Positions 1 to 64,000 of a DNA stretch of 64,000 nt are shown piece after piece. The first letter of the stretch is position 1. Each line of letters opens with the position of its first letter. The stretch lies in assembly GCA_035531755.1 (NCBI GenBank), contig DATKSK010000010.1:1-64000 (forward strand), given 5' to 3'. The notes beneath the pieces are model-generated. The model saw only the letters and a program-made list of their open reading frames with translations. It made no database searches and was not told where the DNA came from. A program made the position numbers and the translations under genes. Origin of the DNA: Acidimicrobiales bacterium. Lineage in GTDB: Bacteria; Actinomycetota; Acidimicrobiia; Acidimicrobiales; UBA8190.

Positions 1-176
1 GCCCGTGTGCCGCCTCACCGAATCGGACGCAGCCGTCGGGCGGTTCCCGCGCGGCTACCGTGTCGCCGACCACCGTGCCCCATGCTGTCGGGGCGTCGGA
101 AGGCCAATGGTGCGAACGTCGCCCTGAGCCCGGTCCTCGTCGCCCCGCATGCCGGGAGCGCCGGCGCCGTGTCGGG

Positions 177-2873
177 TCAGGCGGTCGAGCGGGCCCGGGA
201 CTGCCACGACCCGAGATCGTCGGACGGGAACGGGTCCAGCGCCCGCGCCGAGAGGGGCACGCCGAACAGGTACCCCTGGGCCAGGAAGCACCCGAGGTTC
301 CGGAGCTGGGTGACCTGGGCCTGGCGCTCGACGCCCTCGGCGATCACCGACAGGCCCAGGGAGTCGCCGAGCGCGATGATGGCCCGGACGATGGCGAGGT
401 CGTTCGGCGCATTGAGCTCGAGCTCCTCGACGAAGCTTCGGTCGATCTTCAGCGTCTCGACGGGCAGCCGCTTCAGGTAACTGAGCGAGGAGTAGCCCGT
501 CCCGAAGTCGTCGATCTCCAGATGCAGGCCGACCGATCGCAGGTGGCGCAGCAGCTCGGCGGTGGACTCGTTCTGGCCCATCAGGGTGCTCTCGGTGATC
601 TCGAGCCACAGCTTGTCGGGGTCGAGTCCCGAGTCGACCAACGCCGAGGTGACATGGCGGGGGAAGCCCGGATCGGCGAATTGCCGGGCCGAGACGTTGA
701 CCGAGATGTTCAGCCGGGCCTCCTCCTGGCCCGCTGCGTTCCGGCGGGTGTTCCATACCGCCGTCTGACGACAGGCCTCGTGGAGCACCCACTCGCCGAG
801 CTGGACGATCAGCCCGCTCTCCTCGGCGAGCGGGACGAACTCACCGGGGAGCAGGAGCCCACGGGTGGGGTGGCGCCAGCGGACGAGCGCCTCCATGCCG
901 ACCATGGTCTCCGTGTGCAGATCGACGCAGGGCTGGTAGTGCAGTTCGAGCTCGTCGCGTTCGAGGGCGCGGTGCAGCTCGTTGGAGATCCGCAGCCGCC
1001 GGATCGTCCCCCCCTCCTCCTCGCGGCGGTAGACCTCGATCCGCCCGGACCCGAGCTTCTTGGCGCGGTACATGGCGACGTCCGCGGCACGCAGCAGGTC
1101 GGCCCCCTGCCCGGTGCCGCTCTCCGACAGCGCGATGCCGACGCTGGCGGACACGAAGAACTCCGTGTCGTCCAGCAACAGCGGCGTCTGCAAGGCCTCG
1201 ACAAGGCGCTCGGCGATGTCGTAGGCCTGGCCCTTGTCCTCCACCTCCGACAGCACCGTGAACTCGTCGCCGCCGAAGCGCGCCAACGTGTCGCTGCCCC
1301 GCAGTGCGTGGGCCAGGCGACGCGCCACCTGCTGCAGGATGCGGTCGCCGCTGTCGTGCCCGAGGCTGTCGTTGACGAGCTTGAACCGGTCCAGGTCGAG
1401 GAACATCACCGCGACCTGGTGGTTGTCGCGCCGGGCGCGGCGCAGGGCCAGCTCCAGGCGGTCCGTGAACAGGACGCGGTTGGGCAGTCCCGTCAGGGAG
1501 TCGTGCACGGCCGCGTGCGCCAGCTGTTCTCGCAGGTCTCGCCGTTCGGTGACGTCCTCGAACTGGCTGATCAGGTACAGGGCCTCGCCCTTTTCGTTGT
1601 ACACGCACGACGCGCTGGCGTCGATCCACAGCTCGTGGCCGTCGGCGTGGGTCACCCGCCGTTCGAGCTGGAAGTCCCGCGCCTCCCCGTCGGCCACCAA
1701 TTGCATTGCTTCGATCGCCCCCTCGCGGTCGTCGGGGTGGACGAGGTCGAGCACGCTCATGCCCGTGAGCTCGTCGGCGGCGCGGCCGAGGATCCGCCCC
1801 AGGGCCGTGTTGGCACGCAGGATCCGCCCCTCGAGGTCGACCGCCGCCATCCCGCTCGGTGCGTTCTCGAAGGCTGATCGCATGCTCTCGTGGGCTTCGC
1901 GCGCCGCCTCCTCGGCCGCCTTGCGCGCCGTGATGTCATGGAGGTTGCCGACGAACCCCGACACGTCCTCGTCGTGCAGGCGGTCGGAGATCTTCGTGTC
2001 GAACCAGTGCCACTCGCCGGTGGCGTCCCGCATGCGCAACTCGGTCTCGAGGACGGCCGACGGGTCGGCCGTGTCCCCGAAGGCCTCGGGCCACCGCCGG
2101 GCGATCTCGACCAGGTCGTCAGGGTGGATGATCTCCTTCAGCGGGACCGGCGTATCCATGGGGTACCCGAGGATCCGCTCGAACGCCGGACTCACGTACA
2201 GGGGAAGGCCGTCGAAGTCGCCCACGGCGATGATGTCGCCGGAGTTCTCCACCAGGGTCCGGAAGCGCGCCTCGCGCTGGCGCAGCTCACCCTGGCTCTC
2301 CCGCAGGTCGTGCTCGATGCCGTCGCGGTCCCTGATGAAGCGCTCCAGGAGTTTGACGGCGAGGAGGATCCCGACGGCGGAGAGCCCCGCCAGGCCGTTC
2401 ACATGGTCGGGCTGGATCAGGCTGGGCGCGGTGCCGGTGGCGATCGCCAGCTGGCCCAGGCCGATGTAGACGGCGCTGCAGATGAGCGCCGGTGTGGCGG
2501 CCGCGGGGCCCGAGACCTCCATGGCGTCGGCCGCCCCGAAGACGAAGCCGATGGCGAGCACGGGGCCCCAGCCCGTGCTGTAGCTGACCGCGCCGATGAC
2601 CGCCATCATCACCCCGACCCGGCCGTAGAGGGCCGGGCCGCGGTGCGGCGCGGGCCAGGCCACGGCGGCGAGGATCGCGACGGCCTGCCCCACGAGGACC
2701 AGCGCGACGATCACCCAGTAGGGGAGCTGCGCCGTCAGGTGCAGGGCCCGGAACAGGCACATGACGGCGGCCACGGGCGGCCCGGCAAGGACGGAGGGGC
2801 TCGTGGTGACGTCCACGAGCCGCGCCCGGATCGAGGGCGGCGTCTCTCCCGGAACGGGAATTTCCTGGTCCAC
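177..2873 (-). CDS. Membrane PAS-GGDEF-EAL cyclic-di-GMP protein
   Basis: Dual-domain cyclic-di-GMP enzyme anchored in the membrane. About 160 N-terminal residues are hydrophobic and form several membrane segments, followed by a short coiled coil and two PAS domains (roughly residues 225-465). A GGDEF domain follows, with an intact GGDEF motif and an RxxD (RGSD) product-inhibition site five residues upstream. The C-terminal EAL domain (about 650-890) keeps EAL, the Asn of the NVS stretch, the ITE Glu, DDFGTGYSS, LKIDRSF and AEGVE, so both cyclase and phosphodiesterase could be active. The open frame extends further upstream but into the next gene; GTG at 2873 is the first start beyond that gene's stop. 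No clear ribosome site decides it, and GTG or ATG codons down to 2762 are possible. Family assignment is secure; the start and the sensed signal are not. Confidence 0.93.
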   Translation of the reverse strand: MDQEIPVPGETPPSIRARLVDVTTSPSVLAGPPVAAVMCLFRALHLTAQLPYWVIVALVLVGQAVAILAAVAWPAPHRGPALYGRVGVMMAVIGAVSYSTGWGPVLAIGFVFGAADAMEVSGPAAATPALICSAVYIGLGQLAIATGTAPSLIQPDHVNGLAGLSAVGILLAVKLLERFIRDRDGIEHDLRESQGELRQREARFRTLVENSGDIIAVGDFDGLPLYVSPAFERILGYPMDTPVPLKEIIHPDDLVEIARRWPEAFGDTADPSAVLETELRMRDATGEWHWFDTKISDRLHDEDVSGFVGNLHDITARKAAEEAAREAHESMRSAFENAPSGMAAVDLEGRILRANTALGRILGRAADELTGMSVLDLVHPDDREGAIEAMQLVADGEARDFQLERRVTHADGHELWIDASASCVYNEKGEALYLISQFEDVTERRDLREQLAHAAVHDSLTGLPNRVLFTDRLELALRRARRDNHQVAVMFLDLDRFKLVNDSLGHDSGDRILQQVARRLAHALRGSDTLARFGGDEFTVLSEVEDKGQAYDIAERLVEALQTPLLLDDTEFFVSASVGIALSESGTGQGADLLRAADVAMYRAKKLGSGRIEVYRREEEGGTIRRLRISNELHRALERDELELHYQPCVDLHTETMVGMEALVRWRHPTRGLLLPGEFVPLAEESGLIVQLGEWVLHEACRQTAVWNTRRNAAGQEEARLNISVNVSARQFADPGFPRHVTSALVDSGLDPDKLWLEITESTLMGQNESTAELLRHLRSVGLHLEIDDFGTGYSSLSYLKRLPVETLKIDRSFVEELELNAPNDLAIVRAIIALGDSLGLSVIAEGVERQAQVTQLRNLGCFLAQGYLFGVPLSARALDPFPSDDLGSWQSRARSTA

Positions 2874-2938
2874 ACTGTGAAATCGGCGTGGGCGCCGAAT
2901 CCCTTGAGGATCCCGGCCCGGGTCCCGGGCCCGGCGGG

Positions 2939-4915
2939 TCAGCTGTGGACGGCGCCCATCCGGTCGCGGACGGCGCGGGCCGCCTTCTTGGCCTCGTACA
3001 TGGCCTCGTCGGCCTGGCGGACGAGCTTCATGGGGTCGGTGTCGGAGTCGCACTGCGCCAGGGCGATGCCCACGCTGGCGACGAGCGGGACCACGAAGTC
3101 CTGCACGGGGATCGAGCGCTGGGCCACGCTCTGGCGGATCCGCTCCGCCACGGCGTCGCCGTCGCAGCTGTGGTCGTGGCACAGCACGACGAGGAACTCG
3201 TCGCCGCCGAGACGGCCGACCACGTCACACTCGCCGGTGGCCTCCATGAGGGCCACGCCGGTGCTGAGGATGGCGGTGTCGCCGACCTCGTGCCCGTAGG
3301 TGTCGTTGAGGGGCTTCAGCCCGTCGAGGTCGATGAACAGGACGGCCACGGTCTCGCCCTGGTCGCGGCGCCGGCTCACGTCCGTCGCCAGGTAGTCGAG
3401 CACGGCGGAACGGTTGAGCAGGCCGGTCAGCGGGTCGTGGGTGGCCGCCTCGTGCAGCTGCTTGCGCTGGGCCTCGCGCTCGCGGATCCGGGCGGACAGC
3501 GTGTCCACCGAGGCCTGCAGTGCCCGACCCGTCCGGCCCGGCAGCGGGGTGAGCATCTCGAGGTGCGACAGGTCTTCGGCCGCCAGGGCGACGGCCTGGG
3601 CTTCGACGGCCTTCAGGGTCGACGTCATGTCGTTGAAGGCCGCCGTGGTCGTCACCACCTCCTTGGGCCCGGTCTCGGGCAGGGGCGACACGTCGAAGTC
3701 GCCGGTGTGCACCTGGAGCGCCGTGGTGGCCAGCTTCTTGAGCGGCCGGGTGAGCACGCGGCCGGCCGCGATCACGCCGCCCACGCTGACGAGGGCCAGG
3801 GCCACCAGGAACAGCAGCTCGCCGACGAACCGGCTGGTGGCGTCGGCGGCCTGGACCAGTGCCGTCTCACGGAGGTCCTGGGACGCCGAGGTCACCAGCT
3901 TGTTGAGATCCGCGAGGAAGTGCAGGCCCGGCGCCATGGACTGCCCCGCGAACGTGGTGTTGTCCACGAAGGGCGCCGGCTGCCCGTTCAGGGCCACCGT
4001 CAGCCCCTGCTGGATGGTCCCTTCGAAGTGCCGGTCGGCGGGGCTCTGCTGGAGGACGTTCCACGCCGCCGCCGCCCGCGGGCTCAGGTGGCCGGCGAAC
4101 TCGGTCGTGGCGACGTCGTACTGGCCGGCGGCCTGGATCAGCTCCTGCTTGGCGTCGGCGGGGCCGATGCCCTCGAGCACGAAGATGGCGCCATCGACCT
4201 CGTGGCCGCCGGAGAGGAACGCCTCGTACGCCTGGCGCAGCGCCGCCGCGTGCACCTCGAACGATCCGGGCGGCTGCCACGTGGAGATGTCCGCCAGCAT
4301 GCGGTTGTAGTCCCGGTACCAGAGGTTGTCGACGTCCACCGACATCTTCACCGTGTACGCCCGGGCGTCGGTGAACGAGATGGTGTTGGCGGCCACCTTG
4401 GGGATCATCCGCTTCAGGCCGGCCACGTCCGCCCGCAGGATCGGCGTCGACGAGAACGTCGGGAAGCCGGCGATCTTGGCCGTGCCCTCGGCGATCTGGA
4501 CCCGGTAGGGGACCGCCGGTTTGAGCAGGGTGTCGAGGAGGGGCTCGCTGATGCCGATCTGGGCGGCGTACGACACCGCCAGCATGGGCACCTCGAGCGG
4601 GTTCATCTGCGCCCGGGCGGCAGCCACGGTCTGGAGCTGGGCGGCGTCGCGCGCCACGACCTGCGCGTTCTGCCGGTAGGCCCAGCCTCCCGCGGCGCCC
4701 GACGCCGTCAGGATGCCCGTGGACAGGATGGGAAGCGCCACCACGAGGACGAGGATGAAGCGCACGCCCGGGCGCCACCGCGGCGCGCCCTCCTTCGGGG
4801 CGCGACCGTCGTGGCCGGGCCCCGGTCCGACGACCGGGCCCTCGTCGCCGCGCGGTGTGTCGCCGGCATGCGGGTTCTTACGTGTGCGCACCATGGCTCC
4901 GAGAGGTGTCGACAT
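2939..4915 (-). CDS. Membrane HAMP-GGDEF diguanylate cyclase
   Basis: Predicted diguanylate cyclase making cyclic-di-GMP. A basic N-terminus leads into a first membrane segment (about residues 50-75). A large extracytoplasmic, mostly helical region of about 270 residues follows, then a second membrane segment (about 350-375), a HAMP linker and a C-terminal GGDEF domain. The catalytic motif is intact (RLGGDEF). The position of the RxxD inhibitory site reads GECD, so the arginine is missing and feedback inhibition may be weak. ATG at 4915 is supported by a purine-rich AAGAAGGTGA ribosome site. It lies between two other cyclic-di-GMP genes on the same strand. The extracytoplasmic sensor was not recognised beyond a general resemblance to helical (nitrate-sensor-like) domains. 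Confidence 0.92.
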   Translation of the reverse strand: MSTPLGAMVRTRKNPHAGDTPRGDEGPVVGPGPGHDGRAPKEGAPRWRPGVRFILVLVVALPILSTGILTASGAAGGWAYRQNAQVVARDAAQLQTVAAARAQMNPLEVPMLAVSYAAQIGISEPLLDTLLKPAVPYRVQIAEGTAKIAGFPTFSSTPILRADVAGLKRMIPKVAANTISFTDARAYTVKMSVDVDNLWYRDYNRMLADISTWQPPGSFEVHAAALRQAYEAFLSGGHEVDGAIFVLEGIGPADAKQELIQAAGQYDVATTEFAGHLSPRAAAAWNVLQQSPADRHFEGTIQQGLTVALNGQPAPFVDNTTFAGQSMAPGLHFLADLNKLVTSASQDLRETALVQAADATSRFVGELLFLVALALVSVGGVIAAGRVLTRPLKKLATTALQVHTGDFDVSPLPETGPKEVVTTTAAFNDMTSTLKAVEAQAVALAAEDLSHLEMLTPLPGRTGRALQASVDTLSARIREREAQRKQLHEAATHDPLTGLLNRSAVLDYLATDVSRRRDQGETVAVLFIDLDGLKPLNDTYGHEVGDTAILSTGVALMEATGECDVVGRLGGDEFLVVLCHDHSCDGDAVAERIRQSVAQRSIPVQDFVVPLVASVGIALAQCDSDTDPMKLVRQADEAMYEAKKAARAVRDRMGAVHS

Positions 4916-4962
4916 GCGTTGTCACCTTCTTGACCGGGGTCGAATCAGCCCAGGTCAGGGCG

Positions 4963-5913
4963 CTATGACGCCCGCGCGATCGATGGCGCCGGCCGCTCCG
5001 GCAGCACCAGCCGCCCGGGGACGTCGAGCTGGACGCCCATGGGCCGCAGCCGGCCGGGGCGCCCGAGGTAGAAGCCCTGCCCGAACCGGCACCCGAGTCC
5101 CCGCAGCGTGCGGTACTCCGCTTCGGTCTCGATCCCTTCAGCCACGATGGCGGCGTCATAGGCGTCGAGGCCGAACGTGAGCATGGCCGACCCGAGGGCA
5201 CGACGGGCCGGGTCGGCGTCGATCCCCCGGGTCAGCGCGATGTCGAGCTTGATGATGTCGGGCCGGAGGTTGAGGATGTGGCGGAAGCTCGAGAACCCCG
5301 CGCCGGCGTCGTCGACGGCGAGCCGGACGCCGTGGGCACGCAATTCCTCGATGGTCGCCTGCAGCGCCCCGTAGTCGTCGACGCTGTCGTGCTCGGTGAG
5401 CTCGAGCACGATGCGCTCGGCCGGCGCCCCGGCCACGGCGGCCCGGAACTCCTGGGACATCAACGTGTCCGCTGAGGCGTTGAGCGACAGGTAGAGACCC
5501 GGAGGGAGCCGGTTCAGCTGCCCGAGCGCCGAGCGCAGGGCGGCCACCTCGAGCTCGACGCCCAGGCCGCACGCCTTGGCGTCGGCGAACCAGGCGTCGG
5601 GCGGGCGGGCGGGCGTCGTCTCGAAGCGTGTCAGCGCCTCGGCCCCCACCACCCCGCCCGAACCCAGGTCGACGATCGGCTGGAAGACGCTCTCGAAGTC
5701 CTCGTTGGCCACGGTGACACGTATCAGCTGCTGCCGGTGCTCCCGGAGCCGGGCGGCCTCCTCGACCTCGCGTTCGGCCGGCTCGGTGGGAGAGGTGGAT
5801 CGCTCGATACCACCATTGGCGCGGTGGCGCGTGCGCGACAGCCGGCGCTTCCTCGCCAGGAAGAGATCACCACCACTGGCTGTTTTGGACGGTGCCATGG
5901 GGCGCCTGCTCAC
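4963..5913 (-). CDS. Stand-alone EAL-domain cyclic-di-GMP phosphodiesterase
   Basis: Soluble EAL phosphodiesterase expected to hydrolyse cyclic-di-GMP. After a basic, poorly conserved N-terminus of about 75 residues the EAL domain starts (VFQPIVDL, then EALTRF). The metal and catalytic residues seen are the EAL Glu, the Asn in LSLNAS, the Glu in LELTEH, VDDAGAGFSS, the Lys in IKLDIAL, the Glu in VAEGIET and the Gln in GQGFYLGRP. No GGDEF or membrane segment is present. GTG at 5913 gives the longest protein. ATG at 5898 has a modest AGG five to ten bases upstream and may be the real start. The gene lies just upstream of the HAMP-GGDEF gene with a 47-base gap, so co-transcription is likely. Confidence 0.92.
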   Translation of the reverse strand: MSRRPMAPSKTASGGDLFLARKRRLSRTRHRANGGIERSTSPTEPAEREVEEAARLREHRQQLIRVTVANEDFESVFQPIVDLGSGGVVGAEALTRFETTPARPPDAWFADAKACGLGVELEVAALRSALGQLNRLPPGLYLSLNASADTLMSQEFRAAVAGAPAERIVLELTEHDSVDDYGALQATIEELRAHGVRLAVDDAGAGFSSFRHILNLRPDIIKLDIALTRGIDADPARRALGSAMLTFGLDAYDAAIVAEGIETEAEYRTLRGLGCRFGQGFYLGRPGRLRPMGVQLDVPGRLVLPERPAPSIARAS

Positions 5914-6186
5914 GCGTCGGTCCGCTCTTGGTCAGCGGCGCATCGGGACAGAGCCGGGCGCGTGCGGGCCCGGTACGTATCAGTCGGCTCGACCGGCCCG
6001 GAGCTTGAGGGCGGGCGGTCCCCGTGCGGTCGACCGGTCCCCCGTGCGGGAATCAGCCGATCGTGATCGCCAGCTGGCGCACCGCCGTGTTCCGGGTGGG
6101 GGCCGGGCCCGCCCGGTGATCACCCCCGTGGGCCGCGGCCGGGGACGTGATCGCCGTCACGGCGACGACGGCGCGCCGCAGCCCGG

Positions 6187-7059
6187 TCACGACCCGATCT
6201 CGGCGAGGGCGGGCACGATGCGCTCGCACACCGTCGTCGTGAAGGCCGTCGGGTCGCCGACCGGCACCAGCTCCACCGCGTCGACCCCGAGAGCGGCGTA
6301 CTCGCCCATCAGGGCGACGAACCCGTCGACGTCGGCGAGGGGGTTGCCGAGGGCCAGGATCGTCCGGTCGATCGTCGCCGGGTCACGCCCCTCGGCGTCA
6401 CAGTGCCGGGCCAACACGTCGAGCTTGTGGGCGATGTCGGCGGGCGCCGTGGCGAAGAGGTTGCAGGCATCCGCGTAGCGGGCCACGAGCCGCAGCGTCT
6501 TGCGCTCGCCGCTCCCCCCGACGAGCACGCGCGGGCGCGGCGAGCTCACCGGCGGCGGCGAGCAGATCGTCTCGGCGAGCCGGTAGTGCCGACCCTCGTA
6601 GGGGCCGTCGTCGTCGCTCCACATCTGCAGGCAGATCTGCAGGGTCTCCTCCAGGCGCTCGAAGCGCTCCGCCACCGGCGGGAATGCGACGCCGAGGCCG
6701 AGGTGCTCGCGCTCGTACCAGGCGGCGCCGATGCCGAGCTGGGCGCGACCCCCCGAGAGCACGTCGAGGGTAGTGACGGTCTTGGCCAGCAGGCCCGGAT
6801 GCCGGTATGTCACCCCCGTGACGAGCAGCCCGAGGGTCATCGTGGCGGTGTGACCGGCGAGGAAGCCGAGCGACGTGTAGCCCTCCAGCATCGGGTCCTG
6901 GGCGGTCGCCATCATCTCCATCTGGAACCAGTGGTCCATCAAGGTGAACACCGACACGCCGCCGTCCTCGGCGATGCGGGCGGTGGCGGCGAGGGTGGGG
7001 CCGAGGGACTCGGGCGCCCCCGGCAGCGTGAAGTTCACGAAATGGATCCCGACGCGCAT
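6187..7059 (-). CDS. LLM-class F420-dependent oxidoreductase
   Basis: Luciferase-like monooxygenase-fold oxidoreductase of the type that uses coenzyme F420 in actinobacteria. The 290-residue protein opens MRVGIHFVNF and carries the typical TIM-barrel stretches: LMDHWFQ near residue 40, the GYTSLGFLAGHT and LGLLVTGVTYRHP strand region, GGRAQLGIGAAW, and the RPRVLVGGSGERKTL phosphate-binding region. ATG at 7059 is preceded by a GGGAGGG ribosome site, which decides it over longer upstream frames. The substrate is unknown. A 273-base gap on its downstream side toward the EAL gene shows no coding signal. Confidence 0.9.
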   Translation of the reverse strand: MRVGIHFVNFTLPGAPESLGPTLAATARIAEDGGVSVFTLMDHWFQMEMMATAQDPMLEGYTSLGFLAGHTATMTLGLLVTGVTYRHPGLLAKTVTTLDVLSGGRAQLGIGAAWYEREHLGLGVAFPPVAERFERLEETLQICLQMWSDDDGPYEGRHYRLAETICSPPPVSSPRPRVLVGGSGERKTLRLVARYADACNLFATAPADIAHKLDVLARHCDAEGRDPATIDRTILALGNPLADVDGFVALMGEYAALGVDAVELVPVGDPTAFTTTVCERIVPALAEIGS

Positions 7060-7300
7060 GGCTCGCCCTCCCGGCCGTGTGGGGCCCGTCTTGCGTGTGG
7101 GCCCATCTTGATCGTGGTCGCCCGAGGAGGGAAATCCGGGTGGGCCTCGGCGCGACGCCGGGACCGGTGGCGACGTCACGGTCGATGCGGGCCCTTGCCC
7201 GTCGTCGTGGCCGGCCCCGGGGCGCCGGGGTCGCAGGCGATCACCGCCGCCTGTTACGTTCCGCCTGCTCCCGGCGACGGAGCGCAGGCGGGGGGAAGTC

Positions 7301-8047
7301 ATGACGTACGTGCTCATCCACGGGGGCGGCTCGACGGCGCGGTTCTGGGACCGCCTGGTGCCGCATGTCGACGGGCCGGTGCTGGCGGTCGACCTACCGG
7401 GCCGCCACGACAGGCCTGCGGACCTGGCGACCCTCACCGTCGACGACGAGGTGTCCTCGGTGCTGGCCGACGTCGCCGCTGCGGTGCCGGCCGGGCCCGT
7501 CGTCGTCGTGGCGCATTCGTCGGGGGGGCTCGTCGTGCCCGGCGTCGTGGCCGGACTCGGCGGGCGCGTGGCACACGTCGTGCTCAACGCCGCGCTGGTG
7601 CCCGCCGAGGGCGGGTGCGGGCTCGACTGCATGAAGCCCCACCACCGCGACGGCCTCGTGGCGTCGGTCGAGCGGGCCCGGCGCGACGGCACCGCCATCA
7701 CGTTGCCCGGGCCCCCTGCCGATCCCGAGGCCTTCCGCACCGCCTACGGCGGGGACCCGCTCGACGACGGGTCGCTGGCGTTCATGGTCGACCCGGTACG
7801 CTGCGTCCCCGACACCGTGCACCACTACTTCCAGCCGGTCCGGTGGTCCATCGCCCGGGACGTCACCGTCACCTACGTCCTGAACGAGCGCGACCGCCCG
7901 ATCCCCCCGGCGTTGCAGGAGGAGATGCTCACCCACCTCCCCCGTCCCCCGGAGGTCGTCCGCCTCGCCTGCGGGCACCTGCCCGCGGTGACCGACCCCG
8001 CGTCGTTCGCACGGGTCCTTGCCGCCGCCACCGCCGGCCGGGTCTAG
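7301..8047 (+). CDS. Alpha/beta hydrolase
   Basis: Small cytoplasmic alpha/beta-hydrolase (248 residues), probably an esterase-like enzyme. It begins directly with the first beta strand and oxyanion HGGGS. The nucleophile elbow reads AHSSGG (Ser about residue 82), and a late DRPI Asp and a C-terminal CGHLP His complete a plausible triad. The elbow has Ala where GxSxG enzymes have the first Gly, as seen in related hydrolases. The ATG at 7301 follows a GGGGGAAG ribosome site. A TACGTT -10-like element at 7255-7260 would place the transcript start about 35 bases upstream. It diverges from the F420-type oxidoreductase. Confidence 0.88.
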   Translation: MTYVLIHGGGSTARFWDRLVPHVDGPVLAVDLPGRHDRPADLATLTVDDEVSSVLADVAAAVPAGPVVVVAHSSGGLVVPGVVAGLGGRVAHVVLNAALVPAEGGCGLDCMKPHHRDGLVASVERARRDGTAITLPGPPADPEAFRTAYGGDPLDDGSLAFMVDPVRCVPDTVHHYFQPVRWSIARDVTVTYVLNERDRPIPPALQEEMLTHLPRPPEVVRLACGHLPAVTDPASFARVLAAATAGRV

Positions 8048-8300
8048 CCGCGCTGCGGCAACCGGCGGCGGCACCCCCTCTCCCCGGGCCGGGTGCACGT
8101 CCCCGGACCCCAGCCCCTGCCGGAAGCGCCGCATCTGGTGGCCAGGAGGCCCCCCGCCCTTCACGCTCGGTGACCCCCTCCCGTCGCCCTGCGACCGTGC
8201 GCGCGCACGTCGACGCGCCGCGGGCACCACACCGCGGCCGTGATGCGCACGCAGTGCGCGCGAGGTACAGCCGTGTCCGTCGCGCGCCGATGACTTCGGG

Positions 8301-8603
8301 ATGCAAGACGAGCGCAGTCGCCACGACGAGTCAGTGCGGCCCGCCGACGTCGCGCCGCCGGGGCGCATCCGGCCACTGGCCTACGCCGTGCCGATGCTGG
8401 TCGTGTTCGTCACGACCGTCATCGTGCTGGCGGTGAAGGCCGGCGCCGACGCCGCCATGCTCACCACGCTGTTCGCCGTCACACTGGGCGGCACGGCACT
8501 GGGCCTGTGGGGCACCGCCATGGCGGTCCGGGAGATCGACGGCCATCGCGAGCCTGTCGTCGACCGCGGCCTGGCCGAGCAGCCCTCCACACGGTCGTCC
8601 TGA
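8301..8603 (+). CDS. Small two-helix membrane protein
   Basis: Hypothetical 100-residue protein. A charged N-terminus of about 28 residues precedes two strongly hydrophobic segments (about residues 28-46 and 54-73), followed by a short charged tail. No family was recognised. The reading frame is preferred over overlapping ones because only this frame gives clean membrane segments flanked by charged residues. The ribosome site before ATG 8301 is weak. About 250 bases of gene-free DNA lie upstream. The stop is 25 bases from the end of the convergent CAP protein gene. Confidence 0.6.
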   Translation: MQDERSRHDESVRPADVAPPGRIRPLAYAVPMLVVFVTTVIVLAVKAGADAAMLTTLFAVTLGGTALGLWGTAMAVREIDGHREPVVDRGLAEQPSTRSS

Positions 8604-8628
8604 GCGCCGGGGGCCCGACACCGGCGCC

Positions 8629-9744
8629 TCAGCGGGCGCCGGCTGTCACCGCCTGTGCCCAGGTGTAGACGTAGTACGCGGGATTGCCGGTGATCACCGC
8701 GAACAGCTCGGTGTCGCTCATCCACGGCGACGCCGCCGGCGGTGCCGCCTCTCCCGCGCCCATCACGAGCGTCGCCCCCCCGAGCTGTGCCGCGTCGAAG
8801 CCGAGAATGTTGTCGCGGTGCCCCCAGCACCCGCCCCCGCCGCTTCCGCAGGCCACGTTCCCGGACCCGGGGCCGTCGTCGTACATCCAGCCGTAGTTCG
8901 ACCCCAGCGCGCCGGCGTTCTCGCCCCAGTTCGACGCCCACCGCAGGATGCCGACCCCGGGGGGGACGGCACCGGGGGACGGGTCGGTGTTGGCCTGCGC
9001 GGCGGCCTGGGCGTCCTGGTTGAACTCGCTCACCAACCCGACCGCGGGGGGCAGGCCCCGGTCGACCCGCTCGATGTCGGTCAGGACGAACAGCTGCTCG
9101 GCCGGGGTCAGGGTGGCGTAGTCGCCGGGCAGCGTCATGGGCCCGATGCCTTCGGCTGCGCGGGCCGAGTCCGTGGCCTGCAGGGTGGAGGCGACGCACA
9201 GGGCGGACATGGCCCCGTCGGCCAGGCAGATGCTCTCGAACTGCGGGCTCGGCGGCAGGCTGGCGGCGGGATTGGCCGGCGGCACGATGCCCACGGTGGG
9301 GGCCGCCGGTGGCGGGGAGGGCGTCGGTGGGGCCGGCTTCGGTGGGGCCGGCCGGGGCGCGGCCGGGGCGGGGGCCGGGGCCGTCCGGGGGGTCGGGGCG
9401 GCGGCGACGGCCGCGATCGGGGGCGACGGCAGGGTCGTCGGCGTGGGAGGCGGGGGCGGTGCGGGGGCCGTCGTCGTGGTGGTCGACGCGGCCTCTTCCT
9501 CGAGGATGCGCCGCATCGCCACCAAGGGCGACTCGGTGCGCGACGCGGTCGAGGTGTGGCCGTCGTGGTGAAGGTGCTTGCTGCCCGCCGCCGCCACCGT
9601 CGCGGGCCCCGCCGTCGCCGCCAGGATCGACGCCCCCGGCAGCCCCACCATGAGGCCGAAGCGCGCGATCGTCCGGCTGGCGGGGCGACGGGAAGTGCGT
9701 CGCGCCGAGCGGATCTCGTCGGTGTACACGGGTTCGCCGGTCAT
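8629..9744 (-). CDS. Secreted/anchored CAP (SCP-like) domain protein
   Basis: Extracytoplasmic CAP-superfamily protein of 371 residues. An N-terminal arginine-rich stretch and one hydrophobic segment (about residues 27-52) act as signal or anchor. A Thr-rich and then about 90-residue Pro/Ala linker follows, and the C-terminal half carries the CAP fold with WGENAGALG and GHRDNILGF motifs. The paired cysteines around CGSGGGGCWG may form a disulfide. ATG at 9744 begins the recognisable protein; the ribosome site is weak (AGGA 12-15 bases upstream). The role is unknown; bacterial CAP proteins are often cell-envelope associated. The 267 bases between it and the divergent Nudix gene hold short inverted repeats but no gene. 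Confidence 0.85.
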   Translation of the reverse strand: MTGEPVYTDEIRSARRTSRRPASRTIARFGLMVGLPGASILAATAGPATVAAAGSKHLHHDGHTSTASRTESPLVAMRRILEEEAASTTTTTAPAPPPPPTPTTLPSPPIAAVAAAPTPRTAPAPAPAAPRPAPPKPAPPTPSPPPAAPTVGIVPPANPAASLPPSPQFESICLADGAMSALCVASTLQATDSARAAEGIGPMTLPGDYATLTPAEQLFVLTDIERVDRGLPPAVGLVSEFNQDAQAAAQANTDPSPGAVPPGVGILRWASNWGENAGALGSNYGWMYDDGPGSGNVACGSGGGGCWGHRDNILGFDAAQLGGATLVMGAGEAAPPAASPWMSDTELFAVITGNPAYYVYTWAQAVTAGAR

Positions 9745-10011
9745 GGTCCGTTCGGGTCCTACAGGCGGATGACGACCGCGCGGCATCGCGACGCGTGACG
9801 GTGGTTCTCGTGCTCCTCCGCTCGCTCTGCCGCCCGGCAAAGCACCCACCACTGACGGTAGTGAGTTCCGCGCGACGGTGCCAGTCATCTCGGCGGACAC
9901 CCCTGCCACCTGGGGTGGAGGGTGTTTCGCCACGACAACGAGTGGCTCGGCCGGCCCCGCGGACCGCCGCCATGGTGGCCCGGGGCGGGCCGCCCCGGGC
10001 ACACTGGGGCC

Positions 10012-10548
10012 GTGGCGGCCAGGACGAGCGCAGGCCTCCTGCTCTACCGGGTGGGCGGGGGCGGGATCGAGGTCATGCTCGTCCACCCGGGCGGGCCGTT
10101 CTGGGCGCGCAGGGACGCCGGCGCGTGGTCGGTCCCCAAGGGCGAGTACGCACCGGGCGAGGACCCCAGGGCCTGCGCCGAGCGCGAGTTCGCGGAGGAG
10201 CTCGGGCGGCGCGCGCCGGAGGGTCCCCGCACCGACCTCGGAGAGGTCCGCCAGGCCGGCGGCAAGCGGGTGCGCGCCTGGGCGGTGCACGGCGACTTCG
10301 ACGCCACCGCCGTGACCAGCAACCTGGTCGACGTGGAGTGGCCGCCGCAGTCGGGTGAGCGGCGCACCTTCCCCGAGGTCGACCGGGCCGCCTGGTTCCC
10401 GCTCGCCGTGGCCCGCACCAGGCTCCTGGCCGGACAGCTGCCGTTGCTCGACCGGCTCGAGCTCGCCCTGGCATCCCCGGCGGCCGCCCTCGGTGACGGC
10501 GGCGGCGGGACTCGCGGCGGCGAGAGCGGCGGCGGACCTGGTTCCTAG
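10012..10548 (+). CDS. Nudix hydrolase
   Basis: Nudix pyrophosphatase acting on an unidentified nucleoside-diphosphate-type substrate. The Nudix box is complete: Gly, five residues, Glu, seven residues, then REFAEELG (about residues 43-65). The N-terminus (TSAGLLLYR, then VHPGGPFWARRDAGAWSVPKG) matches the class that includes DNA-ligase-associated and Ap4A-like Nudix proteins. GTG at 10012 fits the start of the fold; a longer frame begins upstream but adds only low-complexity residues. The tail is Gly-rich. Its stop overlaps the stop of the convergent SDR gene by two bases. Confidence 0.88.
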   Translation: MAARTSAGLLLYRVGGGGIEVMLVHPGGPFWARRDAGAWSVPKGEYAPGEDPRACAEREFAEELGRRAPEGPRTDLGEVRQAGGKRVRAWAVHGDFDATAVTSNLVDVEWPPQSGERRTFPEVDRAAWFPLAVARTRLLAGQLPLLDRLELALASPAAALGDGGGGTRGGESGGGPGS

Positions 10549-11372
10549 GGGATGCCGCCGTCGACGCGCAGCACGGTGCCGGTCGTGAAGCTCGAGGCGT
10601 CGCTGGCGAAGTACAGGACCGTCCCGACCACCTCGTCGGGCTGCCCGCCGCGCTGCAGCGCGTGACGCATGGCGCCCTGGGCGAAGGCGTCCATGTCCCA
10701 CGCCTTGGTCACGTCGGTGAGGAACGGGCCCGCCATGATGCAGTTGACGCGCACCGTCGGGCCCAGCGCGCGGGCGAACCCCACCGTGAGCGTGTTCACC
10801 CCGGCCTTGGCGGCGGCGTAGGGGAGGATCTCGGGGGTGGGCCGGACCGAGCCCACGCTGCTGACGTTGATCACCGAGCCGCCGCCGTCGCGGACCATGC
10901 GGCTGCCGACCAGCGCCGTCAGGCGGAAGACACCCTTCAGGTTGAGGTTCACCACCTTGTCCCACATGGCCTCGGTCACCTCGGTGACGTCGCCGTAGAG
11001 CAGCGACATCCCGGCGTTGTTCACGAGCACGTCCACGCGCCCGAAGGCGTCGTACGCCGCGTCCGCCAGGGACTCGAGCTCGTCCCAGATCCCCACGTTG
11101 CACGCCACGGCGAGCGCCCGGCGGCCCATCGCCTCCACGTCGGCGGCTGCCGCCCGGCAGGCGTCGAGCTTGCGGCTGGCGATGACGACGTCGGCGCCCG
11201 CGGCGGACAGGCCGAGCACCATGGCTCGCCCGAGCCCCCGGCTCCCGCCCGTCACCAGCGCCACCTTGCCGGTGAGGTCGAAGCGCGCCGCCGGTGATGG
11301 CGACGCCGGCGCCGGCGCCGGGCGCGACGTCGGCGTCGGGCGTGACGGCGGTGTCGGCGCCGGGCCCGCCAT
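10545..11372 (-). CDS. Short-chain dehydrogenase/reductase (LvaD-like position)
   Basis: NAD(P)-dependent SDR of 275 residues. After about 30 Pro/Ala/Thr-rich residues, the Rossmann motif TGGSRGLG, the NNAG motif, the catalytic Ser (NVSS) and YAAAK (Tyr/Lys) are all present, and the protein ends with the usual VDGG. It is the last gene of a run in which dehydrogenase, APH-fold kinase and SDR overlap by one to four bases. By analogy with the levulinate (lva) genes of pseudomonads it could oxidise the 3-hydroxyacyl-CoA formed after isomerisation of a 4-hydroxyacyl-CoA. That role is inferred from context, not from residues. Its ATG shares one base with the upstream gene's TGA. Confidence 0.9.
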   Translation of the reverse strand: MAGPAPTPPSRPTPTSRPAPAPASPSPAARFDLTGKVALVTGGSRGLGRAMVLGLSAAGADVVIASRKLDACRAAAADVEAMGRRALAVACNVGIWDELESLADAAYDAFGRVDVLVNNAGMSLLYGDVTEVTEAMWDKVVNLNLKGVFRLTALVGSRMVRDGGGSVINVSSVGSVRPTPEILPYAAAKAGVNTLTVGFARALGPTVRVNCIMAGPFLTDVTKAWDMDAFAQGAMRHALQRGGQPDEVVGTVLYFASDASSFTTGTVLRVDGGIP

Positions 11373-12436
11373 CACAGCGTGGTGGTGCCGGCGAGCTCGG
11401 CGGCGCGCTCGGCCAGGCTGAGCACGACGTCGCCGAACGCCTCCATCTTCGGGTTGTCGGCGCGTCCCTGGACGACGCGCGCGTATCCCGCCTCGAGGAC
11501 GACGGCGAGCTTGAAGCGGGCCAGGATGACGTAGTAGTCGATCTCGTCCACGGAGCGCCCGCTCGTGCGGGCGTAGTACTCCAGCAGCTCGGCGCGCGAC
11601 GGCATGCCGGTGTAGTCGACGTAGCTGCCCGCGGTGCGATCCTCGTCGGCGTCGAGCCAGCCCTGTATGACCCAGCCGAGGTCGAGCAGTGGGTCGCCCA
11701 CCGTGGCCATCTCCCAGTCGACGATGGCGGCCAGGCGCGCCGGGGCGCCGTGGCGGAACATGACGTTGGCGAACTGGTAGTCGCCGTGCATGATCCCCGG
11801 CTCGTAGTGACGTGGCCGGTGGGCGCGCAGCCACTGCGCGGCGGCGTCGAGCCCGGGGATGTCGCGGAACTGCACGGCGGACAGGTGGCTCATCCACCGG
11901 TCCACCTGGCGCTCGTGGAACCCGTCGGGCCGGCCGAAGCCCTCCAGCCCTTTCGCCCGCCAGTCGACGGTGGCGAGCGTGGCGATGCCGTCGACCAGCT
12001 GGAAGGCCAGGCCACGGCGGGCATCGAGGTCCGATTCGAAGGGTGCGGGCCACCCTCCGCCGCCCATCGGCGACCAGCCGTCGACATATTCCATCACGTA
12101 GAAGCAGCCGCCCATCACGTCGGGGTCGTCGCACACCGCCAGGGCCCGGGCGTGGGGCACGCCGGTGTCGGCCAGCGCGGCGAGGAGCCGGTACTCGCGC
12201 AGCATGGTCTCGTTGCGGCCCTCGGGGACGATGCGCGGCGGCCGCCGCAGCGCCATGCGGTGCTCGCCGCGGCGCAGGTCGAACAGCTCGTTGGAGGCGC
12301 CGCCGGTGATGAACGTCGCCTCGAGCGACTCGCCCGCCCCCGGCAGCCCCTGCTCGTCCAGGAAGGCGGCCAGGCGGTCGAGGTCGACGAGTCCCTGTGT
12401 GCGGGCCTCGTCGGCGGCGGGCGCCTCGGGGCTCAC
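11372..12436 (-). CDS. APH-fold kinase (phosphotransferase family, LvaA/ACAD11-N-like)
   Basis: Aminoglycoside-phosphotransferase-fold kinase of the group fused to acyl-CoA dehydrogenases in vertebrate ACAD10/11 and encoded separately as LvaA in levulinate degradation. Residues seen: ITGGASNELF near residue 43 (nucleotide loop), HGDYQFANVMF (catalytic Asp and Asn) and VDWEMATVGDPLLDLGW (metal-binding Asp). The expected reaction is phosphorylation of the 4-hydroxyl of a 4-hydroxyacyl-CoA, known for the family and inferred here. GTG at 12436 overlaps the stop of the upstream dehydrogenase by four bases (GTGA), so translation is coupled. An antibiotic-modifying role is unlikely in this context. 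Confidence 0.9.
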   Translation of the reverse strand: MSPEAPAADEARTQGLVDLDRLAAFLDEQGLPGAGESLEATFITGGASNELFDLRRGEHRMALRRPPRIVPEGRNETMLREYRLLAALADTGVPHARALAVCDDPDVMGGCFYVMEYVDGWSPMGGGGWPAPFESDLDARRGLAFQLVDGIATLATVDWRAKGLEGFGRPDGFHERQVDRWMSHLSAVQFRDIPGLDAAAQWLRAHRPRHYEPGIMHGDYQFANVMFRHGAPARLAAIVDWEMATVGDPLLDLGWVIQGWLDADEDRTAGSYVDYTGMPSRAELLEYYARTSGRSVDEIDYYVILARFKLAVVLEAGYARVVQGRADNPKMEAFGDVVLSLAERAAELAGTTTL

Positions 12437-13743
12437 TGGTTGGCCACCTCGTGCTCGAGGTGCTCGACGAACTTCTCACGCGCCGCGGCCAGCTTCACCG
12501 GGAGGTGCTCGGTCGGCCACGCGCCGGGCGCCGCCTTGTAGCGCTTCAGGACCTGGCGGGCGACCGTGACCCGGTGCACCTCGCTCGGCCCGTCGACGAG
12601 GCCCATGACCGGCACCATCATCCAGTAGCCGCCGAGGGGGAGCTCGTTGGAGACGCCGAGGGCGCCGTGCACCTGGATCGCCCGCTGGACGATGTCGTGG
12701 AGGACCTGGGCGGTGAGCACCTTGATCGCCGCGATGTCGTGGCGGACCTTGCGGTAGTCGCGGTACCGGTCGATCTCCCACGCCACGTACAGCACGAACA
12801 GCCGGAACTGCATGAGCTGGGCATAGGAGTCGGCGATGTAGTTCTGCACGCTCTGCTTGTCCGCCAGCAGGCTGCCCTGCGTCTGGCGCGACAGTGCGCG
12901 CTCGCACATCATGTCGAGCGCCTTCTGGCACACCCCCACTGTGCGCATGGCGTGGTGGATCCGGCCCCCGCCGAGGCGCGTCTGGGCGATGGCGAACGCC
13001 TGCCCCTCGCCACCGAGCAGGCTGTCGGCCGGCACCCGTGCCTCGTCGTAGTGGATGAGCGCGTGCATGCCCTCGTGGCCGTCGCCGAAGTGCTCGCCCA
13101 TGAGCCCGACATTCCGGACGATCTCGACGCCGGGGGTGTCCGTCGGCACCAGGAACATCGACATCCCCTGGTACGCGCTCACGTCGGGGTCGGTCACGGC
13201 CATCACGATGAGGAACGACGACGTCCGGGCGTTCGACGAGAAGAACTTCCATCCGTCGATGACCCACTCGTCCCCGTCGCGCCGGGCGCGGGTCGTGAAC
13301 CGGGTCGGGTCCGACCCGCCCTGCGGCTCGGTCATCGAGTAGGACGAGAAGATCTCGCCGTCGAGCAGCGGGCGCAGGTAGCGCTCCTTCTGCTCGTCGG
13401 TCCCGTAGTGGGCGATGATCTCGGCGTTGCCCGTGTCCGGCGCCTGGCAGCCGAAGATGATCGGCGCCCAGCGCGAGCGCCCGAGGATCTCGTTCATGAG
13501 CGAGAGCTTCACCTGGCCGTAACCCTCGCCCCCGAGTTCGGGGCCGAGGTGGCACGCCCACAGCTTCTGCTCCCGCACGGCGTGCTTGAGCGGGTCGACG
13601 ATCTTCCGGAGCTCGTCGTCGAGCGGATGGAAGGTGCGGTCGCCCCAGAGCAGGTCGAGCGGCTCGACCTCCTCGCGGACGAAGGCGTCCATCCAGTCGA
13701 GCTTGGCCTGGAACTCAGGCTCCGTGGAGAAGTCCCAACCCAA
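12433..13743 (-). CDS. Acyl-CoA dehydrogenase (ACAD11/LvaC-like)
   Basis: Flavin-dependent acyl-CoA dehydrogenase of 436 residues, longer than ordinary fatty-acid enzymes and with the N-terminus (GWDFSTEPEFQAKLDWMDAF) typical of the ACAD11 group. Other landmarks are MTEPQGGSDPTRF, WKFFSSNAR and the C-terminal QVHGALGVSNELPLGG flavin-contact region. In the levulinate pathway the homologue LvaC removes the phosphate placed by LvaA and re-hydrates the product, moving a 4-hydroxy group to position 3. The adjacent overlapping kinase gene supports that role here. The likely start is TTG at 13743 with GAGG about 10 bases upstream, an unusual start codon. It lies 9 bases after the small coiled-coil gene. 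Confidence 0.92.
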   Translation of the reverse strand: MGWDFSTEPEFQAKLDWMDAFVREEVEPLDLLWGDRTFHPLDDELRKIVDPLKHAVREQKLWACHLGPELGGEGYGQVKLSLMNEILGRSRWAPIIFGCQAPDTGNAEIIAHYGTDEQKERYLRPLLDGEIFSSYSMTEPQGGSDPTRFTTRARRDGDEWVIDGWKFFSSNARTSSFLIVMAVTDPDVSAYQGMSMFLVPTDTPGVEIVRNVGLMGEHFGDGHEGMHALIHYDEARVPADSLLGGEGQAFAIAQTRLGGGRIHHAMRTVGVCQKALDMMCERALSRQTQGSLLADKQSVQNYIADSYAQLMQFRLFVLYVAWEIDRYRDYRKVRHDIAAIKVLTAQVLHDIVQRAIQVHGALGVSNELPLGGYWMMVPVMGLVDGPSEVHRVTVARQVLKRYKAAPGAWPTEHLPVKLAAAREKFVEHLEHEVANQ

Positions 13744-13752
13744 CGGCCGGCC

Positions 13753-14196
13753 TCAGCCTTCGCTATCGCCCGAGCCGTACTGCGCCTGGGGGATGGCCCC
13801 GCCCGACGCCGCCGGCGGTGGCGCCGCCGGGGCGGGGGGCGACGTGGGGGTGGGCGACGTGGGGGTGGGCATGGTGGCGGTGGGCATGGTGGCGGTGGGG
13901 TCGACCACCCCGGTCGACTCCGCCACCGCGGCGTTGGCCGACGTCACCGATACCGCGCCGTGCTCGGCCTCGTGCGCCTGGATCATGCCGACCAGCTCGG
14001 CCGCCCTCGCCTCGGCGCCGGCATCGGCACGGCCGACGCGTTGGTGGTAGGAGATGCCGCCCAGTTCCAGGAGCAGGGCGTCGGCCTTGCGCTTGGCCTG
14101 CACCTCGGCGAGCTTCGCCTGGCCCGCCTGCCCGGCCTGCTGGGCCTTCTCCGCGAGCTGTGTCGCCTGTGACTTCACCTTGTCCATCAATCCCAT
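13753..14196 (-). CDS. Small coiled-coil protein with repetitive Pro/Thr tail
   Basis: Unrecognised 147-residue soluble protein. Residues 1-60 are an Ala/Lys/Gln-rich amphipathic coiled coil (MGLMDKVKSQATQLAEKAQQ), followed by a short helical region. The Thr/Pro tail is encoded by two different 15-base direct repeats, giving PTATMPTATM and PTPTSPTPTS. The ATG at 14196 has a textbook GAGGAGGT ribosome site. It sits between the acyl-CoA ligase and dehydrogenase genes of the presumed hydroxy-acid operon. The small protein LvaB, needed for LvaA activity in Pseudomonas, occupies a comparable place, but no sequence similarity is claimed. Confidence 0.75.
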   Translation of the reverse strand: MGLMDKVKSQATQLAEKAQQAGQAGQAKLAEVQAKRKADALLLELGGISYHQRVGRADAGAEARAAELVGMIQAHEAEHGAVSVTSANAAVAESTGVVDPTATMPTATMPTPTSPTPTSPPAPAAPPPAASGGAIPQAQYGSGDSEG

Positions 14197-14381
14197 GACC
14201 GACCTCCTCGTCGGGACACGTCGCGGGACGCGGCTGCGGCGCGACGGTCGGACCCGACTGTAGGCGACGGGCGTCGACGACGATGGGGCGCGGCGCGCGA
14301 GCTCCCCGGCCGTGGCCCGGCCGAGGACACCTTCGCACCCATGACCACGACGGTGCCCTCGAGGTCCCGCACCGCCCGGGC

Positions 14382-16082
14382 TCACACGTCGAGCAATGCC
14401 CGTCGACCGTGGGCGTCGAAACGGTCGTCGAGCTCGGCCACGTCGCCGGCGGTGAGCCGCCGGTAGGCGGTGCTGCTCCCCCGGCGCTCCTCGATCGGGC
14501 GCCACCACACGGGGTCGGCCGTCTTCCACGACTCGCGCCGCAGGGGACGCTTGTCCACCTTGCCGGTGCCCGTGAGAGGGACGCCGGCCGTGACGCGCAC
14601 GAATCGCGGCGCCCACTTCGTGCCGAGGTCGGGCTGGGCGGCGAGGAACGAGTCGAAGGCGTCGGGGTCGAATCCGCCCGGGTCGGCGAGCTCGAGCACC
14701 GCCATGACCTGGTCCCCGGTCCGGGGGTCGGGCACGGGGAAGACCACGGCGGTCACGACCCCGGGGAACCCGGCCAGGATCCGCTCGACGGGCGCGGCCG
14801 CGAAGTTCTCGCCGTCGACTCGCAGCCAGTCGGCCTTGCGCCCGGCGAAGTAGAAGAAGCCCTCGGCGTCGCGGTACCCGAGGTCCCCCGACCAGAACCA
14901 GCCGTCCCGGGTGCGCTCGGCGTCGGCCTCGTCGTTGGCGTAGTAGCCCTCGAAGCGCGCCGCCCCGTCGCGGCCCACGATCTCGCCGATGGCGGCCGCC
15001 GCGTTGTGCAGCCTGCCCTCGGCGTCGATGTCGGCCGGGGGGCACACCCGCCCGGCGTCGTCCACGATGACGACGTCGGTGCCCGGCGGGGGCTTGCCCA
15101 TGGCCTGGCGGGGCGTGCCCGGCACGCGCGACATCGAGATGGCTCCCTCGCTCGACCCGTACCCCTCGACAACCGGGCAGCGGAAGCGCCGTTTGAACGT
15201 CGAGATGTCGCGCGGCGAGGCGTCGGTCCCGAAGCCGAACCGCAGCGTGTTGTCGGCGTCGTCGTCGGCGGGCGCCGTGGCGAGGACGTACGCCAGAGCC
15301 CGGCCCACATAGTTGAAGTAGGTGACGCCGTAGCGCCTGACGTCGGGGAGGAAGCCCGAAGCCGAGAAGCGCCGCCGGAGCACCAGTGTGGCCCCGGCCG
15401 CCACCGCCGGGACGACGCAGGTGTTGAGGGCGTTGCCGTGGAACATGGGCATGGCGCAGTACATGACGTCGTCGGGACCGAAGCCCGACCCCGCCGCCAT
15501 CACGCTCGCCTGCGCCGCCATGCGGCCCTGGCTGACACGGACCGCCTTCGGGGCCCCGGTCGATCCCGACGTGAACAGCAGGAGGTAGAGCGCGTCGGCT
15601 CCAGGGAGCGCGCCCGGCGCGCCCGGCACGGCCGGCGCCGCGCCCGGCACGGCCGGCACGGCCGGCACGCCCGGCGGCAGTCCGTCGGCATAGGCCCGGT
15701 CGTCGGCGACCAGGACCCGGCCCGGGGCGACGCCGATGTCGAGGCCGTCGAGCAGGGACAGCTGTGCGCTGTCGGTCACGACGAGCTGGCAGTCCGTGTG
15801 GCGCACGTCACGGGCCAGCTCCTCGCCCCGACGGGTGGGGTTGATGCCCACGACCGCGGCACCGGCGAGCGCCGCGCCCCCCAGCAGGAAGAGGTACTCC
15901 GGGACGTTCTCGAGGAGCACCCCGATGTGGAAGGGCCCGGGGCGCCGCAGCGCCGACAGCATGTGCGCCCGTGCCGTGGACGCGGCCACGATCTGCCGCC
16001 AGCTCCACGACTCGTCCTCGAAGCGCAGTCCCGGGTGGTCGTCGTCACGGCGCGACAGGAAGAGCTCGGCCACCGTGGTCAC
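14382..16082 (-). CDS. FATP/FadD-type acyl-CoA ligase
   Basis: AMP-forming acyl-CoA synthetase activating an organic or fatty acid. The ATP-binding loop LFTSGSTGAPKA, the motif VVEGYGSSEG, SGDLGYRDAEGFFYFAGR and the C-terminal lysine motif GTGKVDKRPL are present. DWLRVDGENFAAAP is characteristic of the FATP-like subgroup and is shared with the ligase at 53902-55716. Two starts are in frame. ATG 16112 lies exactly across the start codon of the divergent kinase. GTG 16082 has a TATCGT -10 element seven bases upstream (16095-16090) and would be leaderless; GTG is chosen here for that reason. It heads the presumed hydroxy-acid operon (LvaE-like place). Confidence 0.9.
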   Translation of the reverse strand: MTTVAELFLSRRDDDHPGLRFEDESWSWRQIVAASTARAHMLSALRRPGPFHIGVLLENVPEYLFLLGGAALAGAAVVGINPTRRGEELARDVRHTDCQLVVTDSAQLSLLDGLDIGVAPGRVLVADDRAYADGLPPGVPAVPAVPGAAPAVPGAPGALPGADALYLLLFTSGSTGAPKAVRVSQGRMAAQASVMAAGSGFGPDDVMYCAMPMFHGNALNTCVVPAVAAGATLVLRRRFSASGFLPDVRRYGVTYFNYVGRALAYVLATAPADDDADNTLRFGFGTDASPRDISTFKRRFRCPVVEGYGSSEGAISMSRVPGTPRQAMGKPPPGTDVVIVDDAGRVCPPADIDAEGRLHNAAAAIGEIVGRDGAARFEGYYANDEADAERTRDGWFWSGDLGYRDAEGFFYFAGRKADWLRVDGENFAAAPVERILAGFPGVVTAVVFPVPDPRTGDQVMAVLELADPGGFDPDAFDSFLAAQPDLGTKWAPRFVRVTAGVPLTGTGKVDKRPLRRESWKTADPVWWRPIEERRGSSTAYRRLTAGDVAELDDRFDAHGRRALLDV

Positions 16083-16089
16083 CGGCCCG

Positions 16090-16099
16090 ACGATAGTTT
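16090..16099. promoter_or_regulatory. Overlapping divergent -10 elements
   Basis: The ten bases ACGATAGTTT contain a TANNNT -10-like hexamer on each strand: TAGTTT (plus, 16094-16099) toward the kinase and TATCGT (minus, 16095-16090) toward the ligase. The minus element is seven bases from an in-frame GTG; the plus element is eleven bases from the kinase ATG. No convincing -35 was seen. Prediction from spacing only. Confidence 0.4.
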
Positions 16100-16110
16100 G
16101 ATGGCCTCCC

Positions 16111-17193
16111 ATGGGGATCTCTCAGCCACGCGACCTCGACGCGCTGCGCCACGGGCTCACCCGGTGGCTGCGCTCCCGGCGGCCCGATGCGCTCGACGTG
16201 CGCGTGGCCCCGCTCGAGCAGCCCGCCACCGGCCTGTCGAGCGAGACGCTCTTCCTCGAGGTGGCGTGGGAGCTCGGTGAGCGCGCGGCACCACGCCTCG
16301 AGCACACCTCGGCCGTCGTCCGGCTCCCCCCCAACGGCGACGGGCTGTTCCCCACCTACGACCTCGGAATGCAGGGCCGGCTGCAGGCGGTGCTGGCCGG
16401 CGCCGGGGTGCCGGCCGTGGCGCCCCTGGCCGTCGAGGAGGACGCCGGGTGGGTGGGCGCACCGTTCCTGCTCATGCCGCGTGTGGCGGGCCGGGTGGTG
16501 CAGGCCGAGAAGCCCTATCTGCGCACGGGGTGGCTGGCGGAGGCGACGCCGGCGGGGCAGGCCAAGCTCCACGCCCAGGTCGTCGACGTCCTGGCCCGGG
16601 TCCACCGGCTGGACCCGGTGGCACTGGGCTGCGACGCCGTCCTGCCGGCACGGTCGGCCGGGGGTTCGGGAACCGGTCGGCTGGCCGGCGAGGTCGAACA
16701 CTGGGCCGGCTACCTGGCATGGGCGGGCGAGGGGTCGGCGCCCGCGGTGTTCGAGGAGGGCGTCCGGTGGTGCCGTGCGCACCTCCCCCGCCACGAGCCG
16801 CCCCCGTCGCTGCTGTGGGGCGACGTGCAGCTCGGCAACGTCCTCGTGGGCGACGACATGGACATCACCGCCGTCCTCGACTTCGAGATGGCGACGATCG
16901 CCCCCGCCGAGGTCGACCTGGCCTGGTTCCTGGTCCTCCACGCCATGGCCGTCGACCGCTGCCGCGGCGACCTCCCCGGGTTCCCCGGGCGCGACGCCAC
17001 CGTCGCCGCCTACGAGGGCCGGCTGGGGCGTCCCCTTGCCGACCTGCGGTGGTACGAGGCGTTCGCCGCCCTGCGCAGCGGGGCCATCCTCGTCCGGGCC
17101 GCGCGCTTGCTGGCTCAGCTCGGGGTCGACGACAGCTGGCTCACGCAGGCGAACCCCACCGTCGACCTGCTGGGCGGGCTCATCGCGGGCTGA
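16111..17193 (+). CDS. APH-fold phosphotransferase family kinase
   Basis: Second kinase of the ACAD10/11-N-terminal-like APH family, 360 residues. TGLSSETLFLEV is the nucleotide loop, LLWGDVQLGNVLV the catalytic loop (Trp in place of the usual His, but Asp and Asn kept, a variant common in actinobacterial members) and LDFEMATIAPAEVDLAW the metal loop. The substrate is unknown, likely a hydroxyacyl-CoA or other small hydroxyl compound rather than an antibiotic. The ATG has no ribosome site and lies eleven bases from a TAGTTT element, suggesting an almost leaderless transcript. It diverges from the acyl-CoA ligase of the hydroxy-acid operon. Confidence 0.88.
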   Translation: MGISQPRDLDALRHGLTRWLRSRRPDALDVRVAPLEQPATGLSSETLFLEVAWELGERAAPRLEHTSAVVRLPPNGDGLFPTYDLGMQGRLQAVLAGAGVPAVAPLAVEEDAGWVGAPFLLMPRVAGRVVQAEKPYLRTGWLAEATPAGQAKLHAQVVDVLARVHRLDPVALGCDAVLPARSAGGSGTGRLAGEVEHWAGYLAWAGEGSAPAVFEEGVRWCRAHLPRHEPPPSLLWGDVQLGNVLVGDDMDITAVLDFEMATIAPAEVDLAWFLVLHAMAVDRCRGDLPGFPGRDATVAAYEGRLGRPLADLRWYEAFAALRSGAILVRAARLLAQLGVDDSWLTQANPTVDLLGGLIAG

Positions 17194-17306
17194 CAGCGCG
17201 CCGGGGTGCGGGCCCCGTGCCGCGGCCGTGATGCTGGCCCCCGGTCGCCACCTGGCACTCCGGGCCGAACAGGCCCTGACCCCGGGCCGGCCCGCCCCGG
17301 CAGGTG

Positions 17307-17336
17307 ATGAGCCAGGCTCATTGAGAGGTAATCTCA
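17307..17336. promoter_or_regulatory. Two abutting palindromes, probable MarR operators
   Basis: Two 15-base inverted repeats lie back to back: ATGAGCCAGGCTCAT (17307-17321, perfect 7+1+7) and TGAGAGGTAATCTCA (17322-17336, TGAGA and TCTCA arms). Both share TGAG...CTCA ends. The second overlaps a TAATCT -10-like hexamer (17329-17334), so binding would block transcription of the MarR gene starting at 17380. Autoregulation by the MarR protein is inferred. Confidence 0.6.
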
Positions 17337-17379
17337 CTAACTGCCCGGACGACCGCGGCCGGGAGCAGGAAGGAGCCTG

Positions 17380-18000
17380 GTGCCACCGCGCCCACACACC
17401 ATCCGCTCGGCGACGGGCGCGGACGCCACGCTCGAGCTCGCCGAGCTGTTCTCCCATACCGCCCGGCGCCTGCGCCGGGGGTCGAGCACCCAACTCGCCC
17501 CGCTCGGCCTGACCGACGCCCAGGCCAGGGTGCTCCGCCTGGTCGCCGCAGCCGGCCGCCCGCTGCGCATGGCCGATCTCGCCACCCAGCTCGACGTGGT
17601 GCCGCGGTCGGTGACGACCATGGTCGACGCCCTCGAGGCGGCGGGGCTGGCGGCCCGCCACGCCGATACCGCCGACCGCCGGTCCGTGCTCGTGTCGCTC
17701 ACCCCGGGCGGGCGCCGGCTGCTCCACGGGCTCGAGGACGCCCGGCGCGACAGTGCCGAGAGGGTGTTCGGAGGCCTGGCACCGGCGCAGCGCGACCAGC
17801 TCCTCGACCTGCTCGGATCGCTGTGCGAACGGGGATCGTGCACCAGCTGCAGCGGGGCGGCGGGCCCCGAGGGTGGCCGGGTGGCGGGGCATCCGGTCGC
17901 GGGGCATCCGGTCGCAGGGCATCCGGTCGCAGGGCATCGCGACCCGGGGAACCGCAGAAGGGGCCCGGCGGCCCGCGGCGCACGCGGAGGTGACGCATGA
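17380..18000 (+). CDS. MarR-family transcriptional regulator
   Basis: Winged-helix MarR-type repressor of 206 residues, longer than the usual 140-160. The DNA-binding core is clear: LGLTDAQARVLRLVAAAGRPL, then MADLATQLDVVPRSVTTMVDALEAAGL and the wing RHADTADRRSVLVSLTPGG. After the dimerisation helix come a Cys-containing stretch (CERGSCTSCSG) and a tail with the repeated GHPVA unit, encoded by a 15-base tandem repeat. GTG at 17380 follows an AAGGAG ribosome site. Its stop overlaps the exporter start (ATGA), and two palindromes lie upstream, so it probably controls its own operon. Confidence 0.92.
   Translation: MPPRPHTIRSATGADATLELAELFSHTARRLRRGSSTQLAPLGLTDAQARVLRLVAAAGRPLRMADLATQLDVVPRSVTTMVDALEAAGLAARHADTADRRSVLVSLTPGGRRLLHGLEDARRDSAERVFGGLAPAQRDQLLDLLGSLCERGSCTSCSGAAGPEGGRVAGHPVAGHPVAGHPVAGHRDPGNRRRGPAARGARGGDA
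17884..17938 (+). repeat. 15-base tandem repeat inside the MarR gene
   Basis: About three and a half copies of GGGGCATCCGGTCGC with G/A changes. The period is a multiple of three, so copy-number change keeps the frame and only lengthens the GHPVA tail. Confidence 0.85.
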
Positions 18001-20024
18001 GCATGGGAATGGGAATGGGCGGCCACGGCGGCATGGGCTGGGGGCTGATGCGGTCCCTGCGCCGCGACGACTCGGTCATGCAGCAGCAGCTGCCGCGGGG
18101 GATCGTGCGACGCATCGTCGGCTTCGCCCGGCCGTACCGGGCCATGCTGCGGGTCTTCCTGGTGCTGATCGTCGTCGATGCCGTCATCGGCGCGGCCAAC
18201 CCCCTCATCTACCGGGCCATCATCGACACCGGCATCGCCAAGCACCGGTCCGGTCTCATCGTCGAGCTGGCGCTGGTCGTGGCGGCCCTGGCCGTCTTCG
18301 ACGCCGTCCTCTCGCTGTGGCAGCGCTGGGTGTCCGCCCGCATCGGTGAGGGCCTGATCTACGACATGCGGTCGCGCGTGTTCGAGCACATCCAGCGGAT
18401 GCCCATCGCCTTCTTCACCCGCACCCAGACCGGGGCGCTCGTGTCGCGGCTCAACAACGACGTGCTGGGCGCACAGCAGGCGTTCACCGACACGTTCTCC
18501 TCGGTGGTGAGCAACGTCATCGGCGTCGCCATCACGCTGGCGGCCATGTTCTATCTGTCGTGGCCCATCACGCTGGTGGCGCTCCTGATGCTGCCGATCT
18601 TCCTCCTGCCGGCGCGCTTCGTCGGCAAGCGCCTGGCCTCGATCACCCGCGAGTCGTACACGCTCAACGCCCACATGACCAACACCATGACGGAGCGCTT
18701 CAACGTGGCCGGTGCCCTGTTGGTCAAGCTCTTCGGTCATCCCGAGGAGGAAACCGGGAGCTTCTCGAGCAAGGCGGCCCGAGTGCGCGACATCGGCGTG
18801 ACCCAGGCCATGTACACGCGCGTGTTCATGGCCGCGTTGCTCCTGACGGCGTCGCTCGCCACCGCCCTGGTCTACGGATGGGGCGGCGTGCTCGCCGCGC
18901 GGGGACTGCTGTTCACCGGCACCGTGGTCGCCCTCACCGCCTACCTGAACCGCCTGTACGGGCCGCTCACGGCGCTGTCGAACGTACAGGTCGACATCAT
19001 GACGGCCCTGGTGTCGTTCGACCGGGTGTTCGAGGTCCTCGACCTCCCCCCGATGATCGACGACAAACCCGATGCCGTCCCGATCCCGCGCGGCCGGGCG
19101 TCGATCGAATTCGATCATGTGGACTTCGGCTACCCGAGCGCCGAGGAGGTGTCGCTGGCCTCGCTGGAGTCGGTCGCCATCCTCGACCGCACACCCTCGC
19201 AGCAGGTGCTCTTCGACGTGTCCTTCCGGGCGGAGCCCGGTCAGCTCGTGGCCCTGGTCGGACCGTCGGGAGCGGGGAAGACGACCATCAGCCACCTCGT
19301 GCCGCGCCTCTACGACGTGCGCGGCGGCGCGGTGCGGATCAACGCCGTCGACGTGCGCGACGCCACCCTGGCCTCGATCCGCGCCGTGGTGGGCGTGGTC
19401 ACGCAGGACGCCCACCTGTTCCACGAGACCATCCGGTCCAACCTCCGCTACGCCAAGCCCGACGCCACCGACGAGGAGCTGATCGAGGCGCTGCGGGCCG
19501 CACAGATCCTGCCCCTCGTGGAGACGCTGCCCGACGGGCTCGACACCGTCGTGGGCGACCGCGGCTACCGGTTGTCGGGCGGCGAGAAGCAGCGCATCGC
19601 CATCGCCCGCCTGCTGCTCAAGGCGCCCGATGTCGTGGTGCTCGACGAGGCCACCGCCCACCTCGACTCCGAGTCCGAGGTCGCCGTGCAACAGGCGCTC
19701 AAGACCGCCCTCGCCGGCCGCACCTCCATCGTCATCGCCCACCGGCTGTCGACGGTGCGCGAGGCCGACGTGATCCTTGTGATCTCGGAGGGCCGGATCG
19801 TGGAGCAGGGGGGCCACGACGATCTGCTCGCCGTCGACGGCCTCTACGCCGAGCTCTACCGCACGCAGTTCGAGCACCAGGACACCGACGCCGACACCGA
19901 CGCCGACATCGACACCGACGGCGCCTCGGCGGCGGTCGGCGCCGACGGGGGCGACGCCGCGTTGCTCAGCGGCGCCTCGGGTCAGGGTCCGGGCACCGGG
20001 CTCGGGGCGGGCGGACCGGTGTAG
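17997..20024 (+). CDS. ABC exporter, fused membrane and ATPase domains
   Basis: Homodimer-type ABC half-transporter (675 residues). Residues 1-18 are Met/Gly/His-rich (MSMGMGMGGHGGMGWGLM). Six membrane helices span about 45-340, and the ATPase domain carries Walker A (GPSGAGKTT), the LSGGEKQR signature, Walker B (VVVLDEATAHLD) and the IAHRLSTV switch His. All catalytic residues are intact. The C-terminus is an acidic Asp/Thr/Ala repeat followed by a Gly-rich tail. Its ATG overlaps the MarR stop by four bases. Export of a toxic compound sensed by the MarR protein is the likely role; a metal-linked substrate is possible from the Met/His head. The last 43 bases overlap the convergent citrate synthase gene. 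Confidence 0.93.
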   Translation: MSMGMGMGGHGGMGWGLMRSLRRDDSVMQQQLPRGIVRRIVGFARPYRAMLRVFLVLIVVDAVIGAANPLIYRAIIDTGIAKHRSGLIVELALVVAALAVFDAVLSLWQRWVSARIGEGLIYDMRSRVFEHIQRMPIAFFTRTQTGALVSRLNNDVLGAQQAFTDTFSSVVSNVIGVAITLAAMFYLSWPITLVALLMLPIFLLPARFVGKRLASITRESYTLNAHMTNTMTERFNVAGALLVKLFGHPEEETGSFSSKAARVRDIGVTQAMYTRVFMAALLLTASLATALVYGWGGVLAARGLLFTGTVVALTAYLNRLYGPLTALSNVQVDIMTALVSFDRVFEVLDLPPMIDDKPDAVPIPRGRASIEFDHVDFGYPSAEEVSLASLESVAILDRTPSQQVLFDVSFRAEPGQLVALVGPSGAGKTTISHLVPRLYDVRGGAVRINAVDVRDATLASIRAVVGVVTQDAHLFHETIRSNLRYAKPDATDEELIEALRAAQILPLVETLPDGLDTVVGDRGYRLSGGEKQRIAIARLLLKAPDVVVLDEATAHLDSESEVAVQQALKTALAGRTSIVIAHRLSTVREADVILVISEGRIVEQGGHDDLLAVDGLYAELYRTQFEHQDTDADTDADIDTDGASAAVGADGGDAALLSGASGQGPGTGLGAGGPV

Positions 20025-21499
20025 CGCGCCGCCGGCCGGATCAGCCGGTTGTGCGAGGCCTGCTCCAGGACGTGGGCGGCCCAGCCGATGCTGCGGCCGG
20101 CCGTGAAGGTCGGGGTGAACATCTCGCGGGGGATCCCGCAGGCGTGCATGACCACGCCGGCGTAGAACTCCACGTTCGTGAACAGCCGGCGGCCGGGTTT
20201 CATGTCCGCCAGGACGTCGACCGCGGTGTGCTCGACCGACGCCGCCAACTCGACCAGCGGGCCGCCGAGCGAGCGGGCCACGTCGCGCAGGAACAGCGAG
20301 CGCGGGTCGTCGGTCTTGTACACGCGGTGCCCGAAGCCCATCACGCGGTCGCCGCGGGCCACCGCAGCGCGCAGCCACGGCTCCGCCCGGTCCGGTGTGC
20401 CGATATCGTCGAGCATGTCGAGCGCCCGGCTGGGCGCACCCCCGTGCAGCGGGCCCGACAACGCGCCGATGGCGCCGCACACCGCGGCCGCCAGGTCGGC
20501 GCCGGTGGAGGTGATCACCCGGGCCGTGAACGTCGATGCGTTGAACCCGTGGTCGATCGTGAGGATCTGGTACTGCTCCACGGCCCGGGCCGCGCCCGGC
20601 GTGGGCTCGGCGCCCGTCACCATGCGGAGGTAATCGGCCGTGGCCCCCAGGTCGGGCCGGGGCTCCACCGGCGAGCGGCCGCGTCCCAGGTTGTGGGCGG
20701 CCGCCAGGATCGTCGGCACCACCGCGCACAACCGCAGGGCCTGCGCTCGCAGCTCCTCGCCGCCGATGTCGTGGGTGGGACGCCAGCCCAGCTCGGCGCC
20801 GAGCAGCGAGACCGCCGTGCGCAGGACCTCCAGGGGGGTGCCCGGCGTGGCCACCCCGGGCAGTGCCGAGGCCAGTCCGGGCGGCATGGCCCGCAGGGCG
20901 GCCACCTCGGCCGAGAACCGCGCCGCCTGGCGCTCGTCGGGGAGCTCGCCCTCGAACAGCAGGTACCACACGTCCTCGAGCGACCGTCGCGCCGCCAGGT
21001 CGACCGCCGAGTACTGGCGGTAGTGGAAGAAGCCCTCGAGGCCGCGCACGTCGCCGATGGTGGTCTCGGCCGCCACGACGCCCTCGAGCCCCGCCGGCAC
21101 GTCGGCACCGGGCTCGTCCGCCGGGCGCAGGCGCGCCACGCCCATGAGGTCGCGCAACGACACCACGCCGACCAGGTCGTGGCCGTCGACCACGGGCAGG
21201 TGCCGGTAATGGTGGTGGGCGAGGCTCGCCCAGGCGGCGTCGACCTCCTCCTCGGGCCCGAGGACGTCGGGGTTGGCGGTCATCCACAGCTCCACCGTCT
21301 CGGCCTCGGGCGGCGCCGACGCCGCCGCGGCGCGCAGCAGGTCGCGCTCGGTGAGGATGCCGGCCACCTTCCCCCGGGCCGTCACGACCACCGATCCGAT
21401 GCCGGCGTCGCGCATGGCGGCCGCCGCCCCGGCCAGCGTCGCGTCGACCTCGCAGGTCACAGGCGGAACGGACATGAGATCACGCACGACCGTCACCAT
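19982..21499 (-). CDS. CBS-domain/citrate synthase fusion
   Basis: Fusion of two CBS motifs (about residues 5-60 and 72-130) with a citrate synthase-family domain (about 145-495). CBS pairs commonly bind adenine nucleotides, so allosteric control by energy state is likely. The synthase domain keeps two catalytic histidines (GPLHGGAPSRAL and FGHRVYKTDDPR). The usual catalytic Asp is replaced by Glu (FTNVEFYAGVV). The reaction is probably condensation of acetyl- or propionyl-CoA with oxaloacetate, but the family also includes other Claisen enzymes. ATG 21499 has a strong GGGAAGGAG ribosome site; the frame extends upstream without support. It diverges from an HTH-citrate synthase across a palindrome. 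Confidence 0.92.
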   Translation of the reverse strand: MVTVVRDLMSVPPVTCEVDATLAGAAAAMRDAGIGSVVVTARGKVAGILTERDLLRAAAASAPPEAETVELWMTANPDVLGPEEEVDAAWASLAHHHYRHLPVVDGHDLVGVVSLRDLMGVARLRPADEPGADVPAGLEGVVAAETTIGDVRGLEGFFHYRQYSAVDLAARRSLEDVWYLLFEGELPDERQAARFSAEVAALRAMPPGLASALPGVATPGTPLEVLRTAVSLLGAELGWRPTHDIGGEELRAQALRLCAVVPTILAAAHNLGRGRSPVEPRPDLGATADYLRMVTGAEPTPGAARAVEQYQILTIDHGFNASTFTARVITSTGADLAAAVCGAIGALSGPLHGGAPSRALDMLDDIGTPDRAEPWLRAAVARGDRVMGFGHRVYKTDDPRSLFLRDVARSLGGPLVELAASVEHTAVDVLADMKPGRRLFTNVEFYAGVVMHACGIPREMFTPTFTAGRSIGWAAHVLEQASHNRLIRPAARYTGPPAPSPVPGP

Positions 21500-21588
21500 G
21501 GGCGCGGCTCCTTCCCGGTGGGAGGCGGGCCGCTCCGGTCCGGCGGCCGCCCGACCCATCGTGCGCCTCGCCGCCCCCTCTTGTAAAC

Positions 21589-21618
21589 GTTGATCAACTC
21601 AATGTGCGTCGATAGCCT
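21589..21618. promoter_or_regulatory. Palindrome and promoter between the citrate synthase genes
   Basis: A perfect palindrome GTTGATCAAC (21589-21598) lies in the 124-base gap. For the plus-strand gene a TTGATC -35-like hexamer (21590-21595) is followed after 17 bases by TAGCCT (21613-21618), five bases from the GTG at 21624. The palindrome therefore covers the -35. A regulator binding here could affect both divergent genes. Confidence 0.5.
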
Positions 21619-21623
21619 GGACG

Positions 21624-22808
21624 GTGGTGACCCGCATGCTGCACAGCCAGGAGGCCGCCCGCAGCCTCGGGGTGAAGCTGCCGACCCTCTACGCGTATGT
21701 CAGCCGGGGCCTGCTGGCGTCCCACCCCGAGCCCGACGGCCGGCGCAGCCTGTTCGTCGCCGACGAGGTCGAGGCCCTGGCCCGCCGGTCCCGGGGCGGC
21801 CGGGCCACCGAGACCCGGCTGGCCACGGTCACGACGGGCACCACCCAGCTGCGCGACGACGGCCCCGTCTACCGGGGCGTCCCGGCCACGGCCCTGGCGA
21901 CGTCGGGGCCCTACGAGGACGCCGCCGAGCTGCTGTGGCAGGGGGACCGGGGACGCACGGGGCCCTGGGAGCCGGTCCGGCTGCGGCCCCCGGGCTCGCT
22001 CGGCCCGTCGGACCGCCTGCGCTGGGCCGTGCTCATGGCGGGCGCGCGCGACCCCTTGCGCTCGGACCTGCGACCGACGTCGGTGCGGGCCACGGCCCGG
22101 CGGTTGGTGGCCACCGTGGTGCGGGCCCTCCCGGGCCCCGGCGCAGGGGCCCCGGCGCTCGAGGTGGGTGGGCGGCGGTACGAGGGGTCGGTGGCCGGCG
22201 AGCTCGCGGCGCACGTCGCCCCGACGCCGGACGCCGCGCTCGTGCGGGCGGTGAACGCCGCCCTGGTCCTGCTGGCCGACCACGAGCTGGCCACGTCCAC
22301 GGTGGCCGTGCGGGTGGCGGCGTCGACGCGCGCCGATCTGTACGACGCGTTGCTGGCGGGGCTGGGCGTGGTGGCGGGGCCGCTGCACGGAGGGGCCTCG
22401 CAGCTCGCCTACGGGCTCCTGCGCGATGCCGAGCGACTCGGGGCCGAGCGCGCCCTCGACGACACGCTGCGGTGGCAGCGGCGCCTCCCCGGGTTCGGGC
22501 ACACCGTCTACCGCGGCACCGACCCCCGCTTCACGGTCCTGAAGGAGATGGTCGACGAGATCGGCTCGGCCGATCGGCGGCGCACGCTCGACGGCGTGCT
22601 GGCGTTGGCGGCCGAGCGCGCCATCCCCGGCCCCAACGTGGACCTCGGGCTGGCCGCCCTGGCGCTCGCCGGTGGCATGCCCGAGGACGCCGGGCGCACG
22701 ATCTTCACCATCGCCCGCGTGGCGGGATGGACGGCGCACTACCTGGAGGAGCTCCAGGAGCGCCCGGTCCGCTACCGGGCCCGGGCGGTCTACGCGACCC
22801 GGCCCTGA
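21624..22808 (+). CDS. Helix-turn-helix/citrate synthase fusion
   Basis: Citrate synthase-family protein (394 residues) with an N-terminal DNA-binding-like domain. Residues about 5-60 (SQEAARSLGVKLPTLYAYVSRG, then a RRSLFVADEVEAL wing) match MerR/excisionase-type helix-turn-helix modules. The synthase part keeps PLHGGASQLAYG, FGHTVYRGTDPR and the Asp in PGPNVDLGLAAL, so catalysis is possible. It is shorter than the standard large synthases. GTG 21624 is chosen because a TAGCCT -10 lies five bases upstream, implying a leaderless mRNA; GTG 21627 and ATG 21636 are alternatives. Such fusions are annotated in other actinobacteria and proteobacteria, but whether they bind DNA is not established to my knowledge. 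Confidence 0.9.
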   Translation: MVTRMLHSQEAARSLGVKLPTLYAYVSRGLLASHPEPDGRRSLFVADEVEALARRSRGGRATETRLATVTTGTTQLRDDGPVYRGVPATALATSGPYEDAAELLWQGDRGRTGPWEPVRLRPPGSLGPSDRLRWAVLMAGARDPLRSDLRPTSVRATARRLVATVVRALPGPGAGAPALEVGGRRYEGSVAGELAAHVAPTPDAALVRAVNAALVLLADHELATSTVAVRVAASTRADLYDALLAGLGVVAGPLHGGASQLAYGLLRDAERLGAERALDDTLRWQRRLPGFGHTVYRGTDPRFTVLKEMVDEIGSADRRRTLDGVLALAAERAIPGPNVDLGLAALALAGGMPEDAGRTIFTIARVAGWTAHYLEELQERPVRYRARAVYATRP

Positions 22809-22848
22809 TACCCGCGCCCGTTCGACACGCACGGCGGGCCGCAGACGC

Positions 22849-22889
22849 GACAACGCCCGCACTCCCCTGCAGGGGTGGCGGGCGTTGTC
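22849..22889. terminator. Long hairpin between convergent genes
   Basis: Twelve-base perfect arms GACAACGCCCGC and GCGGGCGTTGTC enclose an inner CCCC-TGCA-GGGG hairpin. It lies 40 bases after the citrate synthase stop and downstream of the stomatin gene on the other strand. No U-tract follows, as is common for terminators in GC-rich actinobacteria. Likely works in both directions. Confidence 0.65.
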
Positions 22890-23009
22890 CTCGATGTCCG
22901 CGCCTCGGAAGGTGTGGGTGGGACCTCCGGCCGGCTCCAAGTGCCGTGGTCTTTGCGACTGGACCCGGGCGCCGTAGCGGTCGGGTCGATCGTCGTCAGT
23001 TGCCGGAGT

Positions 23010-23117
23010 TCAGCCCCGTCGGGGCGACCCGTGGCCGCCTCGCTGCCCAGTACCGGGGAGGCGCTGGTCTAAGGCCCGATACACCAGGTGCCTCACCTCC
23101 TCCTCGAGAACGATCAT
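23010..23117 (-). CDS. Possible 35-residue ORF after stomatin
   Basis: A short ORF begins at ATG 23117, four bases after the stomatin stop codon, with a GAGGATGAGGAG purine run as ribosome site. It encodes an acidic-then-basic peptide (MIVLEEEVRHLVYRALDQRL...). The first 20 residues could form an amphipathic helix; the rest is Gly/Arg-rich. No homologue is known to me. Translational coupling with the stomatin gene is plausible, but so short a frame can occur by chance in this GC-rich DNA. The 120 bases beyond it, up to the hairpin, hold no gene. Confidence 0.35.
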   Translation of the reverse strand: MIVLEEEVRHLVYRALDQRLPGTGQRGGHGSPRRG

Positions 23118-23121
23118 GTCC

Positions 23122-24147
23122 CTACTCCTCATCCTGTGTCGTGGGGCCCTGTTCGGCCAGGGACCAAAGTCCCACACCGGCGGGATCCTCCGAGGGCGGC
23201 TCACCCGGTGCCGGCTCTGTGGACAGGATCCTCGCCGGCGCCTCCCCGGGCCGGTTCGGGGGTGCCGATGTGCCGCGGCCACCGCGGGAGCCGTCCCCCC
23301 CGTTGAACGCGCCGCGCAGGTTGTCGAGGAACCCGCTGACCTCCATCGGCACGACGATCTTCGTCGACGGCGAGACGCCCACCTGCTTGAGCGTCTCGAG
23401 GTACTGGAGCTGCATGGTGTTGGCGTCGAGGGTGCGGGCCACGGTGAGGATCTTGTCGAGGCCCGCCGCCAGCCCTTCGGCGCGCAGGACCGATGACTGG
23501 CGCTCGCCCTCCGCCGACAGGATGGCGGCCTGCTTGGTCCCCTCCGCCAGGGTGATGGCCGCCTGCTTCTGGCCCTCGGCCTCGGTCACGGCGGCCCGGC
23601 GGGTGCGCTCGGCGGACATCTGGCGCGTCATGGCCTCCTGCACACCGGGCGGCGGGTTCACCTCGCGGACCTCGACCGTGGTGACCTTGACGCCCCAGCG
23701 CTCGGTGACCTCGTCGAGGCGGACGCGCAGCGACGCGTTCATCTCCTCGCGTTTGGACAGGACGTCGTCGAGTGCGGTGTCCCCCACGACGCTGCGCAGC
23801 GTCGTGGCCGCCACGTTCTGCGCGGCGGCGGCGAAGTTCTGCACCCGCACCACCGACATGGCGGGATCGACCACCTTGTAGAAGATGATGAAGTCGATGG
23901 AGATCCCGGCGTTGTCCTTGGTGATGGCCGTCTGGTGGGGGATCTCCAGGAACTGCTCGCGCAGGTCCACCCAGCTGGTGCGGTCGGTGATCGGGTTGAT
24001 GAAGATCAGCCCCGGGCCCCTCGTCCCGATGGCGCGCCCGAGCCGGAACAGCACGACCCGCTGGTACTCGCGCACGATCTTGACGGAGAGCCCGGCGGCG
24101 ATCAGGACGAACAGGACGGCGACGGCGATGATGATGCCGATGATCAC
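23122..24147 (-). CDS. SPFH/stomatin-like membrane protein
   Basis: Stomatin/prohibitin-family scaffold (341 residues) expected to assemble on the inner face of the membrane. Residues 1-22 form the membrane anchor. The SPFH domain follows (EYQRVVLFRLGRAIGTRGPGL, then DAVIS-like IDFIIFYKVVDP and RSVVGDTALDDVLSKREEMN). A long Ala/Glu/Arg coiled coil (about 175-240) and a disordered Pro/Gly tail complete it. GTG at 24147 overlaps the NfeD-like gene stop (GTGA) and has an AAAGG site, so the two are co-translated, the normal genomic pairing for this family. Confidence 0.94.
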   Translation of the reverse strand: MIIGIIIAVAVLFVLIAAGLSVKIVREYQRVVLFRLGRAIGTRGPGLIFINPITDRTSWVDLREQFLEIPHQTAITKDNAGISIDFIIFYKVVDPAMSVVRVQNFAAAAQNVAATTLRSVVGDTALDDVLSKREEMNASLRVRLDEVTERWGVKVTTVEVREVNPPPGVQEAMTRQMSAERTRRAAVTEAEGQKQAAITLAEGTKQAAILSAEGERQSSVLRAEGLAAGLDKILTVARTLDANTMQLQYLETLKQVGVSPSTKIVVPMEVSGFLDNLRGAFNGGDGSRGGRGTSAPPNRPGEAPARILSTEPAPGEPPSEDPAGVGLWSLAEQGPTTQDEE

Positions 24148-24659
24148 AGTGGGTGCCTTTCGCTCTCGACCCCGGGCGGTGACGGCTGCGGGTGGGGCGG
24201 TGCGTCGCCACCGGGGAGGGACTCCTCACCCCAGACCTCGAGGCGCACCTTCCCGGCCCCGATGACCTGCACCCGGCCGCCGGCGGGCACGAACCCGTTG
24301 AGCGACACGGCCGACCACGTCTCGCCGTCGACACGCACGATCCCTTCGGGGGCCAGGTCTCCGACGGCGAGCCCCTCGGCGCCTTCGGCCGTGAGCAGGC
24401 GGTGCATCGGGCCGGTCCCACCCCGGGCGGTGAGCCCCTTCCAGGCGAGCACCCCGACCCCGGCCGACACGACGACGTCCGCGCTGAGCAGGGCCCACAG
24501 GACGGGCAGCGACCGTCCTTCGACGGCCATCAGGACGAGCCAGGCCGCGGCCAGGACGCCGAGGACCCCTGCCAGTGCGTGCACGTGGGGCCCGGCGTGG
24601 AAGCCGAGGAGCGACGCCAGGACGACGAGGCCGAGCAGGACTCCGGCGATCACCCACAT
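24144..24659 (-). CDS. NfeD-like membrane protein
   Basis: NfeD-family partner of the stomatin-like protein, 171 residues, short form without the ClpP-type protease. Two to four hydrophobic segments occupy residues 1-85, followed by the OB-fold domain (LAVGDLAPEGIVRVDGETW, then GFVPAGGRVQVIGAGKVRLEV) and a Pro-rich tail. ATG at 24659 has an AAAGGAGG ribosome site; the longer open frame upstream is not supported. It overlaps the stomatin gene by four bases. Role: membrane microdomain or quality-control complex, as known for the family. Confidence 0.9.
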   Translation of the reverse strand: MWVIAGVLLGLVVLASLLGFHAGPHVHALAGVLGVLAAAWLVLMAVEGRSLPVLWALLSADVVVSAGVGVLAWKGLTARGGTGPMHRLLTAEGAEGLAVGDLAPEGIVRVDGETWSAVSLNGFVPAGGRVQVIGAGKVRLEVWGEESLPGGDAPPHPQPSPPGVESERHPL

Positions 24660-24798
24660 GCGTGCCTCCTTTGCTGGCCACGCCCCCCCGATGCTACCGG
24701 CCCCATCCGGGGGGCGGACGTCGTCGCGAAGCGGCACGTGACTTCCGCCCCTGGCCATCCCCACCGTCGGGCGCGACGCTGTCATCGAGGGAGGCGTG

Positions 24799-25608
24799 AT
24801 GCACAAGCTCCCTGTGTGGATGCTCGTCGTGGGGCTGCTGGTGTCGGGCTGCGCCAGCTCGCCGGTCGGCGGCGGGAACGGGGGGCCCACCTCGGCGGGG
24901 GGCTCGTCCACCGTTCCGGTCACGTCGACCTCGGCACCGGCCCCGAGCGCCCTCGATGACCTGACACCGTTCGTGACCGCCGCGGCGCGCCTCGACCGGG
25001 CCGTCGCCGCCGCCGCCGACCTCGTCAACGGGGGGATCGGCACGACGGTGCTGCACGCCGACCGGGCCACCGTCGCCGCCGTCGAGGCGCTCGACCCGGC
25101 CACCGTGGCGGCCACCATTCCGGTCGGCCTGTCACCCGCTCTGCTGCGTGCGGTCCTGCTCGTCGACAGCGACCTGGTGTCGCGGACGGCGTCGTTGCAC
25201 GGCTTCACCCGCGTCTTCACCGGGGACCAGGACACGTTCCCGGTCCCGCAGCCCGGGCAACCCGAGACCGAGATGACGATGGCCCTGGCGTGCCTGCGCA
25301 ACGGCGCCACGGCGGCGGCCCGGTTCTCGACCGACCTGGCGGCCGTGCGGGCGCTGGCGTCGGCGGCGCCACCGGTGGTCACCGCCGCCCCGGCCTCGCG
25401 GTCGGCCGAGGAGCTCGCGGCACTGCTCGACTACGTCGGGCTCGCCAACACCGGCTGCGCCAGCTGCGGCGGGACCCGCCTCACCGAGCTGCCGGCGATC
25501 CGCTGGGAGACCGGGCCCGGTGCCGTGGTGGGCTCCATCGGCGGCATCGCCTTCGAGGCGAGATACACGGCCGCGACGGGCTGGACCGTCCTCCTGCACG
25601 CCTGCTGA
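24799..25608 (+). CDS. Putative lipoprotein
   Basis: Unrecognised exported lipoprotein of 269 residues. A signal peptide ends in the lipobox LLVSGC (Cys about residue 19), followed by a Gly/Ser/Thr linker. The mature part is Ala-rich and mainly helical (about residues 50-200). It ends with a CASCGG cysteine pair and a final Cys. ATG 24799 and GTG 24796 are both just behind a GGGAGG ribosome site; ATG is preferred. It precedes a MacB-like ABC transporter on the same strand with a 149-base gap, and its own operon membership is uncertain. Confidence 0.75.
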   Translation: MHKLPVWMLVVGLLVSGCASSPVGGGNGGPTSAGGSSTVPVTSTSAPAPSALDDLTPFVTAAARLDRAVAAAADLVNGGIGTTVLHADRATVAAVEALDPATVAATIPVGLSPALLRAVLLVDSDLVSRTASLHGFTRVFTGDQDTFPVPQPGQPETEMTMALACLRNGATAAARFSTDLAAVRALASAAPPVVTAAPASRSAEELAALLDYVGLANTGCASCGGTRLTELPAIRWETGPGAVVGSIGGIAFEARYTAATGWTVLLHAC

Positions 25609-25703
25609 GCCACCGGGGGCGCGAGGTATGCCGGATCCCACGGTGCGCCGGGTGCCCGCCCTCGGGGTGGGCCCACGAGGGACCTGCGAATTCTCACAGT
25701 GAT

Positions 25704-25726
25704 TTGACAGTATTGCCTCCTACCAT
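25704..25726 (+). promoter_or_regulatory. AT-rich candidate promoter of the MacB-like operon
   Basis: A perfect TTGACA (25704-25709) and a TACCAT -10-like hexamer (25721-25726) occur in a rare AT-rich pocket, about 30 bases upstream of the permease ATG. Their 11-base spacing is too short for the usual housekeeping promoter, so only one of them may be used. A TCACAGTGA palindrome lies just upstream (25694-25702). Confidence 0.3.
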
Positions 25727-25757
25727 CCGCCGTCGGGCCGACACGACGGAGGTGGTG

Positions 25758-27629
25758 ATGGTCTCGCTGGGCTACGCGTGGAGCGAGCTGCGGCGCCGCT
25801 GGAGCCGCACACTGGTCACGGCCCTGGGGTTGGCCGCCGGCGTCGGCCTCGTCATGGGCATCGTCGGGGTCTCCAACGGGCTCTCGGACGCGCAGAACAA
25901 GGTGCTCTCCCCCTTGTCCTCTGTCGGCACCGACATCGTGGTCGAGCGGACCGTGGGCGTGGCGAGCACCTCGCCCTCCACCGCCACCACGACGACCACC
26001 ACGTCGCCCGGCGGCTTCGGGAGAGGGCCCGGTGGTGGTGGTGGGTTCTTCGCAGGCGCCGGCAACGCCGGCGCCAACGCATCGGACCGCACCGCGCTGG
26101 CCGCCAACAACTCCTCGGTGATCACCGACCTGTCGAAGCTCGGTCCGGCCGGGACCAAGTTCACCTACGACTTCTTCGTGACGGGCACCCTCATCACCTT
26201 CCCCCAGTCGGCGGTGGCCGACGTCTCGAAGATCGCGGGCGTCGAGTCGGCGGTGCCGGGCCTGTCACTGCAGGCGTTGCACGAGTCGGGCACCGTCCCC
26301 CAGGTCACCGACACCCTCACGACCGGCGGCCAGACCATCACCCAGACCCAGACACCCGCGCCCCTGACCGCGGCCGAGCGCACGGCGGTGCGCACGTGCC
26401 TCGAGAACAGCGGCGCCTTCCCGACGCCGTCCACCACCACCACGACGCCGGGCGGCACCACCACGACCACGCCGGGCGGTACCAGCGGAGCCGGCGGCGG
26501 CTTCGGTGGCGGGGGCTTCGGTGGCGGCGGCGGGGGCTTCGGCGGGGGCGGGGGCCTCAGCGCCGGCGCCCTGGACTCGCGCTTCGGCGCCGCCTTCACG
26601 CAGTGCCTGCCCCAGCGGTTCCAGCAGTACGAGGCGCAGGTGGTGGTGCCGCAGCAGACCATCACGCGGGTGCTCAACCCCCCGTCGACCGACACGCAGA
26701 CCAAGGGCTACACGGTGGCCGGCGTCAACCCGTCGAACACGACCTCGGGCCTGATCACCAAGGCCCAGCTGGTGTCGGGCACCTGGTTCACGTCCAAGCC
26801 CGCCGACGAGATCCTGGTGAGCACGGCGTACGCCAGCACCAACGGCATCAAGGTCGGCCAGACGCTCACCATCGACACGACGGGCTACAAGGTCGTCGGG
26901 TTGGTGAACCCGACGCTCACCGGCGACGTGTCGGACATCTACTTCGACCTCGCCACGCTGCAATCGAGCTCCTCGCAGGCAAGCCGGATCAACGAGGTGC
27001 TGGTCAAGGTGGCCAAGTCGTCGGACGTGGACGGTGTCGCCACCGCCATCAAGAAGGAACTGCCCGGCGCCACGGTGCTCACGTCCAAGCAGCTCGCCGG
27101 CCAGGTCACCGGCAGCCTGTCGAACGCCAAGAAGCTGGCCTCGGACCTCGGCGTGGCGCTGGGGATCATCATCCTCGCCGCCGCCCTGCTGATCGCCGCG
27201 CTGCTCACCCTGTCGAGCGTCGCCAAGCGCGTCCGTGAGATCGGCACGCTGCGGGCGGTCGGGTGGTCGCGCGGCCGGGTGGTGAGTCAGATCCTGGCGG
27301 AGATGCTCGGCATCGGCGTCGTCGGCGCCGCGCTCGGGGTGCTCGTCGGATTGGGCGTGTGCGCGGCGGTGAACGCCTTCGGGCCGACGCTCGCCTACAG
27401 CACCACCGGTGCGGTGGTGGGGTCGTCCTCGGCCAGCAACCTGGTGCATGCCACGACCGCGGCGGCCAGCGCCATCGGCAGGACGGTCAAGCTCCACACC
27501 TCGATCTCGGTCGTCACCGTGGTCGTGGCGGCGGCGATCGCCATCCTCGGCGGCCTCGTGGCGGGCGTGGCCGGCGCGCTGCGCGCCGCCCGGCTCGCAC
27601 CGGCCTCGGCCCTGCGGGACCTCGGATGA
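25758..27629 (+). CDS. MacB-like ABC transporter permease
   Basis: FtsX/MacB-type permease (623 residues) of the kind that couples ATP hydrolysis to extracytoplasmic work rather than substrate passage. There is one N-terminal membrane helix (about residues 18-40), a large extracytoplasmic domain and three C-terminal helices (about 465-610) with the REIGTLRAVGWSRGRV signature of the FtsX core. The extracytoplasmic part holds two Thr-rich stretches and long Gly/Phe low-complexity runs (around residues 75-100 and 225-275), unusual for the family. ATG 25758 follows a GGAGGT site. Its stop overlaps the ATPase start (ATGA). Confidence 0.9.
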   Translation: MVSLGYAWSELRRRWSRTLVTALGLAAGVGLVMGIVGVSNGLSDAQNKVLSPLSSVGTDIVVERTVGVASTSPSTATTTTTTSPGGFGRGPGGGGGFFAGAGNAGANASDRTALAANNSSVITDLSKLGPAGTKFTYDFFVTGTLITFPQSAVADVSKIAGVESAVPGLSLQALHESGTVPQVTDTLTTGGQTITQTQTPAPLTAAERTAVRTCLENSGAFPTPSTTTTTPGGTTTTTPGGTSGAGGGFGGGGFGGGGGGFGGGGGLSAGALDSRFGAAFTQCLPQRFQQYEAQVVVPQQTITRVLNPPSTDTQTKGYTVAGVNPSNTTSGLITKAQLVSGTWFTSKPADEILVSTAYASTNGIKVGQTLTIDTTGYKVVGLVNPTLTGDVSDIYFDLATLQSSSSQASRINEVLVKVAKSSDVDGVATAIKKELPGATVLTSKQLAGQVTGSLSNAKKLASDLGVALGIIILAAALLIAALLTLSSVAKRVREIGTLRAVGWSRGRVVSQILAEMLGIGVVGAALGVLVGLGVCAAVNAFGPTLAYSTTGAVVGSSSASNLVHATTAAASAIGRTVKLHTSISVVTVVVAAAIAILGGLVAGVAGALRAARLAPASALRDLG

Positions 27630-28381
27630 CGGTCGGCGACGGGACCCCGACACCCGACGAAGGGAGAGACGGCGTGGCCGATTTCGAACCCGTTGCGCAC
27701 CTCTACGAGCTGCGCAACGTGGAGCGGCGCTACGAGCGGGGCGGCAACACCGTCCTGGCGCTGCGCGACGTCGACCTCGACGTCGCGCCCGGTGAGTTCA
27801 TCTCGATCGAGGGGCCGAGCGGCTCGGGCAAGAGCACGCTGCTGCAGCTCCTCGGCGCCCTCGACGTCCCCTCGAAGGGGACCGTCCTCTTCGACGGACA
27901 CGAGCTGGGCTCGGCCTCCGACGCCACCCTGACGCGCATCCGCAGCGCCGAGATCGGGTTCGTGTTCCAGCAGTTCAACCTGATCCCCACCCTCACGGCC
28001 GCGGAGAACGTGGGCATCGCCATGGTCCCCGGCCGGCTCTCCAAGACGGACCGGCGCCGGCGCTCGGCCGAGCTGCTCGAACGCGTGGGCCTCGGGCCGC
28101 GCGTCGACCACCTGCCGTCCCGGCTGTCGGGGGGCGAGCAGCAGCGGGTGGCCGTCGCCCGGGCGCTCGCCAACAAGCCCCGCGCCATCGTCGCCGACGA
28201 GCCCACGGGCAACCTCGACTCCGAGAGCGCCGAGGGCGTGATGTCCCTGCTCGTCGAGCTGCAGGCCGGAGACGAGCCCGTCACCGTGATCATCGCCACC
28301 CACGACGAGGAGGTGGCCCGGCACGCCGGCCGGCGCATCCGGCTGCGCGACGGGCTCGTCGTGGACGACGCCGCCCGGTGA
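27626..28381 (+). CDS. MacB/LolD-type ABC transporter ATPase
   Basis: ATP-binding subunit for the preceding permease. Walker A GPSGSGKST, Q-loop FVFQQFNLIPTLTA, signature LSGGEQQRVAVARAL, Walker B AIVADEPTGNLDSES and the H-loop IATHDE are all intact. The length (251 residues) is typical. ATG 27626 overlaps the permease stop by four bases. GTG 27674, with a GGGAGAG ribosome site, would remove 16 non-conserved residues and may be the true start. The exported or mechanically handled substrate is unknown. Confidence 0.93.
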   Translation: MTVGDGTPTPDEGRDGVADFEPVAHLYELRNVERRYERGGNTVLALRDVDLDVAPGEFISIEGPSGSGKSTLLQLLGALDVPSKGTVLFDGHELGSASDATLTRIRSAEIGFVFQQFNLIPTLTAAENVGIAMVPGRLSKTDRRRRSAELLERVGLGPRVDHLPSRLSGGEQQRVAVARALANKPRAIVADEPTGNLDSESAEGVMSLLVELQAGDEPVTVIIATHDEEVARHAGRRIRLRDGLVVDDAAR

Positions 28382-28445
28382 ATCGGGCCTGAGGGCTTAC
28401 CTTGGCGGCGCCCGGGGTGCATACTCGTGCGGGGGGGTACGTGCC

Positions 28446-28661
28446 GTGGAGCAGCCAGACGTCCGATCCGGGGTCGCCGCACCCCACCACGTCCGCATGT
28501 GGCGCTGGGTCGTCTTCGATCCGCCCATGCGCGACCACACCGCACGCGGATGCCGTATGCGGGAGGTGTCGTGCGCGGCCTGCAACTGCGCCCTGGGGAC
28601 GATCGACGACCCGCTCGAGGGCTTCCTCCTGGCGTGGCGCCACCGCCGCACCACGCGCTGA
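28446..28661 (+). CDS. Small CxxC protein, hypothetical
   Basis: Possible 71-residue protein starting at GTG 28446. It has a Trp/Asp/His-rich middle (HVRMWRWVVFDPPMRDH) and a cysteine group CRMREVSCAACNCALG that could bind a metal, ending in a basic tail. No family recognised. Two other frames are open across this stretch, so the call rests on the clustered cysteines and absence of low-complexity bias. Its stop codon is formed by the first copy of a 14-base tandem repeat. It lies between the ABC ATPase and the hemolysin-III gene. Confidence 0.4.
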   Translation: MEQPDVRSGVAAPHHVRMWRWVVFDPPMRDHTARGCRMREVSCAACNCALGTIDDPLEGFLLAWRHRRTTR

Positions 28662-28722
28662 CCACCACGCGCTGACCACCACGCGCTGACCACCAAGCGC
28701 TGACCACCAAGCGCTGACCACC
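28651..28722. repeat. 14-base tandem repeat array
   Basis: Nearly five copies of CCACCACGCGCTGA (later copies CCACCAAGCGCTGA) in a row. The first copy carries the stop codon of the small CxxC ORF. The period is not a multiple of three, fitting a non-coding array between the small ORF and the next gene. Confidence 0.9.
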
Positions 28723-28824
28723 GGCGGCGACGCGGATACGCTGCCGCGCATCACTCCCGTCCACCTCGAACCGTCCGCCGCGGCGACCCCCGGGCCGGTC
28801 CCCACGGACCCGTCCGCCCGACCC

Positions 28825-29448
28825 GTGCTGCGCGGCTGGATCCATCTCGTCGCGCTGTGCGTGACGCTCGTCGCCGGCCCGCTGTTGGTGGCGCACGCCT
28901 CCACCGCCGGCGAGCGGGCGGCGCTGGCCGTCTACGTCGCGTCGTTGGTGGCGCTGTTCGGCGTGAGCGCCGCCTTCCACCGCGTCCCGTGGTCGGCGGC
29001 CGCCCGGCGGCGCATGCGGCGCGCCGATCACGCCACCATCTTCCTCGCCATCGCCGGCACCTACACCGCCGTCGCCGGCCTGGCCCTCGGCGGGTGGGCG
29101 CGCGCGCTCGTGCTGAGCCTGGTGTGGGTGGGTGGTGCCGCCGGCGTCACCGTCCGCCAACTGTGGCTCGACGCGCCCAAGTGGGCCATCGCCGTCCCCT
29201 ACGTCGTGGTGGGCTGGTGCGCCCTCGCCGTCATGCCCCAGCTCGTCCGGGGCCTCAGCGGAGGGGGGTTCGTTCTGATCCTCGCGGGCGGGGCCTGCTA
29301 CACGGCCGGTGCCGTGTGCTACGCGCTGCGACGGCCCAACCCGGTCCCCGGCGTGTTCGGCTACCACGAGGTCTTCCACGCCCTCACCGTGGCCGGCGCG
29401 GCGCTGCACTTCGCGGCGATCGCCGCCTACGCGCTCCCCCGGGCCTGA
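28825..29448 (+). CDS. Hemolysin-III/PAQR-type membrane protein
   Basis: Seven-helix membrane protein of the hemolysin III (TrhA, PAQR-related) family, about 207 residues. Family landmarks are SAAFHR (helix 2 end), the Asp/His/Thr stretch RADHATIFLAIAGTYT, and FGYHEVFHALTVAGAALHF near the C-terminus; these His and Asp residues are the putative metal site. The function of the family in membrane homeostasis is poorly defined. GTG 28825 is the first conventional start. The frame stays open upstream to an ATC at 28750 that lies seven bases after a TACGCT -10-like element, so an unusual start is possible. The 3' end overlaps the convergent MMPL gene by 22 bases. Confidence 0.88.
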   Translation: MLRGWIHLVALCVTLVAGPLLVAHASTAGERAALAVYVASLVALFGVSAAFHRVPWSAAARRRMRRADHATIFLAIAGTYTAVAGLALGGWARALVLSLVWVGGAAGVTVRQLWLDAPKWAIAVPYVVVGWCALAVMPQLVRGLSGGGFVLILAGGACYTAGAVCYALRRPNPVPGVFGYHEVFHALTVAGAALHFAAIAAYALPRA

Positions 29449-31724
29449 GGCTCCGGGGCGGGGACGCCCCCGTCTCGTTCGTCGCGCCACAGCCGCGACG
29501 GCCACCAGTTCCATCGGCCGAGGAGCACGACCGTCGACGGCACGAGAAGGGTGCGGACGAGGAACGTGTCCAGCAGCACCCCGGCCGCCAGGCCGAAACC
29601 GATCTCCTGCACCTGCGTCCCGCCCGAGGCGGTGAGCACGGCGAACGTCCCCGCCAGGATCAGGCCGGCGGACGTGACCGTCGTCCCGGTGGCCTGCACC
29701 GCCCGCTGCACGGCGGCACGGAGGGGCAACGAGTGCGCCTCCTCCCGGATGCGGCTCATCACGAGGATGTTGTAGTCCTCCCCCAACGCCATGATGAAGA
29801 TGAACATGAAGAAGGGGAGCACGAAGTTGATGCCCGCCTGGCCGCCGACGACGACGAAGACGAGCACCGCCAGCCCGAGCGCGGCCAGGTAGGAGAGGCC
29901 CACGCTGAGCACCAGGTACAGCGGGGCCACGAGGCTGCGCAGCACCAGGGCGAGCAGCAGCGCCAGGACGGCGAGCACCACCGGGATGATCTTGGCCAGG
30001 TCGCGGGCCGAGACCGTGGCCACGTCGTTCAGCGCCGGCGCCTGGCCGGCCACACCGTCGTCCACGGCGCCGATGCGCGCCGCCACCGACGAGACCGCGG
30101 CGCGCACGGCGGGGACGGCGTTCAACGCGGAGGCCGTCTCCGGGCCGCCCGCCGTCAGCGAGGTGGCGTACAGGACGGTGCGGCCGTCGGCGCTCACGAA
30201 CTGGGCGGTCGCCCGGTACGCCTGGTACGCGCCCGCCGGCACCGGGGAGCCCGCGGGCCGGGTGGGGGGCAGGGCCTGGGGCGGCCCGAGGGCGACGTGC
30301 AGGGACCCCAACTGCGCCGGCGTGAAGGCCGTGGCGCGGCCGTTGGGGTTGAGGGCGCTCGCCACGTCGGTGAAATCGCCGGTGGCCTTCAACGCGTCTT
30401 GGGCGCGGGCGAGCACGTCGGGGGCGGCCCACGCCGACGTGCGCAGCCGGAAGACCACGTCGGTGGGGTTCGCCTCGGCCGACGCGAAGTGCGCGCCCAG
30501 CGCGGCCTGGCCCTGGGAGGAGTCCGCCGTCGAGGGCACCGACGGCGCCCCGAACCCGGCGGGCGAGTAGTCGAGCATGGCGAGGGCGAGGGCGCCGAAG
30601 GCGAGCACCCCGACGACGAGGGTCGGCGCCGGCCGGGCGACGATCCTGGCCGCCACCGATCCCCACACGCTCCGGCGCTGCTGGCCCGCCTTCGGGACGA
30701 GCGGCCAGAACACGGCCCGACCGAGCAGCGCCAGCAGCGCGGGGAGCAGGGTGAGGTTGGCGACGAGCACCATGCCCACGCCGATGGCGAGGCCGGGCCC
30801 GAGTCCCTTGTACAACCCGAAGCTGGCGAGCAGGAGGCTCACCAGCGCGGCGATGACCGTGGCGGCCGAGAAGGTGATCGACTCGCCCACCCTGGTCACC
30901 GACACCACCACGGCGTCTTTGGGGGCGAGGCCGGCGCGCATCTCCTCGCGCATCCGGAAGATGAGGAACAGGCCGTAGTCGGTCCCCGCCCCGAGGACGA
31001 GCACCACCAGCAGGAGTTGCAGCAGGCTCGACACCTGCACGCCGATGTGGGTGGCCTCGGCGATCAACGGGCCCGCCACCGCCAGGGCCAGCACCGCCGG
31101 GAGGAGGGTGACCAACGGTGCCAGCAGGGCCCGGAAGACCACCAGCAGGAGGGCCACGATGAACAGGATCGCCAGCCGTTGCGTGAGGCCCTGGGAGTGC
31201 CGGGTGGCGCTCTGCTCGTCGACGGAGGTCGGGATGTTGCCCGCCAGGTGGAACGCCAGGCCGGGCGGGGCCCCGGCGCGTCCGAGGGCCCGGCGCACGG
31301 CATCGACGGCGCTCGTGGCCTTGTCACCGCCCCCGAACGGCGGGAGGTTCAGCTCCAGGTCGATCTTCTCGGCACGGCCGTCGGCGGAGGCGCCGAGGTC
31401 CTTCACCGCCTCGACGACCCGGACGCCGGCCACGGCGTCCCGGGCGCGGCCGATGGCGGCCTGGTCGGCGGGAGTGAGCGGCCCGCCGGCGCGCACCGCG
31501 ACGACGAGGGCCGTCCCCTTCTTGGCGGGCAGGAACGGAACGGCCAGGGCGGCCGCCCGTTCGCTCGGCGCGCTGCTGGGGAGGAAGGCGGAGTTGTCGT
31601 TCTTGGCCACGCTCGACAGCGACGGCAGCGACTTCGCCGCCAGCGGGGCACCCACCAGCCACACCACCAGCACCACCCAGCGGAACCGGACGGCGAACCG
31701 CCCGAGCGATGCGAAGGGGTTCAC
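29427..31724 (-). CDS. MMPL/RND-family transporter
   Basis: Twelve-helix transporter of 765 residues of the MMPL family, which in actinobacteria export lipids or lipid-linked compounds using proton motive force. Two large extracytoplasmic loops separate the helix bundles. The proton-relay Asp-Tyr pairs are present in both halves (GAGTDYGLFLIFR and ALGEDYNILVMSR). GTG 31724 has an AAGGAG ribosome site and a TAGTGT -10-like element at 31761-31756. It stands alone, between convergent hemolysin-III and divergent SnoaL-like genes. The exported molecule is unknown. Confidence 0.93.
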   Translation of the reverse strand: MNPFASLGRFAVRFRWVVLVVWLVGAPLAAKSLPSLSSVAKNDNSAFLPSSAPSERAAALAVPFLPAKKGTALVVAVRAGGPLTPADQAAIGRARDAVAGVRVVEAVKDLGASADGRAEKIDLELNLPPFGGGDKATSAVDAVRRALGRAGAPPGLAFHLAGNIPTSVDEQSATRHSQGLTQRLAILFIVALLLVVFRALLAPLVTLLPAVLALAVAGPLIAEATHIGVQVSSLLQLLLVVLVLGAGTDYGLFLIFRMREEMRAGLAPKDAVVVSVTRVGESITFSAATVIAALVSLLLASFGLYKGLGPGLAIGVGMVLVANLTLLPALLALLGRAVFWPLVPKAGQQRRSVWGSVAARIVARPAPTLVVGVLAFGALALAMLDYSPAGFGAPSVPSTADSSQGQAALGAHFASAEANPTDVVFRLRTSAWAAPDVLARAQDALKATGDFTDVASALNPNGRATAFTPAQLGSLHVALGPPQALPPTRPAGSPVPAGAYQAYRATAQFVSADGRTVLYATSLTAGGPETASALNAVPAVRAAVSSVAARIGAVDDGVAGQAPALNDVATVSARDLAKIIPVVLAVLALLLALVLRSLVAPLYLVLSVGLSYLAALGLAVLVFVVVGGQAGINFVLPFFMFIFIMALGEDYNILVMSRIREEAHSLPLRAAVQRAVQATGTTVTSAGLILAGTFAVLTASGGTQVQEIGFGLAAGVLLDTFLVRTLLVPSTVVLLGRWNWWPSRLWRDERDGGVPAPEPQARGSA

Positions 31725-31889
31725 GTGGGCTCCTTGTGGGTGGGGGCGAGGGCCGACACTAGACGTCGCCGCCGGCCGCCGAATGCCCGCGCCGGCCTCC
31801 GGCCCGACGGCCCGCTCGGGCCGGGGCCGGCGCGGTAACGTCGCTCACGGTGGGGGGCGCGGACCCGGCGCCGGGAAGGAGCACACACC

Positions 31890-32420
31890 GTGGACGCGGG
31901 GGATGCCGTAGGCGGAGGACGGACGCCGAACTCGGGCGGCGACAGCGGCGGCGGTGGTGGTGGTGGTGGTGGCGGCGGTGGTGGTGGTGGTGGTGGTGGC
32001 GACGCGGGCTCGGTGGCCTGGATGGTCGACCGGGCCCGGATCCGCGAGCTGACGGCGCGCTACAACCGGTGCTTCGACGACGGCGACCCCGAGGGTTTCG
32101 CCGCCACGTTCACCGAGGACGGGGAGATGGCCGTGACGGGCGGCCCCACCACGTCGGGGCGCGCCGCGCTGGCGGAGATGGTCCGCCGCACCCCCTACGG
32201 GATCGTGCACGTGACCGTGGACGCCACCGTCGAGGTGGACGGCGACCGCGCCGTGCAGGACGTGACACTGCTCGTGATCTCCCGGCCCGGGCCCGACGCC
32301 GCGCCCGACAGGCGCACCTCGCGGCTGCGCAACACGGGCCGGTACCACGACGAGCTGGTACGGACACCCGAGGGCTGGCGCTTCGCCCGCCGCACGGCCA
32401 CCCTCGACGGGGGACTGTGA
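31890..32420 (+). CDS. SnoaL/NTF2-like protein with polyglycine insert
   Basis: NTF2-fold protein (176 residues) of the SnoaL-like group, which includes small hydrolases, isomerases and proteins of unknown role. The fold starts near residue 45 (IRELTARYNRCFDDGDPEGF), continues with FTEDGEMAV and ends with the LRNTGRYHDELVRTPEGWRF strands. Ahead of it is a run of 18 glycines encoded by GGT/GGC repeats. GTG 31890 follows a GGAAGGAG site. Its stop overlaps the start of the acyl-CoA ligase (GTGA), so the two are probably made together and may act on the same substrate. Confidence 0.85.
   Translation: MDAGDAVGGGRTPNSGGDSGGGGGGGGGGGGGGGGGGDAGSVAWMVDRARIRELTARYNRCFDDGDPEGFAATFTEDGEMAVTGGPTTSGRAALAEMVRRTPYGIVHVTVDATVEVDGDRAVQDVTLLVISRPGPDAAPDRRTSRLRNTGRYHDELVRTPEGWRFARRTATLDGGL
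31947..32000 (+). repeat. GGN trinucleotide repeat (18 Gly codons)
   Basis: Eighteen consecutive glycine codons, nearly all GGT with GGC at the ends and middle. A slippage-prone microsatellite in an otherwise GGC-biased genome; length change keeps the frame. Confidence 0.95.
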
Positions 32421-33955
32421 CCACCCTCCTGACCGACCACCTCCGGGCCATGGCGGGGTCGTTCCCCGACGAGGTCGCCTACCGCGTCGTCGACGGCGGC
32501 CAGATGACCTACGCCCAATGGGAGGGCGAGTCCAACCGCCTGGCGCGCGCCCTCGTCGGGCTGGGCGTGGCCAAGGGTGACCGGGTGTCCGTCTACCTGC
32601 GCGCCGAGGAGGGGCTGCGCTTCATGGTGGCGTATTCGGCGGTCCACAAGGCCGGCGCCGTGGCCGTGCCCACGAACACGCGGCTGGCCGACGCCGAGCT
32701 CGAGCGCCTGCTCGGTCACGCCGAGGTGCGGGTGGTGCTCACCGACGCCGAGCTGTCGCCGCTCGCCCACGAGGTGGCCGGCGCCATCGGGACCGTCGAG
32801 CACGTCCTGTCGGCGCCGCTCACGGAGGAGACGGGCGGCCCGGCATGGTCGTGGGGGCTCACCGGCGAGCAGGACACGAGCACCTTCCAGGTCGAGCTCA
32901 CCGGCGACGACCTCGCCGACATCCTCTACACCTCGGGCACGACGGGCCTGCCGAAGGGGGTCGCCGTCCGCCACCGCAACGTGGCGTTGATACCCGGCGC
33001 GCCCAACCCGAGCTACTCCGGCCAGTGCTGGCTGCACGCCAGCCCGCTGTTCACGTTCGCCGGGATCGGCTTCATCTACAACCCCATGCAGCTCGGCCTG
33101 GCGGGCGTGTACCAGCCGCGCTTCGACGCCGGCCGCTGGCTCGAGGTCGTGGCGGAGCACCGGCCCCAATTCGTGTTCCTGGTGCCCTCGATGGCGCAGC
33201 TGCTCGTCGCCCACCCGGGCTTCGCGGGCGCGGACCTGTCGTCCATCGTGATCTGCGCCATCGGCAGCGCCCCCCTGGCCCCGGCCACGCTGCGGGCCCT
33301 GCAGGAGCGCATGCCCGAGGCGTCGGTCTCCAACAGCTACGGCATGACCGAGGCGGGTCCGGCCTTCTGCTCGATGCCCAAGGGGGAGTCGCTGCGGCGC
33401 ATCGGGTCGGTGGGCCAGCCCGTGCCGCCGCTGCAGGTGCGCATCGTCGACGACGACGGCGTCGACGTCCCCACCGGGGAGGTGGGCGAAGCCGTCCTGC
33501 GCATGCCCGGGCGCGAGCGCGAGTACTACCGCAATGCCGATGCCACCGCCGGCATGTGGCGCGACGGCTGGCTCTACAGCGGGGACCTCGCCCGCCTCGA
33601 CCACGACGGCTATCTCTACATCGTCGGCAGGAAGAAGGACGTCATCATCCGCGGCGGCAACAACATCCACGCCATGGACGTCGAGGCCGTGCTGCTCGAG
33701 CACCCCGACGTCGTGGAGGCCGCCGTGGTGGGAGTCCCGCACGACGTGCTCGGCGAGGACGTCGCCGCCGTGGTGGTGCTGGGCCCGGGGGCGTCGGCCA
33801 CACCCGACGAGCTGCGCGAGCACTGCGCCGGCGTGCTCGCCGACTACAAGGTCCCCCGGCGCATCGAGCTGGCGGCCGAACTGCCGCGCAACGCCACCGG
33901 CAAGGTGCTCAAGGCCCAGCTGCGCGACGGCCTGGTGTCGACCGCACGCAGCTGA
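32417..33955 (+). CDS. AMP-forming acyl-CoA ligase
   Basis: Class I adenylate-forming ligase (512 residues) that would activate a carboxylic acid to its CoA ester. Motifs: ILYTSGTTGLPKGVAV (ATP loop), NSYGMTEAG, YSGDLARLDHDGYLYIVGRKKDVIIRGG region, and the C-terminal lysine in RNATGKVLKAQL. The substrate class cannot be read from sequence; the FadD/CaiC-like group is closest. GTG 32417 overlaps the SnoaL-like gene stop. No further gene follows in the operon before the NhaA gene. Confidence 0.93.
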   Translation: MTTLLTDHLRAMAGSFPDEVAYRVVDGGQMTYAQWEGESNRLARALVGLGVAKGDRVSVYLRAEEGLRFMVAYSAVHKAGAVAVPTNTRLADAELERLLGHAEVRVVLTDAELSPLAHEVAGAIGTVEHVLSAPLTEETGGPAWSWGLTGEQDTSTFQVELTGDDLADILYTSGTTGLPKGVAVRHRNVALIPGAPNPSYSGQCWLHASPLFTFAGIGFIYNPMQLGLAGVYQPRFDAGRWLEVVAEHRPQFVFLVPSMAQLLVAHPGFAGADLSSIVICAIGSAPLAPATLRALQERMPEASVSNSYGMTEAGPAFCSMPKGESLRRIGSVGQPVPPLQVRIVDDDGVDVPTGEVGEAVLRMPGREREYYRNADATAGMWRDGWLYSGDLARLDHDGYLYIVGRKKDVIIRGGNNIHAMDVEAVLLEHPDVVEAAVVGVPHDVLGEDVAAVVVLGPGASATPDELREHCAGVLADYKVPRRIELAAELPRNATGKVLKAQLRDGLVSTARS

Positions 33956-34038
33956 CGACCGCCCCGAGCCGGCGGTAGGCTGGCGTCTGGCGTGCCGGGA
34001 AGTCTGGTCGGCGACATCGATCGACGCGGGGGCTCCCA

Positions 34039-35391
34039 TTGTCCGGCACTGCGCAGGCATCCTCTTCGACCCGGCCCCGACGCCTGGTGCGCGCCATGCG
34101 CGGCGACCGCGCCGGCGGTGTGGCGCTGGCGCTGGGCACGGTGGGCGCGCTGGCCTGGGCCAACTGGCCCGGGTCGAGCTACCGCCACGCCTGGGGGACG
34201 GTGGCGCCGTGGTCGTCGTCGCTGGGCCTGCGGCTGACGCTGCGCGACTGGGTCGACCAGGGGCTGCTGCTCGTGTTCTTCCTCCTCGTCGGCCTCGAGA
34301 TCCGCCGGGAAGCGACCGCCGGGGAGCTGGCGTCGTGGCGCCGGGCGGCCCTCCCGGTGATGGCGGCCCTGAGCGGGATGCTCGTCCCGGCGGGGATCTA
34401 CGCCGCCGTCACCGCCGGGTCGCCCGCGGCGCGCGGCTGGGGCATCCCCATGGCCACCGACGTCGCCTTCGCCCTGGGGGCGCTGGCCCTCGTGGGGGCG
34501 CGCTCCATGCCGCGGCTGCGCGTCTTCCTCATGACGCTGGCGGTCGCCGACGACATCTTCTCGGTCGTGGTCCTGGTCTGCTTCTACAGCGCCGGCGTCC
34601 GCGCCGCCTGGCTGGTGGCCGCCCTCCTGGTCCTGGCGGTGACGGTCGTGCTCCGGCTGCGCGTCGACCGGGCCGGCCCGCTGGTCGTGGCCCTCGGTGC
34701 CGCCGCCTGGCTGGCGCTGCTGCACGCCGGCGTCGAGGCCGCCGTCGTCGGTGTGGCCGTCGGCCTCCTGGCGCCGCCGGTGCACCGCCCGCACCGGGCA
34801 CCCGCCCGACGCGCCCGGTTCGCCCACGTCGTGGCCGGTACCGGCGCCCGGCGCTGGGAGCTGCGCCTCGGGCCGTGGGTGAACGTCGTCATCCTCCCCG
34901 TGTTCGCGCTGGCCAACGCCGGGGTGGCGCTGTCGGGCTCCGGGCTCGGCACCGCCCAGGGCCTGCGCGTCTTCGCCGCCGTGGTGGTGGCCCGCGTGGC
35001 CGGGAAGCCGCTCGGCATCGCCGCCGCCCGTTGGGCCACGGCGCGCCTGCAGACCGACGGGGCCTCCTCGCCCGTGCGCGGCAGGGCGCTCGTGGGCCTG
35101 GGGGCCACCGCCAGCGTCGGCTTCACCATCCCCCTGCTCGTCGTCCGCGCCGCCTTCCAAGACGGCCCGCTGGCGTCGGGCGCCATCGCCGGGCTGCTGG
35201 CGGCATCGGTGCTCGGCTGGGCCCTGGCGCTCGCCGTCCTGCGTGACGGCGCGGCCGGCGGAACGGTCAGCGAGCCGCCGGTCCCAGGACGAGGTCGGCC
35301 AGGCGCGACCGCTGGAACCCCTGGGCGCCGAAGAGGAGGTCGTCCTGCTTCGCCCGCCGGTACAGCAGATGGCAGTCGACGTCCCAGGTGA
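34039..35391 (+). CDS. nhaA: NhaA-type sodium/proton antiporter
   Basis: Na+/H+ antiporter of the NhaA family (up to 450 residues). Key stretches: FFLLVGLEIRRE, GWGIPMATDVAFALG and LAVADDIFSVVV with the adjacent Asp pair that binds the ion, and the C-terminal TASVGFTIPLLV. The start is uncertain: TTG 34039 is the longest, and GTG 34087 or ATG 34096 would begin just before the first helix. A TAGGCT -10-like element lies at 33976-33981. The last 44 residues are Pro/Gly/Arg-rich and read across 125 bases of the convergent acyl-CoA dehydrogenase gene, an unusually long overlap. Confidence 0.9.
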   Translation: MSGTAQASSSTRPRRLVRAMRGDRAGGVALALGTVGALAWANWPGSSYRHAWGTVAPWSSSLGLRLTLRDWVDQGLLLVFFLLVGLEIRREATAGELASWRRAALPVMAALSGMLVPAGIYAAVTAGSPAARGWGIPMATDVAFALGALALVGARSMPRLRVFLMTLAVADDIFSVVVLVCFYSAGVRAAWLVAALLVLAVTVVLRLRVDRAGPLVVALGAAAWLALLHAGVEAAVVGVAVGLLAPPVHRPHRAPARRARFAHVVAGTGARRWELRLGPWVNVVILPVFALANAGVALSGSGLGTAQGLRVFAAVVVARVAGKPLGIAAARWATARLQTDGASSPVRGRALVGLGATASVGFTIPLLVVRAAFQDGPLASGAIAGLLAASVLGWALALAVLRDGAAGGTVSEPPVPGRGRPGATAGTPGRRRGGRPASPAGTADGSRRPR

Positions 35392-36367
35392 AGCCCACGC
35401 CCCCGTGCACCTGGATGCTCTCGGCCGTGACGAAGTCGGCGGCCTCGCTCACGAACCCCTTGCACATGGCCGCGGCGCGCTCGCGCTCGGGGTCCTCGGC
35501 GTCCGACGCCCACGCCGCGTAGTGCGTCCCCACCCGGGCCAGCTCGACGCGGTGCAGCATGTCGGCCGCCTTGTGCTTGATGACCTGGAACGTGGCGATG
35601 GGCCGGTCGAACTGCACACGCACCTGGGCGTACTCGACCGCCAGGTGCAGGGCGCGCTCGGCCGTCCCCACCAGCTCGGCGCACACGGCCACGTTCACGT
35701 CGTCGAGCACGCGCCGCCACAGCGCGCCGTGGTCACCGGGCGGGCCCACGCGCCGGGCCCGGCGGCCGTCGAGCACGATGCGGGCCACCTTGCGGGTGAC
35801 GTCGAGGGCGGGCACGGGCTCGCCCGCCGGCTGTTCGAGGAGGAAGGTGCCGAGCCCGTCACCGTCGCGGGCCACCACCAGCGCGAAGTCGGCGGCGGCG
35901 CCGTCCAGGACCACGGGCTTGGTGCCCCCGAGCACCCACCCGTCGCCCGCCGGCGTGGCCCGCGCGCCCAGGCCGGCGAGCGGGTCGCCGTGGCCGGGCT
36001 CCTCGACCGCCACCGTGCCCCGGCGCCGGCCGGCCGCCAGGTCGGGCAGCACCTCGTCGAGGCCCAGGCGCACCGCTCCCAGCGTGGCCGCCACCGCCGA
36101 GGACAGCACGGGGCCGGGGAAGGGCAGCCGGCCCAGCTCCTCCTGGAGCACGACCAGGTCGACGAGCCCGAGGCCGAGACCGCCGGCCGACTCCGGCACG
36201 AGCACGCCCAGCCAGCCGAGGTCGGCCATGGTGGCCCACAGCGCCGGGGTGACGCCGACGGGGTCCTCGATCATGGCCCGCACGTAGGCGGACGGCGCCT
36301 CGGAGGCCAGGGTCGTCCGCACCGCGGCGCGGAAGTCGTCCTGCTCGGCGGAGAAGGTGAAGTCCAC
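35267..36367 (-). CDS. Acyl-CoA dehydrogenase, short FadE type
   Basis: Acyl-CoA dehydrogenase-family protein of 366 residues in the short, diverged group whose members often pair with a second subunit (heterotetramers such as FadE28-FadE29 in sterol side-chain degradation). The N-terminal FTFSAEQDDFRAAVR, the PESAGGLGLGLVDLVVLQEELGR helix and the C-terminal YAQVRVQFDRPIATFQVIKHKAADM plus QVHGGVGFTWDVDCHLLYRR region are clear. GTG 36367 starts it; the ribosome site is weak. It lies 26 bases after the thiolase gene and is probably in its operon. Confidence 0.92.
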   Translation of the reverse strand: MDFTFSAEQDDFRAAVRTTLASEAPSAYVRAMIEDPVGVTPALWATMADLGWLGVLVPESAGGLGLGLVDLVVLQEELGRLPFPGPVLSSAVAATLGAVRLGLDEVLPDLAAGRRRGTVAVEEPGHGDPLAGLGARATPAGDGWVLGGTKPVVLDGAAADFALVVARDGDGLGTFLLEQPAGEPVPALDVTRKVARIVLDGRRARRVGPPGDHGALWRRVLDDVNVAVCAELVGTAERALHLAVEYAQVRVQFDRPIATFQVIKHKAADMLHRVELARVGTHYAAWASDAEDPERERAAAMCKGFVSEAADFVTAESIQVHGGVGFTWDVDCHLLYRRAKQDDLLFGAQGFQRSRLADLVLGPAAR

Positions 36368-36393
36368 GGGTCGGCTTGCCTGACCGCGGCCCG

Positions 36394-37584
36394 CTACGCC
36401 AGGCGCTCGATGACGGTGGCGTTGGCCTGGCCGCCGCCCTCGCACATCGTCTGGAACCCGTAACGGCCGCCGGTGGCCTCGAGCTGGTTGAGCAGCGTCG
36501 TCATGAGGCGCACACCGCTCGCCCCCAACGGGTGCCCGATGGCGATGGCGCCCCCGCGCGGGTTCAGGCGATCGGGTTCCGGCGAGAAGGCGCGGGCCCA
36601 CATGAGGGCGATGACCGCGAACGCCTCGTTGCACTCCACGGCGTCGAAGTCGTCCACCGCCATGCCGGTGCGCTCGAGCAGCTTGCGCGTGGCGGGCACG
36701 GGGGCCGACAACACGATGGCGGCGTCCTCGGCCGCCACCGCGAAGGCGTGGAACCGGGCGCGGATCGCGAGCCCCAGGCGCTCGGCCACCGACCGCTCGG
36801 CGATCAGCATGGCGGCGGCGCCGTCGGTCATCTGCGACGAGTTGCCGGCGGTGATGTCGGTGGCGGTCTCGGGCTCGAACGGCTGCGCCGGGGGGAGCGC
36901 GGCGAGGCGCTCCAGGGTGGTGTCCCTGCGGATGCCCTCGTCGGTGCTGAGCACCTGGCCGGTGAGGGTGCCCTCGTCGTCGCGGACGGGGACGGGGATG
37001 GCCTCCTTGGCGAAGTGCCCCGAGTCCGTGGCCGCCGCGGCGCGGCGGTGGCTCTCGAGCGCGTACTCGTCCATGTCCCGGCGCGTGATCTTCCACTGTT
37101 CGGCCAGGAGCTGCGCCACCCGGAACTGCATCCACAGCCGGCCCTCGATCGCGTCGAGGAACGACTGCGGGAACGGGCCCGTCCCGCCGCGGGCGTTGGA
37201 GGCGAGCGGGACGCGGCTCATGGACTCCACGCCGCAGGCGACGGCGATGTCGTAGTGGCCCGCCACCACACCCGCGGCCGCGAAGTGCACGGCCTGCTGG
37301 GACGAGCCACACTGGCGGTCGACGGTGGTGGCCGGCACCGACTGCGGGAGCCCCGCCGCCACCCAGGCGTTGCGGGCCACGTTGGTCGACTGCTCCCCCA
37401 CCTGGCTGACGCACCCGCCGATGACGTCGTCGACGCGCCCGGGGTCGACCTTGGTGCGCGTCACCAGGTGCGACAGGGTGTGGGCGAGCAGGTCGACGGG
37501 GTGCCAGGTGGCCAGCGCGCCGCCGCGCTTGCCGAAGACGGTGCGACAGGTGTCGACGATGACGGCTTCGCGCGCTGCGGCCAC
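36394..37584 (-). CDS. Thiolase / acetyl-CoA acyltransferase
   Basis: Thiolase of 396 residues catalysing the final thiolytic step of beta-oxidation (or the reverse condensation). The nucleophilic Cys is in TVDRQCGSSQQAVH (about residue 91). The other catalytic elements are VECNEAFAV (Asn/Glu), GGAIAIGHPLGASG (His) and the second Cys in MCEGGGQANA. GTG 37584 begins the conserved fold. A short ORF with a strong ribosome site ends two bases before it, so translation of the thiolase may be coupled to that leader. Downstream is the short FadE-type dehydrogenase. Confidence 0.95.
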   Translation of the reverse strand: MAAAREAVIVDTCRTVFGKRGGALATWHPVDLLAHTLSHLVTRTKVDPGRVDDVIGGCVSQVGEQSTNVARNAWVAAGLPQSVPATTVDRQCGSSQQAVHFAAAGVVAGHYDIAVACGVESMSRVPLASNARGGTGPFPQSFLDAIEGRLWMQFRVAQLLAEQWKITRRDMDEYALESHRRAAAATDSGHFAKEAIPVPVRDDEGTLTGQVLSTDEGIRRDTTLERLAALPPAQPFEPETATDITAGNSSQMTDGAAAMLIAERSVAERLGLAIRARFHAFAVAAEDAAIVLSAPVPATRKLLERTGMAVDDFDAVECNEAFAVIALMWARAFSPEPDRLNPRGGAIAIGHPLGASGVRLMTTLLNQLEATGGRYGFQTMCEGGGQANATVIERLA

Positions 37585-37586
37585 GG

Positions 37587-37655
37587 TCAGCCCCGCGCCC
37601 GGCGTCGGGCACCGGGCTCGTCGAGGGTGGTGCTGGACTCCCGGCTCCCGCTCAT
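37587..37655 (-). CDS. 22-residue leader ORF before the thiolase
   Basis: ATG 37655 has a GAGGAGGGG ribosome site, far better than any before the thiolase GTG. The peptide MSGSRESSTTLDEPGARRRA.. ends two bases before that GTG. This layout suggests the leader delivers ribosomes to the thiolase start. The peptide itself resembles nothing known. Confidence 0.45.
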   Translation of the reverse strand: MSGSRESSTTLDEPGARRRARG

Positions 37656-37700
37656 CGGCCCCTCCTCGCAGGCGCCCCCACGTTCCCCCCGCCGGGGATG

Positions 37701-37726
37701 GCGAACGCTCAGTGTAGTAAGTTCGC
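37701..37726. promoter_or_regulatory. Inverted repeat in divergent thiolase/dehydrogenase promoter
   Basis: GCGAAC (37701-37706) and GTTCGC (37721-37726) are perfect inverted arms around 14 bases that contain TAGTAAGTT, with a TAAGTT -10-like hexamer at 37718-37723 for the plus strand. It is a candidate operator for a FadR- or TetR-type regulator controlling both divergent beta-oxidation genes. Confidence 0.45.
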
Positions 37727-37731
37727 TGACG

Positions 37732-37806
37732 ATGGTGTCAGGTCCGGTGCCCGCCCGCCAGCGCGCGCCCGAGCCGCCCGAGCCGGCGGGCGCGGCCGGC
37801 CGATGA
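37732..37806 (+). CDS. 24-residue leader ORF coupled to the dehydrogenase
   Basis: ATG 37732 lies eight bases after the TAAGTT -10-like element, so it could be translated from a leaderless or nearly leaderless mRNA. The peptide (MVSGPVPARQ...GAAGR) stops at TGA 37804-37806, overlapping the ATG of the dehydrogenase at 37803 (ATGA). The dehydrogenase start has no ribosome site of its own, which fits coupled translation. Confidence 0.45.
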   Translation: MVSGPVPARQRAPEPPEPAGAAGR

Positions 37807-39011
37807 GCTCTGTCGACCTCTCCGAGGACGACGACCGGGCCGCGCTGCGCACGCTGGCCCGCGACGTCGCCGAGCGCGACATCGCCCCCCATGCGGCGCG
37901 TTGGGACGAGACCGAGGAGTTCGCCGAGGAGTCCCTGCAGGCGCTGCGGCGCGCCGAGCTGTTCAGCGTGACCGTCGGTCAGGACTACGGCGGGATGGGC
38001 ATGGGCGACGTCGAGGCCGCCATCGTGCTCGAGGAGATCGCCCGGGTGGACGTGTCGAGCGCGATCCTGTGCCAGCTCGTGTTCAACGGCCCCCCCCGGG
38101 CCATCGAACACCTCGGCGGCGACGCGCTCCGGGACCGGTGGCTCCCCGAGGCCGCCCGGGGCGAGCTGTTCTGCATCGGCATCACCGAGCCCGACGCCGG
38201 CTCGGCCGCCACCTCCATGCGCGCACACCTCACCCCCGACGGCGACGGGTGGCGGCTCGACGCCTACAAGAACTACGTGACCGGCGGGCACAAGGCCGTC
38301 GCCTGCCTGGTGTGGTGCCGGTTCCCCGGCAGCGAGGCCGGGACGGGCAGGGGCATCGGGGCCGTCGTCGTCGACCTGGCGCGCCACGGGGTGAGCATCG
38401 CCGGCACGCACCGCAAGATGGGCCTGCGGGGCTGCACGGAGGCCGAGCTCGCCTTCGACGGCGTGCGCATCGAGCCCGGTGACGTCCTGGTGCCGGGCGA
38501 CCCCGCGGACAACCACGGCCTCAAGACGCTGCTCGCCCACATCAACCACGAGCGCTGCGGCAACGCGGCGATGTGCCTGGGCGCCGCCCAGGGGGCCCTC
38601 GAGTACGCCATGGGCTACATGCGCGAGCGCAAGGTCGGCGACAAGACGCTCGCCAGCCTGCAGGGCCTGCAGTGGAAGGTCGCCGACATGGCCACGGCCC
38701 TCGAGGGCGCCCGCCTGCTGCTGCAGCGGGCCCTCGTGCTCGCCGGCCCCCACGGCACCCCGCCGCCGCTCGAGTCGGCCATGGCCAAGATCGCCTGCAA
38801 CCTCGCCGCCAAGCAGGTGTGCGACGAGGCCATCCAGCTCCTCGGCGGCTACGGCTACAGCCGCGAGTACCCCGTCGAGCGCGCTTACCGCGACATCCGG
38901 GGGCTGTGCATCGGGGCGGGCACGGTGGAGATCCAGCGCAACTTCGTCGGCACCTCGTTGCTCGCCGGCCGCGTCCCCGAGGGGCCGGGGTGGAAGCCGG
39001 TGCGGCCGTGA
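37803..39011 (+). CDS. Acyl-CoA dehydrogenase
   Basis: Flavin acyl-CoA dehydrogenase of 402 residues, standard full-length type. Landmarks: GITEPDAGSAATSMRAHL, YKNYVTGG, the HRKMGLRGCTEAELAFDGVRI strand, QGLQWKVADMATALEGARLL and the C-terminal LGGYGYSREYPVERAYRDIRG with the likely catalytic Glu. ATG 37803 begins the conserved fold; the frame is open further upstream but that part is better explained by a leader ORF in another frame. It diverges from thiolase and a second dehydrogenase, so both sides probably serve the same degradation pathway. Confidence 0.93.
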   Translation: MSSVDLSEDDDRAALRTLARDVAERDIAPHAARWDETEEFAEESLQALRRAELFSVTVGQDYGGMGMGDVEAAIVLEEIARVDVSSAILCQLVFNGPPRAIEHLGGDALRDRWLPEAARGELFCIGITEPDAGSAATSMRAHLTPDGDGWRLDAYKNYVTGGHKAVACLVWCRFPGSEAGTGRGIGAVVVDLARHGVSIAGTHRKMGLRGCTEAELAFDGVRIEPGDVLVPGDPADNHGLKTLLAHINHERCGNAAMCLGAAQGALEYAMGYMRERKVGDKTLASLQGLQWKVADMATALEGARLLLQRALVLAGPHGTPPPLESAMAKIACNLAAKQVCDEAIQLLGGYGYSREYPVERAYRDIRGLCIGAGTVEIQRNFVGTSLLAGRVPEGPGWKPVRP

Positions 39012-39396
39012 GGCCGGTGGCCGTCCTCGGCGTGGGCAGCGGGGCCCCGTCGCGGCGACCGGTGGCGGCCGACGTGGGCGCGACGTGGGCGCGGCGTGGG
39101 GACCGGGCGGGGGCCGCGGCGGCTTCGCCCTCCGGCACGACGTGGGCGGCCGCGGCCCGGGCGTCTCGGTCGTGAACATCCTGACCAGCATCGTGAACAT
39201 CCTGACCGGTAACGGCTGACCCGCAACTGCTGACCGCGACGAGCGACCGGCCACCGCGGACCCGCCGCAGCTGACCCGGACCGACACCGGCGGCCCGCGG
39301 CCCGGACCGCCTTCGTGGTAGCACCAGGCCCGGAAACCGGCTAGCCCCCTTGGGGCCGGCGGCCCGATCCACGACACTGGGGCGGGGAGGTCGCAC
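39012..39396. other. Gene-free stretch with a 21-base direct repeat
   Basis: No convincing gene was seen in these 385 bases. They hold a direct repeat: TCGTGAACATCCTGACC occurs at 39170-39186 and again at 39191-39207, 21 bases apart. Several GCTGACC and CGACC motifs follow. A GGGGAGGT ribosome site for the next gene closes the stretch. Confidence 0.6.
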
Positions 39397-41823
39397 GTGA
39401 GCGCAGTCAGGCTGGTGTTCGGCGCGGAGCTGCGCCGACGGTGGCGGTCGTGGCTGACCCTGGCCGTGCTCATCGCCGTCGTCGGGGGACTGGTCCTTGC
39501 GGCCGCGGCCGCCGGCCGCCGGACCGCCACCGCCTACCCGCGCTTCCTGAGCGCCCACGGCTACGACTACCTCGTCTTCAACTACAGCCCGCTGCCGGAG
39601 GTCGCCCGGCTGCCGGAGGTCGCCGCTGCCACCGCGGTCGGCGGCCCGCCCAACGCCCCGGTGACCTGTCGGTGCGGCCGCGGCATCAACGACGTGGGCT
39701 TCTCGATCAACGACCTCTCGCCAAGGGGCTTCGCGCAGACGGTCAAACTCGTCGCCGGCAGGCTGCCGGCACCGTCGTCGCCGGACGAGGTGCTGGCCTC
39801 GTACAACCTCGAGCAGAAGTTCGGCGTGCACATCGGGACCGTCGTCCACACGCCGTTCTTCACGCGCGCCCAGATCCCCGCGTTGGTCCAGGGTGCCAAC
39901 CTGAGCCCGGCGGGCCCGACCATCGCCCTGCACGTCGTCGGGATCGAGGTCGACGCGGCCGAATTCTCGGCGGGAACGACGGCCACCTACGACTTCTGGG
40001 GCACGCCCGCGCTCGACCGCGCCGCGGACCCGTCGTGCACGACGTTGGAGAGATGCGCCAACTCGTACTTCGTCCGGTTGCGACACGGCGCAGCCGACCT
40101 CCCGAGGTTCACCGCCGCCCTGAGCGCACTGCACCCGGCGTTCACGCAGGACCTGGACTCGACCTCCTCGGCGGTGGCCTCGGCCATCCACCCCCAGGCG
40201 GTGGGGTGGTGGGTGCTCGCCGTCCTGGCCGGACTGGCCGCGCTCGCCACAATCGGCCAGGCCATCGGCCGGCAGAGCGTGGTCGAGAGCGAGGAGTACC
40301 CGACGCTCGGCGCGCTGGGCCTCCCTCGCAACGGCCTGGTGGCGCTCGGGACGGCCCGGAACCTCGTGGTGGCGCTGGCCGGCGCCGTCGGCGCCGTCCT
40401 CGTGGCCTTCGTCCTGTCGCCGCTCACACCGGTCGGCGAGGCGCGCCTGGCCGAGCCCTCGACGGGGCTCTCCTTCGACACCCTCGTTCTCCCGCTCGGG
40501 GCGCTCGCCACCGTTGTCGTCGTGCTGCTCCTCGGGGTGTGGCCGGCCCTGCGCGCCACCCGGGTCCAGATCGGTGACGACCAGGCGACCTATGCCCGCC
40601 CTTCGGTCGTCGCCGCCCGGGTGGCCGCGACGGGGGCGCCCCCCAGCGCTGTCGTCGGGGTCCGCCACGCGCTCGAGCGGGGGCGCGGCGCCGCCACCAT
40701 CCCGGTGGGCACCGCGTTGTTCGGGACGGCCCTGGCCGTCCTCGGCCTGTGCGCCACCGCAGTGTTCGGTGCCAGCCTGTCGCACCTGACCGCCACCCCC
40801 GAGCTGTACGGGGACGACTACCAGATCTCGTTCGGCAACGAGGCCGGGCAGGGCAACGCGGCCGCCGTGCTCACCCAGCTGTCGCACGACCGGTCGGTCA
40901 CCGGGATCATGCTGGGCACCAGGGACGAGATCACCGTCAACGGGACGAACGTCTTCGCCGTCGTGGGGAAGGCCGTGCGCGGGCCCCTGCTCATCTCCGC
41001 TGCCAGTGGGCGGGTCCCGGGTGCCAACGGCGAAATCGCCCTCGGCGCCACGACGATGCGCCACGTCGGTGCGCACATCGGGTCCGTGGTGCACGTGACG
41101 GTGCAGTCGCCGACCGGCGGCTCGCACACGGCCCCGTTCCGCGTCGTGGGCACGATCCCCTTCCCCAGCCAGTTCGGCCTCGGCGGCATCGGCACCGGCG
41201 CGGCGTTCACGATGGGCGGCTACTTGGACGCGGCGTGCCCTGCCGGCCCTGCCGCGACGGCCTGCCGGCGGGCCTACCAGTCCGACCAGATCTTCGCCGT
41301 GCTGGCGAAGGTCGCGCCGGGGGCGAAGGGCCGGGCCGACGCCACGCGCATCATCGCCGCCTCACAGGGTGCTGGCGAACCACCGGTTGTCCCCACGTCG
41401 TTGGTCAACTTCGGGGAGGCCGTGAACTTCCCGCTCATCCTGGGATTCATGCTGGCGCTGTTCGGTGTGGCGACACTGCTGCACCTCCTCGTCGTGAGCG
41501 TCACCCGGCGGCGGCGCGAGATGGGCCTGCTCAAGTCCATCGGGTTCCTGAACGGCCAGGTCGGCGCGACCGTGTGCTGGCAGGCGACCACCGTCGCCCT
41601 CGTGGGCATCGTCGTCGGCATCCCCGTCGGCGTGGCCGTGGGCGAGACGGTGTGGCGCGCCTTCGCCGCCAACCTGGGGGCCGTGCCCGTCGCCGTCGTG
41701 CCCGCCGGGATCATCGTCGCCCTGGGGGCGGGCGTCCTGGTGGTGGCGAACCTCCTGGCCGTCGCCCCGGCCCTCGCCGCGGCGCGCTCGAAGACCTCGG
41801 GGCAGCTCCTACGCACGCAGTAG
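39397..41823 (+). CDS. FtsX-type ABC permease, two-domain
   Basis: Large permease of 808 residues with two FtsX cores: one N-terminal helix, an extracytoplasmic domain, three helices (about residues 265-390), a second anchor helix near 440, another extracytoplasmic domain and three final helices (about 680-795) with RRRREMGLLKSIGFLNGQVGATV. This is the DevC/LolCE/YknZ-like architecture that needs a separate ATPase. No ATPase gene is adjacent, so the partner is encoded elsewhere. GTG 39397 follows a GGGGAGGT site. The last 15 bases overlap a truncated gene on the other strand. Confidence 0.9.
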   Translation: MSAVRLVFGAELRRRWRSWLTLAVLIAVVGGLVLAAAAAGRRTATAYPRFLSAHGYDYLVFNYSPLPEVARLPEVAAATAVGGPPNAPVTCRCGRGINDVGFSINDLSPRGFAQTVKLVAGRLPAPSSPDEVLASYNLEQKFGVHIGTVVHTPFFTRAQIPALVQGANLSPAGPTIALHVVGIEVDAAEFSAGTTATYDFWGTPALDRAADPSCTTLERCANSYFVRLRHGAADLPRFTAALSALHPAFTQDLDSTSSAVASAIHPQAVGWWVLAVLAGLAALATIGQAIGRQSVVESEEYPTLGALGLPRNGLVALGTARNLVVALAGAVGAVLVAFVLSPLTPVGEARLAEPSTGLSFDTLVLPLGALATVVVVLLLGVWPALRATRVQIGDDQATYARPSVVAARVAATGAPPSAVVGVRHALERGRGAATIPVGTALFGTALAVLGLCATAVFGASLSHLTATPELYGDDYQISFGNEAGQGNAAAVLTQLSHDRSVTGIMLGTRDEITVNGTNVFAVVGKAVRGPLLISAASGRVPGANGEIALGATTMRHVGAHIGSVVHVTVQSPTGGSHTAPFRVVGTIPFPSQFGLGGIGTGAAFTMGGYLDAACPAGPAATACRRAYQSDQIFAVLAKVAPGAKGRADATRIIAASQGAGEPPVVPTSLVNFGEAVNFPLILGFMLALFGVATLLHLLVVSVTRRRREMGLLKSIGFLNGQVGATVCWQATTVALVGIVVGIPVGVAVGETVWRAFAANLGAVPVAVVPAGIIVALGAGVLVVANLLAVAPALAAARSKTSGQLLRTQ

Positions 41824-41946
41824 GGCGTCGCGCGCCGTCCACTCCTCGCACGGCGTCGGGCTCGACCAGCACCTGTCGGGCACCGCCGCGATCTTGTCGC
41901 CCAAGGCGGTGGAGCGTCGTCGGTACCTGTCGGACACCTCGGTCAT
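41809..41946 (-). pseudogene. Truncated TIGR03086/maleylpyruvate-isomerase-like gene
   Basis: A 45-residue ORF matches the N-terminus of actinobacterial DinB/maleylpyruvate-isomerase-like metal-binding proteins (MTEVSDRYRRRSTALGDKIA, then SSPTPCEEWTARDALLR). Complete members are about 190-200 residues and carry metal-binding histidines after this point. Here the frame ends at a TAG inside the 3' end of the opposite-strand permease gene. Its ATG overlaps the HAD gene stop by four bases (ATGA), showing that it was once the second gene of that operon. It is most likely a remnant cut off when the permease segment arrived. Confidence 0.65.
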
Positions 41947-42599
41947 GTCGGGCTCCTCGTCCCTGCCGCGCGGCGGTCGTCGTCCCACGCCTCGAACCAT
42001 TCCCCGAATCCCCCGAGATCCCGCAGCACCACCTCGGCGCCCGCAGCGCGCAGCTCGTCGGCGGATGCCGGCCCCGTGGACACCCCCACCGCCACGATCC
42101 CCGCCGCCCGGGCGGCATCGACGTCGGCCGGGTGGTCGCCGACGTAGGCCAGCGCGCCGTTGTCGGCCAGCGCGCCCCCCTTGGCGGCGCCGAACCGCTG
42201 GCCCACCACCACGTCCGCGGCCATGCCCACGACCTGGAGGCTCGTGCGCGCGTGGGGCTCGAACTTGGCCGTGACCACCACCACGCGGCCACCGCGCCCG
42301 TGCACCGTCCGCACGGCGGTCGCCGCTCCCGGCATCGCCTCGGTCAGGTGGAGCAGGGTGGCGTGGATGGCGCGGAACCGGGCGCAGGCGGCGGCGAGGT
42401 CGTCGGGCCCGAACCACGGCGAGAGCGCCACCTCGAGCGGTGGGCCGAGCGTGGCGAGGATCTCGTCGGCGTCGACGTCGACGCCCGTCTCGCCCGCCAG
42501 CGCGTCCAGGGCGCCCCGCACGCTCCTGCGCGGGTCGATCAGCGTCATGTCCAAGTCGAAGCCGATCACGGGCGGGGGCGCGGGCCGGTCAGGCGGCAT
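41943..42599 (-). CDS. HAD-family phosphatase
   Basis: Haloacid dehalogenase-superfamily hydrolase (218 residues), phosphoglycolate-phosphatase-like. Motif I is DLDMTLID, motif II VVVVTAK (Thr), motif III the Lys in GAAKGGAL and motif IV VGDHPADVDAA, so the four catalytic motifs are intact. The variable helical cap lies about residues 20-90. ATG 42599 has a TACCGT -10-like element seven bases upstream (42612-42607) and no ribosome site, suggesting a leaderless mRNA. The substrate is unknown. Confidence 0.9.
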   Translation of the reverse strand: MPPDRPAPPPVIGFDLDMTLIDPRRSVRGALDALAGETGVDVDADEILATLGPPLEVALSPWFGPDDLAAACARFRAIHATLLHLTEAMPGAATAVRTVHGRGGRVVVVTAKFEPHARTSLQVVGMAADVVVGQRFGAAKGGALADNGALAYVGDHPADVDAARAAGIVAVGVSTGPASADELRAAGAEVVLRDLGGFGEWFEAWDDDRRAAGTRSPT

Positions 42600-42606
42600 G
42601 CGGTGC

Positions 42607-42612
42607 ACGGTA
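42607..42612 (-). promoter_or_regulatory. -10 element of a leaderless HAD transcript
   Basis: TACCGT on the minus strand is seven bases from the HAD ATG, the same spacing as at several other starts in the window. No -35 was recognised. Confidence 0.4.
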
Positions 42613-42738
42613 GCCGCCCGCCCGCGGGGCGACGCCGCCCGGGCACGCCCGTCGCGTAGGTTGGCAACCGCCCGGGACGCCGTCGCGCCACACCGGGCCT
42701 CGCCTGCACCCGCGGGCCGACGCCATGGAGGACAGCCG

Positions 42739-43176
42739 ATGGACACGACTGGCGACTACCGGCCGAGCGCATTCGACTTCGTGGCCGACCAGGTTCGGTT
42801 GTACGAGGCGACGGGAGGACGTGAGGGTGACACGCTCGAGGGCAAGCCGGTCGTCATCCTGACGACGCGGGGCCGGCGCACCGGGGCGGAGCGCAAGTCG
42901 CCGCTCATGCGCGTCGAGCACGACGGGCGCTACGCCGTCGTGGCCTCCATGGGCGGCGCCCCCCGGCACCCGGTCTGGTACCTGAACCTCGTCGCCGACC
43001 CGATGGTCCGGCTCCAGGACGGTGCCCGGGTGATGGAGCTGCGGGCGCGTACCGCCACCCCCGAGGAGCGGCGGGAGTGGTGGCCGCGTGCCACCGCGGC
43101 GTGGCCGGCCTACGACGACTACCAGCAGAACACCGAGCGCGAGATCCCCGTCGTGATCCTCGAGCCCGTCTCGTAG
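42739..43176 (+). CDS. Deazaflavin (F420)-dependent nitroreductase family protein
   Basis: Split-barrel flavin/deazaflavin oxidoreductase of the Ddn family (145 residues), typical of actinobacteria. The family pattern is clear: TLEGKPVVILTTRGRRTGAERKSPLM, then YAVVASMGGAPRHPVWYLNLVADP and the C-terminal WPAYDDYQQNTEREIPVVIL. ATG 42739 has a GGAGG ribosome site and a TAGGTT element at 42657-42662. The cofactor is presumably F420H2; the physiological substrate is unknown. It stands alone between divergent HAD and convergent SDR genes. Confidence 0.92.
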   Translation: MDTTGDYRPSAFDFVADQVRLYEATGGREGDTLEGKPVVILTTRGRRTGAERKSPLMRVEHDGRYAVVASMGGAPRHPVWYLNLVADPMVRLQDGARVMELRARTATPEERREWWPRATAAWPAYDDYQQNTEREIPVVILEPVS

Positions 43177-43185
43177 CGCCCCGGC

Positions 43186-44076
<891 letters not shown>

Positions 44077-44109
44077 GCCGCTCACACCTCGCTCTCGGTC
44101 ACGTCGGGA

Positions 44110-45162
44110 TCAGTCCTGGCCGGGGAAGGTCGGTCCCACGATCCAGAGGTCGGACGGGGGGGCCGCCTTGTCCGCCGGCGCGGCGCCCGCCGGTGCCGCC
44201 CCGGGCAGGCTCGGCGGCGGCGTCGCCGGTGCGCTCGGCGGTGCCGCCGCGGGGGCGCTCCGGAGGGCCGGGCCCTGTGGCCGCAACCGCGCCGTGCCCC
44301 CGAGTGGCTGCGGCGGGCGTGGACCCGGCGCCGGCACCGCACCGCCGGGCACGGCACCGCCGGGCGCGGCACGGGGCGCAGCCGCGAACGGCATGCCGGT
44401 GGCGCCGCGCGACCCGTTCGTCACCGGGGGGGCGCTGCCGTTCGACGCGTGGCCGCCGAAGATCCCGGCCTCCAGAACCGGCTTGGCGTCGCTCGCCGGG
44501 CCCTCCCAGGCCACCGCTCCCTTCACCAGGAGCACCGCCCGGTCGGCGATGGCGAGGGCCCGATCCACCTGCTGCTCGACCACGAGGACGGCGGAGCCCT
44601 GCTGATGGATGGCCACGAGCCCGTCGTAGACCTGGTCGACGATGACAGGCGCCAGGCCGAGCGACAGCTCGTCCACGATCAGCAGCTTGGGCGGCACGGC
44701 CAGCACCTTGGCGAGCGAGAGGATGCGCTGCTGGCCCCCCGACAGGGTCCCGCCCGCCTGGCGCCGGCGCTCGGACAGCACGGGGAAGGCCTCGTACGCC
44801 CGTCCCAGCGCGTCGGCCGTGCCCCGCCGCCCCACGCGCCGGAGGAACGACAGGGTGAGGTTCTCCTCCACCGTCAGCGACGAGAACACGGCACGGCCTT
44901 CGGGCACGTGCGCCACGCCGCGCCGGGCGATGCGGTGGGCCGAGAGCCTCGTGACGTCTTCGCCGTCCACGCGGATCGAGCCGCTGCTGGCGGGCACCAG
45001 CCCGCTCGCCACGCGCGCCAGCGTCGACTTCCCCGCTCCGTTCGAGCCCACCAGGGCCACGATGCCGTCGGCGGGCACGGTCAGCGAGATGCCGAACAGT
45101 GCCCGGTAGGTGCTGTAGGAGGCCGAGACGTCCTCGAGCTCGAGGACGGGCGCCGTCGTCAT
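44110..45162 (-). CDS. livF: LivF-type ABC ATPase with long C-terminal tail
   Basis: ATPase subunit of a branched-chain-amino-acid-type (HAAT) uptake system. Walker A GSNGAGKST, signature LSGGQQRILSLAKVL, Walker B LLIVDELSLGLAP and the LVVEQQVDRAL region identify LivF. The core ends near residue 235; the remaining 115 residues are Pro/Ala/Gly-rich and probably disordered, ending in SDLWIVGPTFPGQD. ATG 45162 overlaps the LivG stop (ATGA). The tail is not normal for LivF. Confidence 0.92.
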   Translation of the reverse strand: MTTAPVLELEDVSASYSTYRALFGISLTVPADGIVALVGSNGAGKSTLARVASGLVPASSGSIRVDGEDVTRLSAHRIARRGVAHVPEGRAVFSSLTVEENLTLSFLRRVGRRGTADALGRAYEAFPVLSERRRQAGGTLSGGQQRILSLAKVLAVPPKLLIVDELSLGLAPVIVDQVYDGLVAIHQQGSAVLVVEQQVDRALAIADRAVLLVKGAVAWEGPASDAKPVLEAGIFGGHASNGSAPPVTNGSRGATGMPFAAAPRAAPGGAVPGGAVPAPGPRPPQPLGGTARLRPQGPALRSAPAAAPPSAPATPPPSLPGAAPAGAAPADKAAPPSDLWIVGPTFPGQD

Positions 45163-45932
45163 GCCGTGCGCCCCAGGTAGGCGCGCCGCACTTCGGGGTC
45201 GGCCACCACGTCCTCGAACGAGCCCTCGGCGATCACCTCTCCCACGTCGAGGACCATGACACGATCGACCGCCTTCGCCACCATCTCCATGTCGTGCTCC
45301 ACGAGGAGCACGGCCATGCCCTGCTCGCGCTGGGCGCTGCGCAGGACGGTGGCCAGCGCCGCGGTCTCGGCGATGTCGAGCCCCGACGAAGGCTCGTCGG
45401 CCATGAGCAGGCGGGGCCTGCCGGCCAGGGCGCGGCCGAGCTCGACCAGCCGGCAGTGCCCGAGGCTCAGGGCCGCGACGGGGACGTCGGCCATGTCCGC
45501 CAGGCCCACCAGCTGGAGCACCTCCTCGACGTGCGCCAGCTCGTCGGCATGGGGCTTGCCCTTGTTCAACAGGTCCTTCCACAGCGCGCCGTCGCCGCGG
45601 CGGGCGCGCTCGGCCACGATCAGGTGGTCGCGCACCGACAGTTCCGGGAAGACCTCGACCCGCTGGAAGGTACGCCGGATCCCGAGCCGGGCCCGGGCGT
45701 GGGCGGGCAGGTCCTCGATGGGCCGGCCGTCGAACGACACCGTCCCGCCGTCGGGGCGGAGCTGGCCGCACATGCAGTTGAACAACGTCGTCTTGCCGGC
45801 GCCGTTCGGCCCCACGAGGCCGACGGCCTCACCGGCGTCGACCGTGAGCGAGACGTCCTTCAGCGCCGCGATCCCCCCGAAACGGATCGAGATCCCGCGA
45901 GCGTCCAGCAGCGCACCACCGGCCTCACCCAC
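45159..45932 (-). CDS. livG: LivG-type ABC ATPase
   Basis: Second ATPase subunit of the HAAT transporter, 257 residues. Walker A GPNGAGKTT, Q-loop IRRTFQRVEVFPELS, LSLGHCRLVELGRALA (signature region, with LSLGH replacing the usual LSGGx or LPYGx), Walker B LLMADEPSSGLD and LVEHDMEMV. GTG 45932 has a GGGGGAGGT ribosome site and overlaps the permease stop by eight bases. Longer upstream starts lie inside the permease gene and are rejected. Confidence 0.92.
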   Translation of the reverse strand: MGEAGGALLDARGISIRFGGIAALKDVSLTVDAGEAVGLVGPNGAGKTTLFNCMCGQLRPDGGTVSFDGRPIEDLPAHARARLGIRRTFQRVEVFPELSVRDHLIVAERARRGDGALWKDLLNKGKPHADELAHVEEVLQLVGLADMADVPVAALSLGHCRLVELGRALAGRPRLLMADEPSSGLDIAETAALATVLRSAQREQGMAVLLVEHDMEMVAKAVDRVMVLDVGEVIAEGSFEDVVADPEVRRAYLGRTA

Positions 45933-47976
45933 CCAGGACCTCCCCCGAAAGGCTGGCGGCCGGCAACACCTCGAGGGGCGCGGCATCGACGGAGGCGGCC
46001 TCACCCTCCACGGGAAGGCCCCCTGCCCGGCGGCGGTCGTAGGCGCTGAACAGCCGGTTGACCCGCTTCATCCAGCGCCCCTTCTGGTACTCCAGGATCC
46101 CCTCGGGGTGCACGGCGTAGGTGACCGACCCGAAGGCGAAGAGGATCGGCTCGATGCCGGCGAAGCGCTGCGGCAGGTACGTGAGGACGGTGGCGAACAC
46201 GGCGTAGCCCATGCCGGCCTGCACGGCACCTTCCACGGTGCGCGCCCCCAGGGTGATCACGGCCACGACGAAGACGAGCGCCCACACGTAGTTGAAGTTG
46301 GCCGCCGGGACGGGGGCCGGTGCGAGCGTCGACCCGTACAGCGCGCCGCCGAAGCCCGCGATGCCGGCCGACATGGCGAACACGGTCAGCCGGGCCGTCG
46401 CCAGGCTGATGCCCATGCTGGCCGCCGCCGTGGGGCTCCCCCGCATCGCCCCCAGGTACCGGCCCACCGTGCCCCGCTGGACGAGCAGCACGAGCACCAT
46501 GCACAGCACGAGGGCGCCGAAGCACAGCAGGAGGTAGGAGCGGTCGGAGCCGAAGTCGACCGGGCCCACCACCGGCCTCGGCACCGCCACCCCGGTGAGG
46601 CCACCGCCCGACCACGAGTACTGGAACAGCAGTTGGTCGGCGAAGAGGGCGAAGGACAGGGTGACGAGCGCCAGGAGCAGGCCCGAGATGCGCACGGCCA
46701 CGATGGCGATGACGGTCCCCACGGCCGCGGCCAGCAGGCCGCCCACGACGGCGCCGAGCAGCATGGGCAGGCCGGCGTGGGTGGCCAGCTGGGCAGCCGT
46801 GAAGGCCCCGACGCCCGCGAACGTCGCCTGGCACAGCGATATCTGGCCGCTCATGCCGGTGATGAGGGTGATCGACAGGAAGATGATCGAGAACCCGAGA
46901 CCTTCGCTGAACGTCGTCACCCACAGGCCGGGCACCCACGTCATGTTCGAGACGAGGAAGGCGACGACCAGCACGTAGAAGGCCCACTTCGTGGGCCGTT
47001 CCAGGCGGCGGTCGCGGATGGTGACGGCGGGGGGCGCCAGCGGAGGGTCGCACGACGACAGCGGGTCCGTGCTGGCGTCGAGCGTGCGGAGGCCGGGGTT
47101 GAGCAGCAGCGTCCCCATCAGGACCACGAAGGGGAACGCCGGGTCCACGGCCTGGGCCAGGACGCCACCCGAGGGCAGGAACCCCTTGATGAGGTTCTCG
47201 ATCACTCCGAGGGCAACCGCCGCGCCGAGCGCGACCGGCAGCGAGCGCATGCTCGCCACGGCGGCGGCGGTCAGGCCCGCCACCAGCAACGAGGTGAACT
47301 CGAAGGGGTCGGTCGGGATGAGCTGGGGCTGCAGCGGCAGGAAGAGCACACCGGCGAGGCCCGCCAGGGTGCTCGACAGTGCCCATGCGCCGGCGGCCAC
47401 GCTGGGGGCGCTGATGCCCTCGAGCTGGGAGAGGCGGCGGCTCTCCACCACCGCCCGCATCTGCAGGCCGATGCTCGTCCACCGGAACATCGCCATGACG
47501 GCGGCCACCACGACCAGGGTGATCACGGTGATGGTGATCTCACCCCCGTTGACGGGCGTGGTGAAGAGGTGGAAGTAGACGTGGTCGGGGTTCAGCCAGA
47601 GGAAAGGCGGGTTCAACCTCGGCTGGTTGCCGAAGATGATCGGCACGGTGAGGGGGATGGCGATGAGCAGGCCCACCGACGACACCAGCTTGGCCGTGGT
47701 CGATGCGGTGGGGATGTGGCGGAAGAGGAAGCGGTCGAACGCCAGGCCCAGCACGGGCGACAGCACGAGGACCGACAGCACGAACGCCGCCAGCACCGGG
47801 ACGTGGGCGCTGCGCACCAGCACGTCGAAGACGAAGGCGGCGACGAAGGCCTGCGCCCCGAACGCCAGGTTGAACACGCCCGTGGCCCGGAACGTGAGCA
47901 CGAGACCCACCGCCATCAGGGCGAAGTCGCACCCGTAGGGGATCCCGGGGATTCCGTAGCTGAGGAACGTGCTCAT
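45925..47976 (-). CDS. Fused LivH-LivM permease
   Basis: Single 683-residue polypeptide combining both permeases of a HAAT transporter. The first half (about residues 1-300) is LivH-like (LMAVGLVLTFRATGVFNLAFGAQAFV, LQMRAVVES, LAGLAGVLF). The second (about 325-640) is LivM-like (ITGMSGQISLCQATFAGVGAFTAA, RYLGAMRGSPTAAASMGI, GFGGALYGS). Such fusions occur in actinobacteria. A charged tail of about 50 residues follows. ATG 47976 is 45 bases after the binding-protein gene; LivG overlaps its 3' end. Confidence 0.93.
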   Translation of the reverse strand: MSTFLSYGIPGIPYGCDFALMAVGLVLTFRATGVFNLAFGAQAFVAAFVFDVLVRSAHVPVLAAFVLSVLVLSPVLGLAFDRFLFRHIPTASTTAKLVSSVGLLIAIPLTVPIIFGNQPRLNPPFLWLNPDHVYFHLFTTPVNGGEITITVITLVVVAAVMAMFRWTSIGLQMRAVVESRRLSQLEGISAPSVAAGAWALSSTLAGLAGVLFLPLQPQLIPTDPFEFTSLLVAGLTAAAVASMRSLPVALGAAVALGVIENLIKGFLPSGGVLAQAVDPAFPFVVLMGTLLLNPGLRTLDASTDPLSSCDPPLAPPAVTIRDRRLERPTKWAFYVLVVAFLVSNMTWVPGLWVTTFSEGLGFSIIFLSITLITGMSGQISLCQATFAGVGAFTAAQLATHAGLPMLLGAVVGGLLAAAVGTVIAIVAVRISGLLLALVTLSFALFADQLLFQYSWSGGGLTGVAVPRPVVGPVDFGSDRSYLLLCFGALVLCMVLVLLVQRGTVGRYLGAMRGSPTAAASMGISLATARLTVFAMSAGIAGFGGALYGSTLAPAPVPAANFNYVWALVFVVAVITLGARTVEGAVQAGMGYAVFATVLTYLPQRFAGIEPILFAFGSVTYAVHPEGILEYQKGRWMKRVNRLFSAYDRRRAGGLPVEGEAASVDAAPLEVLPAASLSGEVLGG

Positions 47977-48021
47977 GTCCCTGGTGGCCTCCCGTTCAGT
48001 CGACCGGCGTCACGTCGGTCG

Positions 48022-49317
48022 TCAGGTGCCCGGCGAGCCCGCCGGCGGGGGGACCGGAGTGGTGCTGTTGAGGTCGAAGCAGACGAACACCTGGTTGGTG
48101 CCCTGGACGAAGGACGGGACGAAGTTGCCGTTGTCGACCTTCACGCTCGCCGAGCAGAACGGCGGCGTGGCAGTGGTGTGGGAGGCCGGCCATGGGACCG
48201 GGGTGGTGACACCGTCGCCCGTGAAGCCCTTCTGGGAGTTGATCGCGTCCACGAGCCGCTTCTGTGTGAGGTCCTTGCCGACGGCCTTCAGCCCGGCCAC
48301 GAACTGCGCGGCCGAGACCCAACCGTCGAGGGCCACCTCGTCGTAGGTGTGCGCGGGCTGGTACTTCTGCATCTCGCGAATGTAGGTGGCGATGCCCGGG
48401 TAGACGCCGGGGAAGGTGAGCGCAGCCTCGAACGGCACGTGCTGCAGGCCCATGTAGACGCCGGTCATGAGCGACCCGTACTGCTGGAGCGTGGTGCGGT
48501 CGTACCCGTTGAACCAGATCTGGTGCATCGTCAGGCCGTTCTGGTTGATGGCCCGCGCGAACGACACGCTCCCGTTGACGTCGAGGCACGAGAACAAGAG
48601 GTCGACGTTGTGCGACTTCATCTGCAGGACGTCCGCCGTGGGGTCGGAGCCGAACGGGAAGCTGAGGTCGGTGTAGGACACGTTCACGCCGAACTGGCGC
48701 ATGCCCGTCACCGCCGCCTGGCAGGCCGCCGCCGACTGGGGCACGCCGTAGGCCACCACGGCCACCGATTGGGCGCCCAGCTGCTGGGCCATCCAGGCGT
48801 CTCCGGGCCCGGCGGTCTGGAAGTCGAGGACGGAGCCGAAGGAGCCGAACAAGGTGGGCTTGTTCGCCCAGTCGGTGGACACGACGTAGCCGAACGTCGG
48901 CGTCCCCTGGGATGCGAGGTAGCTCGCCCCACCGAAGAACGGCGTCCCCACGCCGACCACGGCGAACACGTGGTCCTGCTCGACGAGCTTCTGGGCCACG
49001 GTGAGGTCGATGGTCGAGCTCCCCTGGTCGTCGGTCTGGTAGGCGAGCTTCAGCTTGCGCCCGGCGATGCCCCCTTCGGCGTTGACCATGGAGAAGTAGG
49101 CCTGGACCCCGTTCACCACGGGGGCGAAGTCCGAGGACAAGGGCCCGGTGACGTTGGCGATGCTGCCCACGTCGATCTCCGTGGCGGTAACGCCGGGGGC
49201 GCCGTTGCCGCCGGTGCTCACCTGCGCCTTGGAGTTGGCGCACCCGGAGACCACGAGAGCCAACGCGGCCACAGCCGAGCCGACCGTCGCGATCCTCCCC
49301 CGACGACTGCGCGACAT
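48022..49317 (-). CDS. Periplasmic-binding-type lipoprotein of the Liv-like transporter
   Basis: Substrate-binding lipoprotein (431 residues) of the type I periplasmic-binding fold used by HAAT systems. A signal peptide ends with LALVVSGC (lipobox Cys about residue 26). The mature protein shows GVTATEIDVGSIANVTGPL, VNAEGGIAGRKLKLAYQTDD and the TVAQKLVEQDHVFAVVG region typical of amide/branched-chain-amino-acid/urea binders. ATG 49317 follows a GAGAGGGGG ribosome site. It is the first gene of a five-gene operon. The ligand is not predictable; organic acids are favoured by the genomic setting. Confidence 0.93.
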   Translation of the reverse strand: MSRSRRGRIATVGSAVAALALVVSGCANSKAQVSTGGNGAPGVTATEIDVGSIANVTGPLSSDFAPVVNGVQAYFSMVNAEGGIAGRKLKLAYQTDDQGSSTIDLTVAQKLVEQDHVFAVVGVGTPFFGGASYLASQGTPTFGYVVSTDWANKPTLFGSFGSVLDFQTAGPGDAWMAQQLGAQSVAVVAYGVPQSAAACQAAVTGMRQFGVNVSYTDLSFPFGSDPTADVLQMKSHNVDLLFSCLDVNGSVSFARAINQNGLTMHQIWFNGYDRTTLQQYGSLMTGVYMGLQHVPFEAALTFPGVYPGIATYIREMQKYQPAHTYDEVALDGWVSAAQFVAGLKAVGKDLTQKRLVDAINSQKGFTGDGVTTPVPWPASHTTATPPFCSASVKVDNGNFVPSFVQGTNQVFVCFDLNSTTPVPPPAGSPGT

Positions 49318-49421
49318 CAGTCCCCCTCTCCCTGCCCACCGCCACCCACGGGCCGCCCCGTTTCCCGACGGGGCTCCGGTCGACGACGTGCCTGACGCCG
49401 GTGTCAGTTCGTGCTCGGCCA

Positions 49422-49430
49422 CTGTAGCCT
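49422..49430. promoter_or_regulatory. Overlapping divergent -10 elements
   Basis: ACTGTAGCCT contains TAGCCT on the plus strand (49425-49430, toward the aldolase) and TACAGT on the minus strand (49427-49422, toward the binding protein). The layout is the same as at 16090-16099. Both downstream genes have ribosome sites and leaders of roughly 80-100 bases. Confidence 0.4.
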
Positions 49431-49515
49431 GGGCGTGCGCTGGGCGTCGGACGCCCGCCGTGCCGGGGGACGTGACACCGCCGGCCCCCGACGAACACAG
49501 GAGGTGCTCGGGACC

Positions 49516-50166
49516 ATGGCGCTGCGCACGGTCGAAGACGCCCACCACGCCGTGTTGGCCACGGCCAAGGAGCTGTTGGCCAAGGGCCTCGTCGAGGGGA
49601 CGGCCGGCAACGTCTCGGCCCGCATGCCCGACGGCAACGTCTGCATCACACCGTCGTCGGTCGACTACCGGGCGATGACCCTCGACGACCTCGTGGTCAT
49701 CGACCCCCGGGGCGAGGTGGTCGACGGCACCCGGCCGGCGTCGTCGGAGAAGGCCCTCCACCTGGCGTGCTACCAGGCCTTCGAGGAGGTCGGGTCGGTC
49801 ATCCACTCCCATCCGGTCCACGCCACCGTGTTCGCCGTGGCCCGCCTGCCCATCCCGGCGTGCATCGACGAGTTCACCGTCTACGTCGGCGGCGAGGTGG
49901 CGGTGACCGAGTACGCGCCGAGTGGCACGCACGACGTCGGGAAGGCCGCCGTGGCCTGCCTGGCCGACCGGGGTGCCGCGCTGCTCGCCAACCACGGCAT
50001 GGTGGCCGTCGGCAAGGACCCCGCGGACGTGCTCCACGTCACGGCGTGCGTCGAGCGGACGGCCGAGATCGTCCTCGGCGCCATGGCGCTCGGCGGCGCC
50101 GTGCCGCTCCCCGACAAGGTCAACGACGACTTCAAGGGCGTCTACAAGTACCTCCGCACGAATTGA
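49516..50166 (+). CDS. Class II aldolase/adducin family protein
   Basis: Zinc-dependent class II aldolase-fold enzyme (216 residues) related to fuculose-phosphate aldolase and ribulose-phosphate epimerase. GTAGNVSARMPDGN binds the phosphate or carboxylate, SSEKALHL supplies the catalytic Glu, and HSHPVH plus LLANHG give the zinc histidines. ATG 49516 has GGAGGT ten bases upstream. An in-frame GTG at 49435, four bases after a TAGCCT element, would add 27 residues. It diverges from the transporter operon. The substrate is unknown. Confidence 0.92.
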   Translation: MALRTVEDAHHAVLATAKELLAKGLVEGTAGNVSARMPDGNVCITPSSVDYRAMTLDDLVVIDPRGEVVDGTRPASSEKALHLACYQAFEEVGSVIHSHPVHATVFAVARLPIPACIDEFTVYVGGEVAVTEYAPSGTHDVGKAAVACLADRGAALLANHGMVAVGKDPADVLHVTACVERTAEIVLGAMALGGAVPLPDKVNDDFKGVYKYLRTN

Positions 50167-50182
50167 CGCCGCCCGGCGCGGC

Positions 50183-50245
50183 CGGCCCCGCGCACGACGG
50201 GACCGGCCCCGCTCACGACAGGACCGGCCCCACTCAGGACAGGAA
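50183..50245. repeat. 21-base imperfect tandem repeat
   Basis: Three imperfect copies of CGGCCCCGCTCACGACAGGAC between the convergent aldolase and CoA-transferase genes. The third copy runs into the last codons of the CoA-transferase. No terminator-like hairpin was evident otherwise. Confidence 0.8.
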
Positions 50246-51901
50246 GAGCCGCTCGGGGTCGTAGCGGCGCAGCGCCAGCACCTCGTCGGCGCCCACCGGG
50301 GCGAGCTCCTCGACGTGGCGCGCCACCTCGACGTCCCACCCGCACGCGCCGGCCAGCGCCCGCACGCGCGCCGCCACCGGCTCGGTGCCGGCGGGAACCG
50401 CCGCCACGCGCAGCTCCCCGTCGACCCGGCGCAGCACCCCGAGGTCGGTCACGACGCTCGTGACCCGGTCGCCCGGGCTCGTCACGTAGCCCACCCGCTC
50501 GACGAGCCGCTCGGGGCGCGCCAGGGACACCACCACGCAGCGCGCCGCCCGGCTGGCGACGTCGTTGGCGCCCCCGGAACCCACCAGGAACGGCCCCCCG
50601 GGGATCAGCGTCGAATTGAGGTTGCCGTCCCGGTCGACCTGGGCGGCGCCCAGGCAGGCCACGAGGCGCGTCCCCGGTCCGCCCACCACCATGCCGAGCA
50701 CGGTCGACGCGTCGGCGAGCAGGGGGGACCCCGGGAAGACCCGGTGGTTGAAGATGTAGGGGTCGGCGGGCGTCGGCGTGTAGCCCCACAGGCCGAGCTC
50801 GGCGGTGAGGCGCAGCGCGCTCCCCGCGGCGCGCGCCCGGCCGACGGCCACCCATGCGGCCAGGTTGGCGACCCCCGCGCCCGCCAGCACGGCGTCGGCG
50901 CCGAGCGCGGCGGCCGTGGCCTCGACCTCGCGGGCCCCGAAGGCGGCGGCGCGCTCCCACGCGCTCGTCGGCGCATCGGGGTCGACCGGGTGGGCCTCGG
51001 CGTCGGCGCGCCACGACTCCGGGTCGGCGCGCCCCGCCAGCCACGCCGTGCGCTCGGTCCCGAGGCGCTCGAGGTAGTCGGCGTGGGTCGTCGGCTCGAG
51101 CACCCAGTGGCGGGCCCAGGCCTCGAAGCCCTTCCGGGTGGCGGCGCGCGCCTCGGACCAGAACCCGATGTCCTCCCCGTAGGGGGTCACGGGGAGCCCG
51201 GGCGCGTACAGCCCGCCGGGGTGGGCGCCGAAGGGGGCCTCCACCACCGCCAGCACGCGGTGGGCGGGGATCCGCACCCGGTGGCCGAGGCCGTCGAGGC
51301 GCTCCACGACGCGCTCGACCGTGGCCACCACGCCGCGTCGGGCCGCCCACGCGCCCCACGCCCCTTCGAGGAGGGGCTCGGACAGCGCCACGTTGCCCTC
51401 CTCGTCGGCGACGGCCCCGTGGACGAGGACCACGTCGGGCACGAGCGGCGCCACCAGACCGACGGGCCCGAACGGGGTGTCGGCCACGCTGAACGCATCG
51501 TTGGCGGCCATCGAGGAGCCCTGGAGCGACCCGGTGACGAGTGCGGGCAGCCCCCGCGCGGCCGCCTCGAGCCGCTGGGTGAAGGTCAGGATCGACCAGT
51601 GCTCGACCTCGACCGCGCCCGAGGCGTACGCCTCCTGGAAGATCGGGTTGGGGGTGTACGTCGGGAAGGTGTCGCCCGAGTACGCCGTGACCACCTTGGC
51701 GACCATGCCGCCGCGGAAGAACAGCGCGCCGAGCGAGCTCAGGCTGAGCATCACCAGCGTGAAGCCGGCGTCGCTCCCCCAGTGCTGCCGGGCCATCTCG
51801 CGCGCCGCCGCGGTCCACCGGCTGTGCCCGCACAGCACGTGCACGGTGTCGCCGCGCTGCACGTGCCGGGCGACGGCGTCCTCGAGCGACAGGTGCTCCA
51901 C
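50234..51901 (-). CDS. Single-chain type I CoA-transferase (alpha-beta fusion)
   Basis: Family I CoA-transferase with both subunits in one 555-residue chain. The alpha part (about residues 1-260) shows VARHVQRGDTVHVLCGHSR, GALFFRGGMVAKVVTAYSGD and PFGPVGLVAPLVPDVVLVHG. The beta part (about 290-550) shows GVANLAAWVAVGRARA, the likely catalytic Glu in TAELGLWGYTP, and GSGGANDVASRAARCVVVSL. Related two-subunit proteins include glutaconate CoA-transferase and the IpdAB ring hydrolase of sterol catabolism. Transferase and hydrolase cannot be told apart here. GTG 51901 is the likely start, 33 bases after the hydratase stop; longer frames are unsupported. Confidence 0.85.
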   Translation of the reverse strand: MEHLSLEDAVARHVQRGDTVHVLCGHSRWTAAAREMARQHWGSDAGFTLVMLSLSSLGALFFRGGMVAKVVTAYSGDTFPTYTPNPIFQEAYASGAVEVEHWSILTFTQRLEAAARGLPALVTGSLQGSSMAANDAFSVADTPFGPVGLVAPLVPDVVLVHGAVADEEGNVALSEPLLEGAWGAWAARRGVVATVERVVERLDGLGHRVRIPAHRVLAVVEAPFGAHPGGLYAPGLPVTPYGEDIGFWSEARAATRKGFEAWARHWVLEPTTHADYLERLGTERTAWLAGRADPESWRADAEAHPVDPDAPTSAWERAAAFGAREVEATAAALGADAVLAGAGVANLAAWVAVGRARAAGSALRLTAELGLWGYTPTPADPYIFNHRVFPGSPLLADASTVLGMVVGGPGTRLVACLGAAQVDRDGNLNSTLIPGGPFLVGSGGANDVASRAARCVVVSLARPERLVERVGYVTSPGDRVTSVVTDLGVLRRVDGELRVAAVPAGTEPVAARVRALAGACGWDVEVARHVEELAPVGADEVLALRRYDPERLFLS

Positions 51902-51933
51902 GAGCGCCCCCGATCCCCCGGTCCCCGCCGCGC

Positions 51934-52743
51934 CTACCGGCCGGTCCAGCGCGGCGGGCGCTTCTCGGCGAAGGCCTTCGGCCCCTCCTTGGCGTCCTCG
52001 CTCGAGAACACCTCGGTGGCGATGGACGACTCGATCCGGTACGCCTCTTTCATGTCGACCGCCAGGGCGCGCAGCACACTCTCCTTGGTCTTGCGTACGG
52101 CCAGGGGCCCGTTGGCGGTGATGCGGTGCGCGTACTCCTCGGCCTTGGCGCGCAGCTGGTCGGCGGGCACGATCGCGTTGAGCAGCCCGAACTCGAGCGC
52201 CTGCTGGGCCGGCACCCGATCCGCGCACAGGAGGAACTCCATGGCCGCCGGGAACGGGATCTGGCGCGGCAGGCGGACGGTGGTCCCCCCGCCGGCGAAC
52301 AGCCCGCGCTTGGGCTCCATCACGCCGAAGTACGCCTCGGGGACGGCCACGCGCAGATCGCAGCCCCCCAGCATCTCCATGCCGCCGGCCACGCACGCCC
52401 CGTTCACGGCGGCCACGATGGGCTTGTACAGCTTCACGCCGCGCAGCACGGCGCGCACCCCGTCGTCGATGCGGTAGCCGTCGATCTCCTCCACCTGCCG
52501 CGAGGCGATCTCGCGCTGGAGCTTCGTGACCTCGGGTATGTAGGTCTTCAGGTCCGCGCCGGAACAGAAGGCGTTGCCCACACCCGTGATGATGGCGACC
52601 CAGGCGTCCTCGTCGCCGGCGAAGCGGTCCCAGGCGCCGCGCAGCTGGGCGAAGTGGTCCATGTCGAGGCTGTTCATCGCCGCCAGGCGGTCGATGGTGA
52701 TCCAGACCACATGGTCGTCGCCAAGCTCGTAGTGGACGGGCAC
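51934..52743 (-). CDS. Enoyl-CoA hydratase/isomerase
   Basis: Crotonase-fold protein of 269 residues. The oxyanion-hole regions AFCSGADLKTY and GACVAGGMEMLGGCDLRVA are clear. The two classical hydratase glutamates are not both evident in the EPKRGLFAGGGTTVRLPRQI stretch, where one acidic residue (Glu of MEPKRG) is present, so isomerase or another crotonase activity is possible. GTG 52743 has an AGAGGAGGT ribosome site. It lies in a run of ligase, dehydrogenase, hydratase and CoA-transferase genes separated by 2 to 32 bases. Confidence 0.92.
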   Translation of the reverse strand: MPVHYELGDDHVVWITIDRLAAMNSLDMDHFAQLRGAWDRFAGDEDAWVAIITGVGNAFCSGADLKTYIPEVTKLQREIASRQVEEIDGYRIDDGVRAVLRGVKLYKPIVAAVNGACVAGGMEMLGGCDLRVAVPEAYFGVMEPKRGLFAGGGTTVRLPRQIPFPAAMEFLLCADRVPAQQALEFGLLNAIVPADQLRAKAEEYAHRITANGPLAVRKTKESVLRALAVDMKEAYRIESSIATEVFSSEDAKEGPKAFAEKRPPRWTGR

Positions 52744-52745
52744 GC

Positions 52746-53894
52746 CTACCTCCTCTGCTCCCGGGGGAGGCCCAGGATGCGCTCCCCGATCACGTTGCGC
52801 TGCACTTCGGACGTGCCGCCGGCGATGCTCGCCGCTTTGGACCACAGCCACTGCCGCTGCCACGGCCCCCACGTGCTCGACGCCGGCCCCTCCACTGCCA
52901 GGGCGGCGTCGGACAGGTGCTGGGTCATGTCGGACCACGTGAGCTTGACCCAGCTCGACTCGGGCCCGGGCACACCGCCGCGCGCCAGCTTCGACAGCGT
53001 GCGCCAGTTGTGGGTGCGCAGCACGACGAGCGACACGTAGGCGTCGACGAGCGCGTCGGCCACGTCGGGGTCGTCGAGCGACCCGTTGCGGGCGGCCTCG
53101 GTGAACAGCCGGGAGAGGTAGCCCTCGTGCACGACCTCCTCCTTGAAGGGGAAGGTCGTGCCCCGTTCGTGCGCCAGCGTGGTCGACGCCACGGCCCAGC
53201 CCTCGCCGGCCGGGCCGACCAGGTGCTCGTCGGGGACCTCGACGCCGTCGAGGAAGACCTCGTTGAACTCGGCGTCGCCGGTGATCTGCACGAGCGGGCG
53301 GATCTCCACGCCGGGCGCCTCCATGTCCACGACGAGCAGCGACAGGCCGCGTGGTCCCGTGCTGCCGGCGACGCTGCGCGCCAGGCACAGGCCGTACCGG
53401 GCGAACTGCGCGTACGAGGTCCACACCTTCTGGCCGCTCACGCGCCAGCCGCCGCCGGGCACCGGCTCGGCGCGGGTGGACAGGCCGGCCAGGTCCGATC
53501 CCGCGCCGGGCTCGCTGAAGAGCTGGCACCAGATCTCCTCGGCCGTGGTGATGGCCGGGAGCCAGCGCCGGCACTGGTCGGGCGTGCCGTGGGCGAGCAG
53601 GGTGGGCCCCGCCAGGTTGATGCCGACGCGGTTGACGAGCTGGGCGGCGCCGCTGCGGGCGTACTCGGCGTTGAAGATCGCCACCTCCACGGCCGTCGCG
53701 CCCCGTCCCCCGTACTCGGCGGGCCAGTCGATGCCGACCCACCCGGCGGCCGCCAGCTCGGCCTGCCAGGCCCGCCCCCACGCCACGGCCTGCGCCAGGT
53801 CGTCGGTGTCGGGCGCGGGCTCCACGTGCGCCGCCAGCCACGCCCGCACCTCGGTCGCGAAGCGCTGCTCGTCGGCGTCGAGCGACAGGTCCAC
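52746..53894 (-). CDS. Acyl-CoA dehydrogenase (FadE26/28-like)
   Basis: Acyl-CoA dehydrogenase of 382 residues in the actinobacterial group common in sterol and branched acyl-CoA degradation. Landmarks: WPAEYGGRGATAVEVAIFNAEYAR, WCQLFSEPGAGSDLAGL, GQKVWTSYAQFARYG, FNEVFLDGVEVPDEHLVGP and the C-terminal GGTSEVQRNVIGERILGLPRE. Members often work as a heteromer with a shorter FadE partner. GTG 53894 is seven bases after the ligase stop, and the hydratase GTG follows two bases after its own stop, so the genes form one tight operon. Confidence 0.94.
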   Translation of the reverse strand: MDLSLDADEQRFATEVRAWLAAHVEPAPDTDDLAQAVAWGRAWQAELAAAGWVGIDWPAEYGGRGATAVEVAIFNAEYARSGAAQLVNRVGINLAGPTLLAHGTPDQCRRWLPAITTAEEIWCQLFSEPGAGSDLAGLSTRAEPVPGGGWRVSGQKVWTSYAQFARYGLCLARSVAGSTGPRGLSLLVVDMEAPGVEIRPLVQITGDAEFNEVFLDGVEVPDEHLVGPAGEGWAVASTTLAHERGTTFPFKEEVVHEGYLSRLFTEAARNGSLDDPDVADALVDAYVSLVVLRTHNWRTLSKLARGGVPGPESSWVKLTWSDMTQHLSDAALAVEGPASSTWGPWQRQWLWSKAASIAGGTSEVQRNVIGERILGLPREQRR

Positions 53895-53901
53895 CGCGGC
53901 C

Positions 53902-55716
53902 CTACAGGTCCCAGGCCTGGGTGCGACCGCTCTCGCCGAACGCGGCGTGCAGCGCCGCCTCCTCGTCGGGGCCGAACGACCGGTAGGCGTCCTCCCCGCG
54001 GCCCCGGGTGAACACGGCGTCCCCGTCCACCCGGTCGGCGCGGAACTTCTGGTGCACGAGGGTGCGCACGAGGACCTTGTTGGTCGGCGTGGTGGGGAGC
54101 GCGCCGCACAGCCGGACGTAGCGGGGCCGCCACTTCGGGCTCAGGTCGGGTTGCGCGTCCAGCCAGGCGGCGAACGCCGCGGGGTCGAAGGCCGCGCCCT
54201 CGCCCAGGACCACGGCCGCCATGACCTGGTCGCCGGCGTCGGCGTCGGGGACCCCGTACACCGACACCAGCATGACGTCGGGGTGGCGGGCCACGATGGC
54301 CTCGATCGGCGCGGCCGGAAAATTCTCTCCGTCGACGCGCAGCCAGTCCGAGGTGCGGCCGGCGAAGTACACCCAGTCCTGCGCGTCGACGTACCCGAGG
54401 TCACCGCTCCAGTACCAGCCGTTGCGGGTGGTACGGGCCATGGCCTCGGCGTTGCGGTAGTAGCCCTCGAACGGGCCCACGCCCTCGGCGTTGACGATCT
54501 CGCCCACGCACTCCTCGGCGTTCACGAGCCTTCCCTCGCCGTCGAACACGGCACGGGGCAGCTCGTTGCCGCCGGGGTCGACGACCTTGATGCCCTGGCG
54601 CAGGCGGCCGACCGACCCCCGGGGCACGCCGCCCGAGCGGTCGAGGGCGATGCCTCCTTCGGTCGAGCCGAACACGTCGACCACCGCCACCCCGAAGCGC
54701 TCGGCCACCGCCTCCACCACGTGCGGGGAGCCCTCGTTGCCGTAGGCCAGCTTGAGGGGGTTGCGGGCGTCGTCCGGCTTCTCGGGCGTGGCGAGGAGGT
54801 ACGCCAGCGGCTTGCCGGTGTAGTTGAACCACGTGGCGCCGTACCGGCGCACGTCGTCGAGGAACCGCGACGCGCTGAAGCGCCGGGCGAGGCCGACCGA
54901 GGCTCCCGCCACCAGCGCCGGGGCCAGGCCGACCATGAGCGAGTTGGAGTGGAACAGCGGCATGGCCAGGTACCCCACGTCGTCGGGGCCGACGTCGAGG
55001 ACCATCGTCATGCGGTTGCCGGTCGTGAGCAGCCGCCGCTGCGTGCAGCGCACCGCCTTCGGGGCCGCCGAGGTCCCCGAGGTGAACAGCAGCACCCACA
55101 GGGTCTCCACGTCGGGCTCGAGGCCGGCGTCGCCCTCACCGGGGCCCCAGGGCGCCAGCGCGGCGTCGAGCTCGTCGCCCAGGACGACGGGGGGGTCGTC
55201 GTCGTCGGCGAAGCGCCCGGACACGAACAGGCCACCGGGGAGCGCCAGCTCGGCCGCCACCGGGGCCAGGAGCTCCTGGTGGCGTGGCTCGGTGATGAGC
55301 AGCTGGACGTCGGTGTGCGTGATGTCGGCGAGCAGGTGCTCGTCGCGTCGCGTGTGGTTGAGGCCCACCACCGCGGCCCCGACGAGGGCAGCGCCGGCCA
55401 GGGCGAAGACGTAGTCGGGGGTGTTGTCGAGCAGCACGGCGACGTGCGGCGGGCGGTCGGGGTCGAGGCGTCGGCGGAAGAGCCCGGCGAAGCGCGTGGC
55501 CTCCCCGAACAGCTCGGCGTGCGACCAGGTGCGATCGCCGAAGTGCAGCGCCGGCCGCGGCGCGTACACCGGGTCGGTGCCGTTGCGCCTGAGCAGGGCG
55601 GCGGCGTTGGGCGCCGGCAGCGGCGCCTCGCCCGGTGCCGGCGCCAGGGCGACGCGCTCGGCGACCTCGGGCGGGGCCACGACGTGCGTCCGGGAGGCGG
55701 CGCGTTCTCTGACCAC
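53902..55716 (-). CDS. FATP/FadD-type acyl-CoA ligase
   Basis: Acyl-CoA synthetase of 604 residues, paralogous to the ligase at 14382-16082 (shared FSAS-FLPDV/FLDDVRRYG, FNYxGxxLAY and DWLRVDGENFPAAP elements). The ATP loop reads LFTSGTSAAPKA, lacking the second Gly of the usual TSGSTGxPK. DVFGSTEGG, YWSGDLGYVDAQDWVYFAGR and the C-terminal Lys in PTNKVLVRTL are present, so activity is still likely. GTG 55716 lies six bases after a TAACCT -10 element, giving a leaderless mRNA. It heads the operon running to the CoA-transferase. Confidence 0.92.
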   Translation of the reverse strand: MVRERAASRTHVVAPPEVAERVALAPAPGEAPLPAPNAAALLRRNGTDPVYAPRPALHFGDRTWSHAELFGEATRFAGLFRRRLDPDRPPHVAVLLDNTPDYVFALAGAALVGAAVVGLNHTRRDEHLLADITHTDVQLLITEPRHQELLAPVAAELALPGGLFVSGRFADDDDPPVVLGDELDAALAPWGPGEGDAGLEPDVETLWVLLFTSGTSAAPKAVRCTQRRLLTTGNRMTMVLDVGPDDVGYLAMPLFHSNSLMVGLAPALVAGASVGLARRFSASRFLDDVRRYGATWFNYTGKPLAYLLATPEKPDDARNPLKLAYGNEGSPHVVEAVAERFGVAVVDVFGSTEGGIALDRSGGVPRGSVGRLRQGIKVVDPGGNELPRAVFDGEGRLVNAEECVGEIVNAEGVGPFEGYYRNAEAMARTTRNGWYWSGDLGYVDAQDWVYFAGRTSDWLRVDGENFPAAPIEAIVARHPDVMLVSVYGVPDADAGDQVMAAVVLGEGAAFDPAAFAAWLDAQPDLSPKWRPRYVRLCGALPTTPTNKVLVRTLVHQKFRADRVDGDAVFTRGRGEDAYRSFGPDEEAALHAAFGESGRTQAWDL

Positions 55717-55722
55717 GGCGTC

Positions 55723-55752
55723 AGGTTAGGGCAATCGGCGCGGCGGTAGCGT
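55723..55752. promoter_or_regulatory. Back-to-back leaderless promoters between two ligase genes
   Basis: In a 42-base gap, TAACCT on the minus strand (55728-55723) and TAGCGT on the plus strand (55747-55752) are each six bases from the start codon of the gene they face (GTG 55716 and ATG 55759). Neither gene has a ribosome site, so both mRNAs are probably leaderless. Confidence 0.5.
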
Positions 55753-55758
55753 GGCCGG

Positions 55759-57357
55759 ATGGCCCAGGTGCAGGGGGTGCGACGACGGTCCGGACCACGG
55801 CTCCGCCCCACCCTGGTGCCCGCCGGGGCGGCGCGCTACCGCCGTGCCGGGGGCCCCTGGGACCGCGGCGCGCTGGACGCATCGTTCCGGGCGGGCCCGG
55901 GGCCGGCGGTCGTCGACGGCGCCGGCCGCCTCGACGCCGCCGCCGTCCGCCACGGCGTGGCCGCGCTGGCCGGACGGCTGGGCGCCGCCGGGGTCCGGCG
56001 CGGGGACGCCCTCGCCTGGCAGCTCCCGAACGGCGCCGCCGCGCTGCTGCTGTACCGGGCGTGCTGGCGGCTCGGTGCGGTGGCGGCGCCGCTGCACCAC
56101 CGCATGGGCGCCGCCGAGGTGGGTGCCGCCCTCGACCAGGTGCGGCCCGTGCTCGTGGTGGCCGGCGCGGGCACGCCGGCGGCCGAGGTGCGCGGCGCGC
56201 TCGTCGTGGCGGGGGGGACCGGTCCCGGCGACCTCCTCGAGTGGCTGGCCCCGGCGCCGGCGATGGCCGCCCGGGACTGCCCCGCCCGTCCCGCCGACGT
56301 CGCCGTCGCCCTGTTCACGTCGGGGTCGACGGGCGTTCCCAAGGCCGCGCTGCACACCCACCGCAGCCTCGGGTACAAGGCGGCGCTCATGGTCGCCGTG
56401 CACGGCCTGGGCCCCGGCGACGCCGTGCTCATGCCCGCGCCGCTGGCCCACGTGTCGGGGCTCCTCAACGGGGTGCTCATCCCGGCCGCGGCGGGGATCC
56501 CCACCGTCCTCATGGCCGCGTGGGACCCCGACGAGGCCTTGCGCCGCATCGAGGGCGAAGGCGTGTCGTTCATGGGGGCGCCGCCGATCTTCTTCTCGCA
56601 GATGGCCGGCGCGGCAGGGTTCCGGCGCGAGCGCGTGCGCAGCCTCCGGCTCGTCTCCACCGGCGGTGCGTCGGTCAGCCCGGCGTTCGTCGATGCCACC
56701 GCCGAGGCCTTCGGCTGCCGGGTGAAGCGCACGTACGGGTCGACCGAGGCGCCGACCGTCACCACCTCGGGGCCCGACGACGGCCCCGGGCGCGCCCGGG
56801 ACACCGACGGCCGCGCCGTGGGCGAGGTCGAGCTCGAGGTGCGCGACCCCGACAGCGCCGTGCGCCTGGGGCCCGGTGCCGTCGGGGAACTGTGGCTGCG
56901 CGGCCCGGAGCTGTTCGCCGGGTACGCCGACCCCGCGGCCACCGCGGCCGTCCTCTCCTCCCGGGGACGGTGGTACCGCAGCGGCGACCTGGGCGTGCTC
57001 GACGAGCAGGGGTGGCTGCGGGTGGTGGGTCGACTCTCGGACATCATCATCCGCGCCGGGGAGAACATCTCGGCGTCGGAGGTCGAGGCCGTCCTCGAAG
57101 CGCACCCCGCCGTGCGCCACGCGGTGGCGGTGGCGGTGCCCGACCCCGAGGTCGGTGAGCGCGTGGCCGCCTTCGTGGAGGCGACGGCCCCGTTCGACCT
57201 CGACACCTGCCGGTCGTGGTTCGCGGCGCGTGGCGTCACCCGCTACAAGACGCCCGAGATCGTCGTCCGGCTCGACGCGCTGCCGGTGCTCGCGGCGGGC
57301 AAGCCCGACCGCAAGGCGCTCAGGACGCTGGCGGCCGACCTCGCCCGTCGCCCCTGA
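55759..57357 (+). CDS. AMP-forming acyl-CoA ligase
   Basis: Class I adenylate-forming ligase (532 residues) with ALFTSGSTGVPKAALHTHRS, the YGSTEAPTVTTS motif, YRSGDLGVLDEQGWLRVVGR, IIRAGENISASEVE and the C-terminal Lys in LAAGKPDRKAL. It is closer to the CaiC/FadD cyclohexanecarboxylate-type ligases than to the FATP-like pair in this window. ATG 55759 is six bases after a TAGCGT -10 element and lacks a ribosome site. It is convergent with the next dehydrogenase, stop to stop in three bases. Confidence 0.93.
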   Translation: MAQVQGVRRRSGPRLRPTLVPAGAARYRRAGGPWDRGALDASFRAGPGPAVVDGAGRLDAAAVRHGVAALAGRLGAAGVRRGDALAWQLPNGAAALLLYRACWRLGAVAAPLHHRMGAAEVGAALDQVRPVLVVAGAGTPAAEVRGALVVAGGTGPGDLLEWLAPAPAMAARDCPARPADVAVALFTSGSTGVPKAALHTHRSLGYKAALMVAVHGLGPGDAVLMPAPLAHVSGLLNGVLIPAAAGIPTVLMAAWDPDEALRRIEGEGVSFMGAPPIFFSQMAGAAGFRRERVRSLRLVSTGGASVSPAFVDATAEAFGCRVKRTYGSTEAPTVTTSGPDDGPGRARDTDGRAVGEVELEVRDPDSAVRLGPGAVGELWLRGPELFAGYADPAATAAVLSSRGRWYRSGDLGVLDEQGWLRVVGRLSDIIIRAGENISASEVEAVLEAHPAVRHAVAVAVPDPEVGERVAAFVEATAPFDLDTCRSWFAARGVTRYKTPEIVVRLDALPVLAAGKPDRKALRTLAADLARRP

Positions 57358-57360
57358 CGG

Positions 57361-58551
57361 TCACAGGACCGGTTCGCCGGCCTCGGCGCGCGGCCGCAGG
57401 ATCCTGGCGAGGCGCTCCCGGTGGTGGGCGGCGGTGCCGAAGCTCACCTGGTCGAGCTGGGACCGCTTGAGGAACAGGTGGAGGTCGTGCTCCCACGTGA
57501 AGCCGATCCCGCCGTGCACCTGCAGGCCCGACGCCATGACGCGCCGAGCCGCGTCCGAGCACCACACCTTGGCCGCCGCTGCGGCCGACGACGCCTCGGG
57601 GTCGCCGGCGCCCACGGCCCACGCCGCGTAGTAGGCGGCCGAGCGCATGCCCTCCACGTCCACGAGCATGTCGGCGCAGCGGTGCTTCACGGCCTGGAAG
57701 CCGCCGATCGGCCGGCCGAACTGCACGCGGTCCTTGGCGTACTGCACCGTCATCTCGAGCACGCGCGAGGCGGCGCCGAGCATCTCGGCCGACACCGCCG
57801 TGGCGGCGCGGTCGAGGAGGGCCTCCGCCGCCACGGGCCCGCCGAGTCGCGTCGCCGGCGCGTCGTCGAGCTCGAGCCGCGCCAGGCTGCGGGTGCGGTC
57901 CATGGCCGGCTGCGGGGCCGGACGAGCCGAGTCGGGCTGGGCCAGGGCGAACACCGCCGGCACCCCCGAGGCCCGGGCGAACACCACCACCACCTCCGCG
58001 TCCGGCCCGAACACCACGGGATCCGTCCGGCCGGTGAGCCGCCACCCCGTCCCGGCCCGGCGCTCGGCGAGCACGGCGTCGTCGCGGCTCGACCACGCCA
58101 GCGCGCCCCGGGCGTCGCCCGCGGCCAGCCGGCGCGCCCAGCCGGCCATGTCGACGTCCCCGAGGCCGGAAACCCCGCCCGCGGCGACGCCGGTCGTGTC
58201 GCCGGCCTCGGCGCCGTCCGCCGCGTCGCCCGCATCGCCACCGGGGGCGGCGGCCGCGGCCAGCGCCCCGTGGGCGAGGACGGTGCCGACGAACGGCACC
58301 GGGGCCAGATGGCGGCCGAGCTGCTCGCACAACACCGCCACCTCCACCATGCCGAGGCCGAGCCCGCCGTCGTGGGCGGGGCGCTCGACCGCCGGCCATC
58401 CCTGCGCGGCCATGGCCTCCCACAGCTCGGCGTCGAGGTGGCGCTCACTGCCGGCGACCTCCCGGACCCGTGTCGACGGACAACGCCCCTCCAGGAGGGC
58501 GGCAGCCGCATCGCGCAGCGCGACCTGGTCGTCGGAAAGCTCGAAGTCCAC
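57361..58551 (-). CDS. Acyl-CoA dehydrogenase, short FadE type
   Basis: Acyl-CoA dehydrogenase-family protein of 396 residues, same diverged group as the protein at 35267-36367 (shared YAKDRVQFGRPIGGFQAVKHRCADM and QVHGGIGFTWEHDLHLFLKR). An Ala/Gly/Asp-rich insert lies around residues 100-135. Such subunits usually combine with a longer FadE protein; the neighbour at 58615-59814 is of that type. GTG 58551 is six bases after TAGGCT (58563-58558) and has no ribosome site, indicating a leaderless mRNA. Confidence 0.92.
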   Translation of the reverse strand: MDFELSDDQVALRDAAAALLEGRCPSTRVREVAGSERHLDAELWEAMAAQGWPAVERPAHDGGLGLGMVEVAVLCEQLGRHLAPVPFVGTVLAHGALAAAAAPGGDAGDAADGAEAGDTTGVAAGGVSGLGDVDMAGWARRLAAGDARGALAWSSRDDAVLAERRAGTGWRLTGRTDPVVFGPDAEVVVVFARASGVPAVFALAQPDSARPAPQPAMDRTRSLARLELDDAPATRLGGPVAAEALLDRAATAVSAEMLGAASRVLEMTVQYAKDRVQFGRPIGGFQAVKHRCADMLVDVEGMRSAAYYAAWAVGAGDPEASSAAAAAKVWCSDAARRVMASGLQVHGGIGFTWEHDLHLFLKRSQLDQVSFGTAAHHRERLARILRPRAEAGEPVL

Positions 58552-58557
58552 GCGGCG

Positions 58558-58563
58558 AGCCTA
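58558..58563 (-). promoter_or_regulatory. -10 element of a leaderless dehydrogenase transcript
   Basis: TAGGCT on the minus strand ends six bases before GTG 58551. Sequence and spacing match the elements before 55716 and 55759. Confidence 0.5.
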
Positions 58564-58614
58564 CCGACCGGCCGGTTCGGGAGCCTGACGTGTGTGTCAT
58601 GCTGGCGCGGCCCG

Positions 58615-59814
58615 ATGGACCTGACGACGACGCCGGAACAGGATCACCTGCGGAGCCAGCTACGGGAGTGGCTCCACACCCACCTGCCGTGGGAGTACGG
58701 GGTGGGCCTGCCCCCGCGCTTCGACGACCTGGCCGAGGAGGTCGCCTTCGGCCGGCGGTGGCAGGCGGACCTGGCGGCCGCGGGATGGGTGGCGGTGACC
58801 TGGCCGGCTGCCTACGGCGGCCGGGGGCTGGGGCCCGCCGAGAATTTCGTGGTGCAGGAGGAGCTCGCCCGGGCCCGGGCCCCCGAGCTGGTGGGCCGCA
58901 TCGGCGTGAATCTGGCGGGCCCGACGCTGCTCGCCCACGGCACCGACGAGCAGAAGGCACGGTGGCTCCCCGCCATCCCCACCGCCGCGGCCCTGTGGTG
59001 CCAGCTGTTCTCCGAGCCCGACGCGGGCTCGGACCTCGCGGCGGCGCGCACGGCGGCGCGCCGGGTGGCCGGAGGATGGGAGCTCGAGGGTCGCAAGGTG
59101 TGGACGTCGTACGCGCAGTTCGCCGACTGGGCGGTGTGCCTGGCCCGGAGCGACGCGGCGGCCCCCAAGCACAGGGGCCTGTCCTACTTCGTGGTCGACA
59201 TGCACGCGCCCGGTGTCGAGGTCCGCCCGCTCGTGCAGCTCACCGGCGAGGCCGAGTTCAACGAGGTGGAGCTGCACGAGGTGTTCGTGCCCGACCACCA
59301 GCTCGTGGGGAGCCCGGGAGAAGGGTGGCGGGTGGCGGGCTCGACCCTGTCGCACGAACGGGGGGTGAACCCCCGCCAGCTCGTCATCCACCTGCAACAC
59401 CTCGAAGAGCTCCTGTCGGCCGCGGCCGACGCCGGTTCGTTCGACGACACCAGGCTGCGCCGGCGCCTGGCCCAGGCCTACGTCGAGGTGCGCCTTTTCC
59501 AGCTGCTCAATTGGCGATCGTTGTCCAAGCTCCAGCGCGGGCTCGAGCCCGGCCCCGAAGGCAGCATCCTGAAGCTCTACTGGAGCGAGATGAGCAAGCG
59601 GCTGCACGCCCTGGCCATGGATGTGCTCGGGCCGGCGGCACCGCTGTGGCGGGACGCGCCCGGGAACCCCGGGGACGGGTCGTGGCAACGGGCATGGCTC
59701 TACTATCAGGCGGCGTCGATCTTCGCCGGGACCAACGAGATCCAGCGCAACGTGATCGGTGAACGGGTCCTGGGCCTGCCCCGCGAGCCCGTGGCCACGG
59801 AGGCCGTGCCGTGA
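58615..59814 (+). CDS. Acyl-CoA dehydrogenase (FadE26/28-like)
   Basis: Acyl-CoA dehydrogenase of 399 residues, paralogue of the protein at 52746-53894. Landmarks: LTTTPEQDHLRSQLREWL, WPAAYGGRGLGPAENFVVQEELAR, WCQLFSEPDAGSDLAAA, GRKVWTSYAQFADW, FNEVELHEVFVPDHQLVG and GTNEIQRNVIGERVLGLPRE. ATG 58615 starts the conserved fold; the upstream open frame belongs to the antisense of the divergent dehydrogenase. It diverges from the short FadE gene over 63 bases and is followed by hydratase, CoA-transferase and alcohol dehydrogenase genes. Confidence 0.94.
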   Translation: MDLTTTPEQDHLRSQLREWLHTHLPWEYGVGLPPRFDDLAEEVAFGRRWQADLAAAGWVAVTWPAAYGGRGLGPAENFVVQEELARARAPELVGRIGVNLAGPTLLAHGTDEQKARWLPAIPTAAALWCQLFSEPDAGSDLAAARTAARRVAGGWELEGRKVWTSYAQFADWAVCLARSDAAAPKHRGLSYFVVDMHAPGVEVRPLVQLTGEAEFNEVELHEVFVPDHQLVGSPGEGWRVAGSTLSHERGVNPRQLVIHLQHLEELLSAAADAGSFDDTRLRRRLAQAYVEVRLFQLLNWRSLSKLQRGLEPGPEGSILKLYWSEMSKRLHALAMDVLGPAAPLWRDAPGNPGDGSWQRAWLYYQAASIFAGTNEIQRNVIGERVLGLPREPVATEAVP

Positions 59815-59868
59815 GCGCCCGGGGCTGGCGACGGGGCGGCGCCGTGGCGCTGTCGAAGGAGGCGGGCA

Positions 59869-60726
59869 GTGGGAAGTGACGAGCCGGTGGTCAGGTACGA
59901 CGTCGACGGCGCCGTGGCGACGCTCACCATGAACCGGCCCACGGTGGCCAACGCGCAGGACACCGCCCTCATCGACGCCCTCGACGCCTGCTTCGACCGG
60001 GCCGACGACGACGACGAGGTCCGCGTGGTCGTCCTGGCCGGCGCCGGGAAGCACTTCAGCGCCGGCCACGACCTCAAGGCCCTCGTCGGGAACGAGGAGC
60101 CCGACAGGTGGGTGGCGATGCGCGCCACGCCCGAGGGGAAGTTCCGCCACGAGCAGGTCATGTACGTCGACCGCTGCCGGAAGATCCACGACTTCCGGAA
60201 GCCCACCATCGCGGCGGTGCAGGGGAAGTGCGTGGCGGCCGGCCTGATGTTGGCGTGCATGTGCGACCTCATCGTGGCGGCCGACGACGCGTCGTTCTCG
60301 AACCCCGTCCTGCGCATGACCGGCGCCGGCGTCGAGCTGCTCGTCGAGCCCTGGGAGCTCGGCATCCGCAAGGCCAAGGAGTTCCTGCTCGCCGCCGAGG
60401 AGCTCGACGCCGCCGAGGCGCTGCGCCTGGGCCTCGTGAACAAGGTGGTGCCGCGCGCCGAGCTCATGGAGCGCACCAGCGAGCTCGCCCGGCGCATCGC
60501 GCTCGTCCCCCCGATCACGGCGCAGGTCGTCAAGAGCTCGATCAACAACGTGGGGGAGCTCATGGGCAAGGGCGCGTCGTGGCGGTACCACTTCATGGCG
60601 CACCAGTGGGCCCACAACACCGCCACCGCCTTGGCGGCGCTCGAGCAGCGCAAGCAGCTGGGGTCGATGAAAGAGGTCTTCGCGGCGCGCGACCGGGGCG
60701 ACGAGCCTCCCGCCGCGCAGGACTGA
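59869..60726 (+). CDS. Enoyl-CoA hydratase/isomerase family protein
   Basis: Crotonase-fold enzyme of 285 residues. The oxyanion-hole stretches KHFSAGHDLKAL and GKCVAAGLMLACMCDLIVA are present. The region corresponding to the catalytic acids reads RMTGAGVELLVEPWELG, unlike standard hydratases. The C-terminal WRYHFMAHQWAHNT helix is typical of an actinobacterial subgroup. GTG 59869 has an AAGGAGG ribosome site. It is nine bases before the CaiB-type CoA-transferase and in the same operon as the dehydrogenase before it. Confidence 0.92.
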   Translation: MGSDEPVVRYDVDGAVATLTMNRPTVANAQDTALIDALDACFDRADDDDEVRVVVLAGAGKHFSAGHDLKALVGNEEPDRWVAMRATPEGKFRHEQVMYVDRCRKIHDFRKPTIAAVQGKCVAAGLMLACMCDLIVAADDASFSNPVLRMTGAGVELLVEPWELGIRKAKEFLLAAEELDAAEALRLGLVNKVVPRAELMERTSELARRIALVPPITAQVVKSSINNVGELMGKGASWRYHFMAHQWAHNTATALAALEQRKQLGSMKEVFAARDRGDEPPAAQD

Positions 60727-60735
60727 CGCCGCCGC

Positions 60736-61935
60736 ATGCCGGGACCCCTCGACGGCCTGCGGGTCATCGACGTCGGCACCAGGATCGGTGCCCCGTTCTG
60801 CGCGGGGCTGCTCGGCGAGTGGGGCGCCGAGGTCGTGAAGGTGGAGCAGCCCGGCGCCGGCGACTTCATGCGCGGCATCGGCCCCTTCGTCGACGGGTAC
60901 TCGCTGTTCTGGGCGGTGGAGGGCCGCGGGCGCAAGAGCGCCACGTGCGACCTGCGCACGCCCGAGGGCCAGGACCTCTTCCGTCGGCTGGCGGCCACCG
61001 CCGACGTCGTGTGCGAGAACTTCCGGCCCGGCACCATGGAAACGTGGGGGCTCGGGCCCGCCATGCTCGACCCGCGCCTCGTCGTCGTGCGCATCAGCGC
61101 GTTCGGGCAGGACGGCCCGTACGCGGCGCGGCCCGGGCTCGACCGCCTGGGCGTCGCCTACGGGGGGCTGCTCCACCTCACCGGCGAGGCGGACCGGCCC
61201 CCCGTCCGACCGGGCGTCACTGTCGCCGACTACCTCACCGGGGTGTTCGCGGCCGAGGCCGCCCTGGCCGCGCTGTACCGACGCGACGCCGGCCGTCGCG
61301 GTCACGGCAGCGGGACCGGCGCCGTGGTGGACGCCTCGCTGTACGGGTCGGTGCTGCGCATCCTGGAGTGGACGGTGCCGGCCTACGACCGGCTGGGAAC
61401 GGTGCGCGCCCGGGAGGGCAACCGCCTGTCGAACTCGGCACCGCTCGACAACTACCTCACGGCCGACGGTCGCTACGTGTGCGTCGTCGCCGGCTCGGAC
61501 GCCAACTTCGCCCGCCTGTGCCGGGCCATGGGTCGCCTCGACCTCCTCGACGACCCCCGCTTCGCCACGCTCGCCGACCGTGCCCGCAACGGCGACACCA
61601 TCAACGGCGTCGTGGCCGACTGGGCCGCCGCCCGCAGCGCAGCCGACGTCGAGTCGGCGTGCGTGCAGCACGACGTTCCGGTGGCGACCGCCTACACCGC
61701 CCGCGAGATCGCCCTCGACCCGCACTTCGCGGCCCGCGGCGACCTCGTCGCCGTCGACGACCCGGTCCTCGGGGCGCTGCGCCAGCAGGGCCCGTACCCC
61801 AGGCTGGTCGGCGAGGACCGCCCGGTACCGAGCGGGGCACCCGCGCTGGGTGCCCACAACGTCGAGGTGTGGTGCGAGCTCGCCGGCCTGACGCCCGGCG
61901 AGCTCGCCGAGCTGCAGGCGAAGGGGATCGTGTGA
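60736..61935 (+). CDS. CaiB/BaiF (family III) CoA-transferase
   Basis: Family III CoA-transferase (399 residues) moving CoA between carboxylic acids. The N-terminal LDGLRVIDVGTRIGAPFCAGLLGEWGAEVVKVE Rossmann-like start, the CDLRTPEGQDLFRRLAATADVVCENFRPG region and the likely catalytic Asp in GVTVADYLTG (about residue 161) are clear. ATG 60736 follows the hydratase stop by nine bases. The acid it activates is not predictable; bile-acid, carnitine, oxalate and 2-methylacyl-CoA enzymes all belong here. Confidence 0.94.
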   Translation: MPGPLDGLRVIDVGTRIGAPFCAGLLGEWGAEVVKVEQPGAGDFMRGIGPFVDGYSLFWAVEGRGRKSATCDLRTPEGQDLFRRLAATADVVCENFRPGTMETWGLGPAMLDPRLVVVRISAFGQDGPYAARPGLDRLGVAYGGLLHLTGEADRPPVRPGVTVADYLTGVFAAEAALAALYRRDAGRRGHGSGTGAVVDASLYGSVLRILEWTVPAYDRLGTVRAREGNRLSNSAPLDNYLTADGRYVCVVAGSDANFARLCRAMGRLDLLDDPRFATLADRARNGDTINGVVADWAAARSAADVESACVQHDVPVATAYTAREIALDPHFAARGDLVAVDDPVLGALRQQGPYPRLVGEDRPVPSGAPALGAHNVEVWCELAGLTPGELAELQAKGIV

Positions 61936-61970
61936 CGTCGGAGACGGATCGCAGAAACGGAGGCGATGAG

Positions 61971-62006
61971 ATGACGAGGACCGGCGACCCACGGGGGCGG
62001 GCATGA
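61971..62006 (+). CDS. 11-residue leader ORF before the alcohol dehydrogenase
   Basis: ATG 61971 with a GGAGG six bases upstream opens the peptide MTRTGDPRGRA, whose TGA overlaps the ATG of the dehydrogenase at 62003 (ATGA). The dehydrogenase has no ribosome site closer than a GGGGGCGGG run. Coupled translation is plausible; chance cannot be excluded for so short a frame. Confidence 0.35.
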   Translation: MTRTGDPRGRA

Positions 62007-63250
62007 GGGCGCTCGTGTTCGGCGCGCCGCCCGCACCCGACGAGGTGCGGCCCCGGCCTGCCGACGAGGTCGAGCGGCGGCTGGCGTCGCTCCCGTTCGG
62101 CCTCCACGTCGTCGACGACGCCCGGCCGCCGCGACCCGACTGGGTGGTGACGCGGCCGATCCTGTCGGGGATCTGCGGTTCCGACGCCAAGCTCGTGCTG
62201 GGCGACTTCGGTGACGGGGACGTCGACAACCCGATGTCCGCCTTCTCGTCGCTGCCCCACGTGCCGGGGCACGAGGTGGTGGCCGAGGTCGTCGAGCTCG
62301 GGCCCGAGGCCTCCGGGGTGGCGGTGGGCGACCGGGTGGTGCTCAACCCGTGGCTCAGCTGCGCGCCGCGCGGCGTCGACCCGCCCTGCCCCGCCTGCCG
62401 GGCCGGGGACCTGAACCTGTGCTGGAGCTTCACGCGCGGCGCGCTGGGCCCCGGTGTGCACGTCGGGGTGACCACCGACGCCCCCGGCGCCTGGGCTGAC
62501 CTGCTCGCCGCCCACGACTCGATGCTCATCCCCGTGCCGGCGGGGGTCCCCGACACCCTGGCGGTGCTGGCCGACCCGTTCGCGGTGTCGATGCACGCCG
62601 TCGTGCACCACCCGCCGCCGCCGGGGGGCAGGGCCCTCGTCTACGGGGCCGGCGCGCTGGGCGCCACCAGCGTCGCCGCCCTGCGGGCGCTGTACCCCGA
62701 CGTGGAGGTGGCCGTGGTGGCGCGCTTCGCCGCACAGGCCGCGTTCGTCACCAAGCTCGGGGCCACCAAGGTCGTCGGGCACGAACCTCGTCGGCAGGTG
62801 GTCGAGGAGCTCGCCGAGTGGTCGGGCGGCGTGCTCCACGAGCCGTTCGACGGACTCCCCGTCGCCCACCCGGGTGGCATCGACGTCGTGTACGACACCA
62901 TCGCCAAACCGGAGACCCTCGAGGTCGGCGTGCGCGTCCTCGCCGAGCGCGGCACCCTCGTCCAGAGCGGTGTCAGCACGCCCGGGCGGTGGGAGTGGAC
63001 GCCGATCTACTTCAAGGAGCTGACCATCGCCGGCTCCAACGCCTTCGGTATCGAGGAGGTCGACGGCGTGCGCCGGCACGCCATCGCCCACTACCTCGAC
63101 ATGACGGCGTCGGGGCGGGTGGACCTCACCGGCATGCTGACGCACCGGTTCCCCCTCGAGCGGTGGTGGGACGCCCTCAGCGCCCTCGCCCACCAGGACA
63201 CGAGCGGCGCCATCAAGGTGGCGTTCGAGCCGTCCGCGGCCGGTCCGTGA
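62003..63250 (+). CDS. Zinc-dependent alcohol dehydrogenase-like protein
   Basis: Medium-chain dehydrogenase/reductase of 415 residues. The catalytic zinc Cys is in SGICGSDAK and the His/Glu in HVPGHEVVAE. The structural-zinc lobe has cysteines in SCAPRGVDPPCPACRAGDLNLC. The nucleotide fold shows VYGAGALGATSVAAL. Near the C-terminus a FKELTIAGSNAFG stretch is typical of the family. Likely oxidises an alcohol or hydroxy compound with NAD(P). It is the last gene of the plus-strand catabolic operon and is followed after 16 bases by a TetR gene. Confidence 0.92.
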   Translation: MRALVFGAPPAPDEVRPRPADEVERRLASLPFGLHVVDDARPPRPDWVVTRPILSGICGSDAKLVLGDFGDGDVDNPMSAFSSLPHVPGHEVVAEVVELGPEASGVAVGDRVVLNPWLSCAPRGVDPPCPACRAGDLNLCWSFTRGALGPGVHVGVTTDAPGAWADLLAAHDSMLIPVPAGVPDTLAVLADPFAVSMHAVVHHPPPPGGRALVYGAGALGATSVAALRALYPDVEVAVVARFAAQAAFVTKLGATKVVGHEPRRQVVEELAEWSGGVLHEPFDGLPVAHPGGIDVVYDTIAKPETLEVGVRVLAERGTLVQSGVSTPGRWEWTPIYFKELTIAGSNAFGIEEVDGVRRHAIAHYLDMTASGRVDLTGMLTHRFPLERWWDALSALAHQDTSGAIKVAFEPSAAGP

Positions 63251-63266
63251 CTACGATGCCTCGGGC

Positions 63267-64000
63267 ATGGGACCGGCCACCACGCCCGGCGCCGAGGCGG
63301 GGCGCAGCCCGGTGAGCACTGGCGCCGCCACGGGGGCCGCGCCGGGCGCACGACCACCGTCGCGGCGGGCCCGCGCCACGGTGGTCGCCGGCGAGCCTGC
63401 CAGCAAGCGCGCCCTGCGGACCCAGGGTCGCAAGACGATGCGCAAGCTGCTCGACGCGGCCATGGTGGTCTTCGCCCGCCGCGGCTACCACGCGGCGCGC
63501 GTCGACGACATCGTGAAGGTGGCCCGCACGTCGCACGGCACCTTCTACCTGTACTTCTCCAACAAGGAGGACCTGCTGCGCGCCCTGGTGGGCGAGGCCG
63601 GCGCGGTGGTGGCCGCCCTCGACGACGCCCTCGGGCCGGTGGGCCCGGACGCGCAGGGATGGCAGGAGCTGCGCGCCTGGATGGAGCGGTTCTCCGAGGC
63701 CTGGCAACGCTACGCCCCGGTGCTGCGTGCCTGGACCGACCTCGTGATGAGCGACAAGGAGTTGAGCGCCCAGGCCCATGCGGCGGCCGGGGGCGTGGCG
63801 AGCACGCTCGCCAAGAGGATCGCCGAGGCGGGGCCGCAACCGGGCATCGACCCGAACGCCGCCGCCGAGGCGGTCGTGGCCATGGTCGACCGCTTCCACT
63901 ATCTCCGTCAGTTCGCCGGCGAGCCCGTCGACGCCTCGGCGCTCGACACCCTCACCACCATGGTGCACCGTGCCCTGTTCGCCGGCGGCACCCCGCCGCC
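63267..64000 (+). CDS. TetR-family regulator (incomplete at right edge)
   Basis: TetR-type repressor reading open to the window edge (about 244 residues so far). An unusually long Ala/Arg/Pro-rich N-terminal extension of about 55 residues precedes the DNA-binding domain: MRKLLDAAMVVFARRGYHAA, then VDDIVKVARTSHGTFYLYFSNKEDLL, the family's helix-turn-helix. The ligand domain follows. ATG 63267 lies nine bases after TACGAT (63252-63257). Its place after a beta-oxidation-type operon suggests it responds to an acyl-CoA, as many actinobacterial TetR proteins do; that is inference. The stop codon lies beyond the window. Confidence 0.9.
   Translation, partial: MGPATTPGAEAGRSPVSTGAATGAAPGARPPSRRARATVVAGEPASKRALRTQGRKTMRKLLDAAMVVFARRGYHAARVDDIVKVARTSHGTFYLYFSNKEDLLRALVGEAGAVVAALDDALGPVGPDAQGWQELRAWMERFSEAWQRYAPVLRAWTDLVMSDKELSAQAHAAAGGVASTLAKRIAEAGPQPGIDPNAAAEAVVAMVDRFHYLRQFAGEPVDASALDTLTTMVHRALFAGGTPP

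Follow-up and report, generated by a model that had tools for sequence, protein, structure and literature searches.

The closest described counterparts of the locus analysed here are small ORFs of mycobacteria that start without a leader and are coupled to the next gene; their linkage and initiation are conserved and the peptide is not (Shell et al. 2015, PMC4633059). That short ORFs may deliver ribosomes to a gene behind them is a recognised idea (review PMC12548453), and translational coupling is described in PMC10666635 as declining within about 20 nt. An artificial parallel is provided by the 34-residue scars of the E. coli Keio deletions, which, according to one account (PMC8547470), often failed to keep downstream translation. 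We recognised no earlier report, in the open-access literature, of deletion scars turned into coupling ORFs.

The stretch of DNA under study (64,000 nt, hereafter the window) comes from an uncultured actinobacterium whose genome, G000, has 3.28 Mb in 77 contigs and is 96% complete. Two fat-breakdown genes, encoding a thiolase and an acyl-CoA dehydrogenase, diverge here and each of them has a short ORF before it. The thiolase (acetyl-CoA C-acyltransferase family; 36394-37584, minus strand; PF00108, PF02803, and TIGR01930 above cut-off) starts at GTG 37584, a position that relatives keep as ATG or GTG. On its 3' side, in the same operon, lies a second acyl-CoA dehydrogenase-like gene (35267-36391, minus strand, start approximate; PF00441, PF02771), which adjoins the thiolase in seven of the nine loci of a first comparison. 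The acyl-CoA dehydrogenase on the opposite side (37803-39011, plus strand; PF02771, PF02770, PF00441) starts at ATG 37803. The first ATG, giving the longest ORF, is at 37698, and it was rejected as the start of this gene because it lies upstream of the conserved putative promoter; automatic annotation may wrongly begin the gene there and give it a false N-terminus.

Orthologue search gave 65 loci, 34 of which were examined (L054-L086 and L118; L087-L117, at most 51% identical, were left out), and upstream regions were read for 33 of these and for the window copy, L001, L080 being excluded since it is matched only from residue 34 onwards. Both the dehydrogenase and the thiolase are held by 10 of the 34; with L055, whose contig ends inside gene X (described below) before reaching the thiolase, and with L001, the comparison consists of 12 divergent loci in 11 genomes, i.e. 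the window copy and 11 orthologous loci from related MAGs, L055 and L118 belonging to the same MAG. The MAGs of the closest loci are mostly labelled Acidimicrobiales or Acidimicrobiaceae. All loci except the window are from draft MAGs in which assembly errors are possible, L056 above all. The tree groups the loci as (window,(L054,(L055,L118))) with values of 97 and 94, and L056 comes next at 78. A search of 397 genomes of the order with a pattern made of the -10 box and the operator described below (a pattern that itself requires RTG) returned 12 sites in 11 genomes, against 0 for the reversed control, and by genome, contig and sequence these correspond to the same twelve loci. As a separate observation, the thiolase of L118 matches in two pieces at 2342 (residues 1-230 and 231-396), which suggests a frameshift or an assembly error.

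The 22-codon ORF (37587-37655, minus strand) runs from ATG 37655 to TGA 37587 and leaves 2 nt before the thiolase GTG, while the 24-codon ORF (37732-37806, plus strand) ends with TGA 37804-37806, overlapping the dehydrogenase ATG 37803 as ATGA. Both arrangements had been described by a sequence-only reading of the window and are confirmed here, together with the -10-like element TAAGTT (37718-37723, plus strand), ending eight bases before ATG 37732. The same reading had attributed the only good ribosome site to the 22-codon ORF, and this was borne out by anti-SD pairing energies, for which 603 random [AG]TG sites in the window served as reference. The 22-codon ORF, preceded by the Shine-Dalgarno sequence GAGGAGGGG (37659-37667, minus strand), reaches -12.1 kcal/mol and falls in the top 1.0%; the thiolase GTG has -6.2 kcal/mol (27.9% of random sites are at least as strong), the dehydrogenase ATG -5.5 kcal/mol (37.1%) and the 24-codon ORF -1.6 kcal/mol (90.5%), that is, no ribosome site. 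The middling value of the thiolase is due to a GGGG stretch, so some direct initiation is possible. Both junctions have the make-up of termination-reinitiation pairs, with stop and start close together (+2 nt and ATGA) and a weak downstream site in each case. Short ORFs in such positions can also occur by chance, considering that in this window of 73.7% GC any ORF of at least 20 codons ends within -5 to +4 of 282 of 3767 random [AG]TG sites (7.5%), and an ATG-started ORF of 18-30 codons does so at 38 of 3767 (1.0%). One leader alone is consequently weak evidence and the case rests on comparison and conservation, although two such leaders at one promoter are notable.

On the thiolase side, the comparison revealed a gene of about 260 codons, which we call X, between the promoter and the thiolase in 8 of the 12 loci (7 of the 11 genomes: L055, L118, L056 and L058-L062); it is absent from the locus in the window, L054, L057 and L077. 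X is haem-oxygenase-like, matching PF14518 (Haem_oxygenas_2) with E 2e-12; it falls below the cut-off of the CADD family TIGR04305, and the solved 4-aminobenzoate synthases are its distant relatives. Where X is intact, X and the thiolase look coupled, the gap from stop to start being at most 5 nt in five of the seven X-bearing loci with the thiolase on the contig (+3 in L118 and L058, +4 in L056, +5 in L059 and L061), and the thiolase ribosome sites of relatives being mostly weak, about -6 kcal/mol. Such coupling is not universal: the gap is 11 nt in L060 and about 46 nt in L062, where the thiolase has its own ribosome site (-10.1), the thiolase of L058 is preceded by a fair ribosome site (-11.9), and that of L118 is also stronger (-8.1). 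We also observed that the X homologues of L042, L043, L046, L047 and L051 (genomes G098, G109, G041, G159 and G329) each have one stop codon inside the matched stretch, owing either to decay or to imprecise match ends.

There is a strong case, from comparison of these sequences, that the 22-codon ORF of the window is what remains of X after an in-frame deletion of its middle part. The 69-nt leader is composed of 22 nt of the X 5' end (37634-37655, minus strand; X of L118 and X of L056 each share 18 of the 22 letters) and 39 nt of the X 3' end including the stop codon (37587-37625, minus strand), with 8 nt at the junction assigned to neither. The 3' piece has 34 of 39 identities with L060, 32 with L056, 30 each with L058, L061 and L062, and 25 with L059, while against L118 only the last 15 nt align, 13 of them identical. 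In 2000 shuffles of X none equalled the best match at either end (P<1/2000). Against L058, L059, L060 and L061 the scar 5' end gave no significant match, the X of these loci being anchored some codons off a certain start. These figures come from comparing each end separately; aligning the scars to the 5' ends of X with MAFFT had been of limited help, as the 3' parts of the scars were forced to pair with 5' sequence of X. Both ends of X are thus present in the window and in a single frame, the X frame, and the ribosome site, start (ATG) and stop of X are all retained; a near-identical Shine-Dalgarno sequence precedes X in L118 and L055. The origin of the scar and the absence of X are, in this sense, established by comparison of sequences.

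Two further loci have a short ORF in the same place. L054 has one of 7 codons, which keeps the ribosome site, ATG AGC and GGC TGA, and shows short matches to X (5' P 0.0065-0.0185, against L056 and L118; 3' P about 0.02). In L057 the ORF has 18 codons, follows a strong ribosome site and meets the thiolase in a GTGA overlap; support for its origin in X is weak (5' P 0.03 in one of seven comparisons, 3' none). As X persists in L055, L118 and L056, the tree implies separate losses in the window and in L054, and L057 would be a third. The three leaders have no peptide in common, but their position and coupling geometry recur (+2 in the window and in L054, GTGA overlap in L057), and in all three the ribosome site of the short ORF is strong (-12.1, -10.9 and -10.7, respectively) and that of the thiolase weaker (-6.2, -7.0 and -6.1). 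The frame conservation that the sequence-only reading had suggested checking is therefore found here as to position and geometry, and not as to the peptide. L077 has no upstream ORF of the scar kind; its thiolase ATG stands 8 nt after a TAGAAT element and may be a near-leaderless start. Relocation of X was considered and rejected, as no X was found elsewhere in G000, G005 and G004 (at E<=0.001 in G000). Each of these three genomes does encode a different Haem_oxygenas_2 protein, so a paralogue might cover the function of X.

The leader of the dehydrogenase has another history. Two TANNNT elements lie back to back between the genes, TACACT (37711-37716, minus strand), the putative -10 element of the scar and thiolase, with a TANNNT recurring at this position in all 12 loci, and TAAGTT, the candidate -10 element of the dehydrogenase; elements of both directions are at fixed places across loci. 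Next to them is a palindrome, CTGAC-N6-GTCAG (37726-37741), present in 12 of 12 loci, which holds the start codon of the leader at one fixed position, as ATG (8 loci) or GTG (4 loci). The plus-strand TANNNT ends 8 nt before this codon in 11 of 12 loci, compared with 3 of 3942 random starts; in L077 it ends 4 nt before, and the next in-frame GTG is at 7. A TANNNT at such spacing is typical of leaderless actinobacterial genes. Since there is no room for a ribosome site between the element and the start codon, leaderless or near-leaderless translation is likely, and initiation at the start codon in the palindrome is probably leaderless.

The palindrome itself is probably a repressor operator and looks like that of a fatty-acid regulon: CTGAC-N6-GTCAG has 16 sites in G000, where its reversed control has 4; three of the 16 are in the window (37726-37741, 49392-49407 and 55709-55724) and 13 elsewhere in the genome. 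This enrichment, with the ATG placed in the spacer, could mean that the ATG is conserved solely through the operator, the 24-codon ORF being untranslated and the dehydrogenase starting by itself. The spacer is free elsewhere, however, as RTG is found in only 1 of the 15 other G000 palindromes in the listed orientation and in 0 in the other orientation, against 12 of 12 here (ATG 8, GTG 4), and in 7 of these the reading frame stays open from the RTG into the dehydrogenase. On this comparison of spacers we rejected the operator as sole cause of the conserved ATG, and we consider such an explanation extremely improbable. Palindromes of G000 are often near promoter-like boxes, and the one at 55709 sits between divergent acyl-CoA ligase-like ORFs. 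A similar palindrome is also seen in other families (L148, L149, L161 and L162) right before thiolase orthologues whose ribosome site is poor or lacking, as though these thiolases were leaderless and under direct control of the same operator.

In 7 of 12 loci (L057-L062 and L077) the dehydrogenase can be read in frame from the conserved start codon, through open tails of 45-111 nt. In the clade of the window (5 of 12 loci: window, L054, L055, L118 and L056) the tail is a separate ORF of 21-24 codons, and we regard as well supported by this distribution the reading of the dehydrogenase leader as a detached N-terminal tail. ATGA or GTGA is found at the dehydrogenase start in four of the five split loci, namely the window, L054, L055 and L118, where the ORFs have 24, 22, 21 and 21 codons, respectively, and are all offset by 2 modulo 3. 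Linkage is thus kept while the peptide drifts: the frame offset is constant in the four directly linked loci and the tails differ. Frame conservation on this side, the other half of the check, holds in those four close loci at three leader lengths and is altered in the fifth, L056, where a 23-codon ORF ends at ATGA and is followed by two five-codon ORFs with overlaps and then by GTGA before the dehydrogenase (its ACD match starts at 4001), a chain that could reflect serial reinitiation or else an error of assembly. Comparison at the level of sequence establishes the conserved start codon and -10 elements as well as the frame and overlap geometry. A common origin of the two leaders was rejected on the separate histories that the locus comparison indicates; one would be a gene-deletion scar and the other a detached N-terminal tail, hence no pair by origin.

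Both relics might of course be passive leftovers, neutral debris of a deletion and of a split tail, with the main genes using their own weak sites. The middling ribosome site of the thiolase is compatible with this, and so are the chance of one in three that a deletion is in frame and the 1.0-7.5% of random starts that show leaders of such geometry. Debris would hardly be expected, however, to retain jointly the ribosome site, start, frame and stop, as the window and L054 do after separate deletions, with L057 sharing the same geometry; nor does it explain a frame offset between leader and dehydrogenase that is constant in 4 of 4 loci despite differences in length, or the retention of the presumably leaderless start codon in all 12 loci. 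We therefore consider it unlikely, if not to be dismissed lightly, that the short ORFs are only debris.

As for function, the sequence-only reading had proposed that paired leader peptides could couple expression to translation conditions or simply deliver ribosomes. According to the first proposal, translation of the short ORFs, or stalling on them, would switch the main genes according to amino acid, drug or ribosome state, as in attenuation. In its favour, a single promoter of a co-regulated pathway has two short ORFs, each placed right ahead of a gene whose ribosome site is weak. But the leader peptides vary in length and sequence across relatives, neither contains a run of a single amino acid, and the thiolase leader originates as a deletion scar; moreover, a search for signs of an attenuator or riboswitch at the leaders gave no RNA fold better than shuffled sequences (z +1.31 and -0.37), no terminator and no Rfam match. 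An attenuator or arrest peptide was rejected, given that the thiolase side has no shared peptide and that of the dehydrogenase side drifts, and regulation by leader peptides appears very improbable to us. Sensing by paired peptides is accordingly not upheld, and simple ribosome delivery is the part of the proposal that fits best.

Our preferred explanation, which we hold to be likely, is that both short ORFs are relics now acting as ribosome couplers. The argument for ribosome delivery is drawn from position, ribosome sites and conservation, which make a coupler function at the present day likely for both ORFs, and it accords with what has been published on leaderless coupled small ORFs and on coupling over short distances (PMC4633059, PMC10666635, PMC12548453). 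The ancestral operon would have been X, thiolase and second dehydrogenase, with ribosomes that finish X starting the thiolase. In the lineage of the window most of X would have been deleted in frame, in an event that spared the ribosome site of X with the ATG and some 7 codons of the N-terminus, and at the other end 13 C-terminal codons, the stop and the 2-nt gap; ribosomes would now load on the scar, reach its stop at the end of 22 codons and start again at the GTG of the thiolase. On the opposite strand, the dehydrogenase transcript would begin at or just before the start codon buried in the palindromic operator and its translation would be leaderless; in the clade of the window, the tail would have lost frame and become a 24-codon ORF handing ribosomes to the dehydrogenase via ATGA. 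Transcript starts, leaderless initiation and reinitiation are all deduced from sequence in this scheme, and it is equally by deduction that the dependence of the thiolase on upstream translation may have decided which deletions survived. It should be noted that the independent events are few, that an in-frame outcome has a chance of one in three in each, and that the modulo-3 agreement consists of three lengths in four loci. The frequent failure of Keio scars to sustain coupling in E. coli (PMC8547470) also speaks for caution.

A more general idea can be put forward tentatively, with a confidence slightly below even: the loss of operon genes may be filtered by coupling, lineages losing X keeping an in-frame minigene, composed of its ribosome site, start, a handful of codons and stop, as the next gene starts poorly without it. 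Many short upstream ORFs of bacteria would then be scars of gene death or detached N-termini and not evolved regulators, both routes being represented at one promoter here and the scar route two to three times. Ribosome profiling of bacteria finds many short upstream ORFs whose origin is rarely visible. At this locus the intermediates survive in relatives, from intact X to scars of 22 and 7 (perhaps 18) codons and from a fused to a split tail, and they give a concrete, testable origin for non-regulatory leader ORFs. The idea predicts that, among deletions of coupled upstream genes, those in frame exceed the one third that chance would give.

Comparing this locus with the known systems, the dehydrogenase leader resembles the coupled small ORFs of mycobacteria (PMC4633059) in that a leaderless RTG opens a short ORF and an RTGA links it to the annotated gene; the difference is that the origin is visible here, the RTG being still the start of the gene itself in 7 of 12 loci, and that leaderless start and translation are, in our case, predicted from sequence. 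The thiolase leader is similar to Keio-type scars (PMC8547470), as it consists of the start and the C-terminal codons of a deleted operon gene and forms an in-frame peptide before the next gene, but it is natural and has 22 codons (7, perhaps 18, in relatives) instead of 34. Coupled insertions of MIRU elements in mycobacteria, as outlined in the review PMC12548453, are comparable in that a change at the gene start is tolerated because an ORF passes ribosomes on; those, however, arise by insertion of a mobile repeat, whereas the change here is a deletion within a host gene. Finally, both leaders share with termination-reinitiation pairs, as presented in PMC10666635 and PMC12548453, the overlap of stop and start or their distance of a few nt, and the weak downstream site, while differing from them in the upstream partner, which here would be a scar or a detached N-terminus.
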